Under the pieces are notes generated by a model. The model worked only from the letters and a program-made list of their open reading frames with translations. It did not search any database and was not told the origin of the DNA. A program made the translations under genes and the position numbers. From Isosphaeraceae bacterium EP7 (GTDB lineage: Bacteria > Planctomycetota > Planctomycetia > Isosphaerales > Isosphaeraceae), in the NCBI GenBank assembly GCA_038400315.1, contig CP151667.1:1065174-1129173 (forward strand): a stretch of DNA of 64,000 bases. The letters run 5' to 3'. Shown in pieces: positions 1 through 64,000 of this stretch (the stretch's first letter is position 1; every line of letters begins with the position of its first letter).

Positions 1-744
1 ACATCGTCTGACAGTCCGCTCGATTCTCGCGCAGGCGGAGCCCCCGGACCAGTGGCCTCGAAGGCCCGATCGAGGTTCAACGCGCCCTCGCTCCTCCCAT
101 TCCAGCGAAGGACCTCGAAGCCGCCCCGGTCCCGGTCGGCCACATCAGTTCGTTCGGACTCTGTCCTCAAACCAGGACGTTCTCAATAGGCAACAGATTG
201 CCCAGAAGATTGTTGCCGGTTTTTCGCCGCGATCGCAACTGAAAGAGCGTGCTGCGCCCAGCGATTAATCTCGATCCGGCGTGCCAAGCCTTCTTTGGCA
301 ATTCGATCTCAAGGGATACCCTCCACGCCACCCTACATCCGGGTTGCGAAGGTGCGATCTCCAGCGTACAAGCCGCGTCCTTTAACCGGGCACGCGATCG
401 TAACTCAGATGGGGATGACGCGCAATCATTCCTGCAAGACGAGGCTCAAATTGCAGTAAGTCTTGTTGTGAAAATGATTTGCATTAGATTTTTTGGCGAA
501 TGTCGATCCGCCAGTCTTCCAGTTCAGTGCGGAACGAAGCCACTTTCTCTGCGAAACGAACCCAAAACTTAAAAAACGAAACGAACCCGGCGCCGGAGCG
601 AAACGAACCCAATCGTAGCGAAGGTCAGTTTCCTCCTCGGGCTTCTCAAGGAGTCGCGGGACTGCCTCAAGAGAATCGCGCGAGAGGAGGGGCGCCTCGG
701 TAATCGACCGATGATGCAATTTTGCAGCACCTCGATCGATGCCT
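1..744. other. Intergenic stretch without a convincing gene
   Basis: I find no reading frame here with recognisable protein features; the short open frames are compositionally ordinary and overlap one another on both strands. The stretch around 450-500 is more AT-rich than its surroundings. The only clear structure is the short repeat cluster at 530-610, annotated separately. A gene entering from beyond the window's left edge cannot be excluded for the first couple of hundred bases. Confidence 0.5.
530..610 (+). repeat. Cluster of CGAAACGAACCC repeats
   Basis: The 12-mer CGAAACGAACCC occurs exactly at 552-563, 577-588 and 599-610, and a degenerate copy (CGGAACGAAGCC) lies at 530-541. Spacings are 22, 25 and 22 bases. 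The same 12-mer occurs on the opposite strand at 58667-58678 and 58750-58761, with a degenerate copy between them, so this is a dispersed repeat family and not a local accident. An open frame runs through it, but the protein would be a monotony of Asn-Glu-Pro and Lys-Arg-Thr steps, so I do not regard it as a gene. Confidence 0.75.
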
Positions 745-1686
745 TCAATCGAGTCGTTCGAGCGAAACTTCAGGTTCAAGGCGGGCGACCGCGGCCGGCT
801 CGATTGCCCCGGCGTCCCAGACCTCAGCGTTGGCCGAGGCACAGGCGATGCCTCGCCTCAAGGTGTCTTCGACATCGAGGCTCGCGATGAGGGAGTCGGC
901 CAGTCCGGCGAGCAGGCTGTCGCCGGAGCCGATCGGATTAACCACCCGGATGGTGGGCGGCTCAATGCGGTAGCGGGCACCACTGGCGCGGGCCAGGACC
1001 GCACCCGGCCCGTCGGTCACCAAAGCGAGTCGAACGCCTCGGTCCGACCATGACCCCAGAAGCTTCCAGAGATCCTGATCCGAAGGCTCGGCGATGCCCA
1101 GGAATCCGCCGGCCTCGCGACGATTGAGCTGGAGGACGTCGGGCCAGGCGTCGCCGAGGGCTTTCAGCGGCGGGCCGTAGGTGTCCAGCAAGCCCGGGAT
1201 TTCTCGGAGCCGGGCCAGGCCGATCAGCTCGGCGTAAGTTGTGTGGGTTTCAAGGGAAGGGCTCGATCCGGAGAGGGTCAGGGCCTCGATTCCGCCGCCG
1301 GACATGGCGGCCTCCACCAGGCTCAGGAGCCGTTCCGCCTCGTCCTCGGAAATCGCCGGGTCGGGGTCGAAGAAGGCCGTCTGGTCGGCGGTCCCCTCGG
1401 ACAGCACGGTCAGGATCTCGCGGGTTGGCGAGGCGGTCGGGATAACCAGGGGGTCGAATCGGTCCTGGACCTCGAACAGGGTGCGGCAGCGATCGCCGAC
1501 CGACCCGCCCAGGAAGGTCACCGGACGCGCGACCCGCCCCAGCCGGGCCAGGGCCCTGGCCACGTTATTCCCCTTGCCGCCGACGACCTCTCGAACGGAC
1601 AACCCGCGCACGTTCTGGCCGGACGACCAGGGAGGCACGGTCAGCGTCTTGTCCAGGCACGGATTGAGGGTCACGCACAAGATCAT
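745..1686 (-). CDS. PfkB-family sugar kinase, 1-phosphofructokinase-like
   Basis: About 313 residues. It opens with the hallmark of the 1-phosphofructokinase/tagatose-6-phosphate kinase branch (ILCVTLNPCLDKTL), followed by the glycine-rich GGKGNNVARALARLG substrate-binding segment. Near the C-terminus is the PfkB signature NPIGSGDSLLAGLA, whose Asp is the catalytic base. The family phosphorylates sugar phosphates with ATP in the cytoplasm; the exact substrate cannot be read from sequence. I chose the ATG at 1686 because homology begins there; the frame stays open upstream into the preceding glycosyltransferase gene, which ends at 1709. It is the last gene of a minus-strand run with a GT2 glycosyltransferase and two methyltransferases, and there is no PTS fructose transporter beside it. 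Confidence 0.85.
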   Translation of the reverse strand: MILCVTLNPCLDKTLTVPPWSSGQNVRGLSVREVVGGKGNNVARALARLGRVARPVTFLGGSVGDRCRTLFEVQDRFDPLVIPTASPTREILTVLSEGTADQTAFFDPDPAISEDEAERLLSLVEAAMSGGGIEALTLSGSSPSLETHTTYAELIGLARLREIPGLLDTYGPPLKALGDAWPDVLQLNRREAGGFLGIAEPSDQDLWKLLGSWSDRGVRLALVTDGPGAVLARASGARYRIEPPTIRVVNPIGSGDSLLAGLADSLIASLDVEDTLRRGIACASANAEVWDAGAIEPAAVARLEPEVSLERLD

Positions 1687-1708
1687 CGCCGCCTCGTCTT
1701 CCGCAACA

Positions 1709-2785
1709 TCAGCGATGGAAATAGGTTGCGGTCGCCAGTTCGGGATCCTGGGCGACGGCCAGCGGCTCGGTCGGGCTGTCGATGCCAACCCGTCGCCGGA
1801 CTACGTAGAGCGGTCTGCCGCGGACCTGGTCGAGCATCCGGCAGAGGTATTCGCCCAGGACCCCGAGGCAGACCAGCTGGGACCCGCCCAGGAACGCGAT
1901 CAGAAACGCAACCCAGGCCCATCCGGGGACTTCGGCCTGCCCGGTCAGGGCCAGGGCTCCAGCCAGAATCGCCGCCAACGAGGCGCAGAACGCCAGGGCC
2001 GCCCCGGAGACGCTGGCAAGCCGGGGAGGGGCGTCGCTGAAGCCGATCAGGCCGTCGAGCGCCAGCCCGATCAGCTTGCCCAGCGTGTACTTGGGTTGAC
2101 CGCCCGCCCGCTCGGCCCGGTCGACCGGGATCCCACACTGCCGGAAACCGACCCAGGCCCGAAGCCCACGGACGTACCGCCGATGCTCGGGCATTGCGTT
2201 GATCAGGTCGACGACCCGCCTGGACATGACGCCGAAGTCGCCGGCGTCGCGGGGCACATCGATCGACCCGGCCTTGCTCATCAGCCGGTAGAAGCCGGAA
2301 TAGGCCAGACGCTTAAGAAGACCCTCGGCTCGGCTGGCCCGCACCGCGTAGACGACATCCCAGCCCTGAAGATACGCATCCCAGAGCGAGTCAAGGGCTT
2401 CGGGCGGATCCTGGAGGTCGCCGTCCATCACCGCGACGGCCTCGCCGCGGGCCGCGACCAGCCCGGCCGAGATTGCCGCCTGGTGGCCGAAGTTGCGGGA
2501 GAGGCCCAGCACACGGAACCTGGGGTCGGCCTGATTGGCGCGAGCCAGGGCCGCATAGGTGCCGTCGGTCGAGCCGTCGTCCACCACGACGACCTCGGCA
2601 TCCACCCCCAGCCGATCCAGGACCCGGGCGAGTCGGCGGACCAGCTCGGCGATGTTGGCCTCCTCGTCGTAGACGGGCACTACCACCGACAGCTCGGGGC
2701 GAAACGAGGCCCGACCGGCGCCGCCGAAATGCGGCCTCGTCGTCGAGGGTTCATCGTGTCGCATGGCTCGTCCTCGTTTTTTCAT
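1709..2785 (-). CDS. GT2 glycosyltransferase, DPM1/GtrB-like, membrane anchored
   Basis: 358 residues. A GT-A fold is shown by VVVPVYDEEANI, VVVDDGSTDGT and the metal-binding VMDGDLQDPPE. Two hydrophobic segments near the C-terminus (about 255-280 and 288-315) match the DPM1/GtrB/ArnC arrangement, in which a cytoplasmic catalytic domain transfers a sugar to polyprenyl phosphate. By family the product would be a polyprenyl-phosphate sugar donor for envelope glycosylation; the sugar is not predictable. The upstream methyltransferase stops three bases before this start, indicating translational coupling. A second in-frame ATG (2764) would shorten the protein by seven residues. Confidence 0.88.
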   Translation of the reverse strand: MKKRGRAMRHDEPSTTRPHFGGAGRASFRPELSVVVPVYDEEANIAELVRRLARVLDRLGVDAEVVVVDDGSTDGTYAALARANQADPRFRVLGLSRNFGHQAAISAGLVAARGEAVAVMDGDLQDPPEALDSLWDAYLQGWDVVYAVRASRAEGLLKRLAYSGFYRLMSKAGSIDVPRDAGDFGVMSRRVVDLINAMPEHRRYVRGLRAWVGFRQCGIPVDRAERAGGQPKYTLGKLIGLALDGLIGFSDAPPRLASVSGAALAFCASLAAILAGALALTGQAEVPGWAWVAFLIAFLGGSQLVCLGVLGEYLCRMLDQVRGRPLYVVRRRVGIDSPTEPLAVAQDPELATATYFHR

Positions 2786-2788
2786 GGC

Positions 2789-3538
2789 TCAGGCGGCCTC
2801 GGCCAGGGCCGAGTCGGGCGTGTCGTCTCGGCGGGCCAGGGCGATCAGGCTGCCGCCCACAGGCCATCGAACCAGCCGCCCGATCGAGTGGTCCAGCCTG
2901 CTCAGAAGGTCGAGCGCGGCGTTGATCGGCCTCGGTGGGATCGAGACCCGATACTCCGACTCATCCGTGGCGGGGGCCAGCCATCGGCGGGCCAGCAGCG
3001 GGCCGACCGTCCAGGCGAACGCATGGCGTACGTCCACAACCCTCAGACCCGCCCCCTCGATCACGGCGGCCAGGTCTCGCATTCGATAGCGCCTGCGGTG
3101 CTCGTTGACCACGTCATGACGGCTCCAGAGCGAGGGCATCGCCGGCACGGTCAGCAGCAGCCAGCCGCCGGGAGCCAGCGCCGACCGAGCGGCCTTCAAC
3201 GACCCGAGATCGTCGTCCAAGTGCTCCAGCACGTCGAGCATCACAACTAGGTCGTAAGGGGTCGTCGCCCGGAATTCGGGGCCGAAGGGGACGACGCGGA
3301 TAGCACCGGGATGGGTCGCTTCGGCCGCCAGTCTTGCGTCGGGCTCGAGCCCCTCGGCCTCGCCAAGATTGGCCAGGGCATCGAGGACGACCCCGGCGCC
3401 GCAGCCGACGTCGAGGATGCGGGCACCCTCGAGGCGGGGGAGGGCGGCCAGCCGTTTCAGGACCAAGGCCTGGCGCGAACGCCACCACCAGTGGCGGCGG
3501 GCAAGCTCGGCATAGGCTCGGGCGTAGTCGTCGCGCAC
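2789..3538 (-). CDS. Class I SAM-dependent methyltransferase
   Basis: About 249 residues. The SAM-binding motif I is ILDVGCGAGVVLDAL; VVMLDVLEHLDDD is the acidic post-motif region typical of Methyltransf_11/23 proteins. The N-terminal RRHWWWRSRQ segment is common in glycan-cluster methyltransferases. I prefer the GTG at 3538, because the frame upstream of it is low-complexity Arg/Pro sequence without homology character; an upstream ATG at 3667 would add 43 residues. The gene is tightly coupled to the following GT2 gene (three-base gap). The substrate is unknown; the neighbourhood suggests a glycan or lipid-linked sugar. Confidence 0.8.
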   Translation of the reverse strand: MRDDYARAYAELARRHWWWRSRQALVLKRLAALPRLEGARILDVGCGAGVVLDALANLGEAEGLEPDARLAAEATHPGAIRVVPFGPEFRATTPYDLVVMLDVLEHLDDDLGSLKAARSALAPGGWLLLTVPAMPSLWSRHDVVNEHRRRYRMRDLAAVIEGAGLRVVDVRHAFAWTVGPLLARRWLAPATDESEYRVSIPPRPINAALDLLSRLDHSIGRLVRWPVGGSLIALARRDDTPDSALAEAA

Positions 3539-3684
3539 GTGCGGAATCCGGCCGGCACGCCGGCACGCCCGGGGGCAGGGGGGAGATCCATCTCCCCGCC
3601 TCAACTGCGGAATGGGCCGGGCGCGGCGGGCCAGCGGGATGGTCGCCGAGCCTGCCCGCGCCGTCAAGGTCGACCGTCGGAGGT

Positions 3685-4365
3685 TCAGGCAGGGGGCCGA
3701 CGCCAGGCCCAGGTCCAGTGCCGGTCGGAGGTCATCTTGACCCCCGCGGGATCGTATCCCAGGCCGGCCACGATCGACCGAATCTCGGCGAGCGTCAGCG
3801 ACGCATTCAAGGAGTCGCGGAACAGGTCGCGAGCCTCGGCCGACTCCAGCGAGTTGTACAACTCGACGAGGAGGTCGACCTCATAGGCGGAACCGGGCCG
3901 GAAGAGATCCCGGATAAAGAGGGTGCCGCCGGGGGCGACCGACCGGGCCATCTCGGCCAGGGCCGGGGCGGGGTCGGGGATGTGGTGGACGATCGAGTTG
4001 CTGAGGACCGCCTCGAAGAGCCCTTCGTCGCCATCGAGCCGCTTGGCGTCGGCGAGCTGGAGTCGGATCCGCCCGGCCAGGCCCGCGGCCTCGACGTTCT
4101 GGGCCGCCAGGTCGAGCATGTGCCTGGCAAGGTCTACCCCGACGACGCGGGCGGCGGGGTCTGCCAGGCAGAGCGCGATCGGAATCTGGCCGGGGCCGGT
4201 CCCCACGTCGAGGATCTCTCCCCCCCGGCAAGGTCCGTGGAACGCGAGGAAGTCGGCCACGAAACGGAGGTTGACCGCCGAGTGGTCCATCGCGTCGTAA
4301 TTTCTCGCCTCCTCGGGCGAGTCCATCGCTTCGGGCTCGAGCACTCGCGGAATCATGGCAAACAC
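3685..4365 (-). CDS. Class I SAM-dependent methyltransferase
   Basis: 226 residues with a clear Rossmann SAM-binding core: ILDVGTGPGQIPIAL (motif I), VVGVDLARHML (motif II), LADAKRLD, and SNSIVHHIPDP (motif IV region). It is short and soluble with no signal peptide. It lies first in the minus-strand run of methyltransferase, methyltransferase, GT2, PfkB, with a gap of about 150 bases to the next gene. A second ATG three codons in (4356) is an equally good start. The methyl acceptor cannot be inferred. Confidence 0.8.
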   Translation of the reverse strand: MFAMIPRVLEPEAMDSPEEARNYDAMDHSAVNLRFVADFLAFHGPCRGGEILDVGTGPGQIPIALCLADPAARVVGVDLARHMLDLAAQNVEAAGLAGRIRLQLADAKRLDGDEGLFEAVLSNSIVHHIPDPAPALAEMARSVAPGGTLFIRDLFRPGSAYEVDLLVELYNSLESAEARDLFRDSLNASLTLAEIRSIVAGLGYDPAGVKMTSDRHWTWAWRRPPA

Positions 4366-4437
4366 CGTGGCCAGACGGGACGGGGCGTGACGGGGGAGCC
4401 GGCCCTGTTGGCGGCCGACTCCCCGACGGTGGACATG

Positions 4438-5292
4438 TTAGGCGCCTTTGATGGTCGCCGTAGCCTTGCGGAGATTGTCGAGGCAGGCCTTAATATCGGC
4501 CATCGGATGCTCGGGGTTCTCTTCGTATTCGAGCGCCACGCAATAGGGGTACTTCACCTTGGCCAGTGCCTGCACGTACTCGGCGAGCTTGAGGTCGCCC
4601 TCGCCCAGAATCGTGAATGTCTTGGCGTCCTTGACGTCCTTCAGGTGGACGCCGTAGGTGCGCTTGGCGAAGCGGTGGATGGCCTCGACCGGGTCCTGGT
4701 TCGACCGCAGGAGGTGGCCGGTGTCGTTGCACAGGCCGATCCAGTCGCTGTGCCCCTTGATCGCCTTCTCGACGATGTCCAGGGTGTTGTAGCGATGGCC
4801 CGGCCCGTGAGGGTGGATGCCCACGCCAATCTTATACTCCTCGACAAGCGTGTCGAGGTTGTCGAACGAGTCCGGGTCCGGGTCGGCCGAGATATAGTCG
4901 ACGCCCAGGGCCTTGGCGAACTCGAACGTCTTGCGGTTGGCGTCGATGTCCTTGCCGAAGTGGACCACGCCGTAGCCGATCACCTTGACCTGGGCGGCCT
5001 CGGCGAGCTTGCGCGCCTCGCCGATCTTGGCGCTGTCGTCGGCGGTCGGGATGTGGGCGTTGTACGATTCCCAGTAGTGCAGGCCCAGCTCCCTGGTCCT
5101 GGCCAGGGCCTCTTCGAACTTGAAGTGACGCAGGGAATAGCTCTGGATGCCCACCTTGAGAGGGCCGTATTCGCCCTCGTGGAAGGTGCGGGCCAGGGCA
5201 TTCCGGCCCAGGGCCAGTGTCCCGGCCAGGGCCAGGCCGCTGGCGAGGAAATCGCGTCGGTTCGATCGAGACGCGTCGGCATTCGGTCGCAT
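4438..5292 (-). CDS. Tat-exported sugar phosphate isomerase/epimerase-like TIM-barrel protein
   Basis: About 284 residues. The N-terminus carries a twin-arginine signal (SNRRDFLASGLALAG) and the mature part is an AP-endonuclease-2-like TIM barrel: VGIQSYSLRHF, GIHPHGPGHRY, IGLCNDTGHLLRS and LEYEENPEHP contribute the Glu/His/Asp metal-site pattern. Proteins of this kind are annotated as sugar phosphate isomerases/epimerases; some family members act on 3-keto sugars. I chose the ATG at 5292 because it places the Tat motif at the N-terminus; an upstream frame to 5499 is untidy and overlaps the divergent promoter region. It is probably transcribed alone and divergently from the FHA gene. Confidence 0.85.
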   Translation of the reverse strand: MRPNADASRSNRRDFLASGLALAGTLALGRNALARTFHEGEYGPLKVGIQSYSLRHFKFEEALARTRELGLHYWESYNAHIPTADDSAKIGEARKLAEAAQVKVIGYGVVHFGKDIDANRKTFEFAKALGVDYISADPDPDSFDNLDTLVEEYKIGVGIHPHGPGHRYNTLDIVEKAIKGHSDWIGLCNDTGHLLRSNQDPVEAIHRFAKRTYGVHLKDVKDAKTFTILGEGDLKLAEYVQALAKVKYPYCVALEYEENPEHPMADIKACLDNLRKATATIKGA

Positions 5293-5492
5293 GGCAAGTC
5301 GCTCCGTGGGTCCCGTCGAGGGCCGACCCCCCGGCATCTGCTCGGCGGGCCGGAGGGCGAACGTAACCCAATCGGCGGCCAGTCGCCAGGGGCCCGCGGC
5401 GGACGCTTGAGGGCCGCCGGCCGACTGTGCTAGGTTGGTTGCGTCGCGATTGCGGACCCCCCTCGCCTTCGACTCCTGCGGAGGACTCTCCG

Positions 5493-6074
5493 ATGCCACC
5501 GAGCCACGGCAACCTGGGCATCCTCAGACCCGTCGGCGGGGGAGACCCCGTCCAGATCGAGAAGGCCGAGCTGACCATCGGCCGACGGGCCTCCAATGAC
5601 ATCATGCTCGACTTCGAGAACGTCTCGAGCAAGCATTGTGTGATGCGCCTGATCAACGGCGTCTGGAACGTTCGCGACCTGGGCAGCACCAACGGGACCA
5701 CCATCAACGGCTTGCGCATCAACAGTGAGCAGACGGTGATGCCCGACGACGAGCTCGGCATCGCCTCGCACCTGTTCAAGATTGACTATGAGCCGAGCGG
5801 CCAGGCCGTCATCGCCGCCAGCTCCCTCTTCGACGAGGAACTGGCCGAGGCACGCGGTAAGCGGACCTCGCTCCTGGAACTCGCCGGCCTGGCCGACGAG
5901 GACAAGCCCAGGCGCACCCGGCCTTCGAAGGCCCCCGAGAAGATCGAGCGGCTTGCCGCCGATGAGGGAGACTTCGAAGAAACGATGCCACGCGACTTCA
6001 AGCACGGCAAGGTCGCCGCAGACGCCACCAGCGACGAGGACTTCCTCAAGTTCATCGAGGATGAGCTGAAGTAG
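5493..6074 (+). CDS. FHA domain protein
   Basis: About 193 residues. The N-terminal half is a forkhead-associated domain, with the phosphothreonine-binding signature GRR, SSKH and DLGSTNGT in order (roughly residues 25-95). The C-terminal half is acidic and low complexity and has no enzyme motif. FHA domains read Thr phosphorylation by Ser/Thr kinases, which planctomycetes encode in large numbers; none lies in this window. The start at 5493 follows a GCGGAGGA ribosome-binding site at 5478-5485; the frame is open further upstream but without homology. The gene converges on the TlpA-like gene, with a hairpin between them. Confidence 0.85.
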   Translation: MPPSHGNLGILRPVGGGDPVQIEKAELTIGRRASNDIMLDFENVSSKHCVMRLINGVWNVRDLGSTNGTTINGLRINSEQTVMPDDELGIASHLFKIDYEPSGQAVIAASSLFDEELAEARGKRTSLLELAGLADEDKPRRTRPSKAPEKIERLAADEGDFEETMPRDFKHGKVAADATSDEDFLKFIEDELK

Positions 6075-6090
6075 ACTGCCGCCGAGGGAA

Positions 6091-6117
6091 GGCCGCCCCA
6101 ACTCCCGCGGGGCGGCC
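6091..6117. terminator. Bidirectional terminator-like hairpin
   Basis: GGCCGCCCC (6091-6099) pairs perfectly with GGGGCGGCC (6109-6117) across a nine-base loop. It lies exactly between the stop codons of the convergent FHA and TlpA-like genes. No T-run follows on either strand, as is usual in such GC-rich genomes. Confidence 0.7.
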
Positions 6118-6123
6118 CGTTCG

Positions 6124-7083
6124 TCATTTGATGAGCCTGGACAGCACGGCGTCCAGGTTCTCGCCGCGAAGGTCGATCCTCGTGATGATCCCCTCCGGGT
6201 CGATCAGGTAAGACGCGGGGATGTTCACCACGCCGAAGGCCTCGACGAGGTCGCCGTTGCACGTCGGGTTGTGCACCTGGGTCCAGGGGAGCTTCTGCTC
6301 CTTGAGGAAGTCGGTCACTGTAGACTTCGTCTCATCCAGACTCACGCCGACGATCTCCAGGCCCTTGGCGTGATAGGCCGCATAGGCCGCCTGAAGCCTG
6401 GGCAGCTCCTCAAGGCAGGGCTCGCACCAGGTCGCCCAGAAATCGACCAAGACATACTTGCCTCGCAGTGCGGTTGACCGGACGGGCTTGCCGTCCAGGT
6501 CCTTCACGTCGAAGGCGGGGGCCGGCTTGGTCACGCGGTCGAGGCGGGCCAGGTCCGCGGCCACCTTCTGGGCCAGCGTCGAACTCTCCTTGAACCGGTC
6601 CCGGACCAGCTCCAGCACCCGGCCGGCCACTCCGTGCTTGCCCGCGGCGACGGCGGAACCGGCCAGGTTGTCGGCGAAATTGACCGCGAACTCTTCCTGA
6701 TCATCGCCGCTCAGGCCTTCCAGGAGCTGCTGGTATCTCACCAGCGCCCCGTCGAAGTCGGCCGCCTGGGCCCGGGCCATGGTCGACACGATGAGCGCCA
6801 GGCCGCGCACCGCCCCATCGGGCCTGTCGGTGACATAGGCATTTGCCGTCGCCTCCTGATCGGCGAACCAGTCGTGGGCGATGGTGACGTCGAACAGCGT
6901 TGCGTACGCCTGGTCCAGGTCGTCGGCCTTGGGGTCGGCCTTGGCGTAAGCGAGCAGGTCGGCGATCAAGGCTCGATCATGCCTGGACTTGATCGCGGCG
7001 ACGCCCGTCTCGGCGGGTGCGGCGGGCTCGGCCGCCATCGAGGGCGAGGCCAGCAGCAGGAGTGCGAGCAGTTGCGGCTTCAA
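6124..7083 (-). CDS. Secreted thioredoxin-like thiol-disulfide oxidoreductase (TlpA/ResA type)
   Basis: 319 residues. A short Sec signal peptide (LLALLLLASPSMAA) is followed by a helical region of about 150 residues and then a C-terminal thioredoxin fold of AhpC/TSA-TlpA type. The active site FWATWCEPC has its cysteines at 220 and 223; the cis-Pro region is VVNIPASYLID. TlpA-like proteins act in the periplasm, usually keeping cysteines of cytochromes or other exported proteins reduced. The long N-terminal helical domain is common in planctomycete and Bacteroidetes versions, and its role is unknown. It lies downstream of the glycan cluster on the same strand, separated by about 155 bases. Confidence 0.87.
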   Translation of the reverse strand: MKPQLLALLLLASPSMAAEPAAPAETGVAAIKSRHDRALIADLLAYAKADPKADDLDQAYATLFDVTIAHDWFADQEATANAYVTDRPDGAVRGLALIVSTMARAQAADFDGALVRYQQLLEGLSGDDQEEFAVNFADNLAGSAVAAGKHGVAGRVLELVRDRFKESSTLAQKVAADLARLDRVTKPAPAFDVKDLDGKPVRSTALRGKYVLVDFWATWCEPCLEELPRLQAAYAAYHAKGLEIVGVSLDETKSTVTDFLKEQKLPWTQVHNPTCNGDLVEAFGVVNIPASYLIDPEGIITRIDLRGENLDAVLSRLIK

Positions 7084-7239
7084 GCTTCGGTCCTCCCGTT
7101 GAAATCAGTCGATCCCATGACGTGGGCCCTGCTCCGGCGGGCCCCGAGCAAGAGCCGGGACCACCGGGCTCGTGCGCGGACCCCGCCGGCCCAGGGCCCG
7201 CGAGTCTCACACTTGAATGATGCCGGGACGACGCCGGGC

Positions 7240-8676
7240 TCAGGCGCCGCTGGGGATGGCTCCGGCCTGGGACTGGGCCCGAACCCTGGAGGGGCGGGCC
7301 CCGGCGACGACGGGGACCAGGTTGCCGATGAGTTGTTCCCAGCGGGTGCAGCAGGCGTCCTTCTCGTGCCAGTCCAGGAACGCGGCGCGGCCGCTCTGGC
7401 CCTGGCTGGCGGCCTCTTCGGGGTTCTCGGCCAGGCGGATGAGGCCGGCGGTCAGGGCGTCGGTGTCGCCGAGCCTCACGGTCAGGCCGCAGTGCGACCG
7501 CCGGATGGTGTCGGCGCTCTCGCAGTGCTCGGGGCCAACGAAGATGGTGGGCCGGCCCGAGGCCATCGCGCCGTAGAGCTTGCCGGGGACCACGATGCCG
7601 GTCATCTCGCGCCTCATCGAGATCAGGTGGACATCCGCCACCGTCAGCGACTCGTGGAGTCGACCGCGGGGGAAATAGCCCATCAAGCGGACGTTATCGA
7701 GCCCCTCGCGCTCCTTCGCCTCGACGACCTCGGCGAGCCTGGGGCCGCCGCCGACGAAGAGGAAGACGATATCGTCGCGGTCGCGCAGCCGGCGGGCGGC
7801 CTCGAGGAAGTCGTCGAACGTGTGGGCCAGGCCGAGATTGCCCGAGTACATGGCGACGAACTTGCCTTCGAAGCCCAGCTCACGCCGGAGCGCGTGCCCT
7901 TCGCGCGGGATCGGATAGATCTCGTCCTTGCGGCTCCAGACGGGGATCTGCGCAATCCGGTCGTCCCTCACTCGCTTGGCACGGATCAGGTCGGCCATGT
8001 AGGGGCCGAGGACCACGACCTTGTCGGCCTGCCGATAGACGGCGTTGCTCAGCCAGGCCAGGCCGGCGACCACCGGGTTTCTGATCGACATCCGCCCCAG
8101 CGCGATGCTGGCGTCGGGGTGCAGGTCCATGCTCCAGAAGACGTGTCTCGAGCCCTTCAGTCGCCTGAGAATCGTGCCGATGAGGCCCAGAATCGGCGGG
8201 GTGGTCAGGGTGACGACGGCATCGAAGCGGGGGAGCATGATCGCCGCGAACGCCGCCCGCAGGTAGAAGCTGAGGTAGTCGAGCATCCGGGTCAGCGTGC
8301 TCTTCCGCCCCAGCGCGGTGGCCGGCACCCGATGAATGTGTACGCCGTTGTGCGTCTCGGACCGGGGGGAACGCGGCTCGCCCGGCTTGTAGCCCCCCTG
8401 GCTGCACAGGACGTGGCAGTCGTGCCCCTGCGCGGCGAGGTGCTCGGCCAGGTCGGTCAGGTGCTGGGCCGTCGACGCGTGGTCGGGCCAGTAATACTGG
8501 TTGATGAACAGCAGTCGGCGCGGGCCCTCGCCGTGCGACGCGGCCGAGACGACGCCGCGCCAGGCGGTGGCGGCCCCGAGGTCGGAGGGGGCATCCTCGA
8601 TGCGCCAGACCCGGCCCCTGGACCCAGCGTGACCGGAGCCCAGGCCGACCCCGATTCCCTTGGGAATGTTCACCAC
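7240..8676 (-). CDS. GT4-family glycosyltransferase (WbuB/WcaI-like)
   Basis: 478 residues with a GT-B fold. The N-terminal domain starts at LLFINQYYWPDHAST, followed by ALLY-type linker sequence. The C-terminal Glycos_transf_1 domain contains AMYSGNLGLAHTFDD and VPGKLYGAMASGRPTIFVG, the donor-nucleotide binding region. Family members such as WbuB transfer amino sugars during polysaccharide synthesis. The likely start is a GTG at 8676 (a second GTG follows at 8673), overlapping the TGA of the epimerase at 8670-8672, so translation is probably coupled. The first 50 residues are poorly conserved in character, but no internal ATG or GTG lies before the conserved core. Confidence 0.85.
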   Translation of the reverse strand: MVNIPKGIGVGLGSGHAGSRGRVWRIEDAPSDLGAATAWRGVVSAASHGEGPRRLLFINQYYWPDHASTAQHLTDLAEHLAAQGHDCHVLCSQGGYKPGEPRSPRSETHNGVHIHRVPATALGRKSTLTRMLDYLSFYLRAAFAAIMLPRFDAVVTLTTPPILGLIGTILRRLKGSRHVFWSMDLHPDASIALGRMSIRNPVVAGLAWLSNAVYRQADKVVVLGPYMADLIRAKRVRDDRIAQIPVWSRKDEIYPIPREGHALRRELGFEGKFVAMYSGNLGLAHTFDDFLEAARRLRDRDDIVFLFVGGGPRLAEVVEAKEREGLDNVRLMGYFPRGRLHESLTVADVHLISMRREMTGIVVPGKLYGAMASGRPTIFVGPEHCESADTIRRSHCGLTVRLGDTDALTAGLIRLAENPEEAASQGQSGRAAFLDWHEKDACCTRWEQLIGNLVPVVAGARPSRVRAQSQAGAIPSGA

Positions 8677-9632
8677 TTGGAATCCGCCTGAGCCTTGTTG
8701 GCCCGGTACCAGGCGATCGTCTTGGACAGGCCGTCTCGCAGGCTCGTGGGCGGCACCCAGCCGTCCAGGGCCCGGGTCATCCGGCTCACGTCGAGGACCT
8801 TCTTGAGCGCCCCGTCAGGCTTGTCGACGTTCCAGGTCATCTTGCCCTGGAAGCCCGAGACGTCGTGGACGGTCTCGGCCAGCTCGCGGATCGTCGTGCC
8901 GACGCCGGTGCCGATGTTCAGGGGGAGGGCCGTGTCGTCGTACTTCTCGGCGGCCAGGACGATGGCGTCGGCGCAATCTTCAACATAGATGAATTCGCGG
9001 ATCGGCTTGCCCGTGCCCCAGACCTCGACGCTGGGCGCCTTGGCCAGGTCGGCCTCGACCCACTTGCGCACCAGGGCGGCGACGACGTGCGACCTCTCGG
9101 GGTTATAGCTGTCGCCGGGCCCGTACAGGTTCGTCAGGATCAGGTGGATCGAGTCCAGCCCAAACTGCTTCTTGTAGGCCACGCCCTGCACGGCGAGCAT
9201 CTTCTTGGTCAGGCCGTAGTTCACCACGCTGGCGTGGCAGGGGCCGGCCCAGAGGTCTTCCTCCTTCAGCTCGCCCTCGAGATAGCCGGGGTAGCTGCAG
9301 GCGGTGCCGATGTTGACGACCTTGCCCACCTTGGCCAGGCGGGCGGCCTCCATGAGGTTGGCCCCCATGACGAGGTTGCGGTAATAGAGCGTGGCGGGCT
9401 GGGAGACGTTGATGCCGATGCCGCCGTAGTAGGCCGCGGCGTGGATCAGGACATCGCAGGGATGCTCGGCCAGGCAGGTCAGGCACGAATCCAGGGCGGT
9501 GAGGTTGTAGTCGCGCTGGCGCGGGACGAATACCTCGGCGCCGTAGCCCTGAAGTCGCTTGACGACGTGGATGCCCAGGAAGCCGGCGCCGCCGGTGACG
9601 GTGACCCGTTTGCCCGACCAGAAGCTATGCAT
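8670..9632 (-). CDS. NAD(P)-dependent nucleotide-sugar epimerase, GDP-L-fucose synthase-like
   Basis: 320 residues. The Rossmann motif VTVTGGAGFLGIHVV opens the protein, IGTACSYPG carries the catalytic Ser region, and YGLTKK is the YxxxK active site. The segment YGGIGINVSQPATLYYRN and the overall length match GDP-L-fucose synthases (WcaG/Fcl), which convert GDP-4-keto-6-deoxymannose to GDP-fucose, although no GDP-mannose 4,6-dehydratase partner is in the window. The ATG at 9632 has a strong AGGGAGGA ribosome-binding site just upstream. It overlaps the start of the following GT4 gene. Confidence 0.85.
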   Translation of the reverse strand: MHSFWSGKRVTVTGGAGFLGIHVVKRLQGYGAEVFVPRQRDYNLTALDSCLTCLAEHPCDVLIHAAAYYGGIGINVSQPATLYYRNLVMGANLMEAARLAKVGKVVNIGTACSYPGYLEGELKEEDLWAGPCHASVVNYGLTKKMLAVQGVAYKKQFGLDSIHLILTNLYGPGDSYNPERSHVVAALVRKWVEADLAKAPSVEVWGTGKPIREFIYVEDCADAIVLAAEKYDDTALPLNIGTGVGTTIRELAETVHDVSGFQGKMTWNVDKPDGALKKVLDVSRMTRALDGWVPPTSLRDGLSKTIAWYRANKAQADSKW

Positions 9633-9937
9633 GGTTGTTCCTCCCTGAATGATCGAGATGGGTGCACCCGGCCTCGGGGGAAACCCCCCCGGGCCCGGCG
9701 CGGCGGGCATCCCCTGCCGGATTGGGCGGTCGCAGTCGGGACGGGTCGCCCCGAGAGCTTCGCCGCTCAGATCGGGGAAACCCCCCATCCTGCGCGGCGG
9801 CCGCCTCGATGCCGGCGGGTGTCGACGAACGATCGGATTTTCGAGGTGCTGGTTCAGCTTCGCCACACGCGGTGGGATGGCCACGCGGTCGGTGCGGCGG
9901 GCCGGGCTGCGGCCCGCCTCGTCTCGCCGGTCTGCGA
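9633..9937. other. Intergenic spacer with twin GGGGAAACCCC motifs
   Basis: About 305 bases between two minus-strand epimerase genes with no convincing gene. Two near-identical segments, TCGGGGGAAACCCCCC at about 9674 and TCGGGGAAACCCCCC at about 9772, each form a small G-stem, A-loop, C-stem element 98 bases apart. The purpose is unknown. The first copy is about 40 bases upstream of the start of the fucose-synthase-like gene, in its probable leader. Confidence 0.4.
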
Positions 9938-10867
9938 TCAGACGTTGGCGTACGGGTTCTGGAACTCGATGAGCTTGGCGGCGCTGACAAGCTCGGCCAC
10001 GCCACGGTCCAGGTCGACGGTGGTCTCGAAGCCCTTCATGCGGATCTTCTCGTAGGAGACCTCATAATTCCGCTGGTCGGCGTCGCTGCCCACCTCGGCG
10101 AAGTGGAGGTAGTAATTCACATGCTCGAGGATCTTGCGGGCGACGTCTTCCTTGGTGAAGTTCATGCTCTCGTGGCCGACGTTGTACACGTCGTCCTTGA
10201 TCGAGCTCCAGCGGTCCAGCGCGAACATGATCGAGCGGGCCATGTCGCGGACATGGACGAAGGTGCGCTTGAACCCGCCCTCGTAGACGATCAGGTTCCG
10301 GTTCTTCACCGCCTGGTAGGTGAAGTCGTTCGGCATCAGGTCGAGCCGCATCCGGTTGCTGACGCCGAAGGCGGTGGCGTACCGGTAGGCGACGCTGTTG
10401 CCGGCCTGGAGGACCATCTCCTCGGCCGTCGCCTTGGTCTCACCGTAGAGGGTGATGGGTGCGGTCGGCGTGTTCTCATTGCAGACGTAGTCGGGGATCG
10501 ATCCGTAGATGCTTCCGGTCGAGGCGAAGATGACCTTCTGGTCGGGCTTGCGCAGCTCGAGCAGGGTGCGAGTCCCCTCGACGTTGGTCTGCTGGGCGAC
10601 CTGCGGCTCCTTCTTGCACGCCGGGTAGCCGACGATGGCGGCCAGGTGCACGATGGCCTCGACGCCATCGAGCGCGACCTTGAGACCGGCGGGGTCGGTG
10701 ACGTCCCCCTTGATCAGCTCGAACGAGCGATTCGAGCAGCACGGCAGCAGGCCATGGCCGCCGAACTTGAGCGAGTCATACACGCGGACTTTGTGCCCCT
10801 GCTCGAGCAGCATGGGGACGAGCGTGGAGCCGACATAACCGGCGCCGCCGGTGACGAGAATACGCAT
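9938..10867 (-). CDS. NAD-dependent epimerase/dehydratase (extended SDR)
   Basis: About 309 residues. ILVTGGAGYVGSTLVP is the NAD-binding glycine motif, IVHLAAIVGYPAC the mid-domain strand, FASTGSIYG the catalytic Ser, and YGETKATAE the YxxxK motif. It resembles UDP-glucose 4-epimerase/dTDP-glucose dehydratase relatives but is too divergent for a specific reaction to be named. I prefer the ATG at 10867 because AAGGA lies at proper spacing before it; an ATG three codons earlier is too close to that site. It probably leads the minus-strand glycan cluster that continues with the second epimerase and the GT4 transferase. Confidence 0.85.
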   Translation of the reverse strand: MRILVTGGAGYVGSTLVPMLLEQGHKVRVYDSLKFGGHGLLPCCSNRSFELIKGDVTDPAGLKVALDGVEAIVHLAAIVGYPACKKEPQVAQQTNVEGTRTLLELRKPDQKVIFASTGSIYGSIPDYVCNENTPTAPITLYGETKATAEEMVLQAGNSVAYRYATAFGVSNRMRLDLMPNDFTYQAVKNRNLIVYEGGFKRTFVHVRDMARSIMFALDRWSSIKDDVYNVGHESMNFTKEDVARKILEHVNYYLHFAEVGSDADQRNYEVSYEKIRMKGFETTVDLDRGVAELVSAAKLIEFQNPYANV

Positions 10868-11509
10868 GGCGACCATCCTTGGTGTAACTGGGGCAGTCTC
10901 GAGTGGTGAAGTCGTCAGTCATTGACGAAGGGCAGGCGAGACGGGCGGGCGCTGGTGCAGGCCCCGTCCTTGCGGCCCTCGGTCGAGTTGCGTCGTGGGG
11001 CCAGGCTCGGAGACCCGTGCGTCTCGATCCGAAATCGCTCGGCCCGCCTCCGCGGTGCCTCGCCCGGACCCTACCGACAAGCCTGACGTGGAGCATGATC
11101 GAGAAGTCATCGAAGCCTGTCAACGCCAGTTTCCCCGACATCCGTGCCGGGCGTCCCGCGGAAGACTCACGCCGATCCGTCGCAAAACCGCCGCGGGGCC
11201 CGACACGAGTCGCGTCATACGTGGGGGAGATCGTCCTGCTCAGCTCCGTTAAATGTCCGGGACTTCGGGACCCGCACATGTAAGTCAGACTCATTCGATT
11301 GTGCAGATGGGTTGGCGCCACCGTCCATCACGCCGAGCCGCCGCTCTTGCAAGGGGGGATGGCCGATCATCCCCCGGCGCTCGGGCCGCCCCAGAGTTCA
11401 ATGGGCCGATGGAGCATCATCTCAAAGCCATGCGCAGTAGAGACGCGGGCGCACGCGCCATCAAAGCGAATTTGCGCCAGCCGTCGATTCGCCAGGCAGA
11501 CCGACTCGG
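10868..11509. other. Intergenic region, no gene seen
   Basis: About 640 bases between the epimerase start and the stop of the metallopeptidase-like gene, both on the minus strand. It should carry the promoter of the glycan cluster, but I cannot pick out a convincing promoter sequence. Small open frames exist on both strands without recognisable features. Confidence 0.5.
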
Positions 11510-13384
11510 TCAGCCTCCGCCCGCGTCTTCGCCATCTGCGAGTGCCGCGGGCGAGACCTCGGCCCAGCCCGCGACTCGTCGCCCCTTGGCGTCGATGCCG
11601 ACGACCTTGAAGACGAGCGTCCCCAGCGATCGGGCGACGCCGGGCAGGGGGATCGGCCTCGATTTGAGCGTGCCGCCCGCCGACAGTTCGGAGGTGCCGA
11701 ACGCCGAGGCGATCCCCAGGGCGTCGAGACCGTCTCGTCGGAACGCCGCCGAGCGGGAATCGTCGGCCGGCACCAGTGGTTCCCATGCCAGGGCCTGAAT
11801 GCGGACAGCGACCCCGTCGCGTTCGCGGAGCGTCGCGCTGACGCAGAGCTTGCCGTCGGCGCCGGCCACGGCTCGGACCCGGAGATCGACGCGGGCCAGG
11901 TCAACAGGGAGTGTGAGCGCGGTGACTTGCAGCCTGGCCGCTTCGGGGCCCTCGACCGTGAGCCGGATGGCTCCGAGGGAACTCCCCTCGACGACTGCGT
12001 AATGAGTCGACGTCCCCGCGGCCTCCCAGACATCGGTGAGCCCGCCAGGTGTCACGTTTGTGGATCTCGGCCCCGCGAGCATCCAGTCGTCCAGCGGCCC
12101 CCTCAACGCAAACGCCCGGAACAGGCCATCGGCCTTCGCCTGGGGCTCGAGCCCGCTGAGGAAAAGGGCAACCGACCAGCGGCGGAAGAGCGACGCGAAG
12201 GTCGCGCCGGTGGCGGCCTCGAGATTGTCCATCCCGCGCAGGCTCGAGCCGACGAGCCTGGTCACCAGATCCGGGCCGTGCAAGTCGGCGCACCAGCGGA
12301 GAAACAGGTAAGTGCCCCCGCGATTGCCATGGCTGCGCAGCAACTTGGCGGCGAAGTAGTCGGGCACGACCAGCCGGTATCGCTCGGGATTCGACAGGAA
12401 GGCGCTGATCCGATAGTCGAGGTTCGACCTGGAGAACCCGTGGAGGTCCTCGGCCAGATGGGCGATCGCCTCGTCGAGCCACGCTTCTTCGTCGGGGCCC
12501 GGGCGGCCGTCGATCGGGTGCGCGAGGGCCTTCCGGCAGAAGGTGGCGGCGTGGGTATATTCGTGCGCCACGACGGTGCGCAGGTGGGCCCCCGGCTTCA
12601 TCGCCGGATTCAGGTACATCATGTCGCATCGATTGCTGAACGGGGCGCCGAGGCCCCGGTCGAAGTCGGCACCCCGGACGAAGCCGTCGAAGCTGTGGCG
12701 GCCGCCTCCGAATCTCGACAGCCAGCTGGACATCAGGACCGTGAATCGGCCGTCGCCATCCAGATCGGTCACACGCCCCAGGAGACGGGTCGTGGTGGGC
12801 TCGATCGAGTCGTCGAACGTGGCGACCAGGTCGCGCAAGGTGTCCGGATTGATGTTCCTGGAGTCGTCGCGGTCGGCATAGACCTGGATCCGGTGCCCCA
12901 CCGCCTTCAACTCAGCCTCGATCGCACGGTAATTGCTCGGGCTTGCCGGGTCGCCTTCCCGCACCAGTAGATAGAACCGGCGTGTCGAAGGGGGTGCGTT
13001 GACGACCTGCGGGGACGGCTCCGACAGGGCGGTCGGTGGGTTGGGATGCGGAACCACAGCGCCATCATCGGCGATCCGGGCCGGCTTCAGTTCGGCCGCC
13101 TTGATTCCGGCCGCCGTCAGTTTGACCGAATAGGGGCCGGGATCAGCGGCCAGGGCCGACACGACGACGAGCACCTTCGACGCCGGGGTCCGCGTCGGGA
13201 CGTCGATCTCGGCCTTGCCACGATCCACCGCGACCGCGACCGGACGCCCTTCGGTCCAGCTTGGATTGGTCGCGGCCTCGGTCGAACGGCTGAGGCCCAT
13301 CGCCCCGAGTAGCAGCCATGCCCCGAGTCGCAATCGATATTGGCAACTAGATTTCCGTTGTTTTCGGGCCTCAGATCCCTGCAT
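11510..13384 (-). CDS. Secreted metallopeptidase-like protein (HEYTH motif)
   Basis: About 624 residues. A basic N-terminus and a hydrophobic stretch (WLLLGAMGLSRSTEA) form a signal peptide. The central region has a zinc-binding VAHEYTHAATF motif (His274, Glu275, His278), followed about 25 residues later by WLDEAIAHLAEDL, the third-ligand arrangement seen in gluzincin-type peptidases such as the M30 hyicolysin family. A preceding DLDGDGRFTVLMS segment is also typical of those proteins. The C-terminal third, beta-rich without motifs, may be an attachment domain. I chose the ATG at 13384 because it begins the signal peptide; the frame is open to 13456. Assignment as an active protease is by motif only. 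Confidence 0.7.
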   Translation of the reverse strand: MQGSEARKQRKSSCQYRLRLGAWLLLGAMGLSRSTEAATNPSWTEGRPVAVAVDRGKAEIDVPTRTPASKVLVVVSALAADPGPYSVKLTAAGIKAAELKPARIADDGAVVPHPNPPTALSEPSPQVVNAPPSTRRFYLLVREGDPASPSNYRAIEAELKAVGHRIQVYADRDDSRNINPDTLRDLVATFDDSIEPTTTRLLGRVTDLDGDGRFTVLMSSWLSRFGGGRHSFDGFVRGADFDRGLGAPFSNRCDMMYLNPAMKPGAHLRTVVAHEYTHAATFCRKALAHPIDGRPGPDEEAWLDEAIAHLAEDLHGFSRSNLDYRISAFLSNPERYRLVVPDYFAAKLLRSHGNRGGTYLFLRWCADLHGPDLVTRLVGSSLRGMDNLEAATGATFASLFRRWSVALFLSGLEPQAKADGLFRAFALRGPLDDWMLAGPRSTNVTPGGLTDVWEAAGTSTHYAVVEGSSLGAIRLTVEGPEAARLQVTALTLPVDLARVDLRVRAVAGADGKLCVSATLRERDGVAVRIQALAWEPLVPADDSRSAAFRRDGLDALGIASAFGTSELSAGGTLKSRPIPLPGVARSLGTLVFKVVGIDAKGRRVAGWAEVSPAALADGEDAGGG

Positions 13385-13655
13385 CGAGGCCCGCCTCCGA
13401 CCCTGCCAGCCCCGAAGGGCCCGCTTGACGTACCAATGACCCGGCCCGACTCCCATCCCATCGACCTGTTCGGCCGTTCGGCTTGAGTCGACGATGATGG
13501 TGCGGGCCGTCGTGCGGACTTGCGAGATCGTTCGGATTGTCGGAATCGGGTGGTGGCGATGGCCTCTCGCCGAGCGTGGGTGTAGTCTGTCAGGGGTGAC
13601 GATCGGCCGCTGGTATTATCAGGCCAGGCTCATGTGATCGAGGAGCAATCGAGCG

Positions 13656-14522
13656 ATGACCATGCCCGAGCCAGGTGCCGACGAGGCGACCGCAATCCCT
13701 GCCCTCCCGCCGACCAGGATGCGTCGTGGATTGATCCTCGCCTCGAAGATCGCGGCGATCACGCTGGTCGTGTGGCTGCTCGCGGCGTACCTGATCTTGC
13801 CGGCGATCTGGCGGCATTACGAGCATCAGCCCAAGCTGGCCAATGCCCCCAAGACGACCCTGACTTCGCAGGGAATTCCCGGGGATCCGCTGAACGTGGG
13901 GCTCATCGGCCAGGAGGCCGACGTCGTCGGGGCGATGCTGGCCGCGGGGTGGAATCCGGCGGATCCAATCACGCTCGTCAGCAGCCTGAAGATCGCCGGC
14001 AGCGTCGTGTTCAGGCGGCCCGACCCACGCGCTCCCGTGAGCAATCTCTTCCTATTCGGCCGGAAGCAGGACCTTGCCTTCGAGAAGGCGGCGGGCACCA
14101 GCGCGAGAAAGCGCCATCATGTCCGGTTCTGGAAATCGGTCGACCTCGGGACCCGGGATACGCCGCTTTTCCTCGGCTCGGCCACCTTCGACGTCAGCGT
14201 GGGCCTCAGCCACCTGACGGGCGAGGTGACCCACCACATCGCCCCCGACATCGACGCGCAGCGAGACTCCCTGCTCGCCGACCTGACCCGGGCCGGCAAG
14301 TTGGCCGAGATCTATCAGGTCACCGGCGTGGGCGCGACCCTCATCGGCCGAAACGGCGGCGGAGACCGCTATTTCACCGATGGCGAGTTGTCGATCGGGG
14401 CCCTCGGCGAGGGCCGAGGCGGTGACGGGAAACCGACAATCCTCCCCAATCCGACCGTGGTCGACCTCAAGAACCAACTCTGGGACGCGATCACGCCGCT
14501 GCTCAGCACGCCCGAGCCTTGA
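13656..14522 (+). CDS. LssY C-terminal-domain membrane protein
   Basis: 288 residues. One transmembrane helix (about residues 30-52, ITLVVWLLAAYLILPAIW) precedes a domain I recognise as LssY_C: GDPLNVGLIGQEADVV, AGWNPADPITL, SNLFLFGRKQDLAFE, and the histidine-containing RFWKS and VGLSHLTGEVTHHIAPDID segments are its conserved blocks. In LssY itself this domain follows a DedA/PAP2-type membrane part; here only the single-helix anchor is present. The biochemical role of the domain is not established. It is not obviously in an operon: the PSCyt gene starts 136 bases downstream on the same strand. Confidence 0.75.
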   Translation: MTMPEPGADEATAIPALPPTRMRRGLILASKIAAITLVVWLLAAYLILPAIWRHYEHQPKLANAPKTTLTSQGIPGDPLNVGLIGQEADVVGAMLAAGWNPADPITLVSSLKIAGSVVFRRPDPRAPVSNLFLFGRKQDLAFEKAAGTSARKRHHVRFWKSVDLGTRDTPLFLGSATFDVSVGLSHLTGEVTHHIAPDIDAQRDSLLADLTRAGKLAEIYQVTGVGATLIGRNGGGDRYFTDGELSIGALGEGRGGDGKPTILPNPTVVDLKNQLWDAITPLLSTPEP

Positions 14523-14658
14523 GACGCCGTGGTTGAGGCATCGACAGGGCTCAGATCGCAGTCTACGATGTTTAACAGGTGCGTGGTGGAACCGGCTCGA
14601 TGACGCGTCGACCGGGACCGCGATCGGACCCTCTCCCTCCTGCGAGGCCTGGCTCGGC

Positions 14659-17556
14659 ATGAATCTCATCAGGATCGGTCATCCCGCCGCCGGGGCATTC
14701 GCCCTGCTGCTGGCCCTGGGGGCGACGTCGGTCGCCGGCGGTGACAAGACGCCGGAGCGGCCCGATTTCACGAGCGAAGTGGCTCCGATCTTCAAAACGT
14801 GCCTGCATTGCCACGGCGCGACCGACCCCAAGGGCGAGCTCTCGCTGTCGACCGTCGCGCACCTCATCGAGGGCGAGTACGTCGTCCCGGGCAATCCGGC
14901 CGAGAGCCCGCTGATCGAGGCCATCTCGCCGGGCCCCGACGGCAAGCGTCCGAAGATGCCCAAAGGGGAAGATGCACTCTCGGCCGCACAGGTCGAGACG
15001 CTCAGGAAATGGGTCGCCTCGGGGGCCGAATGGCCCCAAGGGCTCGTCCTGGAAGAACGCAAGAAGGCCGATCGCAGTTGGTGGTCGCTCCGACCGCTCG
15101 TCGACGCCCAGCCCAGGACCGAGGCCGAGCTGCGAGCCCTGACGACCCGCGCATTTCCCCATGGCTGGGGTGAGAACCCGATCGACCGGTTCCTGCTGGC
15201 GAAGCTCGACGAGGCAGGGCTGGAGCCCTCGCCGCCGGCCGACAAGGCGACGCTGATCCGCCGGCTCACGTTCGACCTGACCGGCTTGCCGCCGACCCCG
15301 GGTGAAGTCCGGGACTTCCTCGACGATCGGGCCGCCGATGCCTATGAACGGCTGGTCGACCGACTCCTGGCCAGCCCGGCTTACGGCGAACACTGGGGAC
15401 GACACTGGCTGGACGTGATCCGGTTCGGCGAGAGCACCGGGTTCGAACGGAACGTCATCCTCGACACCGTCTGGCCGTTCCGCGACTACATCATCAAGTC
15501 ATTCAATGACGACAAACCGTTCGACCGACTGACTCTGGAGCACCTGGCCGGCGACATGCTGGCTCCAGGCGACCCGGCCGTCGCGGTGGGCACCACGTTC
15601 CTCGTCTGCGGCCCGTATGACAACGTGGGCAACCAGGACCTGGTGCAGCAGGCGCAGATCAGGGCCGACACGCTCGACGACATGATCCGGACGACCTCAG
15701 AAGCCTTCCTGGGCCTGACCGTGGGCTGCGCCCGGTGCCACGACCACAAGTTCGACCCCATCGCCCAGGCCGACTATTACCGGCTTTACGCCACCTTCGC
15801 GGGCGTCTACCACGGCAGCCGCCCCCTGGCCAGCGCCGAGCAGCAGAAGGAGCGGCGCGACCGGCTCAGGCCGCTGGAAGAGAGGCGCGACCGACTGGTC
15901 AAAGAGACTGCCGAAGTTCGTGCGGCCATCGATCGCCGGGGCGAGGCGAAGGCCGCGACGTACGAGGCGGCCTGGACCCGCCCCAAGTCCCTGCGTGCCG
16001 GGACCGAGGAGCGATTCGCCCCGGTCGAGGCCCGCTACGTGCGGCTCGTCGTCGAGGGGCTCGACGTCGACCCGCGGCGGCGAACCGGATGCCAGATCGA
16101 GGAGTTCGAGGTCTGGACGGCCGGCGAGTCGCCCAGGAACGTCGCTCTGGTAACGGCCGGGGGGAAGGCCGAGGGATCGAGCCGGGTCGCGGGAGACTTC
16201 AATGGCGCCTATTCCGCCGACAACGTCAACGACGGCCGATATGGCGATCGATGGATCGCGGCGACCCCCGAGCTGAACATCACGCTGGGCTCGCCAGAGC
16301 GTATCGACCGCGTGAACTTCAGCAGCGATCGGGCAGGAGCATCCGACGCCGTCTTCGTGAGCGACTATCGGATCGAGGTCTCGACGGACGGTAAGACCTG
16401 GGCCGTCGCGGCCGACTCCCACGACCGCAAGCCGGTGAACGAGGGGCATCGCCGGGCCCGGATCTTCGACCGGGAGATCACGCCCGAGGAGCAACAGCGG
16501 CTGGATGAGCTGGCTTCCCAACTCGCCGAGACGAACGGGAAGATCGCGGCCCTGCCCGGCTTCCCGGTCTGGTGGGTTGGCGTTTTCGACCAGTACCGGG
16601 ACCCCGTCTTCCTGTTCAAGGGGGGCGACCCGCAGAAGAAGGGGCAGGCTGTCGTCGCGTCGAGCCTGTCGATGCTCGCCGATTCGACGCGGTCGTATGA
16701 GCTTCCGGCCGATGCACCCGAGGGGGAGCGCAGGCTTGCGCTGGCACGCTGGCTGGTGGCCGCCGACAACCCCCTGACGCCGCGCGTGCTGGTCAACCGG
16801 ATCTGGCAAAACCACTTCGGCAAAGGGCTGGTCGAGACCCCCAGCGACTACGGCATGATGGGGGTCGCGCCCAGCCATCCCGAACTGCTCGACTGGCTTG
16901 CCCGGCAACTCGTGGCCGACGGCTGGAAGATGAAGCCGATGCATCGGCGAATCGTCACTTCACGGGCCTATCGCCAGTCGGGCACGTTCCGCGAGGGGCC
17001 CGCCCGCAAGGACGGCAGCGACCGCCTCCTCTGGAGATTCCCGCCCCGTCGGCTCTCTGCCGAGGAGTTGCGCGACACGCTCCTTGAGCTTGCCGGCAAG
17101 CTCGATCGGGGTCGCGGCGGTCCCGGGTTCCGGCTCTACCGCTACCTGGAAGACAACGTGGCGACGTATGTTCCGCTGGATGAACCCGGTCCTGAGACGT
17201 ATCGCCGGGCTGTGTATCACCAGAATGGTCGGGCCGCTCGGGTGGACCTTCTGAGCGACTTCGACTGCCCGGACAACGCGTTTTCGTCCCCGGCGAGGGC
17301 CGCCACCACCAGTCCGCTCCAGGCCCTGACCATGCTGAACCACAAGTTCACCCTGGACATGGCCGGAGCCTTCGCCGATCGCCTGGGGCGGCAGGCCGAC
17401 CCCGATCGCCAGGTGAGGGACGCTTACCTCATCGCCTACGGACGTCCCCCCGGCGACGCGGAACTCTCGTCCGCGGCGGCCTTCGTCGGCGAACATGGGC
17501 TGCGGGCGTTCGCGCGGGCGGTCCTGAACTCGAACGAGCTGCTTTTCGTCCGATGA
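14659..17556 (+). CDS. PSCyt1/DUF1549/DUF1553 protein with inserted discoidin-like domain
   Basis: About 965 residues. A signal peptide is followed by a planctomycete cytochrome c domain with one heme motif (CLHCH, about residues 35-125), a DUF1549 domain (about 175-380) ending in the conserved [11 protein letters not shown], and a C-terminal DUF1553 domain (about 675-965). Between them, at about 455-605, is an insertion reading YVRLVVEGLD, IEEFEVWTAG and NVNDGRYGDRW, which looks like an F5/8-type-C (discoidin) carbohydrate-binding domain. The homologue at 39422-41665 lacks it. The family is exported and nearly always paired with a DUF1501 gene, as here (25-base gap); its catalytic role is unproven. 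The ATG at 14659 begins the signal peptide. Confidence 0.9.
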   Translation: MNLIRIGHPAAGAFALLLALGATSVAGGDKTPERPDFTSEVAPIFKTCLHCHGATDPKGELSLSTVAHLIEGEYVVPGNPAESPLIEAISPGPDGKRPKMPKGEDALSAAQVETLRKWVASGAEWPQGLVLEERKKADRSWWSLRPLVDAQPRTEAELRALTTRAFPHGWGENPIDRFLLAKLDEAGLEPSPPADKATLIRRLTFDLTGLPPTPGEVRDFLDDRAADAYERLVDRLLASPAYGEHWGRHWLDVIRFGESTGFERNVILDTVWPFRDYIIKSFNDDKPFDRLTLEHLAGDMLAPGDPAVAVGTTFLVCGPYDNVGNQDLVQQAQIRADTLDDMIRTTSEAFLGLTVGCARCHDHKFDPIAQADYYRLYATFAGVYHGSRPLASAEQQKERRDRLRPLEERRDRLVKETAEVRAAIDRRGEAKAATYEAAWTRPKSLRAGTEERFAPVEARYVRLVVEGLDVDPRRRTGCQIEEFEVWTAGESPRNVALVTAGGKAEGSSRVAGDFNGAYSADNVNDGRYGDRWIAATPELNITLGSPERIDRVNFSSDRAGASDAVFVSDYRIEVSTDGKTWAVAADSHDRKPVNEGHRRARIFDREITPEEQQRLDELASQLAETNGKIAALPGFPVWWVGVFDQYRDPVFLFKGGDPQKKGQAVVASSLSMLADSTRSYELPADAPEGERRLALARWLVAADNPLTPRVLVNRIWQNHFGKGLVETPSDYGMMGVAPSHPELLDWLARQLVADGWKMKPMHRRIVTSRAYRQSGTFREGPARKDGSDRLLWRFPPRRLSAEELRDTLLELAGKLDRGRGGPGFRLYRYLEDNVATYVPLDEPGPETYRRAVYHQNGRAARVDLLSDFDCPDNAFSSPARAATTSPLQALTMLNHKFTLDMAGAFADRLGRQADPDRQVRDAYLIAYGRPPGDAELSSAAAFVGEHGLRAFARAVLNSNELLFVR

Positions 17557-17581
17557 TTCACATTCTTCCTCGAGCCTGGAC

Positions 17582-19027
17582 ATGAGCATGAATGCGTTTC
17601 AGCGGGCGATCTCCCGGCGGGCCTTCCTGGGCGACGTGACCTCGGGCCTCGCCGGCGTCGGCCTGGCCCAGTTACTCGCCCGGGACGCGAGTGCCGACGA
17701 CCGGCCCGGCTGGATGCCCGGGCTGGGGCAGACCCACTTCGCCCCCAAGGCGAGCCGGGTTTTGCAAATCTTCTGCCCGGGGGCGGCCTCCCACATCGAC
17801 CTCTGGGAGCACAAGCCCGAGCTGGAGAAGCGCGACGGCCAGCCGATGCCGGGCGGGGAGAAGCTGGTCTCCTTCCAGGGCAAGAACGGCAACCTGATGC
17901 GACCCCCCTGGGCGTTCGTCCCCTCGGGCGCGTCGGGCAAGCGGATCACGTCGATGCTACCGCACCTGTCCGGGCACGTCGACGACATCGCATTCTTGCA
18001 TGGGATGACGTCCAAGACGAACACGCACGGGCCGGGATGCGTGTTCATGAACACGGGCCACTCGACCGAGGGGTTCCCCGCCGCGGGCGCCTGGACGAGC
18101 TATGCGCTCGGGAGCCTCAACGAGAACCTGCCCGCTTATGTGGCCATCCCCGACGTGCGCGGCGAGGCCCCGAACGGAAAGGCCAACTGGAGCAACGGCT
18201 TCCTGCCCGCCCAGCACCAGGGGGTCATGCTCTCGGCCGACCGGCCGATCCGCAATCTGGCCTCGCCGGTCGCGGTGAAGGCCGGCGAGGAACGCGCCAC
18301 GCGCGACTTCCTCGCCTCGCTCAACGAGCGCGATGCCGGGCTGCACCCCGGCGATTCCGAGCTTCAGGCGCGGATCGCGGCCTATGAGCTGGCGGCCCGG
18401 ATGCAACTCTCGGCGCCCGAGGTCTCGGACCTCGCCTCCGAGCCCCAGTCGATCCACGACCTCTACGGGACCGGCGACCCCAATCCGCTCAAGGCGTCGT
18501 ACGCCCGCAATTGCCTGCTCGCCAGGCGGCTCATCGAGCGAGGCGTGAGGTATGTCAACCTCTACTGCGCATCGAGGGCCTCGGGCGTCGACGGATTGTT
18601 GAACTGGGACGCCCACAAGACTCTGAAGGCCGATTACGAGCGGCATTGCCCCGTCTTCGACCAACCGACGGCCGCCTTGATGACCGACCTGAAGCAGCGC
18701 GGCCTGCTCGACGAGACGCTGGTTCTCTGGACCACCGAATTCGGCCGGATGCCCACCTGCCAGGAGGGGACCACCGGCCGCGACCACAATCCCGATGGCT
18801 TCACCTGCTGGATGGCCGGGGCCGGGGTCAAGGGGGGGATGAGCCACGGGGCGACCGATGAATTCGGCCGACGGGCCGTGGAGTCGCCCACCACGGTCTG
18901 GGACTTCTACGCCACCGTGCTGCATCTGCTCGGATTCGAACACACCAAGCTGACCACCTATTATAACGGACTGGATCGCCGGCTCACCGACGTCCACGGC
19001 CGGGTCATCCGCGAGATCTTGGCCTGA
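17582..19027 (+). CDS. DUF1501 protein, Tat-exported
   Basis: 481 residues. The twin-arginine signal ISRRAFLGDVTSGLAG starts the protein. The mature part is a DUF1501 domain, a relative of the alkaline phosphatase/sulfatase fold: FCPGAASHIDLWEHKPELE near the start, FLHGMTSKTNTHGPG in the middle, and TTEFGRMPTCQEG with GRDHNPDGFTCWMAGAG towards the end. It directly follows the PSCyt gene and is almost certainly co-transcribed; this pairing is a signature of Planctomycetes. Enzymatic activity is unproven. The start could equally be the second ATG two codons later. It ends 11 bases from the convergent kinase gene. Confidence 0.9.
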   Translation: MSMNAFQRAISRRAFLGDVTSGLAGVGLAQLLARDASADDRPGWMPGLGQTHFAPKASRVLQIFCPGAASHIDLWEHKPELEKRDGQPMPGGEKLVSFQGKNGNLMRPPWAFVPSGASGKRITSMLPHLSGHVDDIAFLHGMTSKTNTHGPGCVFMNTGHSTEGFPAAGAWTSYALGSLNENLPAYVAIPDVRGEAPNGKANWSNGFLPAQHQGVMLSADRPIRNLASPVAVKAGEERATRDFLASLNERDAGLHPGDSELQARIAAYELAARMQLSAPEVSDLASEPQSIHDLYGTGDPNPLKASYARNCLLARRLIERGVRYVNLYCASRASGVDGLLNWDAHKTLKADYERHCPVFDQPTAALMTDLKQRGLLDETLVLWTTEFGRMPTCQEGTTGRDHNPDGFTCWMAGAGVKGGMSHGATDEFGRRAVESPTTVWDFYATVLHLLGFEHTKLTTYYNGLDRRLTDVHGRVIREILA

Positions 19028-19038
19028 CGCGTTCGGGG

Positions 19039-22000
19039 TCAGGCCGAGATCAGGGCGAGCAGCGCGTCGTAGTCGACCGGCTTGACGAGATGGTGGTCGA
19101 AGCCGGCGAGCTTGGACTTGCGGCGATCATCCTGCTGGCCGTAGCCCGAGACGGCGATGAAGGTGGAGTCCTTGCACCCATCCTGGAGGCGGATTCGCCG
19201 GGCGACCTCGTAGCCGTCGAGCCCGGGCAGGCCGATGTCGAGCAGGACGAACTCGGGCATGAAAACCTCGGCGATGTCCACCGCCGATGGCCCGTCATGG
19301 GCGAGCTTCACCTTGTAGTCGAGCAGGGAGAGCAGCCTGCCAAGGCTGCGCGCCGAGTCGACATTGTCGTCGACGACCAGCACCCGGGCCGATCCGCCGT
19401 TGAACTTGGCAGGTCCCTCGTCGTTGGCCCGGGTGGCGGCCGGGGCCTGGGTTGCGGGGAGCCTGAACGTGAACTCGCTCCCCTTCTCCAGCCCGTCGCT
19501 GACGACCGAGATGGAGCCCCGGTGCATCTCGGCCAGCGCACGGACCAGCGTAAGACCGATACCCAAGCCCCCCTCGGCCCTGTCCAGCGACCGGTCGACC
19601 TGGGTGAACAGGTCGAAGACCTTGGGCAGCATCTCGGCGGAGATCCCCACGCCGTTATCGCGGACCGAGACGACGATCTCGGATCCTTCCAGCGAGGCGT
19701 CGAGGCTGATCCGACCGCCGGACTTCGTGTACTTGGCGGCGTTCGTCAGCAGGTTGACCACCACCTGTTCCAGGCGCGTGGGATCGCCGTGGACGGTCAG
19801 CCGGTCGGTCGAAATCGAGACTTCCAGGGTATGCTTCCGGTCTTCGATGAGCGGGCGGACGGTCTCGACGGCGTGGGCTAAAATCGGGGCGAGGTCGACG
19901 TATTCAGGCCGGATCTGGATCTTTCCGCGGCTGACTCGCGAGACATCCAGGAGGTCATCGATCAGGCGGCTGAACGTCTTGACCTGCCGTGCGATGACCT
20001 CATCTGCGAAAGCCCGGTCGACGGGCTCGCCCGAGCGGATGGCCAGCGAGACGGCGTTGCCGATGGATGCGAGCGGGTTTCTGAGCTCGTGGGCGAGCAT
20101 GGCCAGGAATTCGTCCTTGCGGCGGTCCTTGTCGCGCAACTCCTGGTAGAGGCTGGCGTTCTCGATTGCGATGGCACCCATCCGGGCGAGCTGGAGAAGA
20201 ATGGCCTCGTCGTCGTCGCCGAATTCTCCGTCGAGCTTCTGTGCGAGTCGGATTTGTCCCAGACTACGCCCCCCGCGGCCGACGATCGGGGCGCTGAGCC
20301 AGCCGTCGGGAGGTGACTCGTCGTCCGATGTAGGATTGGCGGACCCTCGATCCGGCGATCCCTGGGCTTCTTCCCTCTTCTCGGTCGTCGCGGGCCGGTC
20401 AGCTCGATGGGTGACGCTGGTGGCCCGTTCGTCGGCCTCGAGGCTGGTGATGGCGTACTCGGCGCCGATGAGCGAGCGACCTTCCTCGGCGATGACGCGG
20501 AGAACCGAGTCGATATCGCTGGCCACGTGGATACGGGCGGCAATCTCCGCCAGATTCCTGAGCTGCTCCGACGTCCGACGTTCCTTGAAGAGCGCCCGCT
20601 CGCGGTCTTGCTCGAATCGCACCCGATCGGTGGCGTCTTGAGCCATGACGAAGAAGCCGCGAACTTCCCCGGCGATGATGTAGGGCGTGTATGTGGAGTC
20701 GAGCTGGCGCGTTCCGAGCCGCTGATGTCGGATCTCGCCCTCGTGCTTCGACATCATCCCCGCCAGGGCTTGCTCCATCGCGTCCCGCCTGGATTCGAAG
20801 GCGGCGTTCCCGAAGACCTCGCCGATGTGCCGGCCCGAGATCTCCTCGGCCGGGATGCCGACCCATTCCTCATAGGCACGGTTGATGAACCGGTAGCGGA
20901 ACTCGGTGTCGACGAAGCTCACCAGGGCGGGGAGCGTGTCCGAGACGGTCGAGAGCCAGGCCCGGCTCTCGCGCAGGGCACTCTCGGCCTCCTTCTGCGA
21001 GGTGACGTCGACGATCGCCACCGGGAGGCTCACGACCCTGCCCGAGGCGTCTCGGTGGGTCGTCCCCCGGGCGATGACCCACCGCGGCGGGCCGTCGGGC
21101 TGGGGGATGCGATATTCGGACTCGAAACTCCCCCCGGTCTCGATCGCGGCCTTGATATCCAGGAGGACATGCTCGCGGTCGTCGGGGTGGACGGCCTTGA
21201 TGTAGGCCTCCAGGCGACCGCCCGCGGCGTCCTCCGCGGAGACTCCGAAGACCTTGGCCAGCCGGCCATCGGCCACCACCCGGTTCGTGAGGATGTCGTA
21301 CGTCCAGGTCGAGACCGAGCCGGCGGAGAGGGCCGATTCGAGCCTCAGGCGTGCCTCCCTCAGGTCGGCCTCGGCGCGAGCCCTCGCGATGGCGATCGCC
21401 GCGGTCTGGGTCGTGACCTCGGCGAGCTTCAAGTCCTCGGGGCCGGGAACGCGCGGGTGGTCGTGATACATCGCGAGGGTGCCCAGCACCTCGCCGTTGC
21501 TCGACAGGATCGGCTGGGACCAGCAGGAACGCAGCCCGTGGAGGAGCGCCAGCTCCGCAAACTCGGCCCAGTTCGGGTCGTTGGCAATGTCCGAGAGGTG
21601 GATCGGTTCGCTGGGGAGGGCTGACGCGAACGAGGTGCCGATCGGAGACTGGACGGTGATCCCGTCCAGGGCCTTTTTGTAAACATCCGGAAGACTCGCC
21701 GCCGCGCCATGGCATAGATTCAGGCCGTCCCGATCCAGGACCAAGATCGAGGCGATCATCCCCGAGCCGGATTGCTCCTCAGCGAGCCGGCAGAGTGTCT
21801 CGAGCACCTCGGTCAAATCTGCCCCTCGAGCGAGCAGCTCGAGCGTATGTTTCTGACCAGCGAGCATCGCCTCATCGCGCTGGCGGTCTGTGATGTCCCG
21901 CGTGGTCCCGGTGACCGCGACGACCTGGTCATCGGGGCCTAACACGGGGACGAAGATGTAATCATAGATGCGCCGGCCGTGCGTCCCTGAGAAAGGGACG

Positions 22001-23319
22001 ATCCCGCGGATCGGTGCCCGGGTCGCCACCACCGTGTCGATCTCTCGCTCGTGCATTGTGGCGTGCCATTCCGGGTAGCCAAGCTCCTTAAAGCTTTTGC
22101 CGATGACCTCGCCCTTGCCGAACATCTGCGCGAGCGCCTGGTTCGCGTAGGTGAAGCGGTGGTCAAGCCCGAAGACATAGACGAAGTCGGGCGTGTTAGA
22201 GAGGATTGCGTCGAAGAGCCTTGCCTGCGACTCGACCCGTCTGGCGAGCCCCAATCGAAGCTCTTCCTCCTCCATGCGTCTGGAAATGTCGCGGAAGACC
22301 AGGACCAGGCCCGAAACCTCTCCCATCTCGCTTTGAATCGGTGAGCCGCCCTGTTCAATCGGCCGACGCGTGCCATCACTGGAAACCAGGATCGAGTGTT
22401 GGAAACCGCCGGGGGCGAGGCCGCCCAACTCCATCTCGGCTGGGTCCGTGTCGAGAAAGTGAGGCGGCCCCCCCTCGACCCGGAAAATTTCGCCCAAGGG
22501 CCGCCCGATCGCCTCCCCGGCCGTCACACCACAGAGCGTCTCGGCCACTCGATTGATCAACGAGACCCGGCCGGCGGCATCAACCGAGATGACCGCCTCG
22601 CCGAGGCTCGCGAGCGTCACGTGCAAGTCACGCCTCGACGCCTCGACCTCCGCGCGATCGGCTCGCAGTCGGATTTCTGACGAGACCACCTCGGCCAACT
22701 CGACCAGGGTCTCGACGTCCTGGTCGGCCCAGGTCCGGGGCTTACCGTCGATGACGCAGAGCGCACCTAATACATGTCCGCCAACGCGGATCGGTGCGCC
22801 AAGATAGGCGATGACGCCCAGGTCGCCGATCGCAAGATTGGTCGCAACCAGCGGATGGGGCCGAGCGTCTTCGATGACGAGCGGCTCGCCCGACTCGACG
22901 ATATGCCGGCAGAACGAGTGTGAGAGCGGGGTTTCGCGGCGCGAGGCCCAGGGCTGGGGAAGGCCGACGCAGCTCTTGAAGAATTGCCGGTCGGCATCCA
23001 CGAGAGACACTAGGGCGACGGGTGCATTGAGGAATTTCGAGGCCAGCCGGGTGAGCCGGTCGAACGACTCCTCAGACTCGGAATCGAGGAGCCCTGTGCG
23101 AAGGAGGGTCGCCAGCCGTTCGGGAGAGAGAAGGGGGGAGTCCAAGGATGTCGCCCTCCCGGGCGATCGGTTGCGAGGGGCGATTGCGTGCGTTCCGGCG
23201 CTGCATTCGGCCGGCCTCGACGGCCGATCGTCGCGTTTAAAGCGACCTGGACCCGAGTCAAAGTGAGCGGGGCGTCTTCGCCAGTTCGGGGAGACACTAT
23301 TTTGAACCTCCGAGGTCAC
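19039..23319 (-). CDS. Soluble multi-PAS/GAF hybrid histidine kinase
   Basis: 1426 residues with no transmembrane segment. Approximate order: GAF (75-215), PAS (218-345), PAS (355-480), GAF (485-655), PAS (655-785), PAS (785-910), GAF (920-1065), HisKA (1070-1145; phospho-acceptor in MLAHELRNPLASIG), HATPase (1180-1290; LLTNAAKYTKSGG N-box, VRDNGVGIS G-box), and a C-terminal receiver domain (1310-1426; VLVVDDNVDSARS, phospho-acceptor Asp in LLDIGLPGLDG). The kinase would sense cytosolic or diffusible signals and pass phosphate to its own receiver. There is no output regulator beside it. The start is a GTG at 23319; the first 55 residues lack domain character, so the true start may be internal. 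Confidence 0.92.
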   Translation of the reverse strand: MTSEVQNSVSPNWRRRPAHFDSGPGRFKRDDRPSRPAECSAGTHAIAPRNRSPGRATSLDSPLLSPERLATLLRTGLLDSESEESFDRLTRLASKFLNAPVALVSLVDADRQFFKSCVGLPQPWASRRETPLSHSFCRHIVESGEPLVIEDARPHPLVATNLAIGDLGVIAYLGAPIRVGGHVLGALCVIDGKPRTWADQDVETLVELAEVVSSEIRLRADRAEVEASRRDLHVTLASLGEAVISVDAAGRVSLINRVAETLCGVTAGEAIGRPLGEIFRVEGGPPHFLDTDPAEMELGGLAPGGFQHSILVSSDGTRRPIEQGGSPIQSEMGEVSGLVLVFRDISRRMEEEELRLGLARRVESQARLFDAILSNTPDFVYVFGLDHRFTYANQALAQMFGKGEVIGKSFKELGYPEWHATMHEREIDTVVATRAPIRGIVPFSGTHGRRIYDYIFVPVLGPDDQVVAVTGTTRDITDRQRDEAMLAGQKHTLELLARGADLTEVLETLCRLAEEQSGSGMIASILVLDRDGLNLCHGAAASLPDVYKKALDGITVQSPIGTSFASALPSEPIHLSDIANDPNWAEFAELALLHGLRSCWSQPILSSNGEVLGTLAMYHDHPRVPGPEDLKLAEVTTQTAAIAIARARAEADLREARLRLESALSAGSVSTWTYDILTNRVVADGRLAKVFGVSAEDAAGGRLEAYIKAVHPDDREHVLLDIKAAIETGGSFESEYRIPQPDGPPRWVIARGTTHRDASGRVVSLPVAIVDVTSQKEAESALRESRAWLSTVSDTLPALVSFVDTEFRYRFINRAYEEWVGIPAEEISGRHIGEVFGNAAFESRRDAMEQALAGMMSKHEGEIRHQRLGTRQLDSTYTPYIIAGEVRGFFVMAQDATDRVRFEQDRERALFKERRTSEQLRNLAEIAARIHVASDIDSVLRVIAEEGRSLIGAEYAITSLEADERATSVTHRADRPATTEKREEAQGSPDRGSANPTSDDESPPDGWLSAPIVGRGGRSLGQIRLAQKLDGEFGDDDEAILLQLARMGAIAIENASLYQELRDKDRRKDEFLAMLAHELRNPLASIGNAVSLAIRSGEPVDRAFADEVIARQVKTFSRLIDDLLDVSRVSRGKIQIRPEYVDLAPILAHAVETVRPLIEDRKHTLEVSISTDRLTVHGDPTRLEQVVVNLLTNAAKYTKSGGRISLDASLEGSEIVVSVRDNGVGISAEMLPKVFDLFTQVDRSLDRAEGGLGIGLTLVRALAEMHRGSISVVSDGLEKGSEFTFRLPATQAPAATRANDEGPAKFNGGSARVLVVDDNVDSARSLGRLLSLLDYKVKLAHDGPSAVDIAEVFMPEFVLLDIGLPGLDGYEVARRIRLQDGCKDSTFIAVSGYGQQDDRRKSKLAGFDHHLVKPVDYDALLALISA

Positions 23320-23751
23320 TGTTTCAAGTCAAACTCCGCGGCGTCAGAGATTGCGGTTCGTCTCTGGAGACGATCGAAAGGTCAGGGTTTGCGGGCGTTG
23401 AGGAGAGTGTAAGGCGTGAGAAGATTCGAGGAGGAATAAACTCGGTTAGAAGCAGATGCCGGAGGTGCAAACCAATCGGTTCAACTTCCTGTCAAGCGTT
23501 CGGGCTTCTCGAAACTCGAGGTCGGCTCTCGCGTTCGAATTGGGCTGGATCAATTGGCGAAATCGGCCCATCCTCTCGGATCGCGCGGGTCGCGTTCATC
23601 CGGGCAATCCGCCTCGGGATTTCGCGAGGAACTCTCGGGCAATCAAGCAGGCTTGACTTGCGGGTCGAGATTTGATCTTAGCCCGATGGCCAGGACTCTC
23701 GTCCGGCCTTTCCGACCTTCGCGTGCAACCCGGGAAGGAGCCCGTGCATCC
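23320..23751. other. Divergent intergenic region
   Basis: About 430 bases between the kinase (minus) and the AsmA-like gene (plus). It must carry both promoters, but I see no clear consensus elements or repeats. The AsmA-like reading frame is open through the right half, but its likely ribosome-binding site (GGAAGGAG at 23733-23740) places the start at 23752. Confidence 0.5.
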
Positions 23752-26700
23752 ATGGAAGAGCCAGGCATCGACGAGACGCCTCAGCCGAGGCGTTTCAGGC
23801 GCATCCTCAGGTTGATTGCGGGCCTCGCAATCCTCTTCGTCCTCGTGCTCGCGTCGATGCCGACCGTGCTCAGTACCTCCCCCGCGCGACGCCTGCTGGT
23901 GCAGGTCGTCAATAAAAAGTTCAGTCCAGGGCGGATCGAACTTGGCGCGATGTCACTCTCATGGACAGGCTCGCTGACCCTGGACGATGTCGTCCTGGTC
24001 GACCCCAGCGGCAAGAAAGTCATCAAGGCCAAGTCGATCCAGACCGACCGGGGCATCCTCGGACTGCTCGCCTCGCGGCCCAACTACGGGACGATTCGAG
24101 TCGATGGGGCCAGCGTGGATGTCGAGCGTCACGCCGACGGCTCGATTGATGCAATCGACGCACTCGGCGGTTTGATGAACGCCGGCGGCGACTCTCAGGG
24201 CGATCCAAGTCTCGCCCTGTCGGTGGTCGTGAAGGGGGGGCGTGTACGCATCGCCAGCCCCGAGCTTGCCGAGCCGATCTCCGCCGTCGCCTTCGACGCC
24301 TCCGCGACGATCGTCCCGGGTAAGCCGCTCGACGCCGTCATGACAATCGCCGAGGCGGGGCGTTCCCTGGAGCTACGTGCCGGATATGAGCTGTACCCCG
24401 CGAAGGGGACCTCGGCCGATCAGACGCTCTTGCTGACGGGCAAAGACTGGCCGATCGCCGTGCGTGAGGCGGGCATCACGGCCAAAGGGAACCTCGTCGG
24501 CACGGTCGGGGCCGATCGCAGGAAAGGGCTCTGGTCGGCCCGAGGCAACGCAACGCTTCGCAAAGTCGTCGCCGACGGACCAGTCCTGGCCGGTGACAGG
24601 CTCACTCTCGAGAGCGTCGAGGCCGGCTGCGACCTGATGCAGACCCCCACCGGTTGGTCGATCCGCATGCTTGACCTGAAGTGCCCGATCGGCGAACTGA
24701 CGGCGAGCGGCACCGTCCCTGCATCTGCGACGACGCCCACCTTGCTCGAAGGGCACGTTGACCTGGCCGCGGCTTCGAAGCTCCTGCCTTTGACACTCCA
24801 CCTCCGCGATGGGATCGTGATCGACCGTGGCCAGGCCCGAATCGAGGCCCGCCTGACCTCGCAGGGCGGCGCCGACCGACTTGCCGTCTCGGCCAATATT
24901 GCCGATCTGGCCGCGACCGAGCGAGGCCGCCCGATTGTCTTCCACAACCCCGCATCGCTGTCCGCGGCCCTGGTACGCACCAAGGGAGTGTTGGCCGTCG
25001 AGACCTTCGTCCTGAAAGCAGCGGGGGTCGACGCCACCGTAACGGGCGACCTCGAGCGAGGCTTGAAGCTCTCGGGCACCATTGACCTCGCCGTGGTGCA
25101 GGCCCAGTTACGCGACCTGATCGACCTGGGGACGCTCGACCTCGCCGGCAAGGGGAGGGTGGCCGCAGACTATCGCCGCGACGGCGAGACATTCAAGGCG
25201 CGGTTCGCGGCCGAACTCTCGGGGCTCAAAGCCACGGGAGTTGCCCCACAGCCGATCGTCCACGACCACGTCCGCCTTGAAGGAACCGCCGACGGCCCTC
25301 GGGGTGAGAATGGGCTGCCGACCGGCTGGCACGCGGCCCGGCTGGGTATCCACGCAGGTGAGACGACGGCCAACCTGCACGCCAAGATGGCCGGCGAGGT
25401 GACGTCGATCATTCTCGACGGCTCAACCTCGATCACCTCTCCCACCCCGGCGCGAGCCGGGGGCAAGGTCTCGGTCCGCTGGTTTAACCGGGTTTATGAC
25501 ATCGACGAGCTTCAACTGTCGGCGATTCCCACCGATCCGAAGGCCGTGGCGGGCTCGATTTCCTTCGCCGCGAAGGGTCGGCTCGACCTGACCACGGGCG
25601 ACCTGAGTCTTGTACCGATCGGGGTCCAGCCTGCCGTGGGAATCGGCCTGGCCGCCGAAGGGCTCAAGCTCGGCGGCCTCGGCAAGTCCGACGCCCCGAT
25701 GACGCTCGACGCCGCACTGGTCGGCGAGCTGGCGGCCCTCGACCAGTTCCTTTCCGCATGGATGCAGTCCCCCCCGCGCGGCCTGGGCGGCGGCTGGTCC
25801 GGGCGAATTGCGGTGGCCCGCAGGACCGACGGCGTCCTCGACTTCAGCGGTCGGATGGCCGCGGCGAATCTCGTGATGACCACCGCTCGGGGACCGGTCG
25901 CCGTCGCGTTGAAGGGGACGTACGCGACCGCCACCGATGCCCTGGACCTGGCGAGCCTCGACCTGGCCACCGCCTTCGGCCGGATCGTCGTCGGCGGCAA
26001 GGTTGCCGAGGCCACCACGAAGCGGATCGCCGACATCTCGGGCACCCTGGAACCGCGCTGGGAGACGCTCGATTCGTTCGTCGCCTCGGCCGTCGAGCCG
26101 CATGCCCAGGTCCGAGCGACCTTCAAGCCGTTCCACATCAAGGGATCGCTTGCCGGTGCGTCGGCGTCTCAGGTCCTGAAAGGTCTCGAGGGTGAGCTAT
26201 CGCTCGACCTCACCTCGGCCGAGGCTTTCGGCATGAAGGTTGGCCCAACCCCGATCGTCCTCCGGCTGGCCGCGGGCAAGGCCGCCTTCGACCCGATCTC
26301 AACGACCGTCAACGAAGGTCCGGCCGCGATCGACGCCGACCTCTACCTGGACGACCCCGAAGGCCTCTGGCTCAGGCTGGCCAAGGGGACCAAGATCGAC
26401 GGCGCGGTGATTAATGAGACTGTCTCCAACGACGTCCTCTCCTACATCGCACCGGTGCTGAGCAAGGCCAGCAAGGTTACGGGCAAAGTCTCGCTGACGA
26501 TTGAGGACGCCGCGATCCCCATGATCGGCGAGGGCGCACTTCGCGTGGACGGCCAGCTTGTCTTCCAAGACGTCGTCTTCCAGCCCGGTCCATTCGGTGC
26601 CGAGATCTTCTCCCTGTCCGGCAAGGTCGTCCCCAAGATGACCCTGCACCAGCCCTTGCAGCTCCAGATTGCCGATGGCCGCGTGAGGCAGAGCGGTCTG

Positions 26701-27108
26701 TCCATCCCACTATCCGAGACCGCGAAGGCGAACCTCGAAGGGTCAGTCGGATTCGACAAGACCCTGTCGATGAAGGCGATGATCCCCGTCACGGCCCAGA
26801 TGATGGGCGGAGACGCGACCGTCAAGCAGATCGTCGGCGACACCCAGATCACGGTGCCCATCGGCGGCACGATCTCGCGTCCGACCATCGACCGGGCGGG
26901 CTTCCGCCTCGCCGTGAAGGACGCCGCCAGGTCGATGGTCAAGCGAGGGGTCAAGGCCCAGGCCGGCCGCCTGCTAGACCAGGTCATCCCCCCCGCCGCA
27001 GCTGCCGGCGACGCCACGACGAATTCCTCCCGCGGGGCCCGCGGGCAGGATGCGTTCAAGTTGCTCGAAGGCGTGGGTCGGGAACTCTTGCAGCCCAAGC
27101 CTCGCTGA
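23752..27108 (+). CDS. AsmA/TamB-like inner-membrane anchored envelope protein
   Basis: About 1118 residues. A single N-terminal transmembrane helix (LIAGLAILFVLVLASMP, about 25-45) is followed by over 1000 residues of repetitive beta-rich sequence, of the kind seen in AsmA, DUF748 and TamB proteins: short strands such as IRVDGASVDVERH, LTASGTVPASA and VSVRWFNRVYDIDELQLSA recur. The C-terminal part, including GGDATVKQIVGDTQITVPIGGTISRPTID, matches the AsmA-like C-terminal region. Such proteins are thought to form bridge-like grooves between membranes and to influence lipid transport. The gene stands alone, with a perfect 15-bp hairpin after its stop. An upstream in-frame extension to 23554 lacks homology character. 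Confidence 0.8.
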   Translation: MEEPGIDETPQPRRFRRILRLIAGLAILFVLVLASMPTVLSTSPARRLLVQVVNKKFSPGRIELGAMSLSWTGSLTLDDVVLVDPSGKKVIKAKSIQTDRGILGLLASRPNYGTIRVDGASVDVERHADGSIDAIDALGGLMNAGGDSQGDPSLALSVVVKGGRVRIASPELAEPISAVAFDASATIVPGKPLDAVMTIAEAGRSLELRAGYELYPAKGTSADQTLLLTGKDWPIAVREAGITAKGNLVGTVGADRRKGLWSARGNATLRKVVADGPVLAGDRLTLESVEAGCDLMQTPTGWSIRMLDLKCPIGELTASGTVPASATTPTLLEGHVDLAAASKLLPLTLHLRDGIVIDRGQARIEARLTSQGGADRLAVSANIADLAATERGRPIVFHNPASLSAALVRTKGVLAVETFVLKAAGVDATVTGDLERGLKLSGTIDLAVVQAQLRDLIDLGTLDLAGKGRVAADYRRDGETFKARFAAELSGLKATGVAPQPIVHDHVRLEGTADGPRGENGLPTGWHAARLGIHAGETTANLHAKMAGEVTSIILDGSTSITSPTPARAGGKVSVRWFNRVYDIDELQLSAIPTDPKAVAGSISFAAKGRLDLTTGDLSLVPIGVQPAVGIGLAAEGLKLGGLGKSDAPMTLDAALVGELAALDQFLSAWMQSPPRGLGGGWSGRIAVARRTDGVLDFSGRMAAANLVMTTARGPVAVALKGTYATATDALDLASLDLATAFGRIVVGGKVAEATTKRIADISGTLEPRWETLDSFVASAVEPHAQVRATFKPFHIKGSLAGASASQVLKGLEGELSLDLTSAEAFGMKVGPTPIVLRLAAGKAAFDPISTTVNEGPAAIDADLYLDDPEGLWLRLAKGTKIDGAVINETVSNDVLSYIAPVLSKASKVTGKVSLTIEDAAIPMIGEGALRVDGQLVFQDVVFQPGPFGAEIFSLSGKVVPKMTLHQPLQLQIADGRVRQSGLSIPLSETAKANLEGSVGFDKTLSMKAMIPVTAQMMGGDATVKQIVGDTQITVPIGGTISRPTIDRAGFRLAVKDAARSMVKRGVKAQAGRLLDQVIPPAAAAGDATTNSSRGARGQDAFKLLEGVGRELLQPKPR

Positions 27109-27130
27109 TCCTGGATATCGATCCAATCGG

Positions 27131-27164
27131 ACGCGGCCCTCGCTGACAACAGCGAGGGCCGCGT
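27131..27164 (+). terminator. Strong terminator-like hairpin after the AsmA-like gene
   Basis: ACGCGGCCCTCGCTG (27131-27145) pairs perfectly over 15 base pairs with CAGCGAGGGCCGCGT (27150-27164) around an ACAA tetraloop, 22 bases past the stop codon. There is no T-run after it; the following bases are CGCG-rich. The position and stability fit a factor-assisted terminator or 3'-end stabiliser. Confidence 0.8.
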
Positions 27165-27342
27165 CGCGCGCGACCGACGCATTCAAGGAATCCCGCGCGA
27201 GTGGGGCTCGCCCGGCGTCGAGAGATTCCAATCGCCCCGTTGCCTGGTCGATTCGAAAGCCTTGATATTCTTCTAAATTGATCGACATAATCGTCATTAA
27301 GGCCGAGGCGACCTGTACAAGGCATGTGGTGAGGAGACTTCA

Positions 27343-28257
27343 GTGCGATTTCCCACGAGGTTTGCAACGTTCAGTCTCACGGCCGTTGTCCTGGCCGGCG
27401 CTGTGACCAATTCGATCGCGGAAGAGCCGAGGGTACCTTCGCTGATTGGCTTCGAGGCCCTGCAACCGAAACTCGGCTCGCCGGGCTTGCGAATTCTCGA
27501 CGTGCGATCCCGCGAGGATTACGAGAAGGGACATTTGCCCGGAGCCGTCTGGGTCGATTCCAAGGCCGTGCGGACCCTGACCTCGAAGCCTGGTGCCTTG
27601 ACAGACTCAGGTGCCTGGACGGCCTGGATCGCGCCGCTGGGGATTACCGAAGAGCTTGAAGTCCTGATCTCCGATGGTGAGCGACAGTTGGATGCCGCTC
27701 GCCTCTGGTGGCTGCTTCGCTACCTCGGGGTCGAGAAGGTCGGGCTGATCGACGGCAATGTCGGACTCTGGAAGGCCGAGGGGCGTCCTCTTTCGACCGA
27801 GGTTCCGAGCGTCAAGGCGACTGCGTTCCCCGTCCGCCTGCGTGCGGATCGGTTCGCCAACCGCGACGACGTTGCCGCGGCCCTGAAGGGTGGAAGTGCC
27901 CAGGTCGTCGACGCCCGGAGCCTGGCCGAGTACGTCGGCGAGCGTAAATCGTCGAAGCGAGGCGGCCACATCCCGACGGCTTGCAGGCTCGAGTGGTCGG
28001 ATCTCGTTGACAAGAACGGCCGATTCCTGAGCAAGGCCGAGTTGAAGGCGAAGGTCGACGGCCTCGGCCTGAAGGCCGGCGAACCGGTCATCACCCACTG
28101 TCAGGGTGGGGGTCGGGCCTCGGTCGACGCATTCGTGCTCGAACGCCTCGGCTTCCCGGCGCGGAATTATTTCCTCGGCTGGTCCGATTGGGGCAATGCC
28201 GAGGAAACACCGATCGTCGAGGGCGAGAAGGCCGGTGAGAAGCCCGCCAATCGCTGA
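27343..28257 (+). CDS. Secreted tandem-rhodanese sulfurtransferase
   Basis: 304 residues with a Sec signal peptide (LTAVVLAGAVTNSIAEE) and two rhodanese domains (about 35-150 and 165-295). The C-terminal domain keeps the active-site loop THCQGGGRAS with Cys253. The N-terminal domain has ISDGERQ where the cysteine loop should be (Asp111), so it is catalytically silent, as in thiosulfate and 3-mercaptopyruvate sulfurtransferases. CRLEWSDLVDKNGRF is the usual inter-loop sequence. The family moves sulfane sulfur from a donor to cyanide or thiols; export to the periplasm is unusual but seen in several planctomycetes. The start is GTG at 27343 with a GAGGAG ribosome-binding site. A hairpin follows the gene. 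Confidence 0.88.
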   Translation: MRFPTRFATFSLTAVVLAGAVTNSIAEEPRVPSLIGFEALQPKLGSPGLRILDVRSREDYEKGHLPGAVWVDSKAVRTLTSKPGALTDSGAWTAWIAPLGITEELEVLISDGERQLDAARLWWLLRYLGVEKVGLIDGNVGLWKAEGRPLSTEVPSVKATAFPVRLRADRFANRDDVAAALKGGSAQVVDARSLAEYVGERKSSKRGGHIPTACRLEWSDLVDKNGRFLSKAELKAKVDGLGLKAGEPVITHCQGGGRASVDAFVLERLGFPARNYFLGWSDWGNAEETPIVEGEKAGEKPANR

Positions 28258-28296
28258 CTTGGGTATGGCGACCGGCGGATCCATGCCTTCATCTCT

Positions 28297-28335
28297 GTCT
28301 GAGGCTCATCGCACGAACGTCGATGGGCCTCAGAC
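28297..28335 (+). terminator. Terminator-like hairpin after the rhodanese gene
   Basis: GTCTGAGGCTCATCG (28297-28311) pairs with CGATGGGCCTCAGAC (28321-28335) over 15 base pairs, with a single G-U wobble and a nine-base loop. It lies about 40 bases downstream of the rhodanese stop and about 100 bases upstream of the next gene, separating the two transcription units. Confidence 0.75.
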
Positions 28336-28433
28336 ATTAATGAGTTCATCTCTGGTTCCGGTGCTCGGTGTGTGGCATTTTGCGGGGGTGGGCCTCGCTC
28401 CCCCGATGGGCCGCCAACACTCGAGAGATCACC

Positions 28434-29987
28434 ATGAATCGCCCCTTGAAGCCCTCTCCTCGACCCTGTACGGCCAGTCCGGGCCGGGCCGTCTTGTCCG
28501 TCGCCTTTCTCGTCGGAATGGCCTGCCTGACGGCGGACCACGCAAGGGCCCAGGTGCCGGCCGCAACCGCGACTGGAATATTCGACAGTAGCGCGGACAT
28601 CGGCGCAGTCCGAATTCCTGGCACCGTCGAATTCGACCAGCTCAAGGGAACCTATTCCGTCGTCGGCAGCGGCGAGAATATGTGGAGCGCCAAGGATGCG
28701 TTTCATTACGTCTGGAAGAAGTCGACCGGCGACCTGACCCTGGCGGCCGACATCGCGTTCCTCGGAAAGGGGACGAACCCGCACCGCAAGGCTTGCCTGG
28801 TGATCCGGCAGGACCTGGACGCCGACTCGGCTTATGTCGACGTAGCGAGGCACGGGGACGGCCTGACCTCGCTCCAGTTCCGCGACGCAAAGGGGCAGCC
28901 GACCAATGAGGTCCGCTCCAACGTCTCGGCCCCGAAACGACTCAGGCTGGAGAAGCGAGACAAGTACGTCACGCTTTTTCTATCGGGCGAGAACGGCGAA
29001 CCCATCTTCTCGGGCGCGGCCGTGCGTATCGAGCTCAAGGATCCGTTTTACGTCGGGCTGGGGGTCTGCTCGCACGAGGCCGACGTGGCCGAGCAGGCCG
29101 TCTTCTCGAAGGTCGAGCTGGGCATCCCCCGGCACTCGGCCTCGCTGAAGCCCACGCTCTACAGCACGTTGGAGACGCAGTCGCTTAGCTCGAAGGACCG
29201 GAGCGTCGTCCGAGTGACCGACACTCACATCGAGGCCCCCAATTGGCTGCATGACGGCAAGACCTTGATCTACAACAGCAAAGGTCGGATCTACCAGATC
29301 CCGGCCATTGGAGGGACGCCCGAGGTGATTGACACCGGTTCCGCCATCCGCTGCAACAACGACCACGGAGTCTCGCCCGACGGCACCTTGCTGGCGATCA
29401 GTGACTCATCGGGGATCGGCCGGAAGTCGCGGATTTACAACCTGCCAGTGGGCGGCGGGTCGCCCAGGCTCGTCACGGAGCAGGGCCCCTCCTACTGGCA
29501 TGGCTGGTCGCCCGATGGCTCGACGCTGGCCTATTGCGCCGAACGCGGCGGCGAGTTCGACATCTACACGATTCCCGTGATGGGCGGGAAAGAGACGCGA
29601 CTGACCACCGCGACGGGCCTGGACGATGGCCCCGAGTATTCTCCCGATGGCCGCTTCATCTACTTCAACTCCGACCGCACCGGCACCATGCAAATCTGGC
29701 GCATGGAGATCGACGGCAGCGGGCAGCAGCCGGTGGTCGCCGACGAATACAACAACTGGTTCCCCCACCCATCGCCGGATGGAAGGGCCCTCGTCTTCCT
29801 CTCCTACGAGAAGGGCGTGACCGGTCACCCGGAAAACAAGGACGTCACCCTCAGACGGCTGACCTTGGATGGACTCAGGATCGACGTCCTCGGCCGATTC
29901 TTCGGCGGCCAGGGGACCGTCAATGTTCCTTGCTTCTCGCCCGACGGTAAGCAAATTGCCTTCGTCACCTATCAGCTTCTGCCATGA
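28434..29987 (+). CDS. Secreted TolB-like beta-propeller protein with N-terminal concanavalin-like domain
   Basis: About 517 residues. After a signal peptide, residues about 45-230 resemble the DUF1349/concanavalin-like lectin fold ([36 protein letters not shown]). The C-terminal half is a six-bladed PD40/TolB-type propeller: repeats at [63 protein letters not shown] and [12 protein letters not shown]. Planctomycete relatives are often labelled TolB/TolR-like, but no Tol system is present; a sensing or binding role in the periplasm is likelier. I chose the ATG at 28434 because it begins the signal peptide. It is alone on its transcript as far as spacing shows. Confidence 0.85.
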
Positions 29988-30098
29988 AGATTCCCTTCCT
30001 CTGGCAAATGTAAGACTTTCTCGGCACGGTGCTTGAATCACGCGGCCGATCTGGCGACGATGGCAACTTCTTTTCGAGATGCCCCTGGGAGTCTCCCC

Positions 30099-31130
<1,032 letters not shown>

Positions 31131-31156
31131 TGTCACGATCGATCAGAGGGCAGTCG

Positions 31157-31534
31157 ATGCGGACCCTGATTCTCTGGCCAGCGTTGATGGCAGCCCTCGC
31201 GGCCGGCTGCTCGGGCGATGCCGGGTCGGCCGCCGGCAAGTACGATTCCGCCCGCGCCCGCGAGGTTTTGACCGTCGCGCTCGACGCATGGAAAGGGGGA
31301 ACGGCCCGCGACCTCACCCGCCTCAGACCGCCGATCCGGTTCGTCGACGATGACCACAAGGCGGGATTTCGCCTGGAACGTCATCAACTGGCCGAGCCCG
31401 ACCAACCGATCCAGCCCTATGCGAGTGTTCCAGTCGACCTGACGCTCCGCGATGCGAGCGGTGCTTCGATCCGCCGCCGAGTGAGCTATCAGATCGGCCT
31501 CGAGCCCGGCCTGTCGGTCCTTCGCGGCGACTGA
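31157..31534 (+). CDS. Small lipoprotein paired with DUF1559
   Basis: 125 residues. The signal ends in a lipobox (LAALAAGC), so the protein is probably lipid-anchored. The mature part has an alpha-helical start (AREVLTVALDAWKGG), a PPIRFVDDDH segment, and beta strands VPVDLTLRDASG and VSYQIGLEPGLSVLRGD. I do not recognise a named family, but it is clearly homologous along its length to the lipoprotein at 43659-44060, which also follows a DUF1559 gene. The ATG at 31157 has AGAGGG seven bases upstream; an alternative ATG at 31130 overlaps the DUF1559 stop codon. Confidence 0.8.
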   Translation: MRTLILWPALMAALAAGCSGDAGSAAGKYDSARAREVLTVALDAWKGGTARDLTRLRPPIRFVDDDHKAGFRLERHQLAEPDQPIQPYASVPVDLTLRDASGASIRRRVSYQIGLEPGLSVLRGD

Positions 31535-31549
31535 GTCGCGTCGTCCGGC

Positions 31550-32362
31550 TTATGGGGTGGTCCTGGGCTGCGGGCTGGCATCCCCGGGAATGAGGCCCAT
31601 CGACCAGAGCACCGATTCCCGCCACATCTCCTGAAAATCGGGCCTGTCCCAGACCTCTTTCGAATGGCCCAGGCCGTTGTACAGAACTCGCCCCTTGCCA
31701 TATTGGCGGGCCCACGCGACGGCGAAGTGCTTGTCCTTGCGGTGGATGCTCTTCTTCGAGAGGTCGACCTTGTCGGCATCGAGCCGCACCAGGACCCGGA
31801 CGTCATCGCGCAAGAAATCTTTGATTTGATAGATTTCATCTTTGAGGGTGAAGCTGCGAGGGAGGTGCTTCATCCCCGGGAAGGACGGGTCCTCGACGAT
31901 CAAAGGGGCCTCGAACGTTCCCCAGGGGTGTCCATCGAAGTAGCCACCTAGCATTTTGCCATACTCGGGCCAGCCCATGAACGTGATCGTGGCGCTATGG
32001 ATGCCGAGGAAGCCCTTTCCGTCATCGTGCACGAACGAGATCAGGTCGGCCTTCTGGGAGTCGTCCATGTCCAGATTGCCGTCGGTGAAGAAGGCGACGG
32101 CGTCGTAGTCATTCAGGTTCTTGACTTCGTATTTCAGCTTCTTCTTGGTGATGTTGGTGCAGTCGGTGCGGAGGTCGGTCTCCCACTTCCCCGAGCTGCG
32201 CCCGAGGTTGTAGAGCGTGACCATGGCGGCCGAGACCGACTCGTGCTGATACCCTTTGCTCTGGCCGACGACCAGAAGCCGCTTCTTCTTCTCCTGCGCC
32301 GAGGCCGGGATGGCCAATCCCACGACCAGGCCCACGAGCATGATCCATCGCGTCGAGTTCAT
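31550..32362 (-). CDS. Secreted ThuA-like protein
   Basis: 270 residues with a signal peptide (MLVGLVVGLAIPASAQ). The mature part is a ThuA domain (glutamine-amidotransferase-like fold): LLVVGQSKGYQHES, YDAVAFFTDGNLD, GKGFLGIHSATITF and GRVLYNGLGHSKEVW. ThuA was first linked to trehalose utilisation, and related proteins are abundant in planctomycete sugar loci; the activity is not settled. It lacks the nucleophile-elbow Cys of true class I amidotransferases, having a GIHSAT segment there. The start at 32362 begins the signal peptide. It is convergent with the small lipoprotein gene and last in a minus-strand sugar-related run. Confidence 0.85.
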   Translation of the reverse strand: MNSTRWIMLVGLVVGLAIPASAQEKKKRLLVVGQSKGYQHESVSAAMVTLYNLGRSSGKWETDLRTDCTNITKKKLKYEVKNLNDYDAVAFFTDGNLDMDDSQKADLISFVHDDGKGFLGIHSATITFMGWPEYGKMLGGYFDGHPWGTFEAPLIVEDPSFPGMKHLPRSFTLKDEIYQIKDFLRDDVRVLVRLDADKVDLSKKSIHRKDKHFAVAWARQYGKGRVLYNGLGHSKEVWDRPDFQEMWRESVLWSMGLIPGDASPQPRTTP

Positions 32363-32418
32363 GAGAATCTCCCGATCGGTGATTCTGCCTGTGTGCTCGA
32401 TCCTGCAACGGGCGGGCC

Positions 32419-32460
32419 ACACCCCTCGCGTCACCTCGGTTGAACCGACGCGAGGGGTGT
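32419..32460 (-). terminator. Strong terminator-like hairpin
   Basis: ACACCCCTCGCGTC (32419-32432) pairs perfectly over 14 base pairs with GACGCGAGGGGTGT (32447-32460) across a 14-base loop. It starts 11 bases past the stop of the TIM-barrel gene on the minus strand, and separates it from the downstream ThuA gene, which therefore probably has its own promoter or depends on read-through. Confidence 0.78.
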
Positions 32461-32470
32461 CCTGAATGGC

Positions 32471-33433
32471 TCAACGGCCGCTGACGGCGACGACCTCGGA
32501 GTCGATCAACTGGCGCATGAACTCGGCGGCGAGCTCGGCCTGGGTGTCGGCGTAATCGATGCCGACGGTCTGGCCGTTGATGACGGGGAGTTGATGGCAG
32601 AGCTCGTAACCGATGTAGCCGTCGTAGCTGATCTCGGCCATAGCGCGGGCGAAGTCGCGGTAGTACCGGTTCGTCTCCTCGCCGACGACGCCGTCGTTGC
32701 GTTCGAAGCCTCGGATCGATCCGTCGGCCTGGCGCTCGAACTCGCCGCCGAAGTGCGAGAGGGCCTGGAGCGACCCGACGGCGCGGGCCCCTTCGAAGAT
32801 CCCGCTCGTGCTCCGGTCATTCATCAGCGGGGCGTCGAGGCAGAGTTTCAGGTGGGGCGAGCCAACCTCGCGGACCATGCGCAGCAGGTCGTGGTGGTCG
32901 GTAATCAAGGGCTTGTGATTCTGCAACGCGAGGGTTACCCCGGCGTCGCCTGCATAGCGGGCGCACTCGATGAGTGCCTCGCGGCACCAACCCCAGATCT
33001 CCTCGGTGGAGAACTTCTCGTGGACGATGGGCCAGTACCCCTCAGCGATGTCGTAGGTGGCGAGTTGCGGGTGGCGGGTGATACCCCACCAGGCGAGGAA
33101 CACGCGGAGGGTGGGGGCTCCGAAGTCGGCCGTCATCTTGATCAGGTCGCGCACCGATCCGATCGCGGCCTCGCGGACCTCGGGCACCGGATTGCTGAAG
33201 TCGTTATTGGCCGCGACGGCGAAGATGTCGAGCCCTTCGCCCTCGGCGCGGGCTCGCAGGTCCTTGCACTTGGCGGGGGTCCAGTCGAGCGGGCAGCCGT
33301 GCGGTCGTTTCCCGTCGATCTCGATGCCGTCGTAGCCGTACTGCTTGGCCTTGGTGATCATCTGCGGCAGGGTCAGGGCCTCGCCGCGATACCAGAGGCC
33401 CATGTAAGTAATGCTATAAAGACCCAACTTCAT
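32471..33433 (-). CDS. Sugar phosphate isomerase/epimerase-like TIM-barrel protein
   Basis: 320 residues, no signal peptide, so cytoplasmic. An AP-endonuclease-2-like TIM barrel is shown by YDGIEIDGKRPHG, VTLALQNHKPLITDHHD, LKLCLDAPLMND and YIGYELCHQLPV, which supply the usual Glu, His, Asp and Glu metal ligands. Typical reactions of the family are isomerisation or epimerisation of ketoses and dehydration of inosose-like substrates. The start at 33433 gives the natural N-terminus (MKLGLYSITYMG). It lies between two ThuA genes and is followed by a strong hairpin, so it ends a transcript that may include the double ThuA gene, 81 bases upstream. Confidence 0.85.
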   Translation of the reverse strand: MKLGLYSITYMGLWYRGEALTLPQMITKAKQYGYDGIEIDGKRPHGCPLDWTPAKCKDLRARAEGEGLDIFAVAANNDFSNPVPEVREAAIGSVRDLIKMTADFGAPTLRVFLAWWGITRHPQLATYDIAEGYWPIVHEKFSTEEIWGWCREALIECARYAGDAGVTLALQNHKPLITDHHDLLRMVREVGSPHLKLCLDAPLMNDRSTSGIFEGARAVGSLQALSHFGGEFERQADGSIRGFERNDGVVGEETNRYYRDFARAMAEISYDGYIGYELCHQLPVINGQTVGIDYADTQAELAAEFMRQLIDSEVVAVSGR

Positions 33434-33514
33434 CGGAGATTCCTCGATGGAATAAGGGGAAAGAAGCAAATGATGAGGCCGGTGGACGACCCGGTTTTCA
33501 GGCGAACGACCGGA

Positions 33515-34891
33515 TCAGTCCGCCTTGCCGGCCGCCCAGAGGACGGCATTGTGCACCAAGCTCCGGTACGTGGGATGGCCGAACGCCGTGTGGCCGTGGC
33601 CGAGCTGGATCGCGACCACCTTGGCAGTGCTGCATGGGCCGATCCAGGCGACGTTGGTCTCGCTCGCGGGATTCTCCGTCGTCAGGAGGACCTTGATCTT
33701 GGGCGACATGAAGAGCTTGTTGTAAGCCTCATCATGGATGTGAAAGGGGGCGATTCCGGCCAGCACGGGGTGGTCGGTCGCGGGTGTTACGAAAAGTTCC
33801 TGGCCGTCCTTCACCCCCGAGCTAGGGCTGTCCCCCTCGCGCTGGAGGCGGTATCGTCCGCCGACGACCTCCTCGGACCACCACGCCCATTTCTGGAAGT
33901 TCAGCAGGGCGTGGTGCAGGACGACAACCCCGCCTCCCGCCTCGACGTAGTCGCGGAGGTTCTTCCGGCAGGTGTCGTCCAGCTCCCGGGTGAAGTCGTA
34001 CATGATGACAACGTCATACTTGCCGCGGATGTCCTTCTTGAACGCGTTAGCGGCGGTGTCGACCGGCAGCCAGCCTAGGTCGTTGTGGCCCGCGAAGAGC
34101 GAGTAGAATTGGGCTTCGTGGTCGTGGCCGCCGGTGATGACCAGGCCCTTGACCGCGTCAGAGGTCGGGCGCGGGGGCGTAAATTCTGCGGGAAGGGTCA
34201 CGGTCCCCGTCGCAGCCCATTCGGCGGCACGCGCCAGAGTGGCGATGACCTGCGGTTCGTGCAGTGCCGAGACATCGGAACCAAGGGCCAGCGTGATGAC
34301 CCGACCCTTGCCGACCCTGGACACTGCGAGGACGGGTTGGTCCTTCGCGCCTCCGTCGGCCGTGGCGATCACCTCGGCATCGGGGCGGACGCTCAGGCCG
34401 CGCGGAAGGGAATCCGGCATCAGGAACCCGGCCTTCATGCCTCGGACGATCGGATGGTCGGGAAGGGTGATCTTCACCTCGACGAAGCGGATTGGTGTGG
34501 ACGACCCGTCAGAGTCGATTGGCGACGAGGCCGGGATCGGCGTGCCGGCGAGTGCGCCGCGGGTTACGAGTAGGCCCTTTCCGGACTCGACGAATCCGGT
34601 GATGACTTTGTCCGCATCGGGGGCGGCACCGTTGACCACCACGAGGTCGAACCCTTCCAGGGCCGCGGAGGTCAATCCGGCGGATGTTTCGTTCACCTTG
34701 ACGTCGAACCGGCCCGAGTCGTCGAGGATCCGTCGTAGGATCGGGGCCGTCTCTCGTACTCCAGGGTTCGCGTCGCCGCCCAAGATCAGGACCCGGACGG
34801 GACCTTCGGCCGAGGCCGTTCCGGGGTGGCCCACCAATAGGCAGGTGACCGCCAGAAAGGCCAGCATTCCGCGATTGATCCGCACGGCCAT
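33515..34891 (-). CDS. Secreted protein with two ThuA-like domains
   Basis: 458 residues with a signal peptide (LAFLAVTCLLVGHPGTASA). The first ThuA-like unit (about 30-220) reads VRVLILGGDANPGVRE and GFDLVVVNGAAPD; the second (about 240-458) reads KGLVITGGHDHEAQFYS, YDVVIMYDFTRELDD, GGGVVVLHHALLNFQ and VVAIQLGHGHTAFGHP. The second is the better preserved. The internal duplication distinguishes it from the single-domain ThuA protein at 31550-32362. The ATG at 34891 has an AGAGGAG ribosome-binding site at proper spacing. A carbohydrate-related role is inferred from the neighbours (DUF1080 upstream, TIM barrel downstream). Confidence 0.85.
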   Translation of the reverse strand: MAVRINRGMLAFLAVTCLLVGHPGTASAEGPVRVLILGGDANPGVRETAPILRRILDDSGRFDVKVNETSAGLTSAALEGFDLVVVNGAAPDADKVITGFVESGKGLLVTRGALAGTPIPASSPIDSDGSSTPIRFVEVKITLPDHPIVRGMKAGFLMPDSLPRGLSVRPDAEVIATADGGAKDQPVLAVSRVGKGRVITLALGSDVSALHEPQVIATLARAAEWAATGTVTLPAEFTPPRPTSDAVKGLVITGGHDHEAQFYSLFAGHNDLGWLPVDTAANAFKKDIRGKYDVVIMYDFTRELDDTCRKNLRDYVEAGGGVVVLHHALLNFQKWAWWSEEVVGGRYRLQREGDSPSSGVKDGQELFVTPATDHPVLAGIAPFHIHDEAYNKLFMSPKIKVLLTTENPASETNVAWIGPCSTAKVVAIQLGHGHTAFGHPTYRSLVHNAVLWAAGKAD

Positions 34892-35011
34892 GAAAATCTC
34901 CTCTGACGAGCGGACGAATCCTGATCCATTGACATGAATCGCTGATCGGGCTTCCATGCCCCTGAGAGGCTCGTGACGGTGGAGTCCATGCGTCGGGATT
35001 ATCGCCCTCCG

Positions 35012-35761
35012 TCAATCCAGCTCTTTGATGCTGACATTCTTGAACTGGACCAGGCTGGGGGGGCCGACCCAGACCCCGTCCTTCTTCGATCCGTGATGTT
35101 GAAAGGCGATCTTCCCTCGGGCGGGAAGCTGGGGGATGGTGGCCCCGGGGATCACGGTCACCCCATTGAGGACGACCTTGACCGTCTTGCCCTTCACGGT
35201 GATCTCGAAGTGGTTCCACTCGCCGACCGGCTTGTCGGCCTGATGGATGGGGGTGGCGGCTGCCTTCAACTCGGGCGACGACTTGGAGTCGGTCCGGATG
35301 CTGTACATCTCGCCCGAGCCGATGGGCCAGCACCAGATGTTGGTCTGGAAGAATCCGTCGCCTCGGAGGTAGACGCCCGAGTCGGCGTCGGGAAGCGGGA
35401 CCCTCAGCTCCTTGCCCTTGATATCCTTCGCGTGGGTACCATCCGGCAAAATGTAAGGGATGCTCTTGTTGATGTACGGAGCTTCCTTGATCTTCCAGTC
35501 GAGCTGGAGGACGAAGTCTCCGTACTCCTTGTCGCTCCAGAGGGCCTTGTCCCCCTTCGCCTCGCTCTCGGCATCGTAGTCGATGACGCCGTCGACGACC
35601 TTCCAGTGGCCGCCGTCTCCCTCGGGAATCACCCAGCCCGTCAGATCCTTGCCGTTGAAGAGCGAGGTGAAGCCCTCGGGCGTGGGAGAGTCGGCCCCCC
35701 ATGCCAGGGAGGCGGCGAGAAGCCCGGCAGCCGGGAGCATGGCGAGGCGCAATTTCATCAT
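35012..35761 (-). CDS. 3-keto-disaccharide hydrolase family protein (DUF1080)
   Basis: 249 residues with a signal peptide (MLPAAGLLAASLAWG). The DUF1080 domain, a concanavalin-like beta-sandwich, begins at FTSLFNGKDLTGW and continues with YGDFVLQLDWKI, DSGVYLRGDGFF, GEWNHFEITVKGKTVKVVLNG and KIAFQHHGSK, all hallmark blocks. Characterised members hydrolyse 3-keto-glycosides made by Gfo/Idh-type glucoside 3-dehydrogenases. A second DUF1080 protein is at 56133-56966, beside such an oxidoreductase. The neighbours here are a PAS-AraC regulator upstream and the double ThuA gene downstream. Confidence 0.88.
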   Translation of the reverse strand: MMKLRLAMLPAAGLLAASLAWGADSPTPEGFTSLFNGKDLTGWVIPEGDGGHWKVVDGVIDYDAESEAKGDKALWSDKEYGDFVLQLDWKIKEAPYINKSIPYILPDGTHAKDIKGKELRVPLPDADSGVYLRGDGFFQTNIWCWPIGSGEMYSIRTDSKSSPELKAAATPIHQADKPVGEWNHFEITVKGKTVKVVLNGVTVIPGATIPQLPARGKIAFQHHGSKKDGVWVGPPSLVQFKNVSIKELD

Positions 35762-35785
35762 GGACGAGGTCCCCGATCGACTCCG

Positions 35786-35805
35786 GGGCGGCCCCAGCGC
35801 CGCCC
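35786..35805 (-). terminator. Short hairpin between AraC and DUF1080 genes
   Basis: GGGCGGC (35786-35792) and GCCGCCC (35799-35805) form a perfect seven-pair stem with a six-base loop, about 15 bases past the stop of the AraC-type gene on the minus strand. It is plausible as a terminator, but short, and comparable stems arise by chance in this GC-rich sequence. Confidence 0.4.
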
Positions 35806-35820
35806 GTCGGACGATCTGGA

Positions 35821-36627
35821 CTATAACGCCGCCAGGCCCGGCGATTCTTGCTCGTCTGCGGCTAGATTTGGAACAGGAGCGGCAGCGCCTCCGCCCCTCG
35901 AGTAATGCTCGCGATAGTCGCGCGGAGTCCGTCCAAAATGGCGGCGGAATTCACGGGTGAAGTGGCTCTGATCCGAGAAGCCGCAGCCGCTGGCCACGTC
36001 CGCCAGCGGCTGCCTGGAGTAGACCAATGCGCGGCTGGCCATCCGCATCTGGAGCTTGCGCAGGTATCTCTGCGGGGTCAGGTGGAAGCTCGTCTGGAAC
36101 TTGCGTTCGAAGGCACGGACCGACATGTGCGCCAGCTTCGCAAGCTGCCGGTTGGTGATCGGAGCCTGGTAATGGTCTCGCATGTGCGCCAACACCGGGC
36201 CGAATTCGAGCCCCGGGGTCGTCGCCTGCCCGGGTGCGACCAGCCGTCGCGTCAGGCCGGCCGTGCCGATCACCTTGCCGCCATCGCCCACGAGCGGGAT
36301 CTTGTTGGTGACATTCCAGACGGCCAGGCCGCCGGGCTGGCCGACCTGCTCGATCCGATTGACGATCCGCCGGCCGGCCAGCACGTAATCGTCGTCCAGC
36401 CGAAACTGATCGGCCAGGAACGCGGGAGAGAGGTCGTAATCGGTCTTGCCCAGGACGTCCGAGGGCCCGGGGGCTGCCGAATCGTCGCGATCACGCAACG
36501 AGAACTCGACGAGGAACGCCCGGTTGACCCAGCAATATCGACCTGCGCAGTCCTTGACCCAGACGACGACGTCGTCGACGCAATCGAAGAGTTCCGCCAG
36601 TTGCAGCAAGGAATGGTTCGGCTTCAT
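35821..36627 (-). CDS. AraC-family regulator with N-terminal PAS-like sensor
   Basis: 268 residues. The N-terminal domain (about 8-130) looks like a PAS fold: LFDCVDDVVVWVKDCAGRYCWVN resembles the start of PAS domains, and IVNRIEQVGQPGG with NVTNKIPLVGDGG gives the later strands. The C-terminal AraC DNA-binding domain (about 160-258) has both helix-turn-helices: LAKLAHMSVRAFERKFQ and VASGCGFSDQSHFTREFRRHFG. Most AraC regulators of sugar genes carry a cupin sensor, so a PAS input suggests a different signal (redox, heme, small aromatic or phosphorylated compound). It likely controls the adjacent DUF1080/ThuA genes or the PSCyt pair. Confidence 0.87.
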   Translation of the reverse strand: MKPNHSLLQLAELFDCVDDVVVWVKDCAGRYCWVNRAFLVEFSLRDRDDSAAPGPSDVLGKTDYDLSPAFLADQFRLDDDYVLAGRRIVNRIEQVGQPGGLAVWNVTNKIPLVGDGGKVIGTAGLTRRLVAPGQATTPGLEFGPVLAHMRDHYQAPITNRQLAKLAHMSVRAFERKFQTSFHLTPQRYLRKLQMRMASRALVYSRQPLADVASGCGFSDQSHFTREFRRHFGRTPRDYREHYSRGGGAAAPVPNLAADEQESPGLAAL

Positions 36628-36728
36628 GGACCCGACCCCGGGCGTCCCGAGAAGCGCTCGGGCGTGGACCTGACATCATCGCGCACGGGGACCGACGACG
36701 CCAGCACTCGCCCTTGTTCGCCTGCCGG

Positions 36729-37892
36729 TCATTCGCCCAGGACCGGGCCGTGCGCGTCGATCAGGTGATGGATGGCCGCCGCGACCGCGCCTTGACGCTT
36801 GCCCCAACGTGCGCGGAGGATCCGGCAATCGGCCAGGGAGGGGGCTAGCGCCCTGCGTCGGGTCAGCTCCCGGACGCGATCAAAGAGTCCCTCGCGGACG
36901 TCGAAGAGGCGGCCGTGTATAAACAGGGTCGCCGGGTTCCAGAGATTGATCGCGGCCGCCACGGCGATGGCCAGGTACTCGCAGGCCAGGTTCAATTCCG
37001 GTTCGGCGTCGAGGGTGCCGGCCTGAATTTGTTCCCGGACCTCGTCGAGGGTGATCGGACTGCCTAGGCGTTCGGAGAGTCTCCGCGTGAAGGCGAGGTC
37101 GGTCGCGAGCGTCTCCAGGCAGCCGCGATTGCCGCACCCGCACGCCGGCCCGTCGAGGGCAACCGTGACGTGGCCAAGCTCGCCGGCCAGGCCGCTGTGC
37201 CCCTCCATCAGGCGGCCGTTCATCATGACCCCCACGCCCAGACCCGTGCTGATCTCGAGCATGACGAAATCGTCAAGAGTCCCGGGGGCGCCGTACATCC
37301 GCTCGCCGAGGCAGAGAGCCCGAGATTCCTGATACATCACGCATTCGACGCCGAGCCTACGGCTCAGGTCGCGGTCGGGCGATCGACCGTCGGTGATGTG
37401 CAGATTGGGCGAGAGCATGGCCAACCCTGTCCGGGCATCGATGAGGCCCGGGATGCTGATCCCGATCGCGAGCGTTTTCACCCCGTCGCGGCCGATCAGG
37501 CGGGTCGTTTCCCGGGCGATTTCGTCCAGCAGGCCGTCGTAAGTCTCGGGGGAAGGGAAGCTGGCCGAGTCGACCTCGCGGATCGTGCCGTCGAGGCTCG
37601 CCGAGACGACGTGACACGACCCAGCATCGAGGACGACCCCGATGACTTGAGCACGATCCTGGGCCAGTCGGATCAGCGTCCCGGGTCGTCCCTGGGCACC
37701 CATCTGCGAATCGCCCTCTTCGAGGAGTCCCGATTCGAGGAGGACGCCGACGGCCTTCGAGACCGTCGGAGCGCTGATTCCGGAGAGCCTGGTCAGGTTG
37801 GCTCGTGTACATGGACCGTGGTCGCGGAGCACTTCCAAAACCCTGCGAACCGTCATCCGCCGCAGGAGTTGGGGCTGGATCAAGGACGTCAT
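36729..37892 (-). CDS. ROK-family transcriptional repressor (NagC/XylR type)
   Basis: 387 residues. The N-terminal winged helix (RVLEVLRDHGPCTRANLTRLSG with ISAPTVSKAVGVLLESGLL) precedes a ROK sugar-kinase-like domain. The Zn-binding motif CGCGNRGCLE is intact, as are GLGVGVMMNG and GELGHV. DNA-binding ROK proteins respond to sugars or sugar phosphates, de-repressing uptake and catabolism genes. The gene lies between the DUF1501 gene (stop 37938 is 45 bases upstream of this start) and the PAS-AraC gene, so two regulators sit side by side in the middle of the island. Confidence 0.92.
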   Translation of the reverse strand: MTSLIQPQLLRRMTVRRVLEVLRDHGPCTRANLTRLSGISAPTVSKAVGVLLESGLLEEGDSQMGAQGRPGTLIRLAQDRAQVIGVVLDAGSCHVVSASLDGTIREVDSASFPSPETYDGLLDEIARETTRLIGRDGVKTLAIGISIPGLIDARTGLAMLSPNLHITDGRSPDRDLSRRLGVECVMYQESRALCLGERMYGAPGTLDDFVMLEISTGLGVGVMMNGRLMEGHSGLAGELGHVTVALDGPACGCGNRGCLETLATDLAFTRRLSERLGSPITLDEVREQIQAGTLDAEPELNLACEYLAIAVAAAINLWNPATLFIHGRLFDVREGLFDRVRELTRRRALAPSLADCRILRARWGKRQGAVAAAIHHLIDAHGPVLGE

Positions 37893-37937
37893 GGGCAGCC
37901 GCTCCCGGGAGAGGAGAGGGTGGGTCTGGGCCGAATC

Positions 37938-39395
<1,458 letters not shown>

Positions 39396-39421
39396 CGGTC
39401 TTGCTCCGTTGGCAATCGCCG

Positions 39422-41665
39422 TCAGTCGACGAAGATGAATTCGTTGGAGTTGATCAGCACGTGGCAGAGCGACGCGAGCGCCAGGTCGTCGGCCCTGGAG
39501 TCGCCGCCGAGCCGTCCACGCTGCCGGTCCAGATGGTCGACGGCCGCGGCTCGCTCCGCGTCGCTCGGCGTCCTGGAAAGGACAAGTCGCCAGGCCGCCT
39601 CGACTCGGGCGGCGCGATCGGTGCCGCCGAGCACGATGGCGCGGTCCGCGACGGCACGGCTCTGGTCGTGGGCGAATGCCCCGTTGAGCAGGGCAAGGGC
39701 CTGGGGCGCAACCACGCTCACGTCGCGCTGGCCGCACGGAAGGGTAGTGTCGCAGAAGTCGAACGTCGTCATCATCGGCGACAGCAGGCTCCGACGCGAG
39801 TACATATAAATGCTGCGTCGGCCCTGCTCGCTCGCGGGCGATGGCTTCGTGTCGCCGGTCTTCTGAGAAAGTCCTTCCAGGGCCTCGGGGCTGAACTCGG
39901 GGCGGAAGCTCGGTCCGCCGACGCGGAAGTCAAGCTTGCCGCCCACCGCCAGGATCGCGTCCCTCAACGACTCCGCATCACGCCTGCGTCGCGACCCGCG
40001 CCAGACGAGCGAGTTATCGGCATCCCTCACCGACTGCGTCGCGTCGTCGGGATGGATCGACGCCTGCTGATAGGCCCGCGAGGTCATCATCAGGAATTGG
40101 AGGTGCTTTGTCTTGAGGCCACCCTTGGCAAACTCGTCGGCCAGCCAGTCGAGCAGCTCGGGATGCGTCGGCTTCTGGCCTGTGAAGCCGAAGTTATCGG
40201 GTGTGCTCACCAACCCTCGGCCGAAGTGGTGTTGCCAGAGCCGATTGACGTACACGCGGGATGTCAGCGGATTGGTGGGTTCGTTGATCCAGGCGGCCAG
40301 TTGCAGCCGACGGCCGGTCGTCTTCGCCTCGGCCGGCGGCGGCGAGAACGGCTTGTCCAGCCGAGGGACCATCGCCAGTACGCCCGGCGCCACCACGGCC
40401 CCGGGTCGGGTGTGCTCGCCCTTCTTGAGCAGGTGCAGATCGGCGGGATTGCGCGAAACATCGGTCCAGCCCAGGACGTCGTACCCCAACTCTTCCTTCG
40501 TCGGGCCGCCCAGGAGCTTGCCGTCGCGAGGCTCGATCGGCCCGGACCAGAATGAGGCCGCCACGCGGTAATAGTCGGTCTGCGGGATCGGGTCGAACTT
40601 ATGATCGTGGCAGCGGGCGCACTTGACGGTCATCGCCAGGAAGGCCGTGGTCGTGGCGTGGACCATGTCTTCCAGACGCTCATATTTGTAGTCTTGCGGG
40701 TCGTTCGGTTCGTCGTTCCAGGTGCCTAGCCGCAGAAAGCCGGTGGCCACGACGGACTGCTCAGTCCGGTCGCCGACCTCGTCGCCGGCGATCTGCTCGC
40801 GGACGAACCGGTCGTAGGGCATATCCTCATTGAACGCGCGCACGACCCAGTCGCGATACTTCCAGGCCCCCGGCTTCTCCTGGTCGCGTTCGTACCCGCT
40901 CGTCTCCGCGAAGCGGGCCAGGTCGAGCCAGTATCGGCCCCAACGCTCGCCATACTGCGGCATGTCCAGCAAACGCTTGACCAGTCGCTCGTAGGCGTCG
41001 GGCGCGTCGTCGGCAACGAACGCATCGACTTCCGCGGCGGTGGGCGGCAGGCCCGTCAGGTCGAAGTAGGCGCGGCGGATGAGCACGCGCCGATCCGCTT
41101 GCGGGGCGGGGGTCAGTCGTTCGGCTTCGAGCCTGGCGAGGATGAACGCGTCGATCGGGTTCTTGACCCAATCTGTGCGGCGGGTCGTGGGCTCCTCCGG
41201 GCGTCGCACCGGGGCAAGCGCCCACCAATCCCTTCCGGCCCTCACTTCGGTCGTCCGCTCGTCGCGGTCAAGCGTCCGCCCCACGGGCCAGATCGCCCCT
41301 CCCGCAATCCAGGCCTGTAACGCCTCGATTTCCGAGGCCGCTAGCTTCTGGGAATGCCCCTGCTTCTTCGGCGGCATCTCGCCGTCGACAACTCGCCCGA
41401 GCAGGAGGCTTTCTTCGGGCTTTCCCGGCTCAATGACCTCGCCACTGTCGCCGCCACGACCGAGCGACCTGGCGTCGGTGAGCACCAGGCCGCCCGCGGG
41501 CGAAGTCTCGCCGTGGCACTCCAGGCAACGCATGATCAAGATCGGCGCGACTCGGGTATCGAAGTCGACGGACTCGGCGGCCAGCCCAGGGCCGGCCAGG
41601 GCGAGGGCCATGATCCCGACGATCAGGCCACGTGGTCCACCGAAGATTCCGGCTGAATGACCCAT
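39422..41665 (-). CDS. PSCyt1/DUF1549/DUF1553 protein
   Basis: 747 residues. A signal peptide ([17 protein letters not shown]) is followed by a planctomycete cytochrome c domain with a CLECHG heme motif, DUF1549 ([16 protein letters not shown] onward, ending in [11 protein letters not shown]) and DUF1553 ([19 protein letters not shown] onward to the C-terminus). It is the compact version of the architecture, lacking the discoidin-like insertion of the 965-residue paralogue at 14659-17556. It is paired with the DUF1501 gene downstream. The heme protein is expected to be exported; a role in polymer or sulfated-glycan breakdown has often been guessed but not shown. Confidence 0.9.
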
Positions 41666-42033
41666 CGGCGTCCTCTCAGGTCGGGCCGCGAGAGAGCCCG
41701 AATGGCCCGTCGAACAAGCCGCCTACGAGTTTGGAAGCTTTGTTAACGAATTGCCAGGCTAGCTCTCGACGGTCAAGGCGTCAAGCTTGTCGCGGAGCCT
41801 TCTACGACATTTTCTGTGCGATTGTTGAATCCCTTTCGGTTTCTAACCACAACGTCCGCCGTGTTGATGGCTCGCCACTGACCCTGAAGAGGGAAACGGC
41901 AACATGATTGATTCCGGGCGATGCGCATGATACGTTCGTCGTCATCCCCTCTTCACGAGACTCCAGGATCAAACACCGGTTCGGGACTGAACGGCGGCCT
42001 CCGCCTTGTTCGCCGAACGACCGACGGGACGGC
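41666..42033. other. Divergent intergenic region, AT-richer than average
   Basis: About 370 bases between the PSCyt gene (minus) and a small secreted-protein gene (plus). Stretches such as the one near 41735-41840 are more AT-rich than the surrounding genes, which fits promoters reading outward on both sides. I cannot name specific elements. Confidence 0.5.
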
Positions 42034-42486
42034 ATGAAACGAACGATGCGCGGCCTCCTGGCGGGTCCCTGGCTCGGAGCGATCTTGTCGCTCCTGACCG
42101 CCGGGATTGTCTCGCCCAACGAGGCCGTCGCCGGCTGTGCCGCCCACTATTTGAACGCTCACCCTCAGCTCCGCGTCGAGCTTGCCGGGCTTGAATCGCA
42201 GCTGCTCGGCGGAACCACTTCCACCGAGCGGGACCGGGCTCCGCGGCCGCAGCCTCCTGCGTGCGACGGCGCCCTTTGCTCGGGCAACCCGTCGACCCCG
42301 ACGACGGCGGTCCCCTCGCTGCCCCCGCTCGGCGCCGAACAGTGGGCGTTGTCCGTCGACCGGCCTGCCACGGCCGATCCCGATGCCGGCGACCCCTTCG
42401 ACGTTGTCACGACCCTTCGCTCTTTGAATCGTCCCGCCCCGATTTTTCATCCGCCCCGCCTCGCCACTTCTCCCATCACGTCCTGA
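42034..42486 (+). CDS. Small secreted Pro/Ser-rich protein of unknown function
   Basis: 150 residues. A basic start and hydrophobic core (GPWLGAILSLLTAGIVSP) form a signal peptide; the mature part begins near GCAAHYLNAHPQL. The rest is rich in Pro, Ser and Thr and probably disordered, with a cysteine pair in ACDGALC that could form a disulfide. I do not recognise a family. The ATG at 42034 begins the signal peptide; there is no strong ribosome-binding site. It precedes the DUF1559 gene by about 210 bases on the same strand, so it may be the first gene of that operon or a separate unit. Confidence 0.55.
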   Translation: MKRTMRGLLAGPWLGAILSLLTAGIVSPNEAVAGCAAHYLNAHPQLRVELAGLESQLLGGTTSTERDRAPRPQPPACDGALCSGNPSTPTTAVPSLPPLGAEQWALSVDRPATADPDAGDPFDVVTTLRSLNRPAPIFHPPRLATSPITS

Positions 42487-42697
42487 TCTCGCAACCCGAA
42501 ATCGCACGTCGCTGCCGACGTCCGTACTCGTGAAAGCCGGCGTACGCAACGTCGCTCTGCGTTAGGCCGTCATCCCGGAAGGGACGGTCGGGACGCGAGG
42601 GCTCGCGGCGATCGCTCGGCCTGCGATTCGGGTCCGCGCCTCGATCAAATCCCCACATTTCTTGGAATTGTCTGAAATCTCCACGCCGGAGTTTCCC

Positions 42698-43651
42698 ATG
42701 CGCCCTCATCGTCGGCATGCGTTCACGTTGATCGAATTGCTCGTCGTCATCTCGATCATCGCCGTCCTGATCGCCCTGCTGCTTCCCGCCGTCCAGAGCG
42801 CCCGCGAGGCCGCCCGCCGGGCTCAGTGCGTCAACAATCTCAAACAGTTGGGTATCGCTGCCCACAGCTATCACGACCAGGTCGGTGCGCTACCCGGATC
42901 CTACCTCGTCTACAACGTCACGTCGTTCTCGGCGCTCAGCATGATGCTGCCCCAGCTGGAGCAAACGCCGATGTACAACGCCCTGAACTTCACCTTGAAC
43001 TTTGCCGATGCGGCGAACAGCACGGTGCTGATGTCCGACGTGAGCGCATTCATCTGCCCATCGGACCTTCCGAACCCCATCCGCGCCCGCGGGTCACAGA
43101 CCAATTACATGGCCGACATGGGAAGCTGGATCGTTTGGCAAATGGCGTCCGGGCCCAATGCCGGGATGCGCGGGCCGGACGGTACGTTCTTCGGGAATAG
43201 CTCGACCCGGTTTTCCGCCATCATCGACGGACTGTCCAACACTGCGATGTTCAGCGAGCGGGTGATGGCCGATGGGAGCAACGCCATCATCAGTCCCAGG
43301 AGCGACGTCTTCTTCTCCCCGGCCGCCCCGACCACGCTCGACGAGGCTGTGCAAATCTGCCAGGCGGTGAATATCGCCGACCTGAGCAGCCAGTTCCCCT
43401 TGTTCATGGGCTCACCCTGGCTCAACGGCCAGCACGTCTTCCAGCACGTCAATGTGCCGAATTCTCGGTCGTGCGGGTTCTTCACCATCTTGCGGGCGAG
43501 CATGCCCCCCAGCAGTCGACACCCCGGCGGAGTCAACACGCTGATGGGTGACGGATCGGTCCGGTTCGTGAAGGACACGGTCAATCTGGCCGCCTGGCGC
43601 GCCCTCGGTACCATCGCGGGCGGGGAGGTGATCAGTGCCGACTCCTTCTAA
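42698..43651 (+). CDS. DUF1559 pseudopilin-like protein
   Basis: 317 residues. The prepilin-like N-terminus reads [20 protein letters not shown], with Ala instead of Gly before the processed Phe, a tolerated but less common variant. [18 protein letters not shown] continues the helix and [18 protein letters not shown] carries the H-x9-DG motif. It is the same family as the protein at 30099-31130. The lipoprotein gene starts eight bases past its stop, opening a run of eight closely spaced plus-strand genes. Confidence 0.92.
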
Positions 43652-43658
43652 TCCCTCG

Positions 43659-44060
43659 ATGAAACGGCCGATGCGGGCGTCGGTCGCGTACTCCACGCCG
43701 ACAGCATTCATGGCGTTCGTGTTCCTGATCTTCGGCTGCAACGAGCAGGAGCGAGCGGCACCCGTCGAGCCGGCCAAGGCGCGCGAAGCCCTGGTCCAGG
43801 CGCTCGAATGCTGGAAGCGCGGCGAGCCGATCGAGACGCTGAAGTCTGCCTCGCCGCCGATCGTTGCGCAAGACTTCGACTGGATGGCCGGCAAGAAGTT
43901 GGCCGCGTATGAAGTTGCCGGCAAAGGCAAGGACGACGATGCCAACTTGCGGATCCCCGTGAAGCTCACCTTACTGACGCCCCAGGGGCAGCAGTCGACG
44001 AAGAGCGTGAACTACGTTGTGGGCACCAGCCCGGCACTCACGGTCTTCCGCGACTTCTGA
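43659..44060 (+). CDS. Small lipoprotein paired with DUF1559
   Basis: 133 residues. The signal ends in a lipobox (FVFLIFGC). The mature part, with AREALVQALECWKRGEP, PPIVAQDFDW, IPVKLTLLTPQG and VNYVVGTSPALTVFRDF, aligns end to end with the lipoprotein at 31157-31534. No named family is known to me. The likely ATG at 43659 is eight bases past the DUF1559 stop; a GTG at 43635 would overlap it. The pairing suggests that the lipoprotein serves the pseudopilin, for instance as an assembly or anchoring factor; that is inference. Confidence 0.8.
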   Translation: MKRPMRASVAYSTPTAFMAFVFLIFGCNEQERAAPVEPAKAREALVQALECWKRGEPIETLKSASPPIVAQDFDWMAGKKLAAYEVAGKGKDDDANLRIPVKLTLLTPQGQQSTKSVNYVVGTSPALTVFRDF

Positions 44061-44092
44061 TCGAACCCAATCCCTCTTCCGAGGACTTGCCG

Positions 44093-45472
44093 ATGATGCC
44101 CTCGACCAACACGGGAACCCTGATCGCCCTGGGGCTCGCGATCCTTGCGACCTTCGTCCATGTCAGCCCGTCCCTGGGCGAAGCCCCGGCCGCCCCGCAA
44201 CTGACCGATGCCGAGGCCTGGGCCCGCATGCCCAAGGCGACAGAAGGGGGTGGGCAGGCCCTGCCCAGCTGGGCGAAAGCCGTCGCGGCCCGTTTGCCTC
44301 GTACCGCAGCGGCGATGCTCCAGGTTGACTTCGCGCAGCGCACCAAAAGCCCACTCGCCCCGAAGCTGAGGGCCAAGATGCGCTGGGTTGTTGCCCACGC
44401 AAACCGTTGCGCCTACTCAGAAGCCTACGCCCTGGCCGACCTCAGGCGAGCGGGTGCCGACGACGCGTCCATCGCGACACTCATCGGTGACCCGGCCGGC
44501 TGGCCCCAGTCCGATCGGGAGCCCCTCGAATTCGCCCGCCTGCATACCCTCGCCGCCCCGACCATCCCCGACTCGCTGTTCGCCTCATTGCGTGAGACTT
44601 ACGGCGACAAGGGCGTTGCGTCCATGGTCTTGCTGGGGGCCTACGGCAACTTCCAGGATCGGATCGTGCTCGGCCTCGGCCTGCCAATCGAGGAGGGCGG
44701 GCCACTCGCCCCGTTGAAAGTCACGTTCGCCCCGGGGGCGTTCCAGGCGGCGCCGATCTTGCCTCCGCAGGCCGGGCTGCCGCAACTTCTGTCGCAAGGC
44801 GAGACGGTAGTCGACCGCGACCCTCGATGGTCGTCCCTGTCGTACGACGAGTTGCAATCCAGGCTCGAGAAGCAGCGTGCCCGTACGCCCCGACTACCGG
44901 TCCCGACCTGGGACGAGGTCAAGAAAGGCCTCCCCCCCGAGTTTGCCGGCCGCCCCACCCGGATCGTCTGGAACCTCGTCTGCTCGGGCTATGTCCCCGA
45001 ACTGGCCGTCCCCTGGAGCACCTCGACCCGGACGATGTGGGCCGAGACGAAGGCCGACCGCGTCTTCGAGGAGAGCCTCTTCTGGGTCCAGACTCGCGCG
45101 ATCCAGTGCAATTACTGCATGGGTCACTGCGAGATGCTGCTGGAGCTTGCCGGCCTGGACAAGGAGGCCGTCGCCGAGCGGACTCGCAAGCTGGCCGGCG
45201 ACGACTGGTCCGCCTTCCCCCCCGCCGAGCAGCGTGCGTACGCATATGCACGGAAGCTGAGCCAGACTCCCTGGGATCTGACCCGCGCCGACTACGAGAC
45301 TCTGGAACGCGACCTCGGTCCCGACCGGGCGATGGCCACGTTCTGGTGGCTCTGCCGCGGCCTGTACATGACCCGCGTCTCCGATGGGTTTCAGCTCCCG
45401 CTGGAGCGCGAGAACGTCTTCGAAGACTTCGAAAACAAGGTCCCTTCGACCGACCCGTTGAAGACACGCTGA
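44093..45472 (+). CDS. Exported double carboxymuconolactone-decarboxylase/AhpD-like protein
   Basis: About 459 residues. An N-terminal hydrophobic segment (GTLIALGLAILATFVHV) is a signal peptide or anchor. Two CMD/AhpD-like helical domains follow: the first (about 85-200) has only one cysteine at the active-site position (ANRCAYSEAY, Cys106), while the second (about 285-440) has the redox motif CNYCMGHC (Cys339, 342, 346). AhpD proteins reduce peroxiredoxin partners; here the next gene encodes a secreted redoxin, so a thiol-relay pair is plausible. ATG 44093 follows GAGGA by seven bases; a second ATG is at 44096. Confidence 0.82.
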   Translation: MMPSTNTGTLIALGLAILATFVHVSPSLGEAPAAPQLTDAEAWARMPKATEGGGQALPSWAKAVAARLPRTAAAMLQVDFAQRTKSPLAPKLRAKMRWVVAHANRCAYSEAYALADLRRAGADDASIATLIGDPAGWPQSDREPLEFARLHTLAAPTIPDSLFASLRETYGDKGVASMVLLGAYGNFQDRIVLGLGLPIEEGGPLAPLKVTFAPGAFQAAPILPPQAGLPQLLSQGETVVDRDPRWSSLSYDELQSRLEKQRARTPRLPVPTWDEVKKGLPPEFAGRPTRIVWNLVCSGYVPELAVPWSTSTRTMWAETKADRVFEESLFWVQTRAIQCNYCMGHCEMLLELAGLDKEAVAERTRKLAGDDWSAFPPAEQRAYAYARKLSQTPWDLTRADYETLERDLGPDRAMATFWWLCRGLYMTRVSDGFQLPLERENVFEDFENKVPSTDPLKTR

Positions 45473-45528
45473 GATCGCCAGACTCGACGAACACCCGGAC
45501 GCCAATCACCACGGGAGCGAACGTTCCG

Positions 45529-46770
45529 ATGCGAATCACCGGCTATCTGCGACTGGCGAGCCTGACGCTCGCCCTGACGGGAGCCTCGGCCTATGCCCAG
45601 CAGCCGGGCCCAGCCTCGAACCCCGAGGACGAGGCGCGGAAGGCGATTACCAGGGCTCTCGACGAATCTTACCCCGACCGACCCGAGTGGCTGGACATGC
45701 TGACTGACATCCTCCAGGGGAGCCAGCTTGGCCCCGAGGACGGCTGGTTCCGCCGCGCCGTCGCGCAGACGAAATTCGGCTGGGAAGCGACCCGGAGCCG
45801 GCTCGACGGCGACGCCGACGGCAAGATTTCCAGGGCGGAATTCCAGGGCTCCGACCTCGACTTCGCCCGTCTCGACCGTGACCGCGACGGCTCGCTAACC
45901 AAGGATGATTTCGACTTCACGCCCCACGCGCTCGCTCCGTCGCCCGGCGCCATGCTCTTCTATCGGGCCGACCGCGACGGCAACGGCAAGATCACCAGTG
46001 AAGAGCTGGATGTCTTCTTCAAGGCGACCGACAGCGGCGACCAGGGTTTCTTGTCGCTCTCGGACCTTCAGGAGGCCTTCCGCTCGCCGTCAAGGCCGGC
46101 GACCAGGGACGCAAAGCCGAAGGAGTCGAGCGGTCCTTCGAAGGAGATCCTCGTTCGTGGCTTGTTTCGACAGGAGATCGGCTCACTCCAGCCGGGCCCG
46201 GCGGTAGGCGAGTCGGCCCCCGACTTCACGCTGAAGACCAATGATGGCAAGGGGGAGATCACGCTTTCGAAACTCGTCGGATCGAAGCCCGTGGTCCTCG
46301 TCTTCGGCAATTTCACCTGCGGGCCGTTCCGAAGCCAGGCGGGGAACGTGGAGAAGCTTTACCGCCGTTACAAGGATCGGGCCACGTTCGTCATGGTCTA
46401 CGTCCGCGAGGCCCATCCGACCGACGGCTGGCGGATGGAGAGCAACGACCGGGTCGAGGTGACGCTTGCTCAGCCTACGACTTACGAGGAACGTGTGAAT
46501 GTCGCCCAGGCGTGCAGCTCTCGCCTGAAACTCGGCTTCCCGATGCTGGTCGACTCGATCGACGACGCCGTGGGTGCCCGCTACAGCGGGATGCCCAGCC
46601 GGCTCTATCTCATCGATGACGATGGCAAGGTCGCTTACAAGAGTGGGCGGGGGCCATTCGGATTCAAGCCGGCCGAGCTCGAGCATTCTCTCGTACTCCT
46701 GCTCCTGCAGGGCGAGAAGTCACGGCCTTCGGCGGTGCAGGGAGTTCCCCGGGCCGCCGCTGACCGGTAA
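45529..46770 (+). CDS. Secreted EF-hand / iodothyronine-deiodinase-like redoxin fusion
   Basis: 413 residues with a signal peptide (LASLTLALTGASAYAQ). Residues 93-180 hold four EF-hand-like loops: DGDADGKISRAE, DRDRDGSLTKDD, DRDGNGKITSEE and a degenerate DSGDQGFLSLSD. Residues 225-395 form a thioredoxin-fold domain of the T4 deiodinase type: FTCGPFRSQ with Cys264 where animal deiodinases have selenocysteine, YVREAHPTDGW (295-301), DSIDDAVGARY, and PSRLYLIDDDGKVAYKSG. The catalytic position is a normal Cys codon, so no recoding is needed. The substrate is surely not thyroid hormone; a peroxidase, dehalogenase or thiol-reductase role is open. It lies 57 bases after the AhpD-like gene. Confidence 0.88.
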   Translation: MRITGYLRLASLTLALTGASAYAQQPGPASNPEDEARKAITRALDESYPDRPEWLDMLTDILQGSQLGPEDGWFRRAVAQTKFGWEATRSRLDGDADGKISRAEFQGSDLDFARLDRDRDGSLTKDDFDFTPHALAPSPGAMLFYRADRDGNGKITSEELDVFFKATDSGDQGFLSLSDLQEAFRSPSRPATRDAKPKESSGPSKEILVRGLFRQEIGSLQPGPAVGESAPDFTLKTNDGKGEITLSKLVGSKPVVLVFGNFTCGPFRSQAGNVEKLYRRYKDRATFVMVYVREAHPTDGWRMESNDRVEVTLAQPTTYEERVNVAQACSSRLKLGFPMLVDSIDDAVGARYSGMPSRLYLIDDDGKVAYKSGRGPFGFKPAELEHSLVLLLLQGEKSRPSAVQGVPRAAADR

Positions 46771-46832
46771 ATTCAAGGCCATCCCCAGTTTTAAATTCGC
46801 CGTCGACGGCTCGCCCAGGAGTTCTCCCCCCT

Positions 46833-46854
46833 CCGGCACTCGAGGCCTTGCCGG
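46833..46854 (+). terminator. Small hairpin between redoxin and helical-protein genes
   Basis: CCGGCA (46833-46838) and TGCCGG (46849-46854) form a six-pair stem with a ten-base loop in the 148-base gap, the longest gap in this gene run. It could be an attenuator or an internal terminator, but it is weak. Confidence 0.3.
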
Positions 46855-46917
46855 CAACTTCGAAGCGACCCGTTCGGCACGGTGACCCCACTCGATCTCC
46901 CTCAGGAAAACGGATCC

Positions 46918-47448
46918 ATGCGCAATCTCGCCACGTCCATCCTCATCGGTGCCGGCCTGGTCGGCTACCAAGCGTCCAAGCCGCAGGCGCCCGCCGGTCA
47001 TCACGCCGAAGGCGCCTCGCAGGCCGCCGCGGACACCTATGAGCACCTGGCCACCGCCATCATCGCGATCGAGGCGACCGAGGACGAGCTGGTCAAGAGC
47101 ATTCTTATCGGTTACGAGACCGCCGCCCAAGGCCATCTCGCCGCGGCCACCCGCGACGCCCAGGGCCGGGTCGGCCACCTCGAGTCGGCAGCCGCAGAGA
47201 TCACCAACATCGCCAACGAGGGGGACAAGAAGATCCAGGCCATCCGACAGCGGCTGGCGAAGGCCGGGCACACGCACAACACCGACGCCGAGACCAAGGG
47301 TGACTACCTCTTCGTGACCAATCGCGAGAAGAAGGGGCTGCTCGACCTGGCCTCGAAGGTCGGCCGCGCCGGTGCCGACACCGGCGAGATCAAGACGCTG
47401 GGAGATGAACTCACCAAGCTGTTCGGCGCCGCCATCGCCCCAGAGTGA
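46918..47448 (+). CDS. Small exported helical protein of unknown function
   Basis: 176 residues. A short hydrophobic N-terminus (ATSILIGAGLVGYQAS) looks like a signal peptide or anchor. The remainder is almost entirely alpha-helical and rich in Ala, Glu and Lys, with scattered His (PAGHHAEGAS, AGHTHNTDAET). Helices such as TYEHLATAIIAIEATEDELVK suggest a small helical bundle. I do not recognise a family; ferritin-like or hemerythrin-like metal sites cannot be affirmed because there is no clear repeated ExxH pattern. The ATG at 46918 is the first plausible one. It lies between the redoxin and the ASPIC/UnbV lipoprotein genes. Confidence 0.7.
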   Translation: MRNLATSILIGAGLVGYQASKPQAPAGHHAEGASQAAADTYEHLATAIIAIEATEDELVKSILIGYETAAQGHLAAATRDAQGRVGHLESAAAEITNIANEGDKKIQAIRQRLAKAGHTHNTDAETKGDYLFVTNREKKGLLDLASKVGRAGADTGEIKTLGDELTKLFGAAIAPE

Positions 47449-47522
47449 TCCGAGTCCAGCCGCCGTTACGTCCCCCGAGGCCATCGCCCGTCCTGGCGGC
47501 CTCGGGGGCGGAGATCCCGACC

Positions 47523-49232
47523 ATGTTGCGCAGCCGCCTCGCCTTCGTGGTCCTCTTGGGCCTTCCTGCCTGTCAACCTTCTTCGGCCTTGCCCGTGGTT
47601 CCGACGGCGAAGGCCCCGTCCGGGAAGGTCGGGCCAGCCGATCCTCTGTTTGTCGAGGTCGGCAATGCGTCCGGGCTGACGACTGTGCTCCACGGCGGGG
47701 GCGAGGATAAGGACCATATCCTCGAATCGGTCGGTTCCGGCTGCGCGTTCGTCGATTTCGATGGCGACACCCATCTCGACGTCTTCCTTATCAATGCCTG
47801 GGCCCTGGACGAGGAGCCATCACGGGTCCGCCATCAGGGTCGCAATGCGCTCTATCGGAACCGGGGTGACGGAACCTTTGAGGATGTGACGGAACGCGCC
47901 GGGGTGGCCGATGAGAGCTGGGGTTGCGGCGTCTCGGCCGGCGACTACGACAACGATGGACTGGTCGATTTTTACGTCACCAACTTCGGCCCCAATCGGC
48001 TCTACCGGAATAAAGGGGACGGCAGCTTCGAGCAGGTTGCGGAGCGTGCGGGCGTCGCCGACACGGGTTGGGGCGCCGGCTCGTCGTTCTTCGACGCCGA
48101 CGGCGACGGCGACCTCGACCTTTACGTTGCCAACTATATTCACGCAACGATGGACGAAGTGCTTGCGGCCCGCCGCACGACTGTTTGGCGCGAGAAGGTC
48201 AAGGTGCTCGCGGGCCCGTTCGGATTCCGCGGCGGCCGCGACAAGTACTTCCTGAACCAGGGCGACGGCACCTTCCGCGACGCCACCGACGAGGCAGGTT
48301 TGACGGACACGGCGGAGTCATACGGGCTGGGCGTGCTGGCTTCGGACCTCGACCTCGACGGCGACATCGACCTATTCATCGCCAATGACTCCAACCCGAA
48401 CTACGTCTATCGCAATGATGGTTCGGGCAAGTTCACCGAGATGGGCGGCTGGAGCGGCGCGGGCCTCAGCGGCGGCGGCGTGGCCCAGGCCGGAATGGGG
48501 GTCGACGCGGCCGACTTCGATGGCGACGGCCGACCCGACATCCTCCTGACCACCTTCGCCAAGGATTCGGCGACCCTCTTCCGCAACGAGGGCGACCTCC
48601 TCTTCAACGACATCTCCGCGTCGATCGGCCTGAAGAAGATTACCTACGAGGCCCTGAAATGGGGCTGCGCCTTCTTCGATTACGACCAGGACGCCGACGT
48701 CGACATCGTCATCGCCAACGGCCATATCTACCCGCAGGTCGACCATGACCCGAGCTTGAATGAGAGTTACAAGCAGACCCCCTTTCTCCTTCGCAACGAC
48801 GGTGGCCAGCTCGTCGACGTCTCGGACCGGGCCGGACCGGCCTTTCGGATCGCTGCCTCGGCGCGAGGGCTCGCGGTGGGAGATTACGATGGCGACGGCG
48901 ACCTGGACCTGCTGATCACGGCGATGGACTCTCGCCCGCTGCTGCTCCGCAACGACACCCCGAATCCCGGGAACTGGCTGAAGGTGCGCCCGCTCAACCG
49001 CCACGGAAGCCCCGCCATCGGGGCCCGAGTCAGCCTGACGGAGGGGGGCAGGGTTCAGACAAGAGAGCTTCGGAGCGGCTCGTCGCATCAGTCGCAAAAT
49101 GCCCTGGAGATGCATTTCGGGTTGGGCCAATCGGTCGTGGTCTCACAGCTCGAGGTTACCTGGCCGGGCGGGTCGAAGACTCTGCTCCACGAGGTGGCCA
49201 CGGGTCGGGTAATCACCGTTCGCCAGCCCTGA
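47523..49232 (+). CDS. CRTAC1-type FG-GAP/VCBS propeller lipoprotein with ASPIC/UnbV domain
   Basis: 569 residues. A lipobox ends the signal (VVLLGLPAC). Repeated FG-GAP/VCBS units carry Ca-binding loops: VDFDGDTHLDVFL, GDYDNDGLVDFYV, FDADGDGDLDLYV, SDLDLDGDIDLFI, ADFDGDGRPDILL, FDYDQDADVDIVI and GDYDGDGDLDLLI. The C-terminal ASPIC/UnbV domain (about 500-569) reads NWLKVRPLNRHGSPAIGARV and VTWPGGSKTLLHEVATG. Such proteins are surface-exposed and presumably Ca-stabilised adhesion or binding platforms; homologues are plentiful in planctomycetes. The start at 47523 begins the lipoprotein signal. It is the last clearly exported member of the run before acetate kinase. Confidence 0.9.
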   Translation: MLRSRLAFVVLLGLPACQPSSALPVVPTAKAPSGKVGPADPLFVEVGNASGLTTVLHGGGEDKDHILESVGSGCAFVDFDGDTHLDVFLINAWALDEEPSRVRHQGRNALYRNRGDGTFEDVTERAGVADESWGCGVSAGDYDNDGLVDFYVTNFGPNRLYRNKGDGSFEQVAERAGVADTGWGAGSSFFDADGDGDLDLYVANYIHATMDEVLAARRTTVWREKVKVLAGPFGFRGGRDKYFLNQGDGTFRDATDEAGLTDTAESYGLGVLASDLDLDGDIDLFIANDSNPNYVYRNDGSGKFTEMGGWSGAGLSGGGVAQAGMGVDAADFDGDGRPDILLTTFAKDSATLFRNEGDLLFNDISASIGLKKITYEALKWGCAFFDYDQDADVDIVIANGHIYPQVDHDPSLNESYKQTPFLLRNDGGQLVDVSDRAGPAFRIAASARGLAVGDYDGDGDLDLLITAMDSRPLLLRNDTPNPGNWLKVRPLNRHGSPAIGARVSLTEGGRVQTRELRSGSSHQSQNALEMHFGLGQSVVVSQLEVTWPGGSKTLLHEVATGRVITVRQP

Positions 49233-49330
49233 GGGGTTGCCGCGGGGGCATGCGTGCGGGAAACTTGCGACGGGAATGCCTTTCCGACGGCGAGGCTTTC
49301 CCATCCAGCGCGTTTGCCGAGAGTGAATCC

Positions 49331-50554
49331 ATGGCGACCGACCGAGCGGAACAACCACTTCGCATCCCCGACCGCTCGGCCATCCTGGCCATCAACGGCG
49401 GGTCCTCGAGCATCAAGTTCGCCCTGTTCGATTCCACGGATCCGGATCATCGCCTTTTCTCCGGGCGTGTGGAACGCATCGGCCTGGCCGACCCTCGTCT
49501 GGTGACGTTCAGGGGGGATGGCACATCCGAGACGAGCGCCGTCGAGGCCCCCGACAGCCGGGCCGCCGGTTTGGCGGTGATCGGATGGATCGAAGCCGAG
49601 GTTGGCTGTCGGGCCCTGGCGGCAATCGGCCATCGAGTGGTCCACGGGGGCCCCCGATATCGTCGGCCGGAGCCGATCACGGGCGAGCTGCTCGAGGAAT
49701 TGCGCCGAATCCAGGCGTACGACCCCGAGCATCTCCCGGGCGAGATCGACCTGATCGAGGCGTTTCAGGCCCATGCCCCTGACATCCCGCAGGCCGCCTG
49801 CTTCGACACGGCCTTCCACCACGACATGCCCCGGGTCGCCCAGATGGTGGCGATTCCCCGCCGGTTTGAAGCCTTGGGTGTCAGGCGTTATGGATTCCAC
49901 GGGTTGTCGTATGAATTCCTCCTGGAGGAATTGAGGCGAGTCGGCGGCGACCACGAGGCGGGCGGCCGTGTGATCCTGGCCCACCTGGGGTCGGGGGCGA
50001 GCATGGCGGCGGTCCTCGCCGGTGTCTCGATCGAGACGACGATGGGCTTCACCCCCACCTCAGGCCTGATGATGGGCACTCGCTCGGGCGACCTCGATCC
50101 GGGGCTCGTGCGATTTCTCATGCAGGAAGAGGGGATGACCGTCGACCAGTTCCACGCGATGGTCAACCACCAGTCGGGCTTGCTGGGGGTCTCGGAGACG
50201 AGCCCAGACGTGCGCGACCTCCTTGGACGCCGGTCGGTCGACTCTCGAGCGGCCGAGGCCATCGACCTCTTCTGCCATCGGGCGAGGCAGTGGATCGGGG
50301 CCCTGACCGCGACGCTCGGCGGCCTCGACACGCTCGTCTTCTCCGGCGGGATCGGCGAGAACTCGCCCGAGATACGCGCGTCGATCTGCGAGCGGCTTGG
50401 CTTCCTCGGCATCAATCTCGACGCCCCGCGAAACGGGCGGAACGAGTCGGTCATCTCGACGGACGACTCCACGGCCAAGGTCCGCGTCATTCGCACCGAT
50501 GAAGAGCGGTCGATCGCCAGGGCCGTCGCCGGGCTCAGATTGAACCAATCCTGA
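49331..50554 (+). CDS. ackA: Acetate kinase
   Basis: 407 residues, the usual family length. Signatures are [17 protein letters not shown] (phosphate-binding strand, with Gly instead of the common Ala after Asn), [20 protein letters not shown] and [22 protein letters not shown] (the second family signature), then [13 protein letters not shown] near the C-terminus. It interconverts acetyl phosphate plus ADP with acetate plus ATP in the cytoplasm. The phosphoketolase gene follows 51 bases later, so the pair forms a complete ATP-yielding shunt. The ATG at 49331 is chosen by homology. Confidence 0.93.
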
Positions 50555-50604
50555 TCGAGCTCGAACCTCGACAGCCACGCGGAAGACCTTTGAGGGTTCG
50601 ACTT

Positions 50605-52995
50605 GTGACCAGGAATTCCGGCACGTCCGGCCCCGCGGATCCGGGACTGCTCGCCAGAATGGACGCCTACTGGCGCGCGGCCAACTACCTCTCCGTGGGC
50701 CAGATCTACCTGTACGACAACCCACTTCTGAGGGAGCCCCTGACCCTCGAGCACGTCAAGCCGAGGCTCCTAGGCCACTGGGGGACGACGCCAGGCCAGA
50801 ATTTTATCTATGTCCATTTGAACCGGGTCATCCAACGCGATTCTCTGGAGATGCTCTACATCTCGGGCCCCGGCCACGGCGGTCCGGCGCTGGTGGCCAA
50901 CACCTATCTGGAAGGGACGTATTCCGAATATTATTCGAACATCACGCGGGATGAGGCGGGCCTGAAGCTCCTCTTCAAGCAGTTCTCCTTCCCGGGCGGC
51001 ATCCCCAGCCACGTCGCGCCCGAGACGCCCGGGTCGATCCACGAGGGGGGCGAACTCGGCTACTCGCTCAGCCACGCTTACGGCGCGGTCTTCGACAACC
51101 CGAATCTCGTCGTCGCATGCGTCATCGGCGACGGCGAGGCCGAGACCGGGCCGCTGGCCACGAGCTGGCACGGCAATAAGTTCCTCGACCCGGTCCACGA
51201 CGGCGTCGTGCTGCCGATCCTCCACCTCAATGGATACAAGATCGCCAACCCGGCGGTCCTGGCACGCATCGGCCGCGACGAGCTCGAGATGCTCATGCGA
51301 GGCTACGGCTATACGCCCTACTTCGTCGAAGGAGACGAGCCCGAGGCGATGCATCGGTTGATGGCCGAGACCCTCGACACCGTCTTCGCAGAGATCGAGG
51401 CGATCCAGGCCGCGGCCAGGGAAGGGGGCGTCTCCGACCGGCCTCGATGGCCAATGATCGTTCTCAAGACCCCCAAAGGCTGGACCGGTCCGAAGGTGGT
51501 CGACGGCCTGCCGGTCGAGGGGACCTATCGGTCGCACCAGGTCCCACTGTCCAATCCCAGGGCACACCCCGAGCACCTGACGATGCTCGAAACCTGGATG
51601 CGCAGCTACCGCCCCGAAGAGTTGTTCGACGAGGCGGGCACGCTCAGGCCCGAGCTTGCCGCGCTCGCCCCCGCAGGCGATCTGCGGATGGGGGCGAACC
51701 CTCACGCCAACGGCGGCCTGCTGCTCCACGACCTCCATCTCCCCGATTTCCGCGACTTCGGCATCGATGTCCCTCAACCGGGAGGCGTCACGGGCGAGGA
51801 CACCAGGACCCTGGGCGAGTTCCTCCGCGACGTGATCTGGCGGAACAGGAACGAGCGTAACTTCCGCATCTTCGGGCCCGACGAGACCGCGTCGAACCGC
51901 CTGACCGCCGTCCTGGAGATCACCGACAAGCAGTGGCAGGCCGAGGTGGTGGACACCGATGACCACCTCGCCTGCGAAGGCAGGGTCGTCGAGATGCTCA
52001 GCGAGCACCAGTGCGAGGGATGGCTGGAGGGATACCTGCTGACGGGACGCCACGGCCTGTTCAACTGCTACGAGGCGTTCATCCACATCATTGACTCGAT
52101 GTTCAATCAGCATGCGAAGTGGCTGAAAGTGACCAGGGGCATCCCCTGGCGCCGACCGATCGCCTCGCTGAACATCCTGCTCTCTTCGCACGTCTGGCGA
52201 CAGGACCACAACGGATTCACCCATCAGGATCCCGGCTTCATCGACCACGTGGTCAACAAGAAGGCCGAGATCGTCCGAGTCTACCTGCCGCCGGACACCA
52301 ACACGCTGCTCTCGGTGATGGACCACTGCCTTCGCAGCCGCCACTACGTCAACGTGGTCGTGGCCAGCAAGCATCCGTCGCCGCAGTGGCTCAACATGGA
52401 CTCGGCGGTCAAGCATTGCACGGCCGGGATCGGCATCTGGGGATGGGCCAGCAATGACAAGGGCAGCGAGCCCGACGTCGTCATGGCCTGCGCGGGCGAC
52501 GTCCCCACGCTGGAAACCCTCGCCGCCGTTCAACTCCTCCGAGAGCACATCCCGAATCTGAAGGTGCGGGTCGTCAACGTCGTCGACCTGATGAAGCTCC
52601 AGCCCAAGACCGAGCACCCGCACGGGCTGAACGACCACGACTTCGACACCCTCTTCACACGCGACAAGCCGATCGTCTTCGCCTACCACGGCTACCCCTG
52701 GCTGATCCATCGGCTGACCTATCGTCGGACCAACCACGGCAACCTGCACGTCCGCGGATACAAAGAGGAAGGGACGATCAGCACGCCTTTCGATATGGCC
52801 GTGATGAACGATCTCGATCGGTTCCATCTCGTCGGAGACGTCGTCGACCGCCTGCCGGAGCAAGACAGCGTGGCGGCTTATGCCAAGCAGGCCATGCGCG
52901 ACAAGTTGACCGAGCACCGGCAATACATCACCAAATTCGGCGAAGATATGCCCGAAATCCGCAACTGGAAATGGACCGTGCCCGCGCCCGTCTGA
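50605..52995 (+). CDS. xfp: Xylulose-5-phosphate/fructose-6-phosphate phosphoketolase
   Basis: About 796 residues, the family norm. The N-terminal signature region has [15 protein letters not shown] and [39 protein letters not shown] follows, and [20 protein letters not shown] binds thiamine diphosphate. The C-terminal half contains [13 protein letters not shown] and [14 protein letters not shown]. The enzyme cleaves xylulose-5-P or fructose-6-P with phosphate into acetyl-P plus glyceraldehyde-3-P or erythrose-4-P. The probable start is GTG at 50605, with GAGG about eight bases upstream; a TTG at 50590 is an alternative. It is preceded by ackA and followed by a branched RNA-like structure. 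Confidence 0.95.
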
Positions 52996-53053
52996 ACGAT
53001 CCGAGGCGAAGTCTCGGACCTATTCGGCCGGGCAGGGCCGGGTGAATCGTTCA
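52993..53053 (+). terminator. Three-way-junction-like structure at the phosphoketolase 3' end
   Basis: An outer stem pairs TGAACGAT (52993-53000, including the stop codon) with ATCGTTCA (53046-53053). Inside are two hairpins: CCGAG (53001-53005) with CTCGG (53013-53017), and CGGCC (53025-53029) with GGCCG (53036-53040). All helices are perfect. A terminator or mRNA-end stabiliser is the simplest reading. Confidence 0.55.
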
Positions 53054-53126
53054 GGCTGGTGGGTTTGCTTCCGTCGGGGCAGACAGGTTGGGGCGAAGTC
53101 AGGGCGATCAAATCGGGGGCCAGTCC

Positions 53127-54272
53127 ATGAGGCGTATCTTGATCCAAATGGTCGCCCTTCTTCTCGTCGGATTTTGCCAGGCTGGTCACACGGCGGAGCT
53201 CGTGGACGGGGCGGTCAAGCGTCGGATCGTCTTCGCGGAGCGAGGGAAATTCGGGGGTTGGCCGGCCAATCAGGGGATCTGGATCTGGGAAGATGAGATC
53301 CTCTTCGGGTTCAGCATCGGGACGTATCAAGACCGCGGACGTTCTCACCATATCAACCCGGAGATGCCCGAGCACTTCATGCTCGCCAGGAGCAAGGACG
53401 GCGGCGAGAGCTGGGCGATCGAGGAGCCCAGGCCCGCGGGGATGCTCGCCGGCACGGCCAAGACCCGCCACGGGAAGGTCCCCCCGGGACTGGCCGAGGA
53501 CGCACCGACCGACCTGCGCGAGTCGATCAACTTCAAGCATCCCGACCTGGCCTTCACCGCTCGGATGGATGGAAATCAAGCGGGACGTTCGCGGTTCTTC
53601 TACTCTTACGATCGGGGCAAGTCGTGGCGGGGACCGTTCTGGCTGCCCATGTTCGGCCAGAAGGGGGTGATGGCCCGCACCGACATGGTGATCGACGGGC
53701 CGTCCACCTGCACGCTCTTCCTGACCGCCTCCAAGGCGAACGGCAAGGAAGGGCGGCCGTTCGCGGCGAGGACGACCGACGGTGGCCTGACGTGGAAATT
53801 TCTCTCGTTCATCGGCCCGGAGCCGACGGGCTATTCAATCATGCCGGCGTCGGTCCGCACCGGCCCGAAGTCGTTGGTCTCGGTCATCCGCAGAAGAGAC
53901 GAACCGCTTAGCTGGCTGGACCTTTATGCGTCGGACGATGACGGGCTGACCTGGTCGCTGAGGTCGACGCCCGAGCCCGACCTGGGCGAAGGGAACCCCG
54001 CGGCGCTGGTCAGGCTGCATGACGGCAGGCTCGCCCTGGTCTCTGGCCACCGTTCCGAGCCCTTCGGCGTCTGGGGCCGGCTAAGCGGCGACCTGGGGAA
54101 GACATGGGGCGAGCCCATCGTGCTGCACAATTCAGACGGCCGCGACATGGGCTATCCCAGGGCGGTCGTCAGGCCCGACGGCAAGGTCGTGGCCGTCTTC
54201 TACAACTCCGATGATGACCATCCCGGCGCCCGGGTGATCGAGGCCGTGATCTGGGATCCGGGCAAGCCCTGA
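53127..54272 (+). CDS. Secreted BNR/Asp-box sialidase-like protein
   Basis: 381 residues with a signal peptide (QMVALLLVGFCQAGHTA). Five Asp-box motifs mark a six-bladed sialidase-type propeller: SKDGGESW, YDRGKSW, TTDGGLTW, SDDDGLTW and GDLGKTW. An N-terminal RRIVFAERG and the late Arg/Tyr-containing segments resemble exo-sialidase relatives, but I cannot confirm the arginine triad and nucleophile, so it may be a non-catalytic glycan-binding propeller or have another specificity. It has its own leader after the phosphoketolase gene (about 130 bases). Confidence 0.8.
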   Translation: MRRILIQMVALLLVGFCQAGHTAELVDGAVKRRIVFAERGKFGGWPANQGIWIWEDEILFGFSIGTYQDRGRSHHINPEMPEHFMLARSKDGGESWAIEEPRPAGMLAGTAKTRHGKVPPGLAEDAPTDLRESINFKHPDLAFTARMDGNQAGRSRFFYSYDRGKSWRGPFWLPMFGQKGVMARTDMVIDGPSTCTLFLTASKANGKEGRPFAARTTDGGLTWKFLSFIGPEPTGYSIMPASVRTGPKSLVSVIRRRDEPLSWLDLYASDDDGLTWSLRSTPEPDLGEGNPAALVRLHDGRLALVSGHRSEPFGVWGRLSGDLGKTWGEPIVLHNSDGRDMGYPRAVVRPDGKVVAVFYNSDDDHPGARVIEAVIWDPGKP

Positions 54273-54299
54273 ACCGGGGCCAGGATGATCGATATCAGG

Positions 54300-54677
54300 T
54301 CATTCAACGGTGAATTCATGCTCCGCTGTGATGGGCTTGGCGTTCGGCTGGGGGGGCTTCACGACGATCGTGACCTTCACCCGGCCGGGACCGGTCGGCT
54401 CGATCTCGAATTCGCGGACGTGCAAGCCGAGCGGCTTGCGGCCTCCGACCCGGCCGGAGACCGAGTTCTCGGCGACGACCTTGGCCGGGCCGGTCACCCT
54501 GGCCTCGATCCGGCTTCCGGCAATTCCCTTCGCCGCGAGGCGGACGATCTCCGAACCGGTCACGGTAAAGGGTTCCGTATCCTGCGGAACGACCACGGTC
54601 CGTTCGGCGGCGAAGCCCGTTGTGGCGAGCGTCGTTCCCATCAGCGTGACCCAGGCGAGCGAACGAATCTTGGTCAT
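54300..54677 (-). CDS. Small secreted beta-rich protein of unknown function
   Basis: 125 residues. The signal peptide is LAWVTLMGTTLATTGFAA. The mature domain has beta-strand sequence (FTVTGSEIVRLAAKG, IEARVTGPAKVVAEN, REFEIEPTGPGRVKVTIVVK), as in small immunoglobulin-like or protease-inhibitor-like folds; I do not recognise the family. It lies downstream of the CE15-like esterase gene on the minus strand, separated by a hairpin, and converges on the sialidase-like gene with a 27-base gap. Confidence 0.7.
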   Translation of the reverse strand: MTKIRSLAWVTLMGTTLATTGFAAERTVVVPQDTEPFTVTGSEIVRLAAKGIAGSRIEARVTGPAKVVAENSVSGRVGGRKPLGLHVREFEIEPTGPGRVKVTIVVKPPQPNAKPITAEHEFTVE

Positions 54678-54739
54678 CGGTCCCGACTCGTGAGGAGGTT
54701 CGACCCGGCGGATTGACGGCGTCCGCCACTCAGACTTTA

Positions 54740-54772
54740 GGCCCCGTTCCGGCGATTCGCCCGAACGGGGCC
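54740..54772 (-). terminator. Terminator-like hairpin after the esterase gene
   Basis: GGCCCCGTTC (54740-54749) pairs with GAACGGGGCC (54763-54772), ten base pairs, with two further G-C pairs inside after a one-base bulge. It begins eight bases past the stop of the esterase gene on the minus strand. Confidence 0.7.
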
Positions 54773-54779
54773 CGTTTCT

Positions 54780-56003
54780 TCAGCGGGCGGCCCCGGGCTT
54801 GCCGAGATTGCGGTCGGCGAAGTCGAGGAAGAAGACCCAGTCCGGGGGGCTCATCGAGTGCTTCCCGGGGCGAATCACATAGCCGAGAGTGCTATCGACA
54901 AGGTGATTGACCTCGGGCATCGAGGCGGCGTTCAGGCCACCTGCTCCCATCAAGGCATATGCGGGCTCCGCAGCCTTGAGCACGCGGAACTGGCCCTCGG
55001 GATTGGCCCATGTGTCCTCGACGGCGTTGCTGAAGAGGAGCGGGCGGGGGGCGACGAGGGCCGCGAGGGCATTCTGGTCGAAGGGGAGCCTCGAGGGGTC
55101 GTCATTGTAGGTCTTGAACGCATCATTGAACCAGTGCGGGAAGACCGTGTTGATCCGCTTGACCGACTCGCCGACCGTCCCTCGGCTGGGCGCTGTCCCG
55201 CCGCATCCGGCCTGGTGGGGGATGACCGCGGCGAACCTGGGGTCGAATGCGCCGGCGACCAGGGCGGCCTTGCCCAGCCGCGAGTGGCCGACGACGGCCA
55301 GCTTCGAGGAGTCGACGTCCGGGTCGAGGGCCAACGCATCGGCCATACGCGAGAGGCCCCAGGCCCAGGCGGCCACGGTCCCCCAATCATGGCCCGGATA
55401 GTGGGGGTGGACGCCGTCGGCGTGCCCGGGGTGGTCGGGGGCGATGTCGCCGCAGTAGGCGGTGGCCAGCGCGTAGCCGCGGTCGATGATCGTCTCGACG
55501 GGCCAGGTGTCGACCTGCTTTCCTCGGCCGGCTTCGGTCGCCCGATTGTCCTTCACGCCCGGTGAGGAGGCGGGCATCCAGGTCGTCGGCAGCGCCACCT
55601 TGGGATCGGCCACGGCGCAGTGGTTGCCCGCGAAGTTCAGGCCGACGAACGCGGGAGCGGGCCCTTTGCGGTGGTTAGGAATGATGAGGAGCATGCCGAT
55701 GGGGGGCGTCCCCGCCGGGCCGTAGGAGATGCTCACCTCCTTGAGCGTCGCCTTGCCGCCCAGGTATTCGCGGTCGACCCGGATGACCGCCGCCTTCAGG
55801 TTGTCGGGGGCGTCGGGTGCCTTGCCGTACATCCGTTCTTCGAAGAGCCGCTTCAACTCGGGGCGACGCACTTTGACCCACTCGTCGCGATCGGCCACGC
55901 GGCGGCCGTCGAGCTTGACGAGCGGGTCGGGAAGGGGGGCCTCTGTATCGGCGGGGGCCGGGGCCGCGATCAGGGCGAGGGCGAAGCATGCCTGGGCGAG
56001 CAT
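54780..56003 (-). CDS. Secreted CE15-like glucuronoyl esterase/acetylxylan-esterase-type hydrolase
   Basis: 407 residues with a signal peptide (CFALALIAAPAPA). The alpha/beta-hydrolase nucleophile motif is VVGHSRLGKAALVAG (Ser241), matching the G-C/H-S-R-x-G-K motif of CE15 glucuronoyl esterases; IPHQAGCGGTAPSRG follows, and a late EVNHLVDSTLGYVIRPGKH provides the catalytic His. FAGNHCAVADPKVALP lies near the oxyanion region. CE15 enzymes cut ester links between lignin and glucuronoxylan. The best start is the ATG at 56003, which begins the signal peptide; the same frame remains open far upstream across the divergent genes, but only as a shadow. Confidence 0.85.
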   Translation of the reverse strand: MLAQACFALALIAAPAPADTEAPLPDPLVKLDGRRVADRDEWVKVRRPELKRLFEERMYGKAPDAPDNLKAAVIRVDREYLGGKATLKEVSISYGPAGTPPIGMLLIIPNHRKGPAPAFVGLNFAGNHCAVADPKVALPTTWMPASSPGVKDNRATEAGRGKQVDTWPVETIIDRGYALATAYCGDIAPDHPGHADGVHPHYPGHDWGTVAAWAWGLSRMADALALDPDVDSSKLAVVGHSRLGKAALVAGAFDPRFAAVIPHQAGCGGTAPSRGTVGESVKRINTVFPHWFNDAFKTYNDDPSRLPFDQNALAALVAPRPLLFSNAVEDTWANPEGQFRVLKAAEPAYALMGAGGLNAASMPEVNHLVDSTLGYVIRPGKHSMSPPDWVFFLDFADRNLGKPGAAR

Positions 56004-56132
56004 GGTGTGGTTCCTGGGGCCGTGCGGGTCGGGGTTCGTCGAAAGCGTCATGGTACCGCCGCGCGGGAGACATTGCCCCGGCCCGCTGCTAGAGTGATCG
56101 ATTCCCAAACGGCACACCCGGAGATTCCCCTG

Positions 56133-56966
56133 ATGCGCATGCCCAGCCTCCGCACCCGACTCGTGGCGCCGGCCGCCCTGGCCCTGGTCGCGGCCCTCGC
56201 GTTCAGTTCGACCGCAGTCGTCGGTCTCGCGGCCAACCGGCCCGTTCGTGCCCCAGAGGAGGGGTGGATCTCGCTGTTCAATGGCAAGGACCTGGAAGGT
56301 TGGACGCCCAAGATCAAGGGCTATCCGCTGGGCGAGAATTATGCCGAGACGTTCCGCGTCGAGGACGGCGCGATCAAGGTCGGCTACGACAAATACACCG
56401 CGTTCGATGAGAAGTTCGGCCACCTGTTCTACAAGGCCAAGTATTCCAGGTACCGGCTCAGGATCGAGTATCGGTTCACGGGCGAGCAGTGTCCCGGCGG
56501 GCCCGGCTGGGCGATTCGCAACAGCGGCGTGATGATCCACTGCCAGGACCCGGCGACCATCCGCAAGGACCAGAATTTCCCCGTCTCCGTCGAGGTCCAG
56601 TTCCTCGGGGGCAACGGCAAGGACCCGCGTCCGACCTGCAACGTCTGCTCGCCAGGCACCCTGATCGTGATGGACGACAAGCCCGTGAAAGAGCACTGCA
56701 TCAATTCGAAGTCTCCCACGTTCACGAACGGCGAATGGGTGACGGCCGAGGTCGAGGTGCACGGCGACGGCCCCATCATTCACCTGGTCAACGGCAAGCC
56801 CGTCATCGAGTACACCCGCGTCGAGCTGGATCCGGGCGATCCCGACGCCGCGGCGCTCATCAAGGCGAGGGGGGGCGACGCCGTGCTGAAGGAGGGGTAC
56901 ATCTCGCTCCAGTCGGAGAGCCACCCCATCGAGTTCCGCAAGGTTCAGATTCAGCCGCTGGATTGA
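56133..56966 (+). CDS. 3-keto-disaccharide hydrolase family protein (DUF1080)
   Basis: 277 residues. A signal peptide (APAALALVAALAFSSTAVVG) precedes a DUF1080 beta-sandwich: WISLFNGKDLEGWTPK, YSRYRLRIEYRFTGEQ, AIRNSGVMIHCQDP, and GYISLQSESHPIEFRKVQI at the C-terminus. It differs enough from the copy at 35012-35761 to be a separate subfamily; it carries extra cysteines (GEQCPGG, CNVCSPG). It is 129 bases from the divergent esterase gene and 123 bases upstream of the Gfo/Idh/MocA gene on its own strand. Together they resemble a 3-keto-glycoside pathway. Confidence 0.88.
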   Translation: MRMPSLRTRLVAPAALALVAALAFSSTAVVGLAANRPVRAPEEGWISLFNGKDLEGWTPKIKGYPLGENYAETFRVEDGAIKVGYDKYTAFDEKFGHLFYKAKYSRYRLRIEYRFTGEQCPGGPGWAIRNSGVMIHCQDPATIRKDQNFPVSVEVQFLGGNGKDPRPTCNVCSPGTLIVMDDKPVKEHCINSKSPTFTNGEWVTAEVEVHGDGPIIHLVNGKPVIEYTRVELDPGDPDAAALIKARGGDAVLKEGYISLQSESHPIEFRKVQIQPLD

Positions 56967-57089
56967 TCGGCCGGTCAGGCCCGGGCCGCTTGCATCTCCG
57001 GTCTTTTCGGGCCATGCTCTGGCCTGGGCCTCGACTCGCGCTGCGGTCGCGCGGGCTGGCCTTAGCCGAGATGGACCGGGGAGGCCCAC

Positions 57090-58460
57090 ATGTCCGACGA
57101 TTCGAGCGTGCCTCTGGGGACGACCGGGCCCGAGCCCACGCGTCGCCAGTTCCACAAGGCGGCGGCCGCCGCGGCCATCGGGATGTTCGCGGCCCCCGCC
57201 GTGGTTCGCGGCCGGAACCTCAACGACAAGTTGAACATCGCCTGCATCGGGGTGGGCGGTCGCGGTGCGTCGAACCTGGGGGACGTGACGTCCGAGAACA
57301 TCGTCGCCCTCTGCGACGTCTATGATGGGGCGGTCGCCCATGCGGCCGAGGCCCACCCCAGGGCCAAGAAGTACAAGGACTTCCGCAGGCTGTTCGACGA
57401 CCTGAAGGGCTACGACGCGGTGGTGGTCAGCACGACCGAGCACACCCACGCCTTCGCGACCCTGCCTGCCTTGCAGCTGGGCAAGCACGTCTACTGCGAG
57501 AAGCCGCTGACTCACGACATCTGGGAGGCCAGGCTCATCCGCGAGGCCGCCGCCAAGGCCAAGGTGGCCACCCAGATGGGGACGCAGATCCACGCGGGCG
57601 ACAACTATCGCCGCGTCGTCGAGCTGATCCAGGGGGGCGCGATCGGGGCCGTCAAGGACGTCCACGTCTGGGTCGGCCGCGCCTGGGGTCGGCAATCGCC
57701 CGAGGACGCCGAGGCCAACCACGACATCGTCTCGGTGACCGAGCGGCCGACAGGATCGACGCCCATCCCCACAGGGTTGGATTGGGACCTCTGGCTGGGG
57801 CCGGTCAAGGCTCGTCCCTTCCATGAAGTCTACTTCCCCGGGCCGAAGTGGTATCGGTGGTGGGACTTCGGCAACGGCACCATGAGCGACCTGGGGAGCC
57901 ACTGGATCGACCTGCCGTTCTGGGCCTTGAAGCTGAAGGCACCCAGCACGGTCGAGGCGTTCGGGCCGCCGCCGCATCCGGAGATCGCCCCGGCGACCAT
58001 GAAGGCGGTCTATGAGTACGAGGCGAAGGGCGACCAGCCCGCCACCCGCCTGACCTGGTATCAGGGCGCGATGAAGCCCGAAGCCTGGACCAGCGGGGCC
58101 ATCCCCAAGTGGGACAGCGGCGTGCTGTTCGTGGGCGAGAAGGGGATGCTTGTCTCCGACTACGGCCGCAACATCCTTCTGCCAGAAAACGAGTTCCGAG
58201 ACTACAAGCGGCCCGAGCCGACGATCCCCAAGTCGCTGGGCCACCACGCCGAGTGGATCCACGCCTGCAAGACCGGGTCCCCGACCACCTGCGACTTCGC
58301 ATACTCGGGCTGGCTGACCGAGGCCAATCACCTGGGCAACGTGGCATATCGGGTGGGCAAGAAGCTCGAATGGGACGCCGCCGCCCTGAAGGCGACCAAC
58401 GCGTCCGAAGCCGAGCCCCTGATCCGCCGCGACTACCGCGCAGGCTGGTCCCTGGGCTGA
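57090..58460 (+). CDS. Tat-exported Gfo/Idh/MocA-family oxidoreductase
   Basis: 456 residues. A Tat-type signal ([17 protein letters not shown]) leads to an NAD(P)-binding domain ([17 protein letters not shown]) and the family signature [14 protein letters not shown], whose Lys helps catalysis. [15 protein letters not shown] and [10 protein letters not shown] come from the C-terminal domain. Exported members bind their cofactor tightly and oxidise or isomerise sugars; some are glucoside 3-dehydrogenases feeding DUF1080 hydrolases, which fits the gene just upstream. Start 57090 follows a GGGGAGG ribosome-binding site. A long hairpin follows the stop. Confidence 0.9.
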
Positions 58461-58473
58461 ACTCAAACCGTCG

Positions 58474-58511
58474 GGGCGGTCGGCCGGGCTCTCGACGAGG
58501 GCCGGCCGCCC
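58474..58511 (+). terminator. Terminator-like hairpin after the oxidoreductase gene
   Basis: GGGCGGTCGGCC (58474-58485) pairs with GGCCGGCCGCCC (58500-58511), 12 base pairs with one G-U wobble and a 14-base loop, starting 13 bases past the stop codon. Confidence 0.7.
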
Positions 58512-58666
58512 GTTCCCGGTCGGGTCTCGATCGGCTCCGCCCATTCGGGCCGAACAGGGCCGAAGGTGACGGTCGATGCGTTGTGTTTCAACCGGTCGAG
58601 TGGGCAATGGATTGCTCTGACGCGGATGTGCGAGGAGTCGCTGCGATGGACTCACCTCGAATCCCC

Positions 58667-58761
58667 GGGTTCGTTTCGTAATCTGGTGGCCTTTGGCACG
58701 ATTGAGATGGCTTCGTTCGGCGAAAACACGGTTTTGGCAGCGTAAAAGTGGGTTCGTTTCG
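58667..58761 (-). repeat. Cluster of CGAAACGAACCC repeats (minus orientation)
   Basis: The complement of the 12-mer occurs at 58667-58678 and 58750-58761, and a degenerate complement (GGCTTCGTTCGG) is at 58709-58720. The degenerate copy matches the degenerate unit at 530-541 at 11 of 12 positions, so the two clusters share a mixed-unit organisation, in opposite orientation and about 58 kb apart. Confidence 0.72.
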
Positions 58762-59110
58762 CAATAACCGTGTTTCAAATTGCGTATCAATTGACGGACG
58801 TTCACTGGGAAGTCGATTTTCATCAGTGAGCAGCGAATGGGAGCCTGGGAATTAAGTTGCGTCCTGTAGCGGTGCGGTCAGGCTCATCGTGACAGTCGGG
58901 GCGTTGTTCGCGGCAAGGCCGGGTTCTTTGCAGGGCTGGTTCGCATCCGGCGAGCGAGTCGTCCATTGAGATAGTCCTTTCATCCGACGATTTTCTCCCC
59001 TGTATTTTCGGATACGGGAGATTTTGTCGAAATTATTTGCCCGATCCCGGGCCGGGCGGTCTTTGGCAGATCGACCAGCGGGGATGGGCCCTGGTTTCGG
59101 AGGTGATCCG

Positions 59111-60070
59111 ATGGCATCGTTGACGACGCGTGAACTTGGTGGTTCGGGCCTGAAGGTGGCCCCTCTGGCGTTCGGCGGGAACGTGTTCGGGTGGACGATT
59201 GACGAGGCGACTTCATTCCGATTGCTGGATCGGTTCGTGGAGGCGGGGTTCAACCTGGTGGACACGGCCGACGTCTATTCGAGGTGGAAGCCGGGGAATG
59301 AAGGGGGGGAGTCGGAGACGATCCTGGGCAACTGGTTCGCCAGGGGGGGAAATCGGGAGAAGGTGGTGCTCGCCACCAAGGTCGGGATGGAGATGGGGAC
59401 GGGCAAGAAGGGGCTGTCGAGGGCGTACATCCTCGAGGCGGTCGAGAAGTCGCTCAAGCGGTTGCAGACCGACGTGATCGACGTATACCAGTCGCACAGG
59501 GACGACGCCGAGACTCCGCTGGAGGAGACGCTGGGGACGTTTGCCGAGCTGATCAAGCAGGGGAAGGTGCGGGCGATCGGCGCGTCGAACTACTCGGCCG
59601 AGCGGCTGGCCCAGGCCTTGAAGGTGAGCAAGGACAACGGGCTGCCGCGGTATGAGACGCTGCAACCGGAGTACAACCTCATCGAGCGGGCCAAGTTCGA
59701 GGCCGAATTGCAGCCGCTCTGCGTGCGAGAGAATGTCGGGGTGATCCCCTATTACTCGCTGGCGAGCGGGTTCTTGACCGGGAAGTATCGGTCGGAGGCC
59801 GACCTGTCGAAGAGCGCGGGGCGGGGCCAGAACGTCAAGAAATATCTCGATGAGCGGGGCCTTCGGATTCTGAAGGCTCTGGACACCGTGGCCGATCAGC
59901 ATCGGTCGAATCCGGCGAGGGTGGCCCTGGCCTGGCTCGCCTCGCGACCTGCGATCACGGCCCCGATCGCCAGTGCGACCAGTCTCGAACAGCTCGACGA
60001 CCTCATCGCGTCGGCCTCGCTGGCGTTGACTGACGCGGATGTCAAGCTCCTGGATGAGGCCAGTGCATGA
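59111..60070 (+). CDS. Aldo/keto reductase
   Basis: 319 residues, a full-length (alpha/beta)8 reductase with the catalytic tetrad visible: Asp and Tyr in NLVDTADVYS, Lys in VVLATKVGM, His in DVYQSHRDD. IGASNYSAERLAQAL and VIPYYSLASGFLTGKY are family blocks, and the NADPH site is APIASATSLEQLDDL. The substrate cannot be predicted; closest in character to the AKR11/YghZ-like general reductases. The start at 59111 is preceded by GGAGGTG. It converges on the ada-like gene, with a hairpin in the gap. Confidence 0.9.
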   Translation: MASLTTRELGGSGLKVAPLAFGGNVFGWTIDEATSFRLLDRFVEAGFNLVDTADVYSRWKPGNEGGESETILGNWFARGGNREKVVLATKVGMEMGTGKKGLSRAYILEAVEKSLKRLQTDVIDVYQSHRDDAETPLEETLGTFAELIKQGKVRAIGASNYSAERLAQALKVSKDNGLPRYETLQPEYNLIERAKFEAELQPLCVRENVGVIPYYSLASGFLTGKYRSEADLSKSAGRGQNVKKYLDERGLRILKALDTVADQHRSNPARVALAWLASRPAITAPIASATSLEQLDDLIASASLALTDADVKLLDEASA

Positions 60071-60096
60071 CGGAGTCGGGACCACGATCCCGTTCG

Positions 60097-60126
60097 CCGG
60101 TCCGATCGATCCGAGAATCGGGCCGG
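60097..60126. terminator. Bidirectional terminator-like hairpin
   Basis: CCGGTCCGAT (60097-60106) pairs with ATCGGGCCGG (60117-60126), ten base pairs with one G-U wobble, in the gap between the convergent aldo/keto reductase and ada-like genes. Confidence 0.65.
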
Positions 60127-60163
60127 TGACGAGGGGGGGCGATGGTTACCCATCTTGCGGAGA

Positions 60164-61240
60164 TCAGGCGTCCGGGGGACTGAGCTCGCGATCGAGGAGG
60201 GTTCGTTTGCGGTCGACGCCCCAGCGGTAGCCGGAGATGCTGCCGTCGGAGCGGACGACGCGGTGGCAGGGGATGGCCACGGCGATCCGGTTTGCCGCGA
60301 CGGCCCCGGCGACCGCCCTGGTGGAAGATGGGATACCCAGTCGGGCGGCCAGCTCGGAATAGCTGACGGTCTTGCCGGCCGGGATCTCGGTCAGCGCCCG
60401 CCAGACTCGCATCTGGAAGGCCGTCCCGCGCACGTCCAGGGGTAGGTCGAAGTTGATCGACGGCGATTCGATCAGGCCGACGACGCGGGCGACGTGCTGT
60501 TCAAAGTCGGCGTCGGCCCCGACGAATGTTGCCCTGGGGAACGCGTCCTGGAGCTGGCGGACGAGGGCGTCGGGATCGTCGCCCAGGAGGATGGAGCAGA
60601 CGCCGGCCTCGGTCGCTGCGACGAGGAGCGAGCCGAGCGTGCACTGGCCGACGGCGAAGCGGATGGTGGCGTCGGGGGCGCCCGTGCGGAAGTCGGTGGG
60701 GGTCATCCCGAGGATCCTCGACGAGTTTGCATAGAAGCGTCCGTTGCTATTAAAGCCCGCCCCGTAGATGGCACCGGTGATCGTCTCGCCGCCGTGCAAG
60801 GCCTCCCTGACGCGGCGGGCGCGGTGGGCCTCGGCGTAGCCCTTGGGGGTCAGCCCGGTGGCGGCCTTGAAGAGCCTGTGGAAGTGGGACGGGCTCAGGT
60901 TCGCGGCGTCGGCGAGGGTTTGCAGCGTGGGCAACGCAGACGCCTCCTCGATCAGTCGGCAGGCCGCGGCCACCGCCGACGTCCGTGCCTCGCCGGGTTC
61001 CCGATCGGGCCTGCACCGCTTGCAGGGGCGGAAGCCGGCCCGCTCGGCGTCGACTCGCGTGTCGTAAAAGCGGACGTTTTCGCGTCTGGCCTGGCGTGAG
61101 GGGCACATCGGCCTGCAATAGACGCCGGTGGTCCGCACCGAGTAGACAAAGGCCCCATCGGCCCGGGGATCGCGGCTTAAGACGGCGTTCCAGCGGGCTT
61201 CGTCCTCTTCGGTCGTGGAGGTCGCGGCGGCAGGCTTCAT
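60164..61240 (-). CDS. ada: Bifunctional Ada: methylphosphotriester sensor, AraC HTH and O6-alkylguanine transferase
   Basis: 358 residues in the complete E. coli Ada order. The N-terminal zinc domain has Cys42, Cys46 (VYCRPMCPSR) and Cys73, Cys76 (CKRC); one of the first pair accepts the phosphotriester methyl group. The AraC helix-turn-helix (about 90-180) reads LADAANLSPSHFHRLFKAATG. The C-terminal methyltransferase has IPCHRVV with acceptor Cys325, and MRVWRALTEIPAGKTVSYSELA before it. The protein repairs O6-alkylguanine and, once methylated, activates its own regulon. The ATG at 61240 is set by homology; an open frame upstream is a shadow. The divergent neighbour is an aldo/keto reductase. 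Confidence 0.94.
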   Translation of the reverse strand: MKPAAATSTTEEDEARWNAVLSRDPRADGAFVYSVRTTGVYCRPMCPSRQARRENVRFYDTRVDAERAGFRPCKRCRPDREPGEARTSAVAAACRLIEEASALPTLQTLADAANLSPSHFHRLFKAATGLTPKGYAEAHRARRVREALHGGETITGAIYGAGFNSNGRFYANSSRILGMTPTDFRTGAPDATIRFAVGQCTLGSLLVAATEAGVCSILLGDDPDALVRQLQDAFPRATFVGADADFEQHVARVVGLIESPSINFDLPLDVRGTAFQMRVWRALTEIPAGKTVSYSELAARLGIPSSTRAVAGAVAANRIAVAIPCHRVVRSDGSISGYRWGVDRKRTLLDRELSPPDA

Positions 61241-61471
61241 CGTTGAGCCTCGAGAGCGGGTGATCGTGGGGACGCGGGAGGACGGTTGACTCGTCGAGGC
61301 GGGAGATTTGCCGGTCGAGCTCGCCACGATAAGCGACGGCCGAAAAAGAGGCGCCCTGTTTCTTGCGGCCGAATCGCGATCGAGGGCAGGGCGATCGGGC
61401 GCTCGGGATCGGGGGCCTTGATCCGCGTCGTACCATGGGAGGAGTGACATCTTTTTAACGATCCCCGCGGA

Positions 61472-62503
61472 GTGCTCGCCTTGGACCTGAAGCAGCCGAG
61501 ACGACTTGGAAAATCGGACGTCGAGATCACGCCGGTGATTTTTGGCGCCTGGGCCGTTGGGGGATGGATGTGGGGCGGGGCCGAGGAGGCCGAGTCGATC
61601 GCCGCGATTCAGGCGAGCATCGACCACGGCGTGACCACAATCGACACCGCCGCGGTTTATGGGCAGGGATACGGCGAGGAGGTGGTGGGCAAGGCCATTA
61701 AGGGACGCCGCGAGCGTGTGCAGATCGCCACCAAGTGCGGCATGCGCTGGGACACCGTCGCAGGCGGCGATGGCGGCAGCGACCCCTGGAAGACCGACGA
61801 CAGGCTGGGCAATCCGGTCGAGATCCGCCGCAATTCGCGGCCCGAGAGCGTCGCTTATGAGCTAGAGCAGAGCCTGAAGCGGCTGGGCACCGACGTGATC
61901 GACCTGTACCAGGTGCACTGGCCAGACACGTCCACGCCGGTCGAGGACACGATGGCCGCGCTGCTGAAGCTGAAGGACCAGGGGAAGATCCGGGCCATCG
62001 GCGTGAGCAATTATGACGAGGTCTGGCTGAAGAAGGCGGCGGCGGTCGCGCCCGTGGCGAGCCTTCAGCCCCCTTACAGCCTGATCCAGCGCAAGATCGA
62101 GCCCAAGCTCCTGCCGTTCTGCCGCGAAAATCAGATCGGCGTGATCGTCTATTCTCCCCTGGAGCGGGGGCTGCTGACGGGCAAGGTCGGCCCCGACCGG
62201 ACGTTCCCCGCGGGCGACCACCGGGCCTCGCACAAATTCTTCACGGTCGAGAACCGCCGGCTGGTGGCCGATGCGCTGGCGAAGATCCGGCCGATCGCCG
62301 ATGGGCATGGTGCGAGCCTGTCTCAGGTGGTGATCAACTGGACGATCCAGGAGCCCGGCATCACGGCCGCCCTGGTGGGTGCCCGCAATGCTGAGCAGGC
62401 CGTGCAAAACGCCGGCGCGCTCGACTTTTCGCTGAGCGCCGAGGAATGCGCCACGATCCGCAAGGTGTTCGACCCTGTCTCGGCGGAAATGACCAAGGCC
62501 TGA
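61472..62503 (+). CDS. Aldo/keto reductase
   Basis: About 343 residues. The catalytic tetrad is seen in TTIDTAAVYGQGYGEE (Asp, Tyr), VQIATKCGM (Lys) and DLYQVHWPD (His); IGVSNYDEVWLKKAA and IVYSPLERGLLTGK follow, and the cofactor site is ALVGARNAEQAVQNA. It is distinct from the reductase at 59111-60070 (different active-site surroundings and length). The start is GTG at 61472 or TTG at 61481, the latter better spaced from GCGGAG. It is divergent from ada, with a 231-base shared intergenic region. A hairpin follows. Confidence 0.88.
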   Translation: MLALDLKQPRRLGKSDVEITPVIFGAWAVGGWMWGGAEEAESIAAIQASIDHGVTTIDTAAVYGQGYGEEVVGKAIKGRRERVQIATKCGMRWDTVAGGDGGSDPWKTDDRLGNPVEIRRNSRPESVAYELEQSLKRLGTDVIDLYQVHWPDTSTPVEDTMAALLKLKDQGKIRAIGVSNYDEVWLKKAAAVAPVASLQPPYSLIQRKIEPKLLPFCRENQIGVIVYSPLERGLLTGKVGPDRTFPAGDHRASHKFFTVENRRLVADALAKIRPIADGHGASLSQVVINWTIQEPGITAALVGARNAEQAVQNAGALDFSLSAEECATIRKVFDPVSAEMTKA

Positions 62504-62512
62504 CGAGTGGGT

Positions 62513-62530
62513 CGATCGGATCACCGATCG
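62513..62530 (+). terminator. Terminator-like hairpin after the second aldo/keto reductase
   Basis: CGATCGG (62513-62519) and CCGATCG (62524-62530) form a perfect seven-pair stem with a four-base loop, starting ten bases past the stop codon. Confidence 0.55.
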
Positions 62531-62656
62531 CCCCGGATCCGGGCCGTCCCGACCTGCGTTTCCGACCCTCGACGACCATGAACCCGATGGCTCGACGGAG
62601 GAAGGACTCGGGCGGGGCGGTGCCGCACGACGAGTTCCATCGAGCGGGAGGCATCC

Positions 62657-63109
62657 ATGAGGCGGATCGTCCCACATCCCGTCTGGATCGGCCACGCTGG
62701 CGACGGGCGCGAATACACCAGGCTGTACGAGGCGGGCATCCGCTCGCTCGTCCACCTGGCCGTCGAGGAACCTGCGCTCCAGGTCCCCCGTGACCTGATT
62801 TACCTGCGGGTTCCTCTAGCCGACGCGACCGAGAATCGGGGCGACTCGCTGACACTGGCGATCCGGTCGGTGTCGCAACTGCTCTCCGCACGCGTGCCGA
62901 CCCTGGTGTTTTGCGCCGCGGGGATGAGCCGGTCGTCTTGCGTCGTCGCGGCGGCTCTGGCGGTGAACTCGGGGGAGCCGCCCGAAGATCGCCTGCGATT
63001 CGTGATCAGCCACGGGCCGTGCGATATCTCGCCGGGGTTGTGGAACGAGGTGACCGACCTGCTGAGGTGCTGGGAGCATCGGGTCGCGACGCACGCGGGC
63101 GGACTTTGA
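62657..63109 (+). CDS. Dual-specificity-phosphatase-like protein
   Basis: 150 residues. The P-loop phosphatase motif is VFCAAGMSRSS (Cys86, Arg92; C-x5-R), the signature of tyrosine and dual-specificity phosphatases, and an Asp in VPLADATENRGD could be the general acid. The overall size and the IRSLVHLAVEE and LIYLRVPLAD strands fit a compact DSP fold. It is cytoplasmic. Planctomycetes encode many eukaryote-like Ser/Thr kinases, so a signalling role is reasonable; phosphosugar or phosphoinositide substrates are also possible. There is no partner kinase nearby. Confidence 0.8.
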   Translation: MRRIVPHPVWIGHAGDGREYTRLYEAGIRSLVHLAVEEPALQVPRDLIYLRVPLADATENRGDSLTLAIRSVSQLLSARVPTLVFCAAGMSRSSCVVAAALAVNSGEPPEDRLRFVISHGPCDISPGLWNEVTDLLRCWEHRVATHAGGL

Positions 63110-63127
63110 ACGCGACGCGGGGATTTC

Positions 63128-63142
63128 GACCGGCGTCCGGTC
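63128..63142 (+). terminator. Short hairpin after the phosphatase-like gene
   Basis: GACCGG (63128-63133) and CCGGTC (63137-63142) form a six-pair stem around a three-base loop, 18 bases past the stop; outer ACGC (63115-63118) and GCGT (63147-63150) could extend it. Confidence 0.4.
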
Positions 63143-63298
63143 CCGTGCGTTCGTGAACAGATTCGTCAGATGTCGCGGGAAAAAGGGATTGGAGGGGGCC
63201 GGTCCTGCCGATCAAGGGGGATGAGTCGGGGTCTCAGTCCGCGATGGTGCGTGAGGCCGACCCGGCCGCGATCGGTCGCAAGCGAGGGGTGGTCGGGC

Positions 63299-64000
63299 AT
63301 GGACGTTCGAGAAATTCCGCTGGATGACGTGCTGCTCGACTCGAACTTGAACCTCCGCGACAGGCTGGATGGCGAGGCGGTGGAGCGGTATGCCGAGGCC
63401 TGGGACCGGATGCCCCCGCTGACGGTCTTCGAGGTGGACGGCGACTGGCTGCTTGCCGACGGGTTCCACCGGCATGCGGCAGCGGCCAAGATGGGGAAGA
63501 AGATGGTGCCCGCCGAGGTGCGGCAAGGGACCTTTGCCGATGCCATGGACTTCGCCGCCGGGGCCAACCTGTCCCACGGCCTGCCGCTGACGCGGGCCGA
63601 GCGGAGGCGGGCGGTCGAGGTGAAGCTGCGGATGCATCACGGGTTGTCGGACCGCAAGCTGGCCGAGGACCTGGGGGTGAGCCGCGACCTGATCGCCAGG
63701 GTACGCAAGCAACTCGTCGACGGCGGCCAGATTCCGGCCGGCGAGGGGCGGGTAGGGGCCGACGGCAAGACCTACCCGGCCTCGTTGCCCAAGGATCCGA
63801 ACGAGCACCTGCCCAGGAGCACCGCGGGCGGCGGCCAGGATGACCCGCGGGACCGTGGGGCGAGGGAGGCGGATGGGGCGCCGTGGGACGACACCACAAG
63901 CCCGATGCCCGGCGCAAAAGGCCCATCCGGGGGCGCGATGACGGCCCCCTGGGATCACGAGCCGGCCAAGGCGGCGGCGCTGGCCGACCCGGTGGACGTG
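63299..64000 (+). CDS. ParB-like nuclease-domain/HTH protein (cut by window end)
   Basis: At least 234 residues, still open at the window's last base, so partial. The N-terminus is a ParB/Srx-like domain: REIPLDDVLLDSNLNLRD, then WLLADGFHRHAAAAKMG (the conserved G-x-H/R-R region). A helix-turn-helix follows (GLSDRKLAEDLGVSRDLIARVRKQL), then a linker with VGADGKTYPASLP and an acidic, Gly/Pro-rich tail. This layout matches stand-alone ParB-domain regulators found on genomic islands and plasmids more than chromosomal ParB, and no ParA gene is visible. ATG 63299 has a GAGGGG ribosome-binding site upstream. Confidence 0.8.
   Translation, partial: MDVREIPLDDVLLDSNLNLRDRLDGEAVERYAEAWDRMPPLTVFEVDGDWLLADGFHRHAAAAKMGKKMVPAEVRQGTFADAMDFAAGANLSHGLPLTRAERRRAVEVKLRMHHGLSDRKLAEDLGVSRDLIARVRKQLVDGGQIPAGEGRVGADGKTYPASLPKDPNEHLPRSTAGGGQDDPRDRGAREADGAPWDDTTSPMPGAKGPSGGAMTAPWDHEPAKAAALADPVDV

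Follow-up and report, generated by a model that had tools for sequence, protein, structure and literature searches.

The window, a stretch of 64,000 nucleotides from Isosphaeraceae bacterium EP7, carries a compact run of four genes on the same strand, encoding a DUF1559 protein, a small lipoprotein-like protein, a protein with CMD/AhpD-like domains and a protein in which EF-hands are joined to a deiodinase-like domain. These genes, and the features of the last one, are as follows.

42662-43651, + strand: DUF1559 (SBP_bac_10) protein with an N-methylation motif, first gene of the cassette (Pfam, related neighbourhoods)
43635-44060, + strand: small lipoprotein-like ORF of 141 aa, with a lipobox-like LIFGC recognised by eye (related neighbourhoods)
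44087-45472, + strand: double CMD/AhpD-like partner (P0002), 461 aa from a TTG start (Pfam, alignment of 26)
45529-46770, + strand: EF-hand and deiodinase-like protein (PF00837, NF038285), Cys form, 413 aa, with ATG at 45529 and TAA ending at 46770 (Pfam, NCBIfam)
45529-45597, + strand: signal-peptide-like N-terminus with a basic start, a hydrophobic stretch and A-Y-A before residue 24 (by eye)
45805-45840, + strand: EF-hand loop 1, DGDADGKISRAE, residues 93-104 (protein sequence, Pfam)
45874-45909, + strand: EF-hand loop 2, DRDRDGSLTKDD, residues 116-127 (protein sequence, alignment)
45970-46005, + strand: EF-hand loop 3, DRDGNGKITSEE, residues 148-159 (protein sequence, Pfam)
46030-46065, + strand: weak EF-hand-like loop 4, DSGDQGFLSLSD, residues 168-179 (protein sequence)
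46204-46692, + strand: deiodinase-like thioredoxin-fold domain, residues 226-388 (Pfam and predicted fold)
46318-46320, + strand: TGC codon of Cys264, the Sec position in Dio3 and a TGA in 56 of 139 relatives (alignment)
46513-46515, + strand: codon of Cys329, the sole other Cys of the protein (139-row alignment)

The 413-aa protein is built in the order signal-peptide-like start, helical region, EF-hand loops, linker and deiodinase domain, and judging from its sequence it is probably exported. The T4_deiodinase model (PF00837) matches residues 226-388 with an E-value of 4.1e-27 (95.5 bits against a cut-off of 27), covering model positions 75-233 of 237, and the AhpC-TSA model (9.4e-12) ranks below it on the same protein, where the Redoxin model matches too. 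NF038285 (deiodinase_rel, "deiodinase family protein", type hypoth_equivalog), a family listed without function or partner, matches residues 48-393 at model positions 3-345 of 347 with 522.7 bits against a cut-off of 250; together with the Pfam matches, this score rules out a chance or mis-called ORF at 45529-46770. The combination of EF-hands and deiodinase domain is already known, since NCBI names it as NF038285, and between this family and the window protein there is no difference in architecture, both having the same EF-hand region and deiodinase domain. The window protein adds a member to a family that already has a name, and the novelty lies in its partnership with the AhpD-like protein.

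The earlier note, made from the letters of the window, had described three good EF-hand loops and one weak one, and this description agrees with the loop sequences and with Pfam, where EF-hand_6, EF-hand_7, EF-hand_1 and EF-hand_5 were over the cut-off (best 2.2e-09) and EF-hand_8 was under it. Loops 1 to 3 match the 12-residue EF-hand ligand pattern, and D116 and D127, at positions 1 and 12 of loop 2, were invariant in 37 aligned sequences including that of the window. The module probably binds Ca2+, and outside the cytoplasm calcium is more likely to have a structural than a regulatory role. The idea that the EF-hand fusion is distinctive did not hold, as it belongs to a single NCBI family already and the EF-loop pattern was present in 109 of the 113 relatives whose upstream frame is long, so that a fusion unique to the window's genome is ruled out. 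EF-hands were also found in the three more distant planctomycete deiodinases tested (L033, L058 and L061), and therefore the fusion is either old or arose more than once. In the tree these three are distant from the NF038285 group, and their Sec site is a TGA.

By sequence, the closest PDB chains were Dio3 (3.6e-20) and Dio2 (3.5e-16), followed by a Bacteroides redoxin (2ls5, 1.1e-06) and an EF-hand thioredoxin (5e37, 4.8e-04), which we take to be the calredoxin of Chlamydomonas. Calredoxin likewise joins EF-hands to a thioredoxin domain (PMC4911631), but that domain is a plain thioredoxin without the deiodinase loop, and its sequence match is weak. The AlphaFold2 model of the window protein, built on 37 sequences, had a mean pLDDT of 89.0 and a pTM of 0.85, and a Foldseek search with it placed Dio3 first (7.3e-11, TM 0.81 on target) and Dio2 second, after which came ResA and further chains of the thioredoxin type and, lower down, Bcp1 and AhpE.

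PF00837 was present in 118 of 392 Planctomycetota genomes and over the cut-off in 115. A tree was computed by a quick search from an alignment of Dio2 and Dio3 with 139 deiodinase-like and four redoxin rows from planctomycetes, from which the columns for Sec, Ser167 and Glu259 had been removed; the bacterial rows are from Planctomycetota only and come from the best 80 of at least 591 relatives in a contig profile search. The four redoxins split off at a support of 98*, and Dio2 and Dio3 fell inside the bacterial rows, at an exact place that is unsure because the tree was quick and gave long-branch warnings. The window protein belonged to a starred set of 38 rows, all with Cys. The earlier note had placed the domain with deiodinases and not with ordinary peroxiredoxins, and both the fold search, with Dio3 and Dio2 in front, and the split of the redoxins agree with it; from the phylogeny with Cys/Sec and EF-hand state that it proposed, the deiodinase placement stood, and the EF-hand fusion turned out to be widespread among the relatives. 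An ordinary peroxiredoxin or ResA is ruled out by the Pfam ranking, Foldseek, the tree and the peroxiredoxin active-site signature PxxxTxxC, which occurred in none of the 139 rows (the window protein has L257, N261 and C264).

All deiodinase motif blocks named beforehand are present in the window protein (T263-C264-G-P-F, E294-A-H-P-T-D-G-W, D-S-I-D-D-A-V-G and P356-S-R-L-Y...G-K-V-A-Y-K), and the assignment of Cys264 to the Sec position of a deiodinase-type domain is confirmed by Pfam, the PDB sequence alignment and the 139-row alignment. In the PDB sequence alignment, Dio3 T169, Sec170, Y197, E200 and H202 correspond to Thr263, Cys264, Tyr291, Glu294 and His296, and Dio3 W207, Gln218, R225, Arg260 and R275 to Trp301, Gln315, Arg322, Arg358 and Arg374. 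The deiodinase loop and anchor network (Dio3 T169, Y197, E200, H202, W207, R225 and R275) is thereby complete, with seven of seven residues; roles of the Dio3 active-site residues are described in PMC7506546 and PMC11592359. Among the 139 bacterial rows, which were partly picked by patterns containing these active-site motifs, the active site was Cys or Sec in every row, Tyr291, Glu294, His296 and Arg358 were present in all, Thr263 and Arg322 in 138, Trp301 in 129, Gln315 in 127 and Arg374 in 113. Tyr291, Glu294 and His296 were absent from the four redoxins in the alignment.

With Dio2 and Dio3 (9h48, 4tr3) the window protein shares the thioredoxin-fold core, Thr-(Sec/Cys), Tyr, Glu-Ala-His, Trp, the loop-D insertion and the equivalents of Dio3 Arg225, Arg260 and Arg275, but it differs from them in having Cys for Sec, an EF-hand region, a signal-peptide-like start and the extra Cys329. 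It also differs from Dio3 at Ser167, Cys168, His219, Phe258 and Glu259, which are Asn261, Phe262, Pro316, Pro356 and Ser357 in the window protein, Ser167, His219 and Glu259 all three being replaced; Pro356 was found in 139 of 139 bacterial rows and Pro316 in 134. Cys329, which may be a resolving Cys, was present in 119 of the 139 rows and in 52 of the 56 Sec rows; the position is Leu in Dio2 and Dio3, and since it is Phe in 17 rows, this Cys is not essential in all members.

The site of Cys264 is encoded by TGA in 56 of the 139 rows and is Cys in 83, and among the matches listed for the Planctomycetota genomes, the stops read through in PF00837 matches were all TGA. At the position of Dio3 Glu259, the TGA forms, which are probably Sec forms with Sec insertion at this codon, had Asp or Glu (56/56), and the Cys forms had Ala, Ser, Asn or Gly (81/83, with the exceptions L149 and L154_b). 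At the position of Dio3 Ser167, Ser was found in 56 of 56 Sec forms and Asn in 78 of 83 Cys forms. The Cys/Sec state changed at least five times on the tree, and in independent pairs on supported branches Sec went with the acidic residue in the same direction in three of three (two of three in a few of 200 pairings), a number too small for significance, and with Ser167 in one of three.

That two active-site positions vary in step with the Cys state, and that the window's clade retains its EF-loop patterns, could speak for a Cys clade that has lost catalysis and whose members act within the cassette as structural proteins that bind calcium or sense the redox state. However, Cys or Sec occupies the site in all 139 rows, with no exception at E294, H296 and Y291 either, where drift would be expected of a dead enzyme; this argument is weakened because the rows were partly picked by patterns holding the motifs. 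A loss of catalysis is considered highly improbable.

A SECIS-like hairpin of seven pairs, starting at the 11th base after the UGA, was examined in deiodinase TGA sequences with a long upstream frame (32 sequences, being relatives of the family and a few others). All seven pairs were present in 23 of the 32, with related sequences counted repeatedly, the apical-loop G was present in all 32, and one pair exchanged among G-C, A-U and C-G, whereas none of 77 Cys sequences of the same kind had more than five pairs. The paired-cell share was 0.87 over the TGA sequences and 0.42 in the Cys sequences, and sliding one side by 1-3 bases gave 0.22 to 0.63. Among TGA sequences whose upstream frame is short, all seven pairs were found at this spot in 5 of 20. 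An Rfam gathering search on eight TGA loci gave no match to any family, SECIS included, and the single-sequence fold z-scores after the deiodinase UGA were weak (-1.97 to +0.18, n=5), with -1.25 to -2.31 for three CMD TGAs and +1.12 and +1.21 for two Cys sites of the window; the pair count from the alignment is better evidence for the hairpin than these z-scores.

In the 14 of 40 genomes counted as having a TGA copy of either gene (G029 from a sub-cut-off match whose TGA site was unchecked), SelB was present in 14, SelA in 13 and tRNA-Sec in 13; the exceptions are G013, whose SelA is split into two matches below the cut-off, and the incomplete G021, in which no clear tRNA-Sec was found. The window's genome had no SelA or SelB over the cut-off, and its best tRNA-Sec match reached 47.4 bits against a gathering threshold of 47, level with the SelA-lacking G007 and G009 and far below the 23 genomes that scored 62 bits or more. 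A Cys state merely forced by Sec loss was considered as well, and such a simple replacement is argued against because SelB was present in 10 of the 14 genomes (among 40) with only Cys deiodinases over the cut-off, and because Cys and TGA copies occur side by side in five genomes (G002, G013, G015, G017 and G021). For deiodinase-like proteins, UxxC is given in a 2026 review (PMC13188914); unlike this, the bacterial rows read U-G-P-F or U-P-P-F, with no Cys three residues on. One Cys-type copy (L152) has an internal TAG, which may reflect gene decay or a mistake in the sequencing.

The AhpD-like protein next door, to which the earlier note had drawn attention, proved to be a recurring partner, both by linkage in related genomes and by fusions. 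Its first domain is degenerate (CAYS, with the second Cys and the His lost), and the second reads C341-N-Y-C344-M-G-H, in which Cys, Tyr, Cys-or-TGA and Met-Gly-His were invariant in 26 of 26 aligned partners. The CMD model matched only domain 1 of the window's partner (2.6e-07, 31.0 against 23 bits) and was matched by 22 of the 26 homologues at E up to 1. In stop-holding CMD matches, repeats of one contig included, the stop was a TGA within CFY*MGH in 25 of 26; the TGA of the exception, L180, is near the end and may be a real stop.

Genes similar to P0002 (E up to 1e-30) were found at 31 places in 16 of 40 genomes, and at 21 of these places, against 0.15 expected, an NF038285 gene lay within 10 kb, on the same strand in 20 of the 21 and within 500 bp at 13 of the 31 places, fused genes included. 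An accidental CMD neighbour is ruled out by this linkage. Over the 40 genomes, both genes were present in 15, CMD alone in 1, deiodinase alone in 6 and neither in 18 (Fisher p 1.8e-05). A CMD gene within 10 kb was found for 15 of 32 deiodinase genes; counting against the partnership are the 17 of 32 without one within 15 kb, some of them near contig ends, and G005, which has three CMD copies and no deiodinase over the cut-off. The CMD gene lies upstream of the deiodinase gene in some genomes and downstream in others.

Deiodinase and CMD were joined in one stop-free frame in 18 of the 139 rows, with 12 changes on the tree, the CMD part being behind the deiodinase in 17 and in front in one (L128). 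In 7 of the 18, the deiodinase part has Cys and the CMD part has CFY*MGH (L114, L072, L077, L127, L137, L175 and L181). That the two have been fused repeatedly, and in either order, speaks more strongly than any other result here for their acting together. Three other ORFs (L068, L070 and L102; 857, 896 and 1119 aa) contain two double-CMD units, giving four CMD domains in tandem.

For the other genes of the cassette, a DUF1559 cluster was observed in 28 of 44 neighbourhoods, often followed by a small ORF beside the deiodinase or CMD gene, and the DUF1559 gene and the small lipoprotein-like ORF (42662-44060, +) form a recurring two-gene module. This linkage is weaker evidence than that of the CMD gene because DUF1559 matches are numerous in the window's own genome (111). 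The 188-codon ORF directly behind the deiodinase gene (46882-47448, +) had no family match over the cut-off and, at E up to 1e-5, no homologue in 43 related neighbourhoods. Further downstream, 47445-49232 (+) encodes an FG-GAP repeat protein with a UnbV/ASPIC domain, distant kin of which are found near some deiodinase or CMD genes (L071, L072, L085, L106 and L108), and two adjacent ORFs at 49250-52995 (+) resemble, by eye, acetate kinase and phosphoketolase, a possible pair of the phosphoketolase pathway.

The reading that we prefer, and hold to be somewhat probable, is that the window protein is an exported thiol/selenol reductase of the deiodinase family, in its Cys version, paired with a dedicated AhpD-like electron donor. 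It is based on homology, predicted fold, active-site residues, linkage, fusions and the in-frame TGA in both partners. The deiodinase-like protein would meet the substrate, which may be an organohalide, a peroxide or an oxidised protein thiol, and the AhpD-like protein would supply electrons, as AhpD serves AhpC as electron source. Cys264 would be held by the network of Thr263, Tyr291, Glu294 and His296, which positions Sec in vertebrate deiodinases, and would attack the substrate and be oxidised to a sulfenyl halide or sulfenic acid; Cys329 may resolve the oxidised Cys264, and the CxYC-MGH dithiol of domain 2 of the partner would return electrons. Outside the cytoplasm, the Ca2+ held by the EF-hand module would most likely have a structural role. 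Dehalogenase and peroxidase are choices of substrate within this reductase pair, and no activity for any family member was found in the literature searched.

To which known proteins the partner is closest bears on this choice. The model of a fused relative, L067 (pLDDT 90.3, pTM 0.67), matched Sestrin2 (5dj4) with Z 26.0 at 3.5 A over 298 residues, covering both AhpD-like halves, Dio2 with Z 18.7 and Dio3 with Z 17.8; single AhpD-like chains including Bmp8 reached a Z of about 14 to 16, in each case by aligning with the first half (model 374-558). As seen on this predicted model of a relative, not on the window protein, Sestrin2 has two AhpD-like halves in one chain in the same arrangement; it differs in that its first half keeps one Cys (PMC4674687), whereas the second half of the partner keeps a Cys pair. 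The likeness to sestrin is one of fold and not of membership, because the Pfam sestrin family was not among the families matched by the 26 partner members at E up to 1. A profile of the 26 partners matched PA0269 on domain 1 (1.6e-08), and among the matches listed Bmp8 (1.8e-07) was the only chain best on the catalytic domain 2. CxYCxxH is common to Bmp8 and domain 2, whereas the AhpD-type rows, those of PA0269 and the D. radiodurans AhpD, have CxYCxxxH, with the His one residue further on. Bmp8 and AhpD/CMD proteins share the CMD superfamily and the CxYC motif with the partner, but they are single-domain chains and the partner is a tandem of two.

The closeness of domain 2 to Bmp8, which removes bromine reductively (PMC5577590), together with the conserved deiodinase-type loop EAHxxDGW and Q...R pair and with Arg374 as the equivalent of Dio3 Arg275, speaks for genuine reductive dehalogenation of small organic compounds that carry iodine or bromine, in which the thiolate would take the halogen as X+ and the AhpD-like partner would be a second dehalogenating or re-reducing module. 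We regard it as unlikely, as five Dio3 positions differ (Ser167, Cys168, His219, Phe258 and Glu259), the six window proteins scanned included none recognisable as halogen-related, and the fold match of Bmp8 on L067 (model 377-558, Z 15.0) lies on the first, degenerate half, tied with other AhpD-like chains. The Bmp8 match may mean only the same superfamily, because few CMD structures exist.

The pair could instead be a periplasmic analogue of AhpC/AhpD, a Cys/Sec alkyl-hydroperoxide reductase recycled by the AhpD-like partner. This is possible, and we entertain it tentatively: the AhpC-TSA and Redoxin models match, ResA, Bcp1 and AhpE come after the deiodinases in the fold searches, and the partner is closest in fold to Sestrin2, which reduces cumene hydroperoxide (PMC4674687). 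Against it are the missing PxxxTxxC signature and the active half of Sestrin2, which is the first (PMC4674687), the half that is degenerate in the partner. Within the preferred reading of a reductase with its electron donor, a more far-reaching version is a two-part exported planctomycete reductive dehalogenase, made of a deiodinase-type reductase and a sestrin-like double AhpD as separate proteins or one chain, with a built-in electron donor and Cys/Sec-switchable sites, in which the deiodinase fold would have been at work before animals; this version we think distinctly improbable.

Cys and Sec forms of bacterial deiodinase-like proteins were reported in 2005 (PMC1088965), and the 2026 review includes deiodinase-like proteins among selenoproteins, most with largely unresolved function, and lists AhpD-like and CMD selenoproteins separately (PMC13188914). 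In the literature search, no title on a deiodinase-AhpD/CMD linkage or fusion was found, a mention inside a text being possible. With a recurring and sometimes fused partner, the orphan protein becomes part of a two-component system that can be tested, and the partner is the electron donor suggested for assays. In addition, the Cys and TGA paralogues, some of them in one genome, with their matched difference at the Glu259 position, are a natural experiment on the benefit of selenium.
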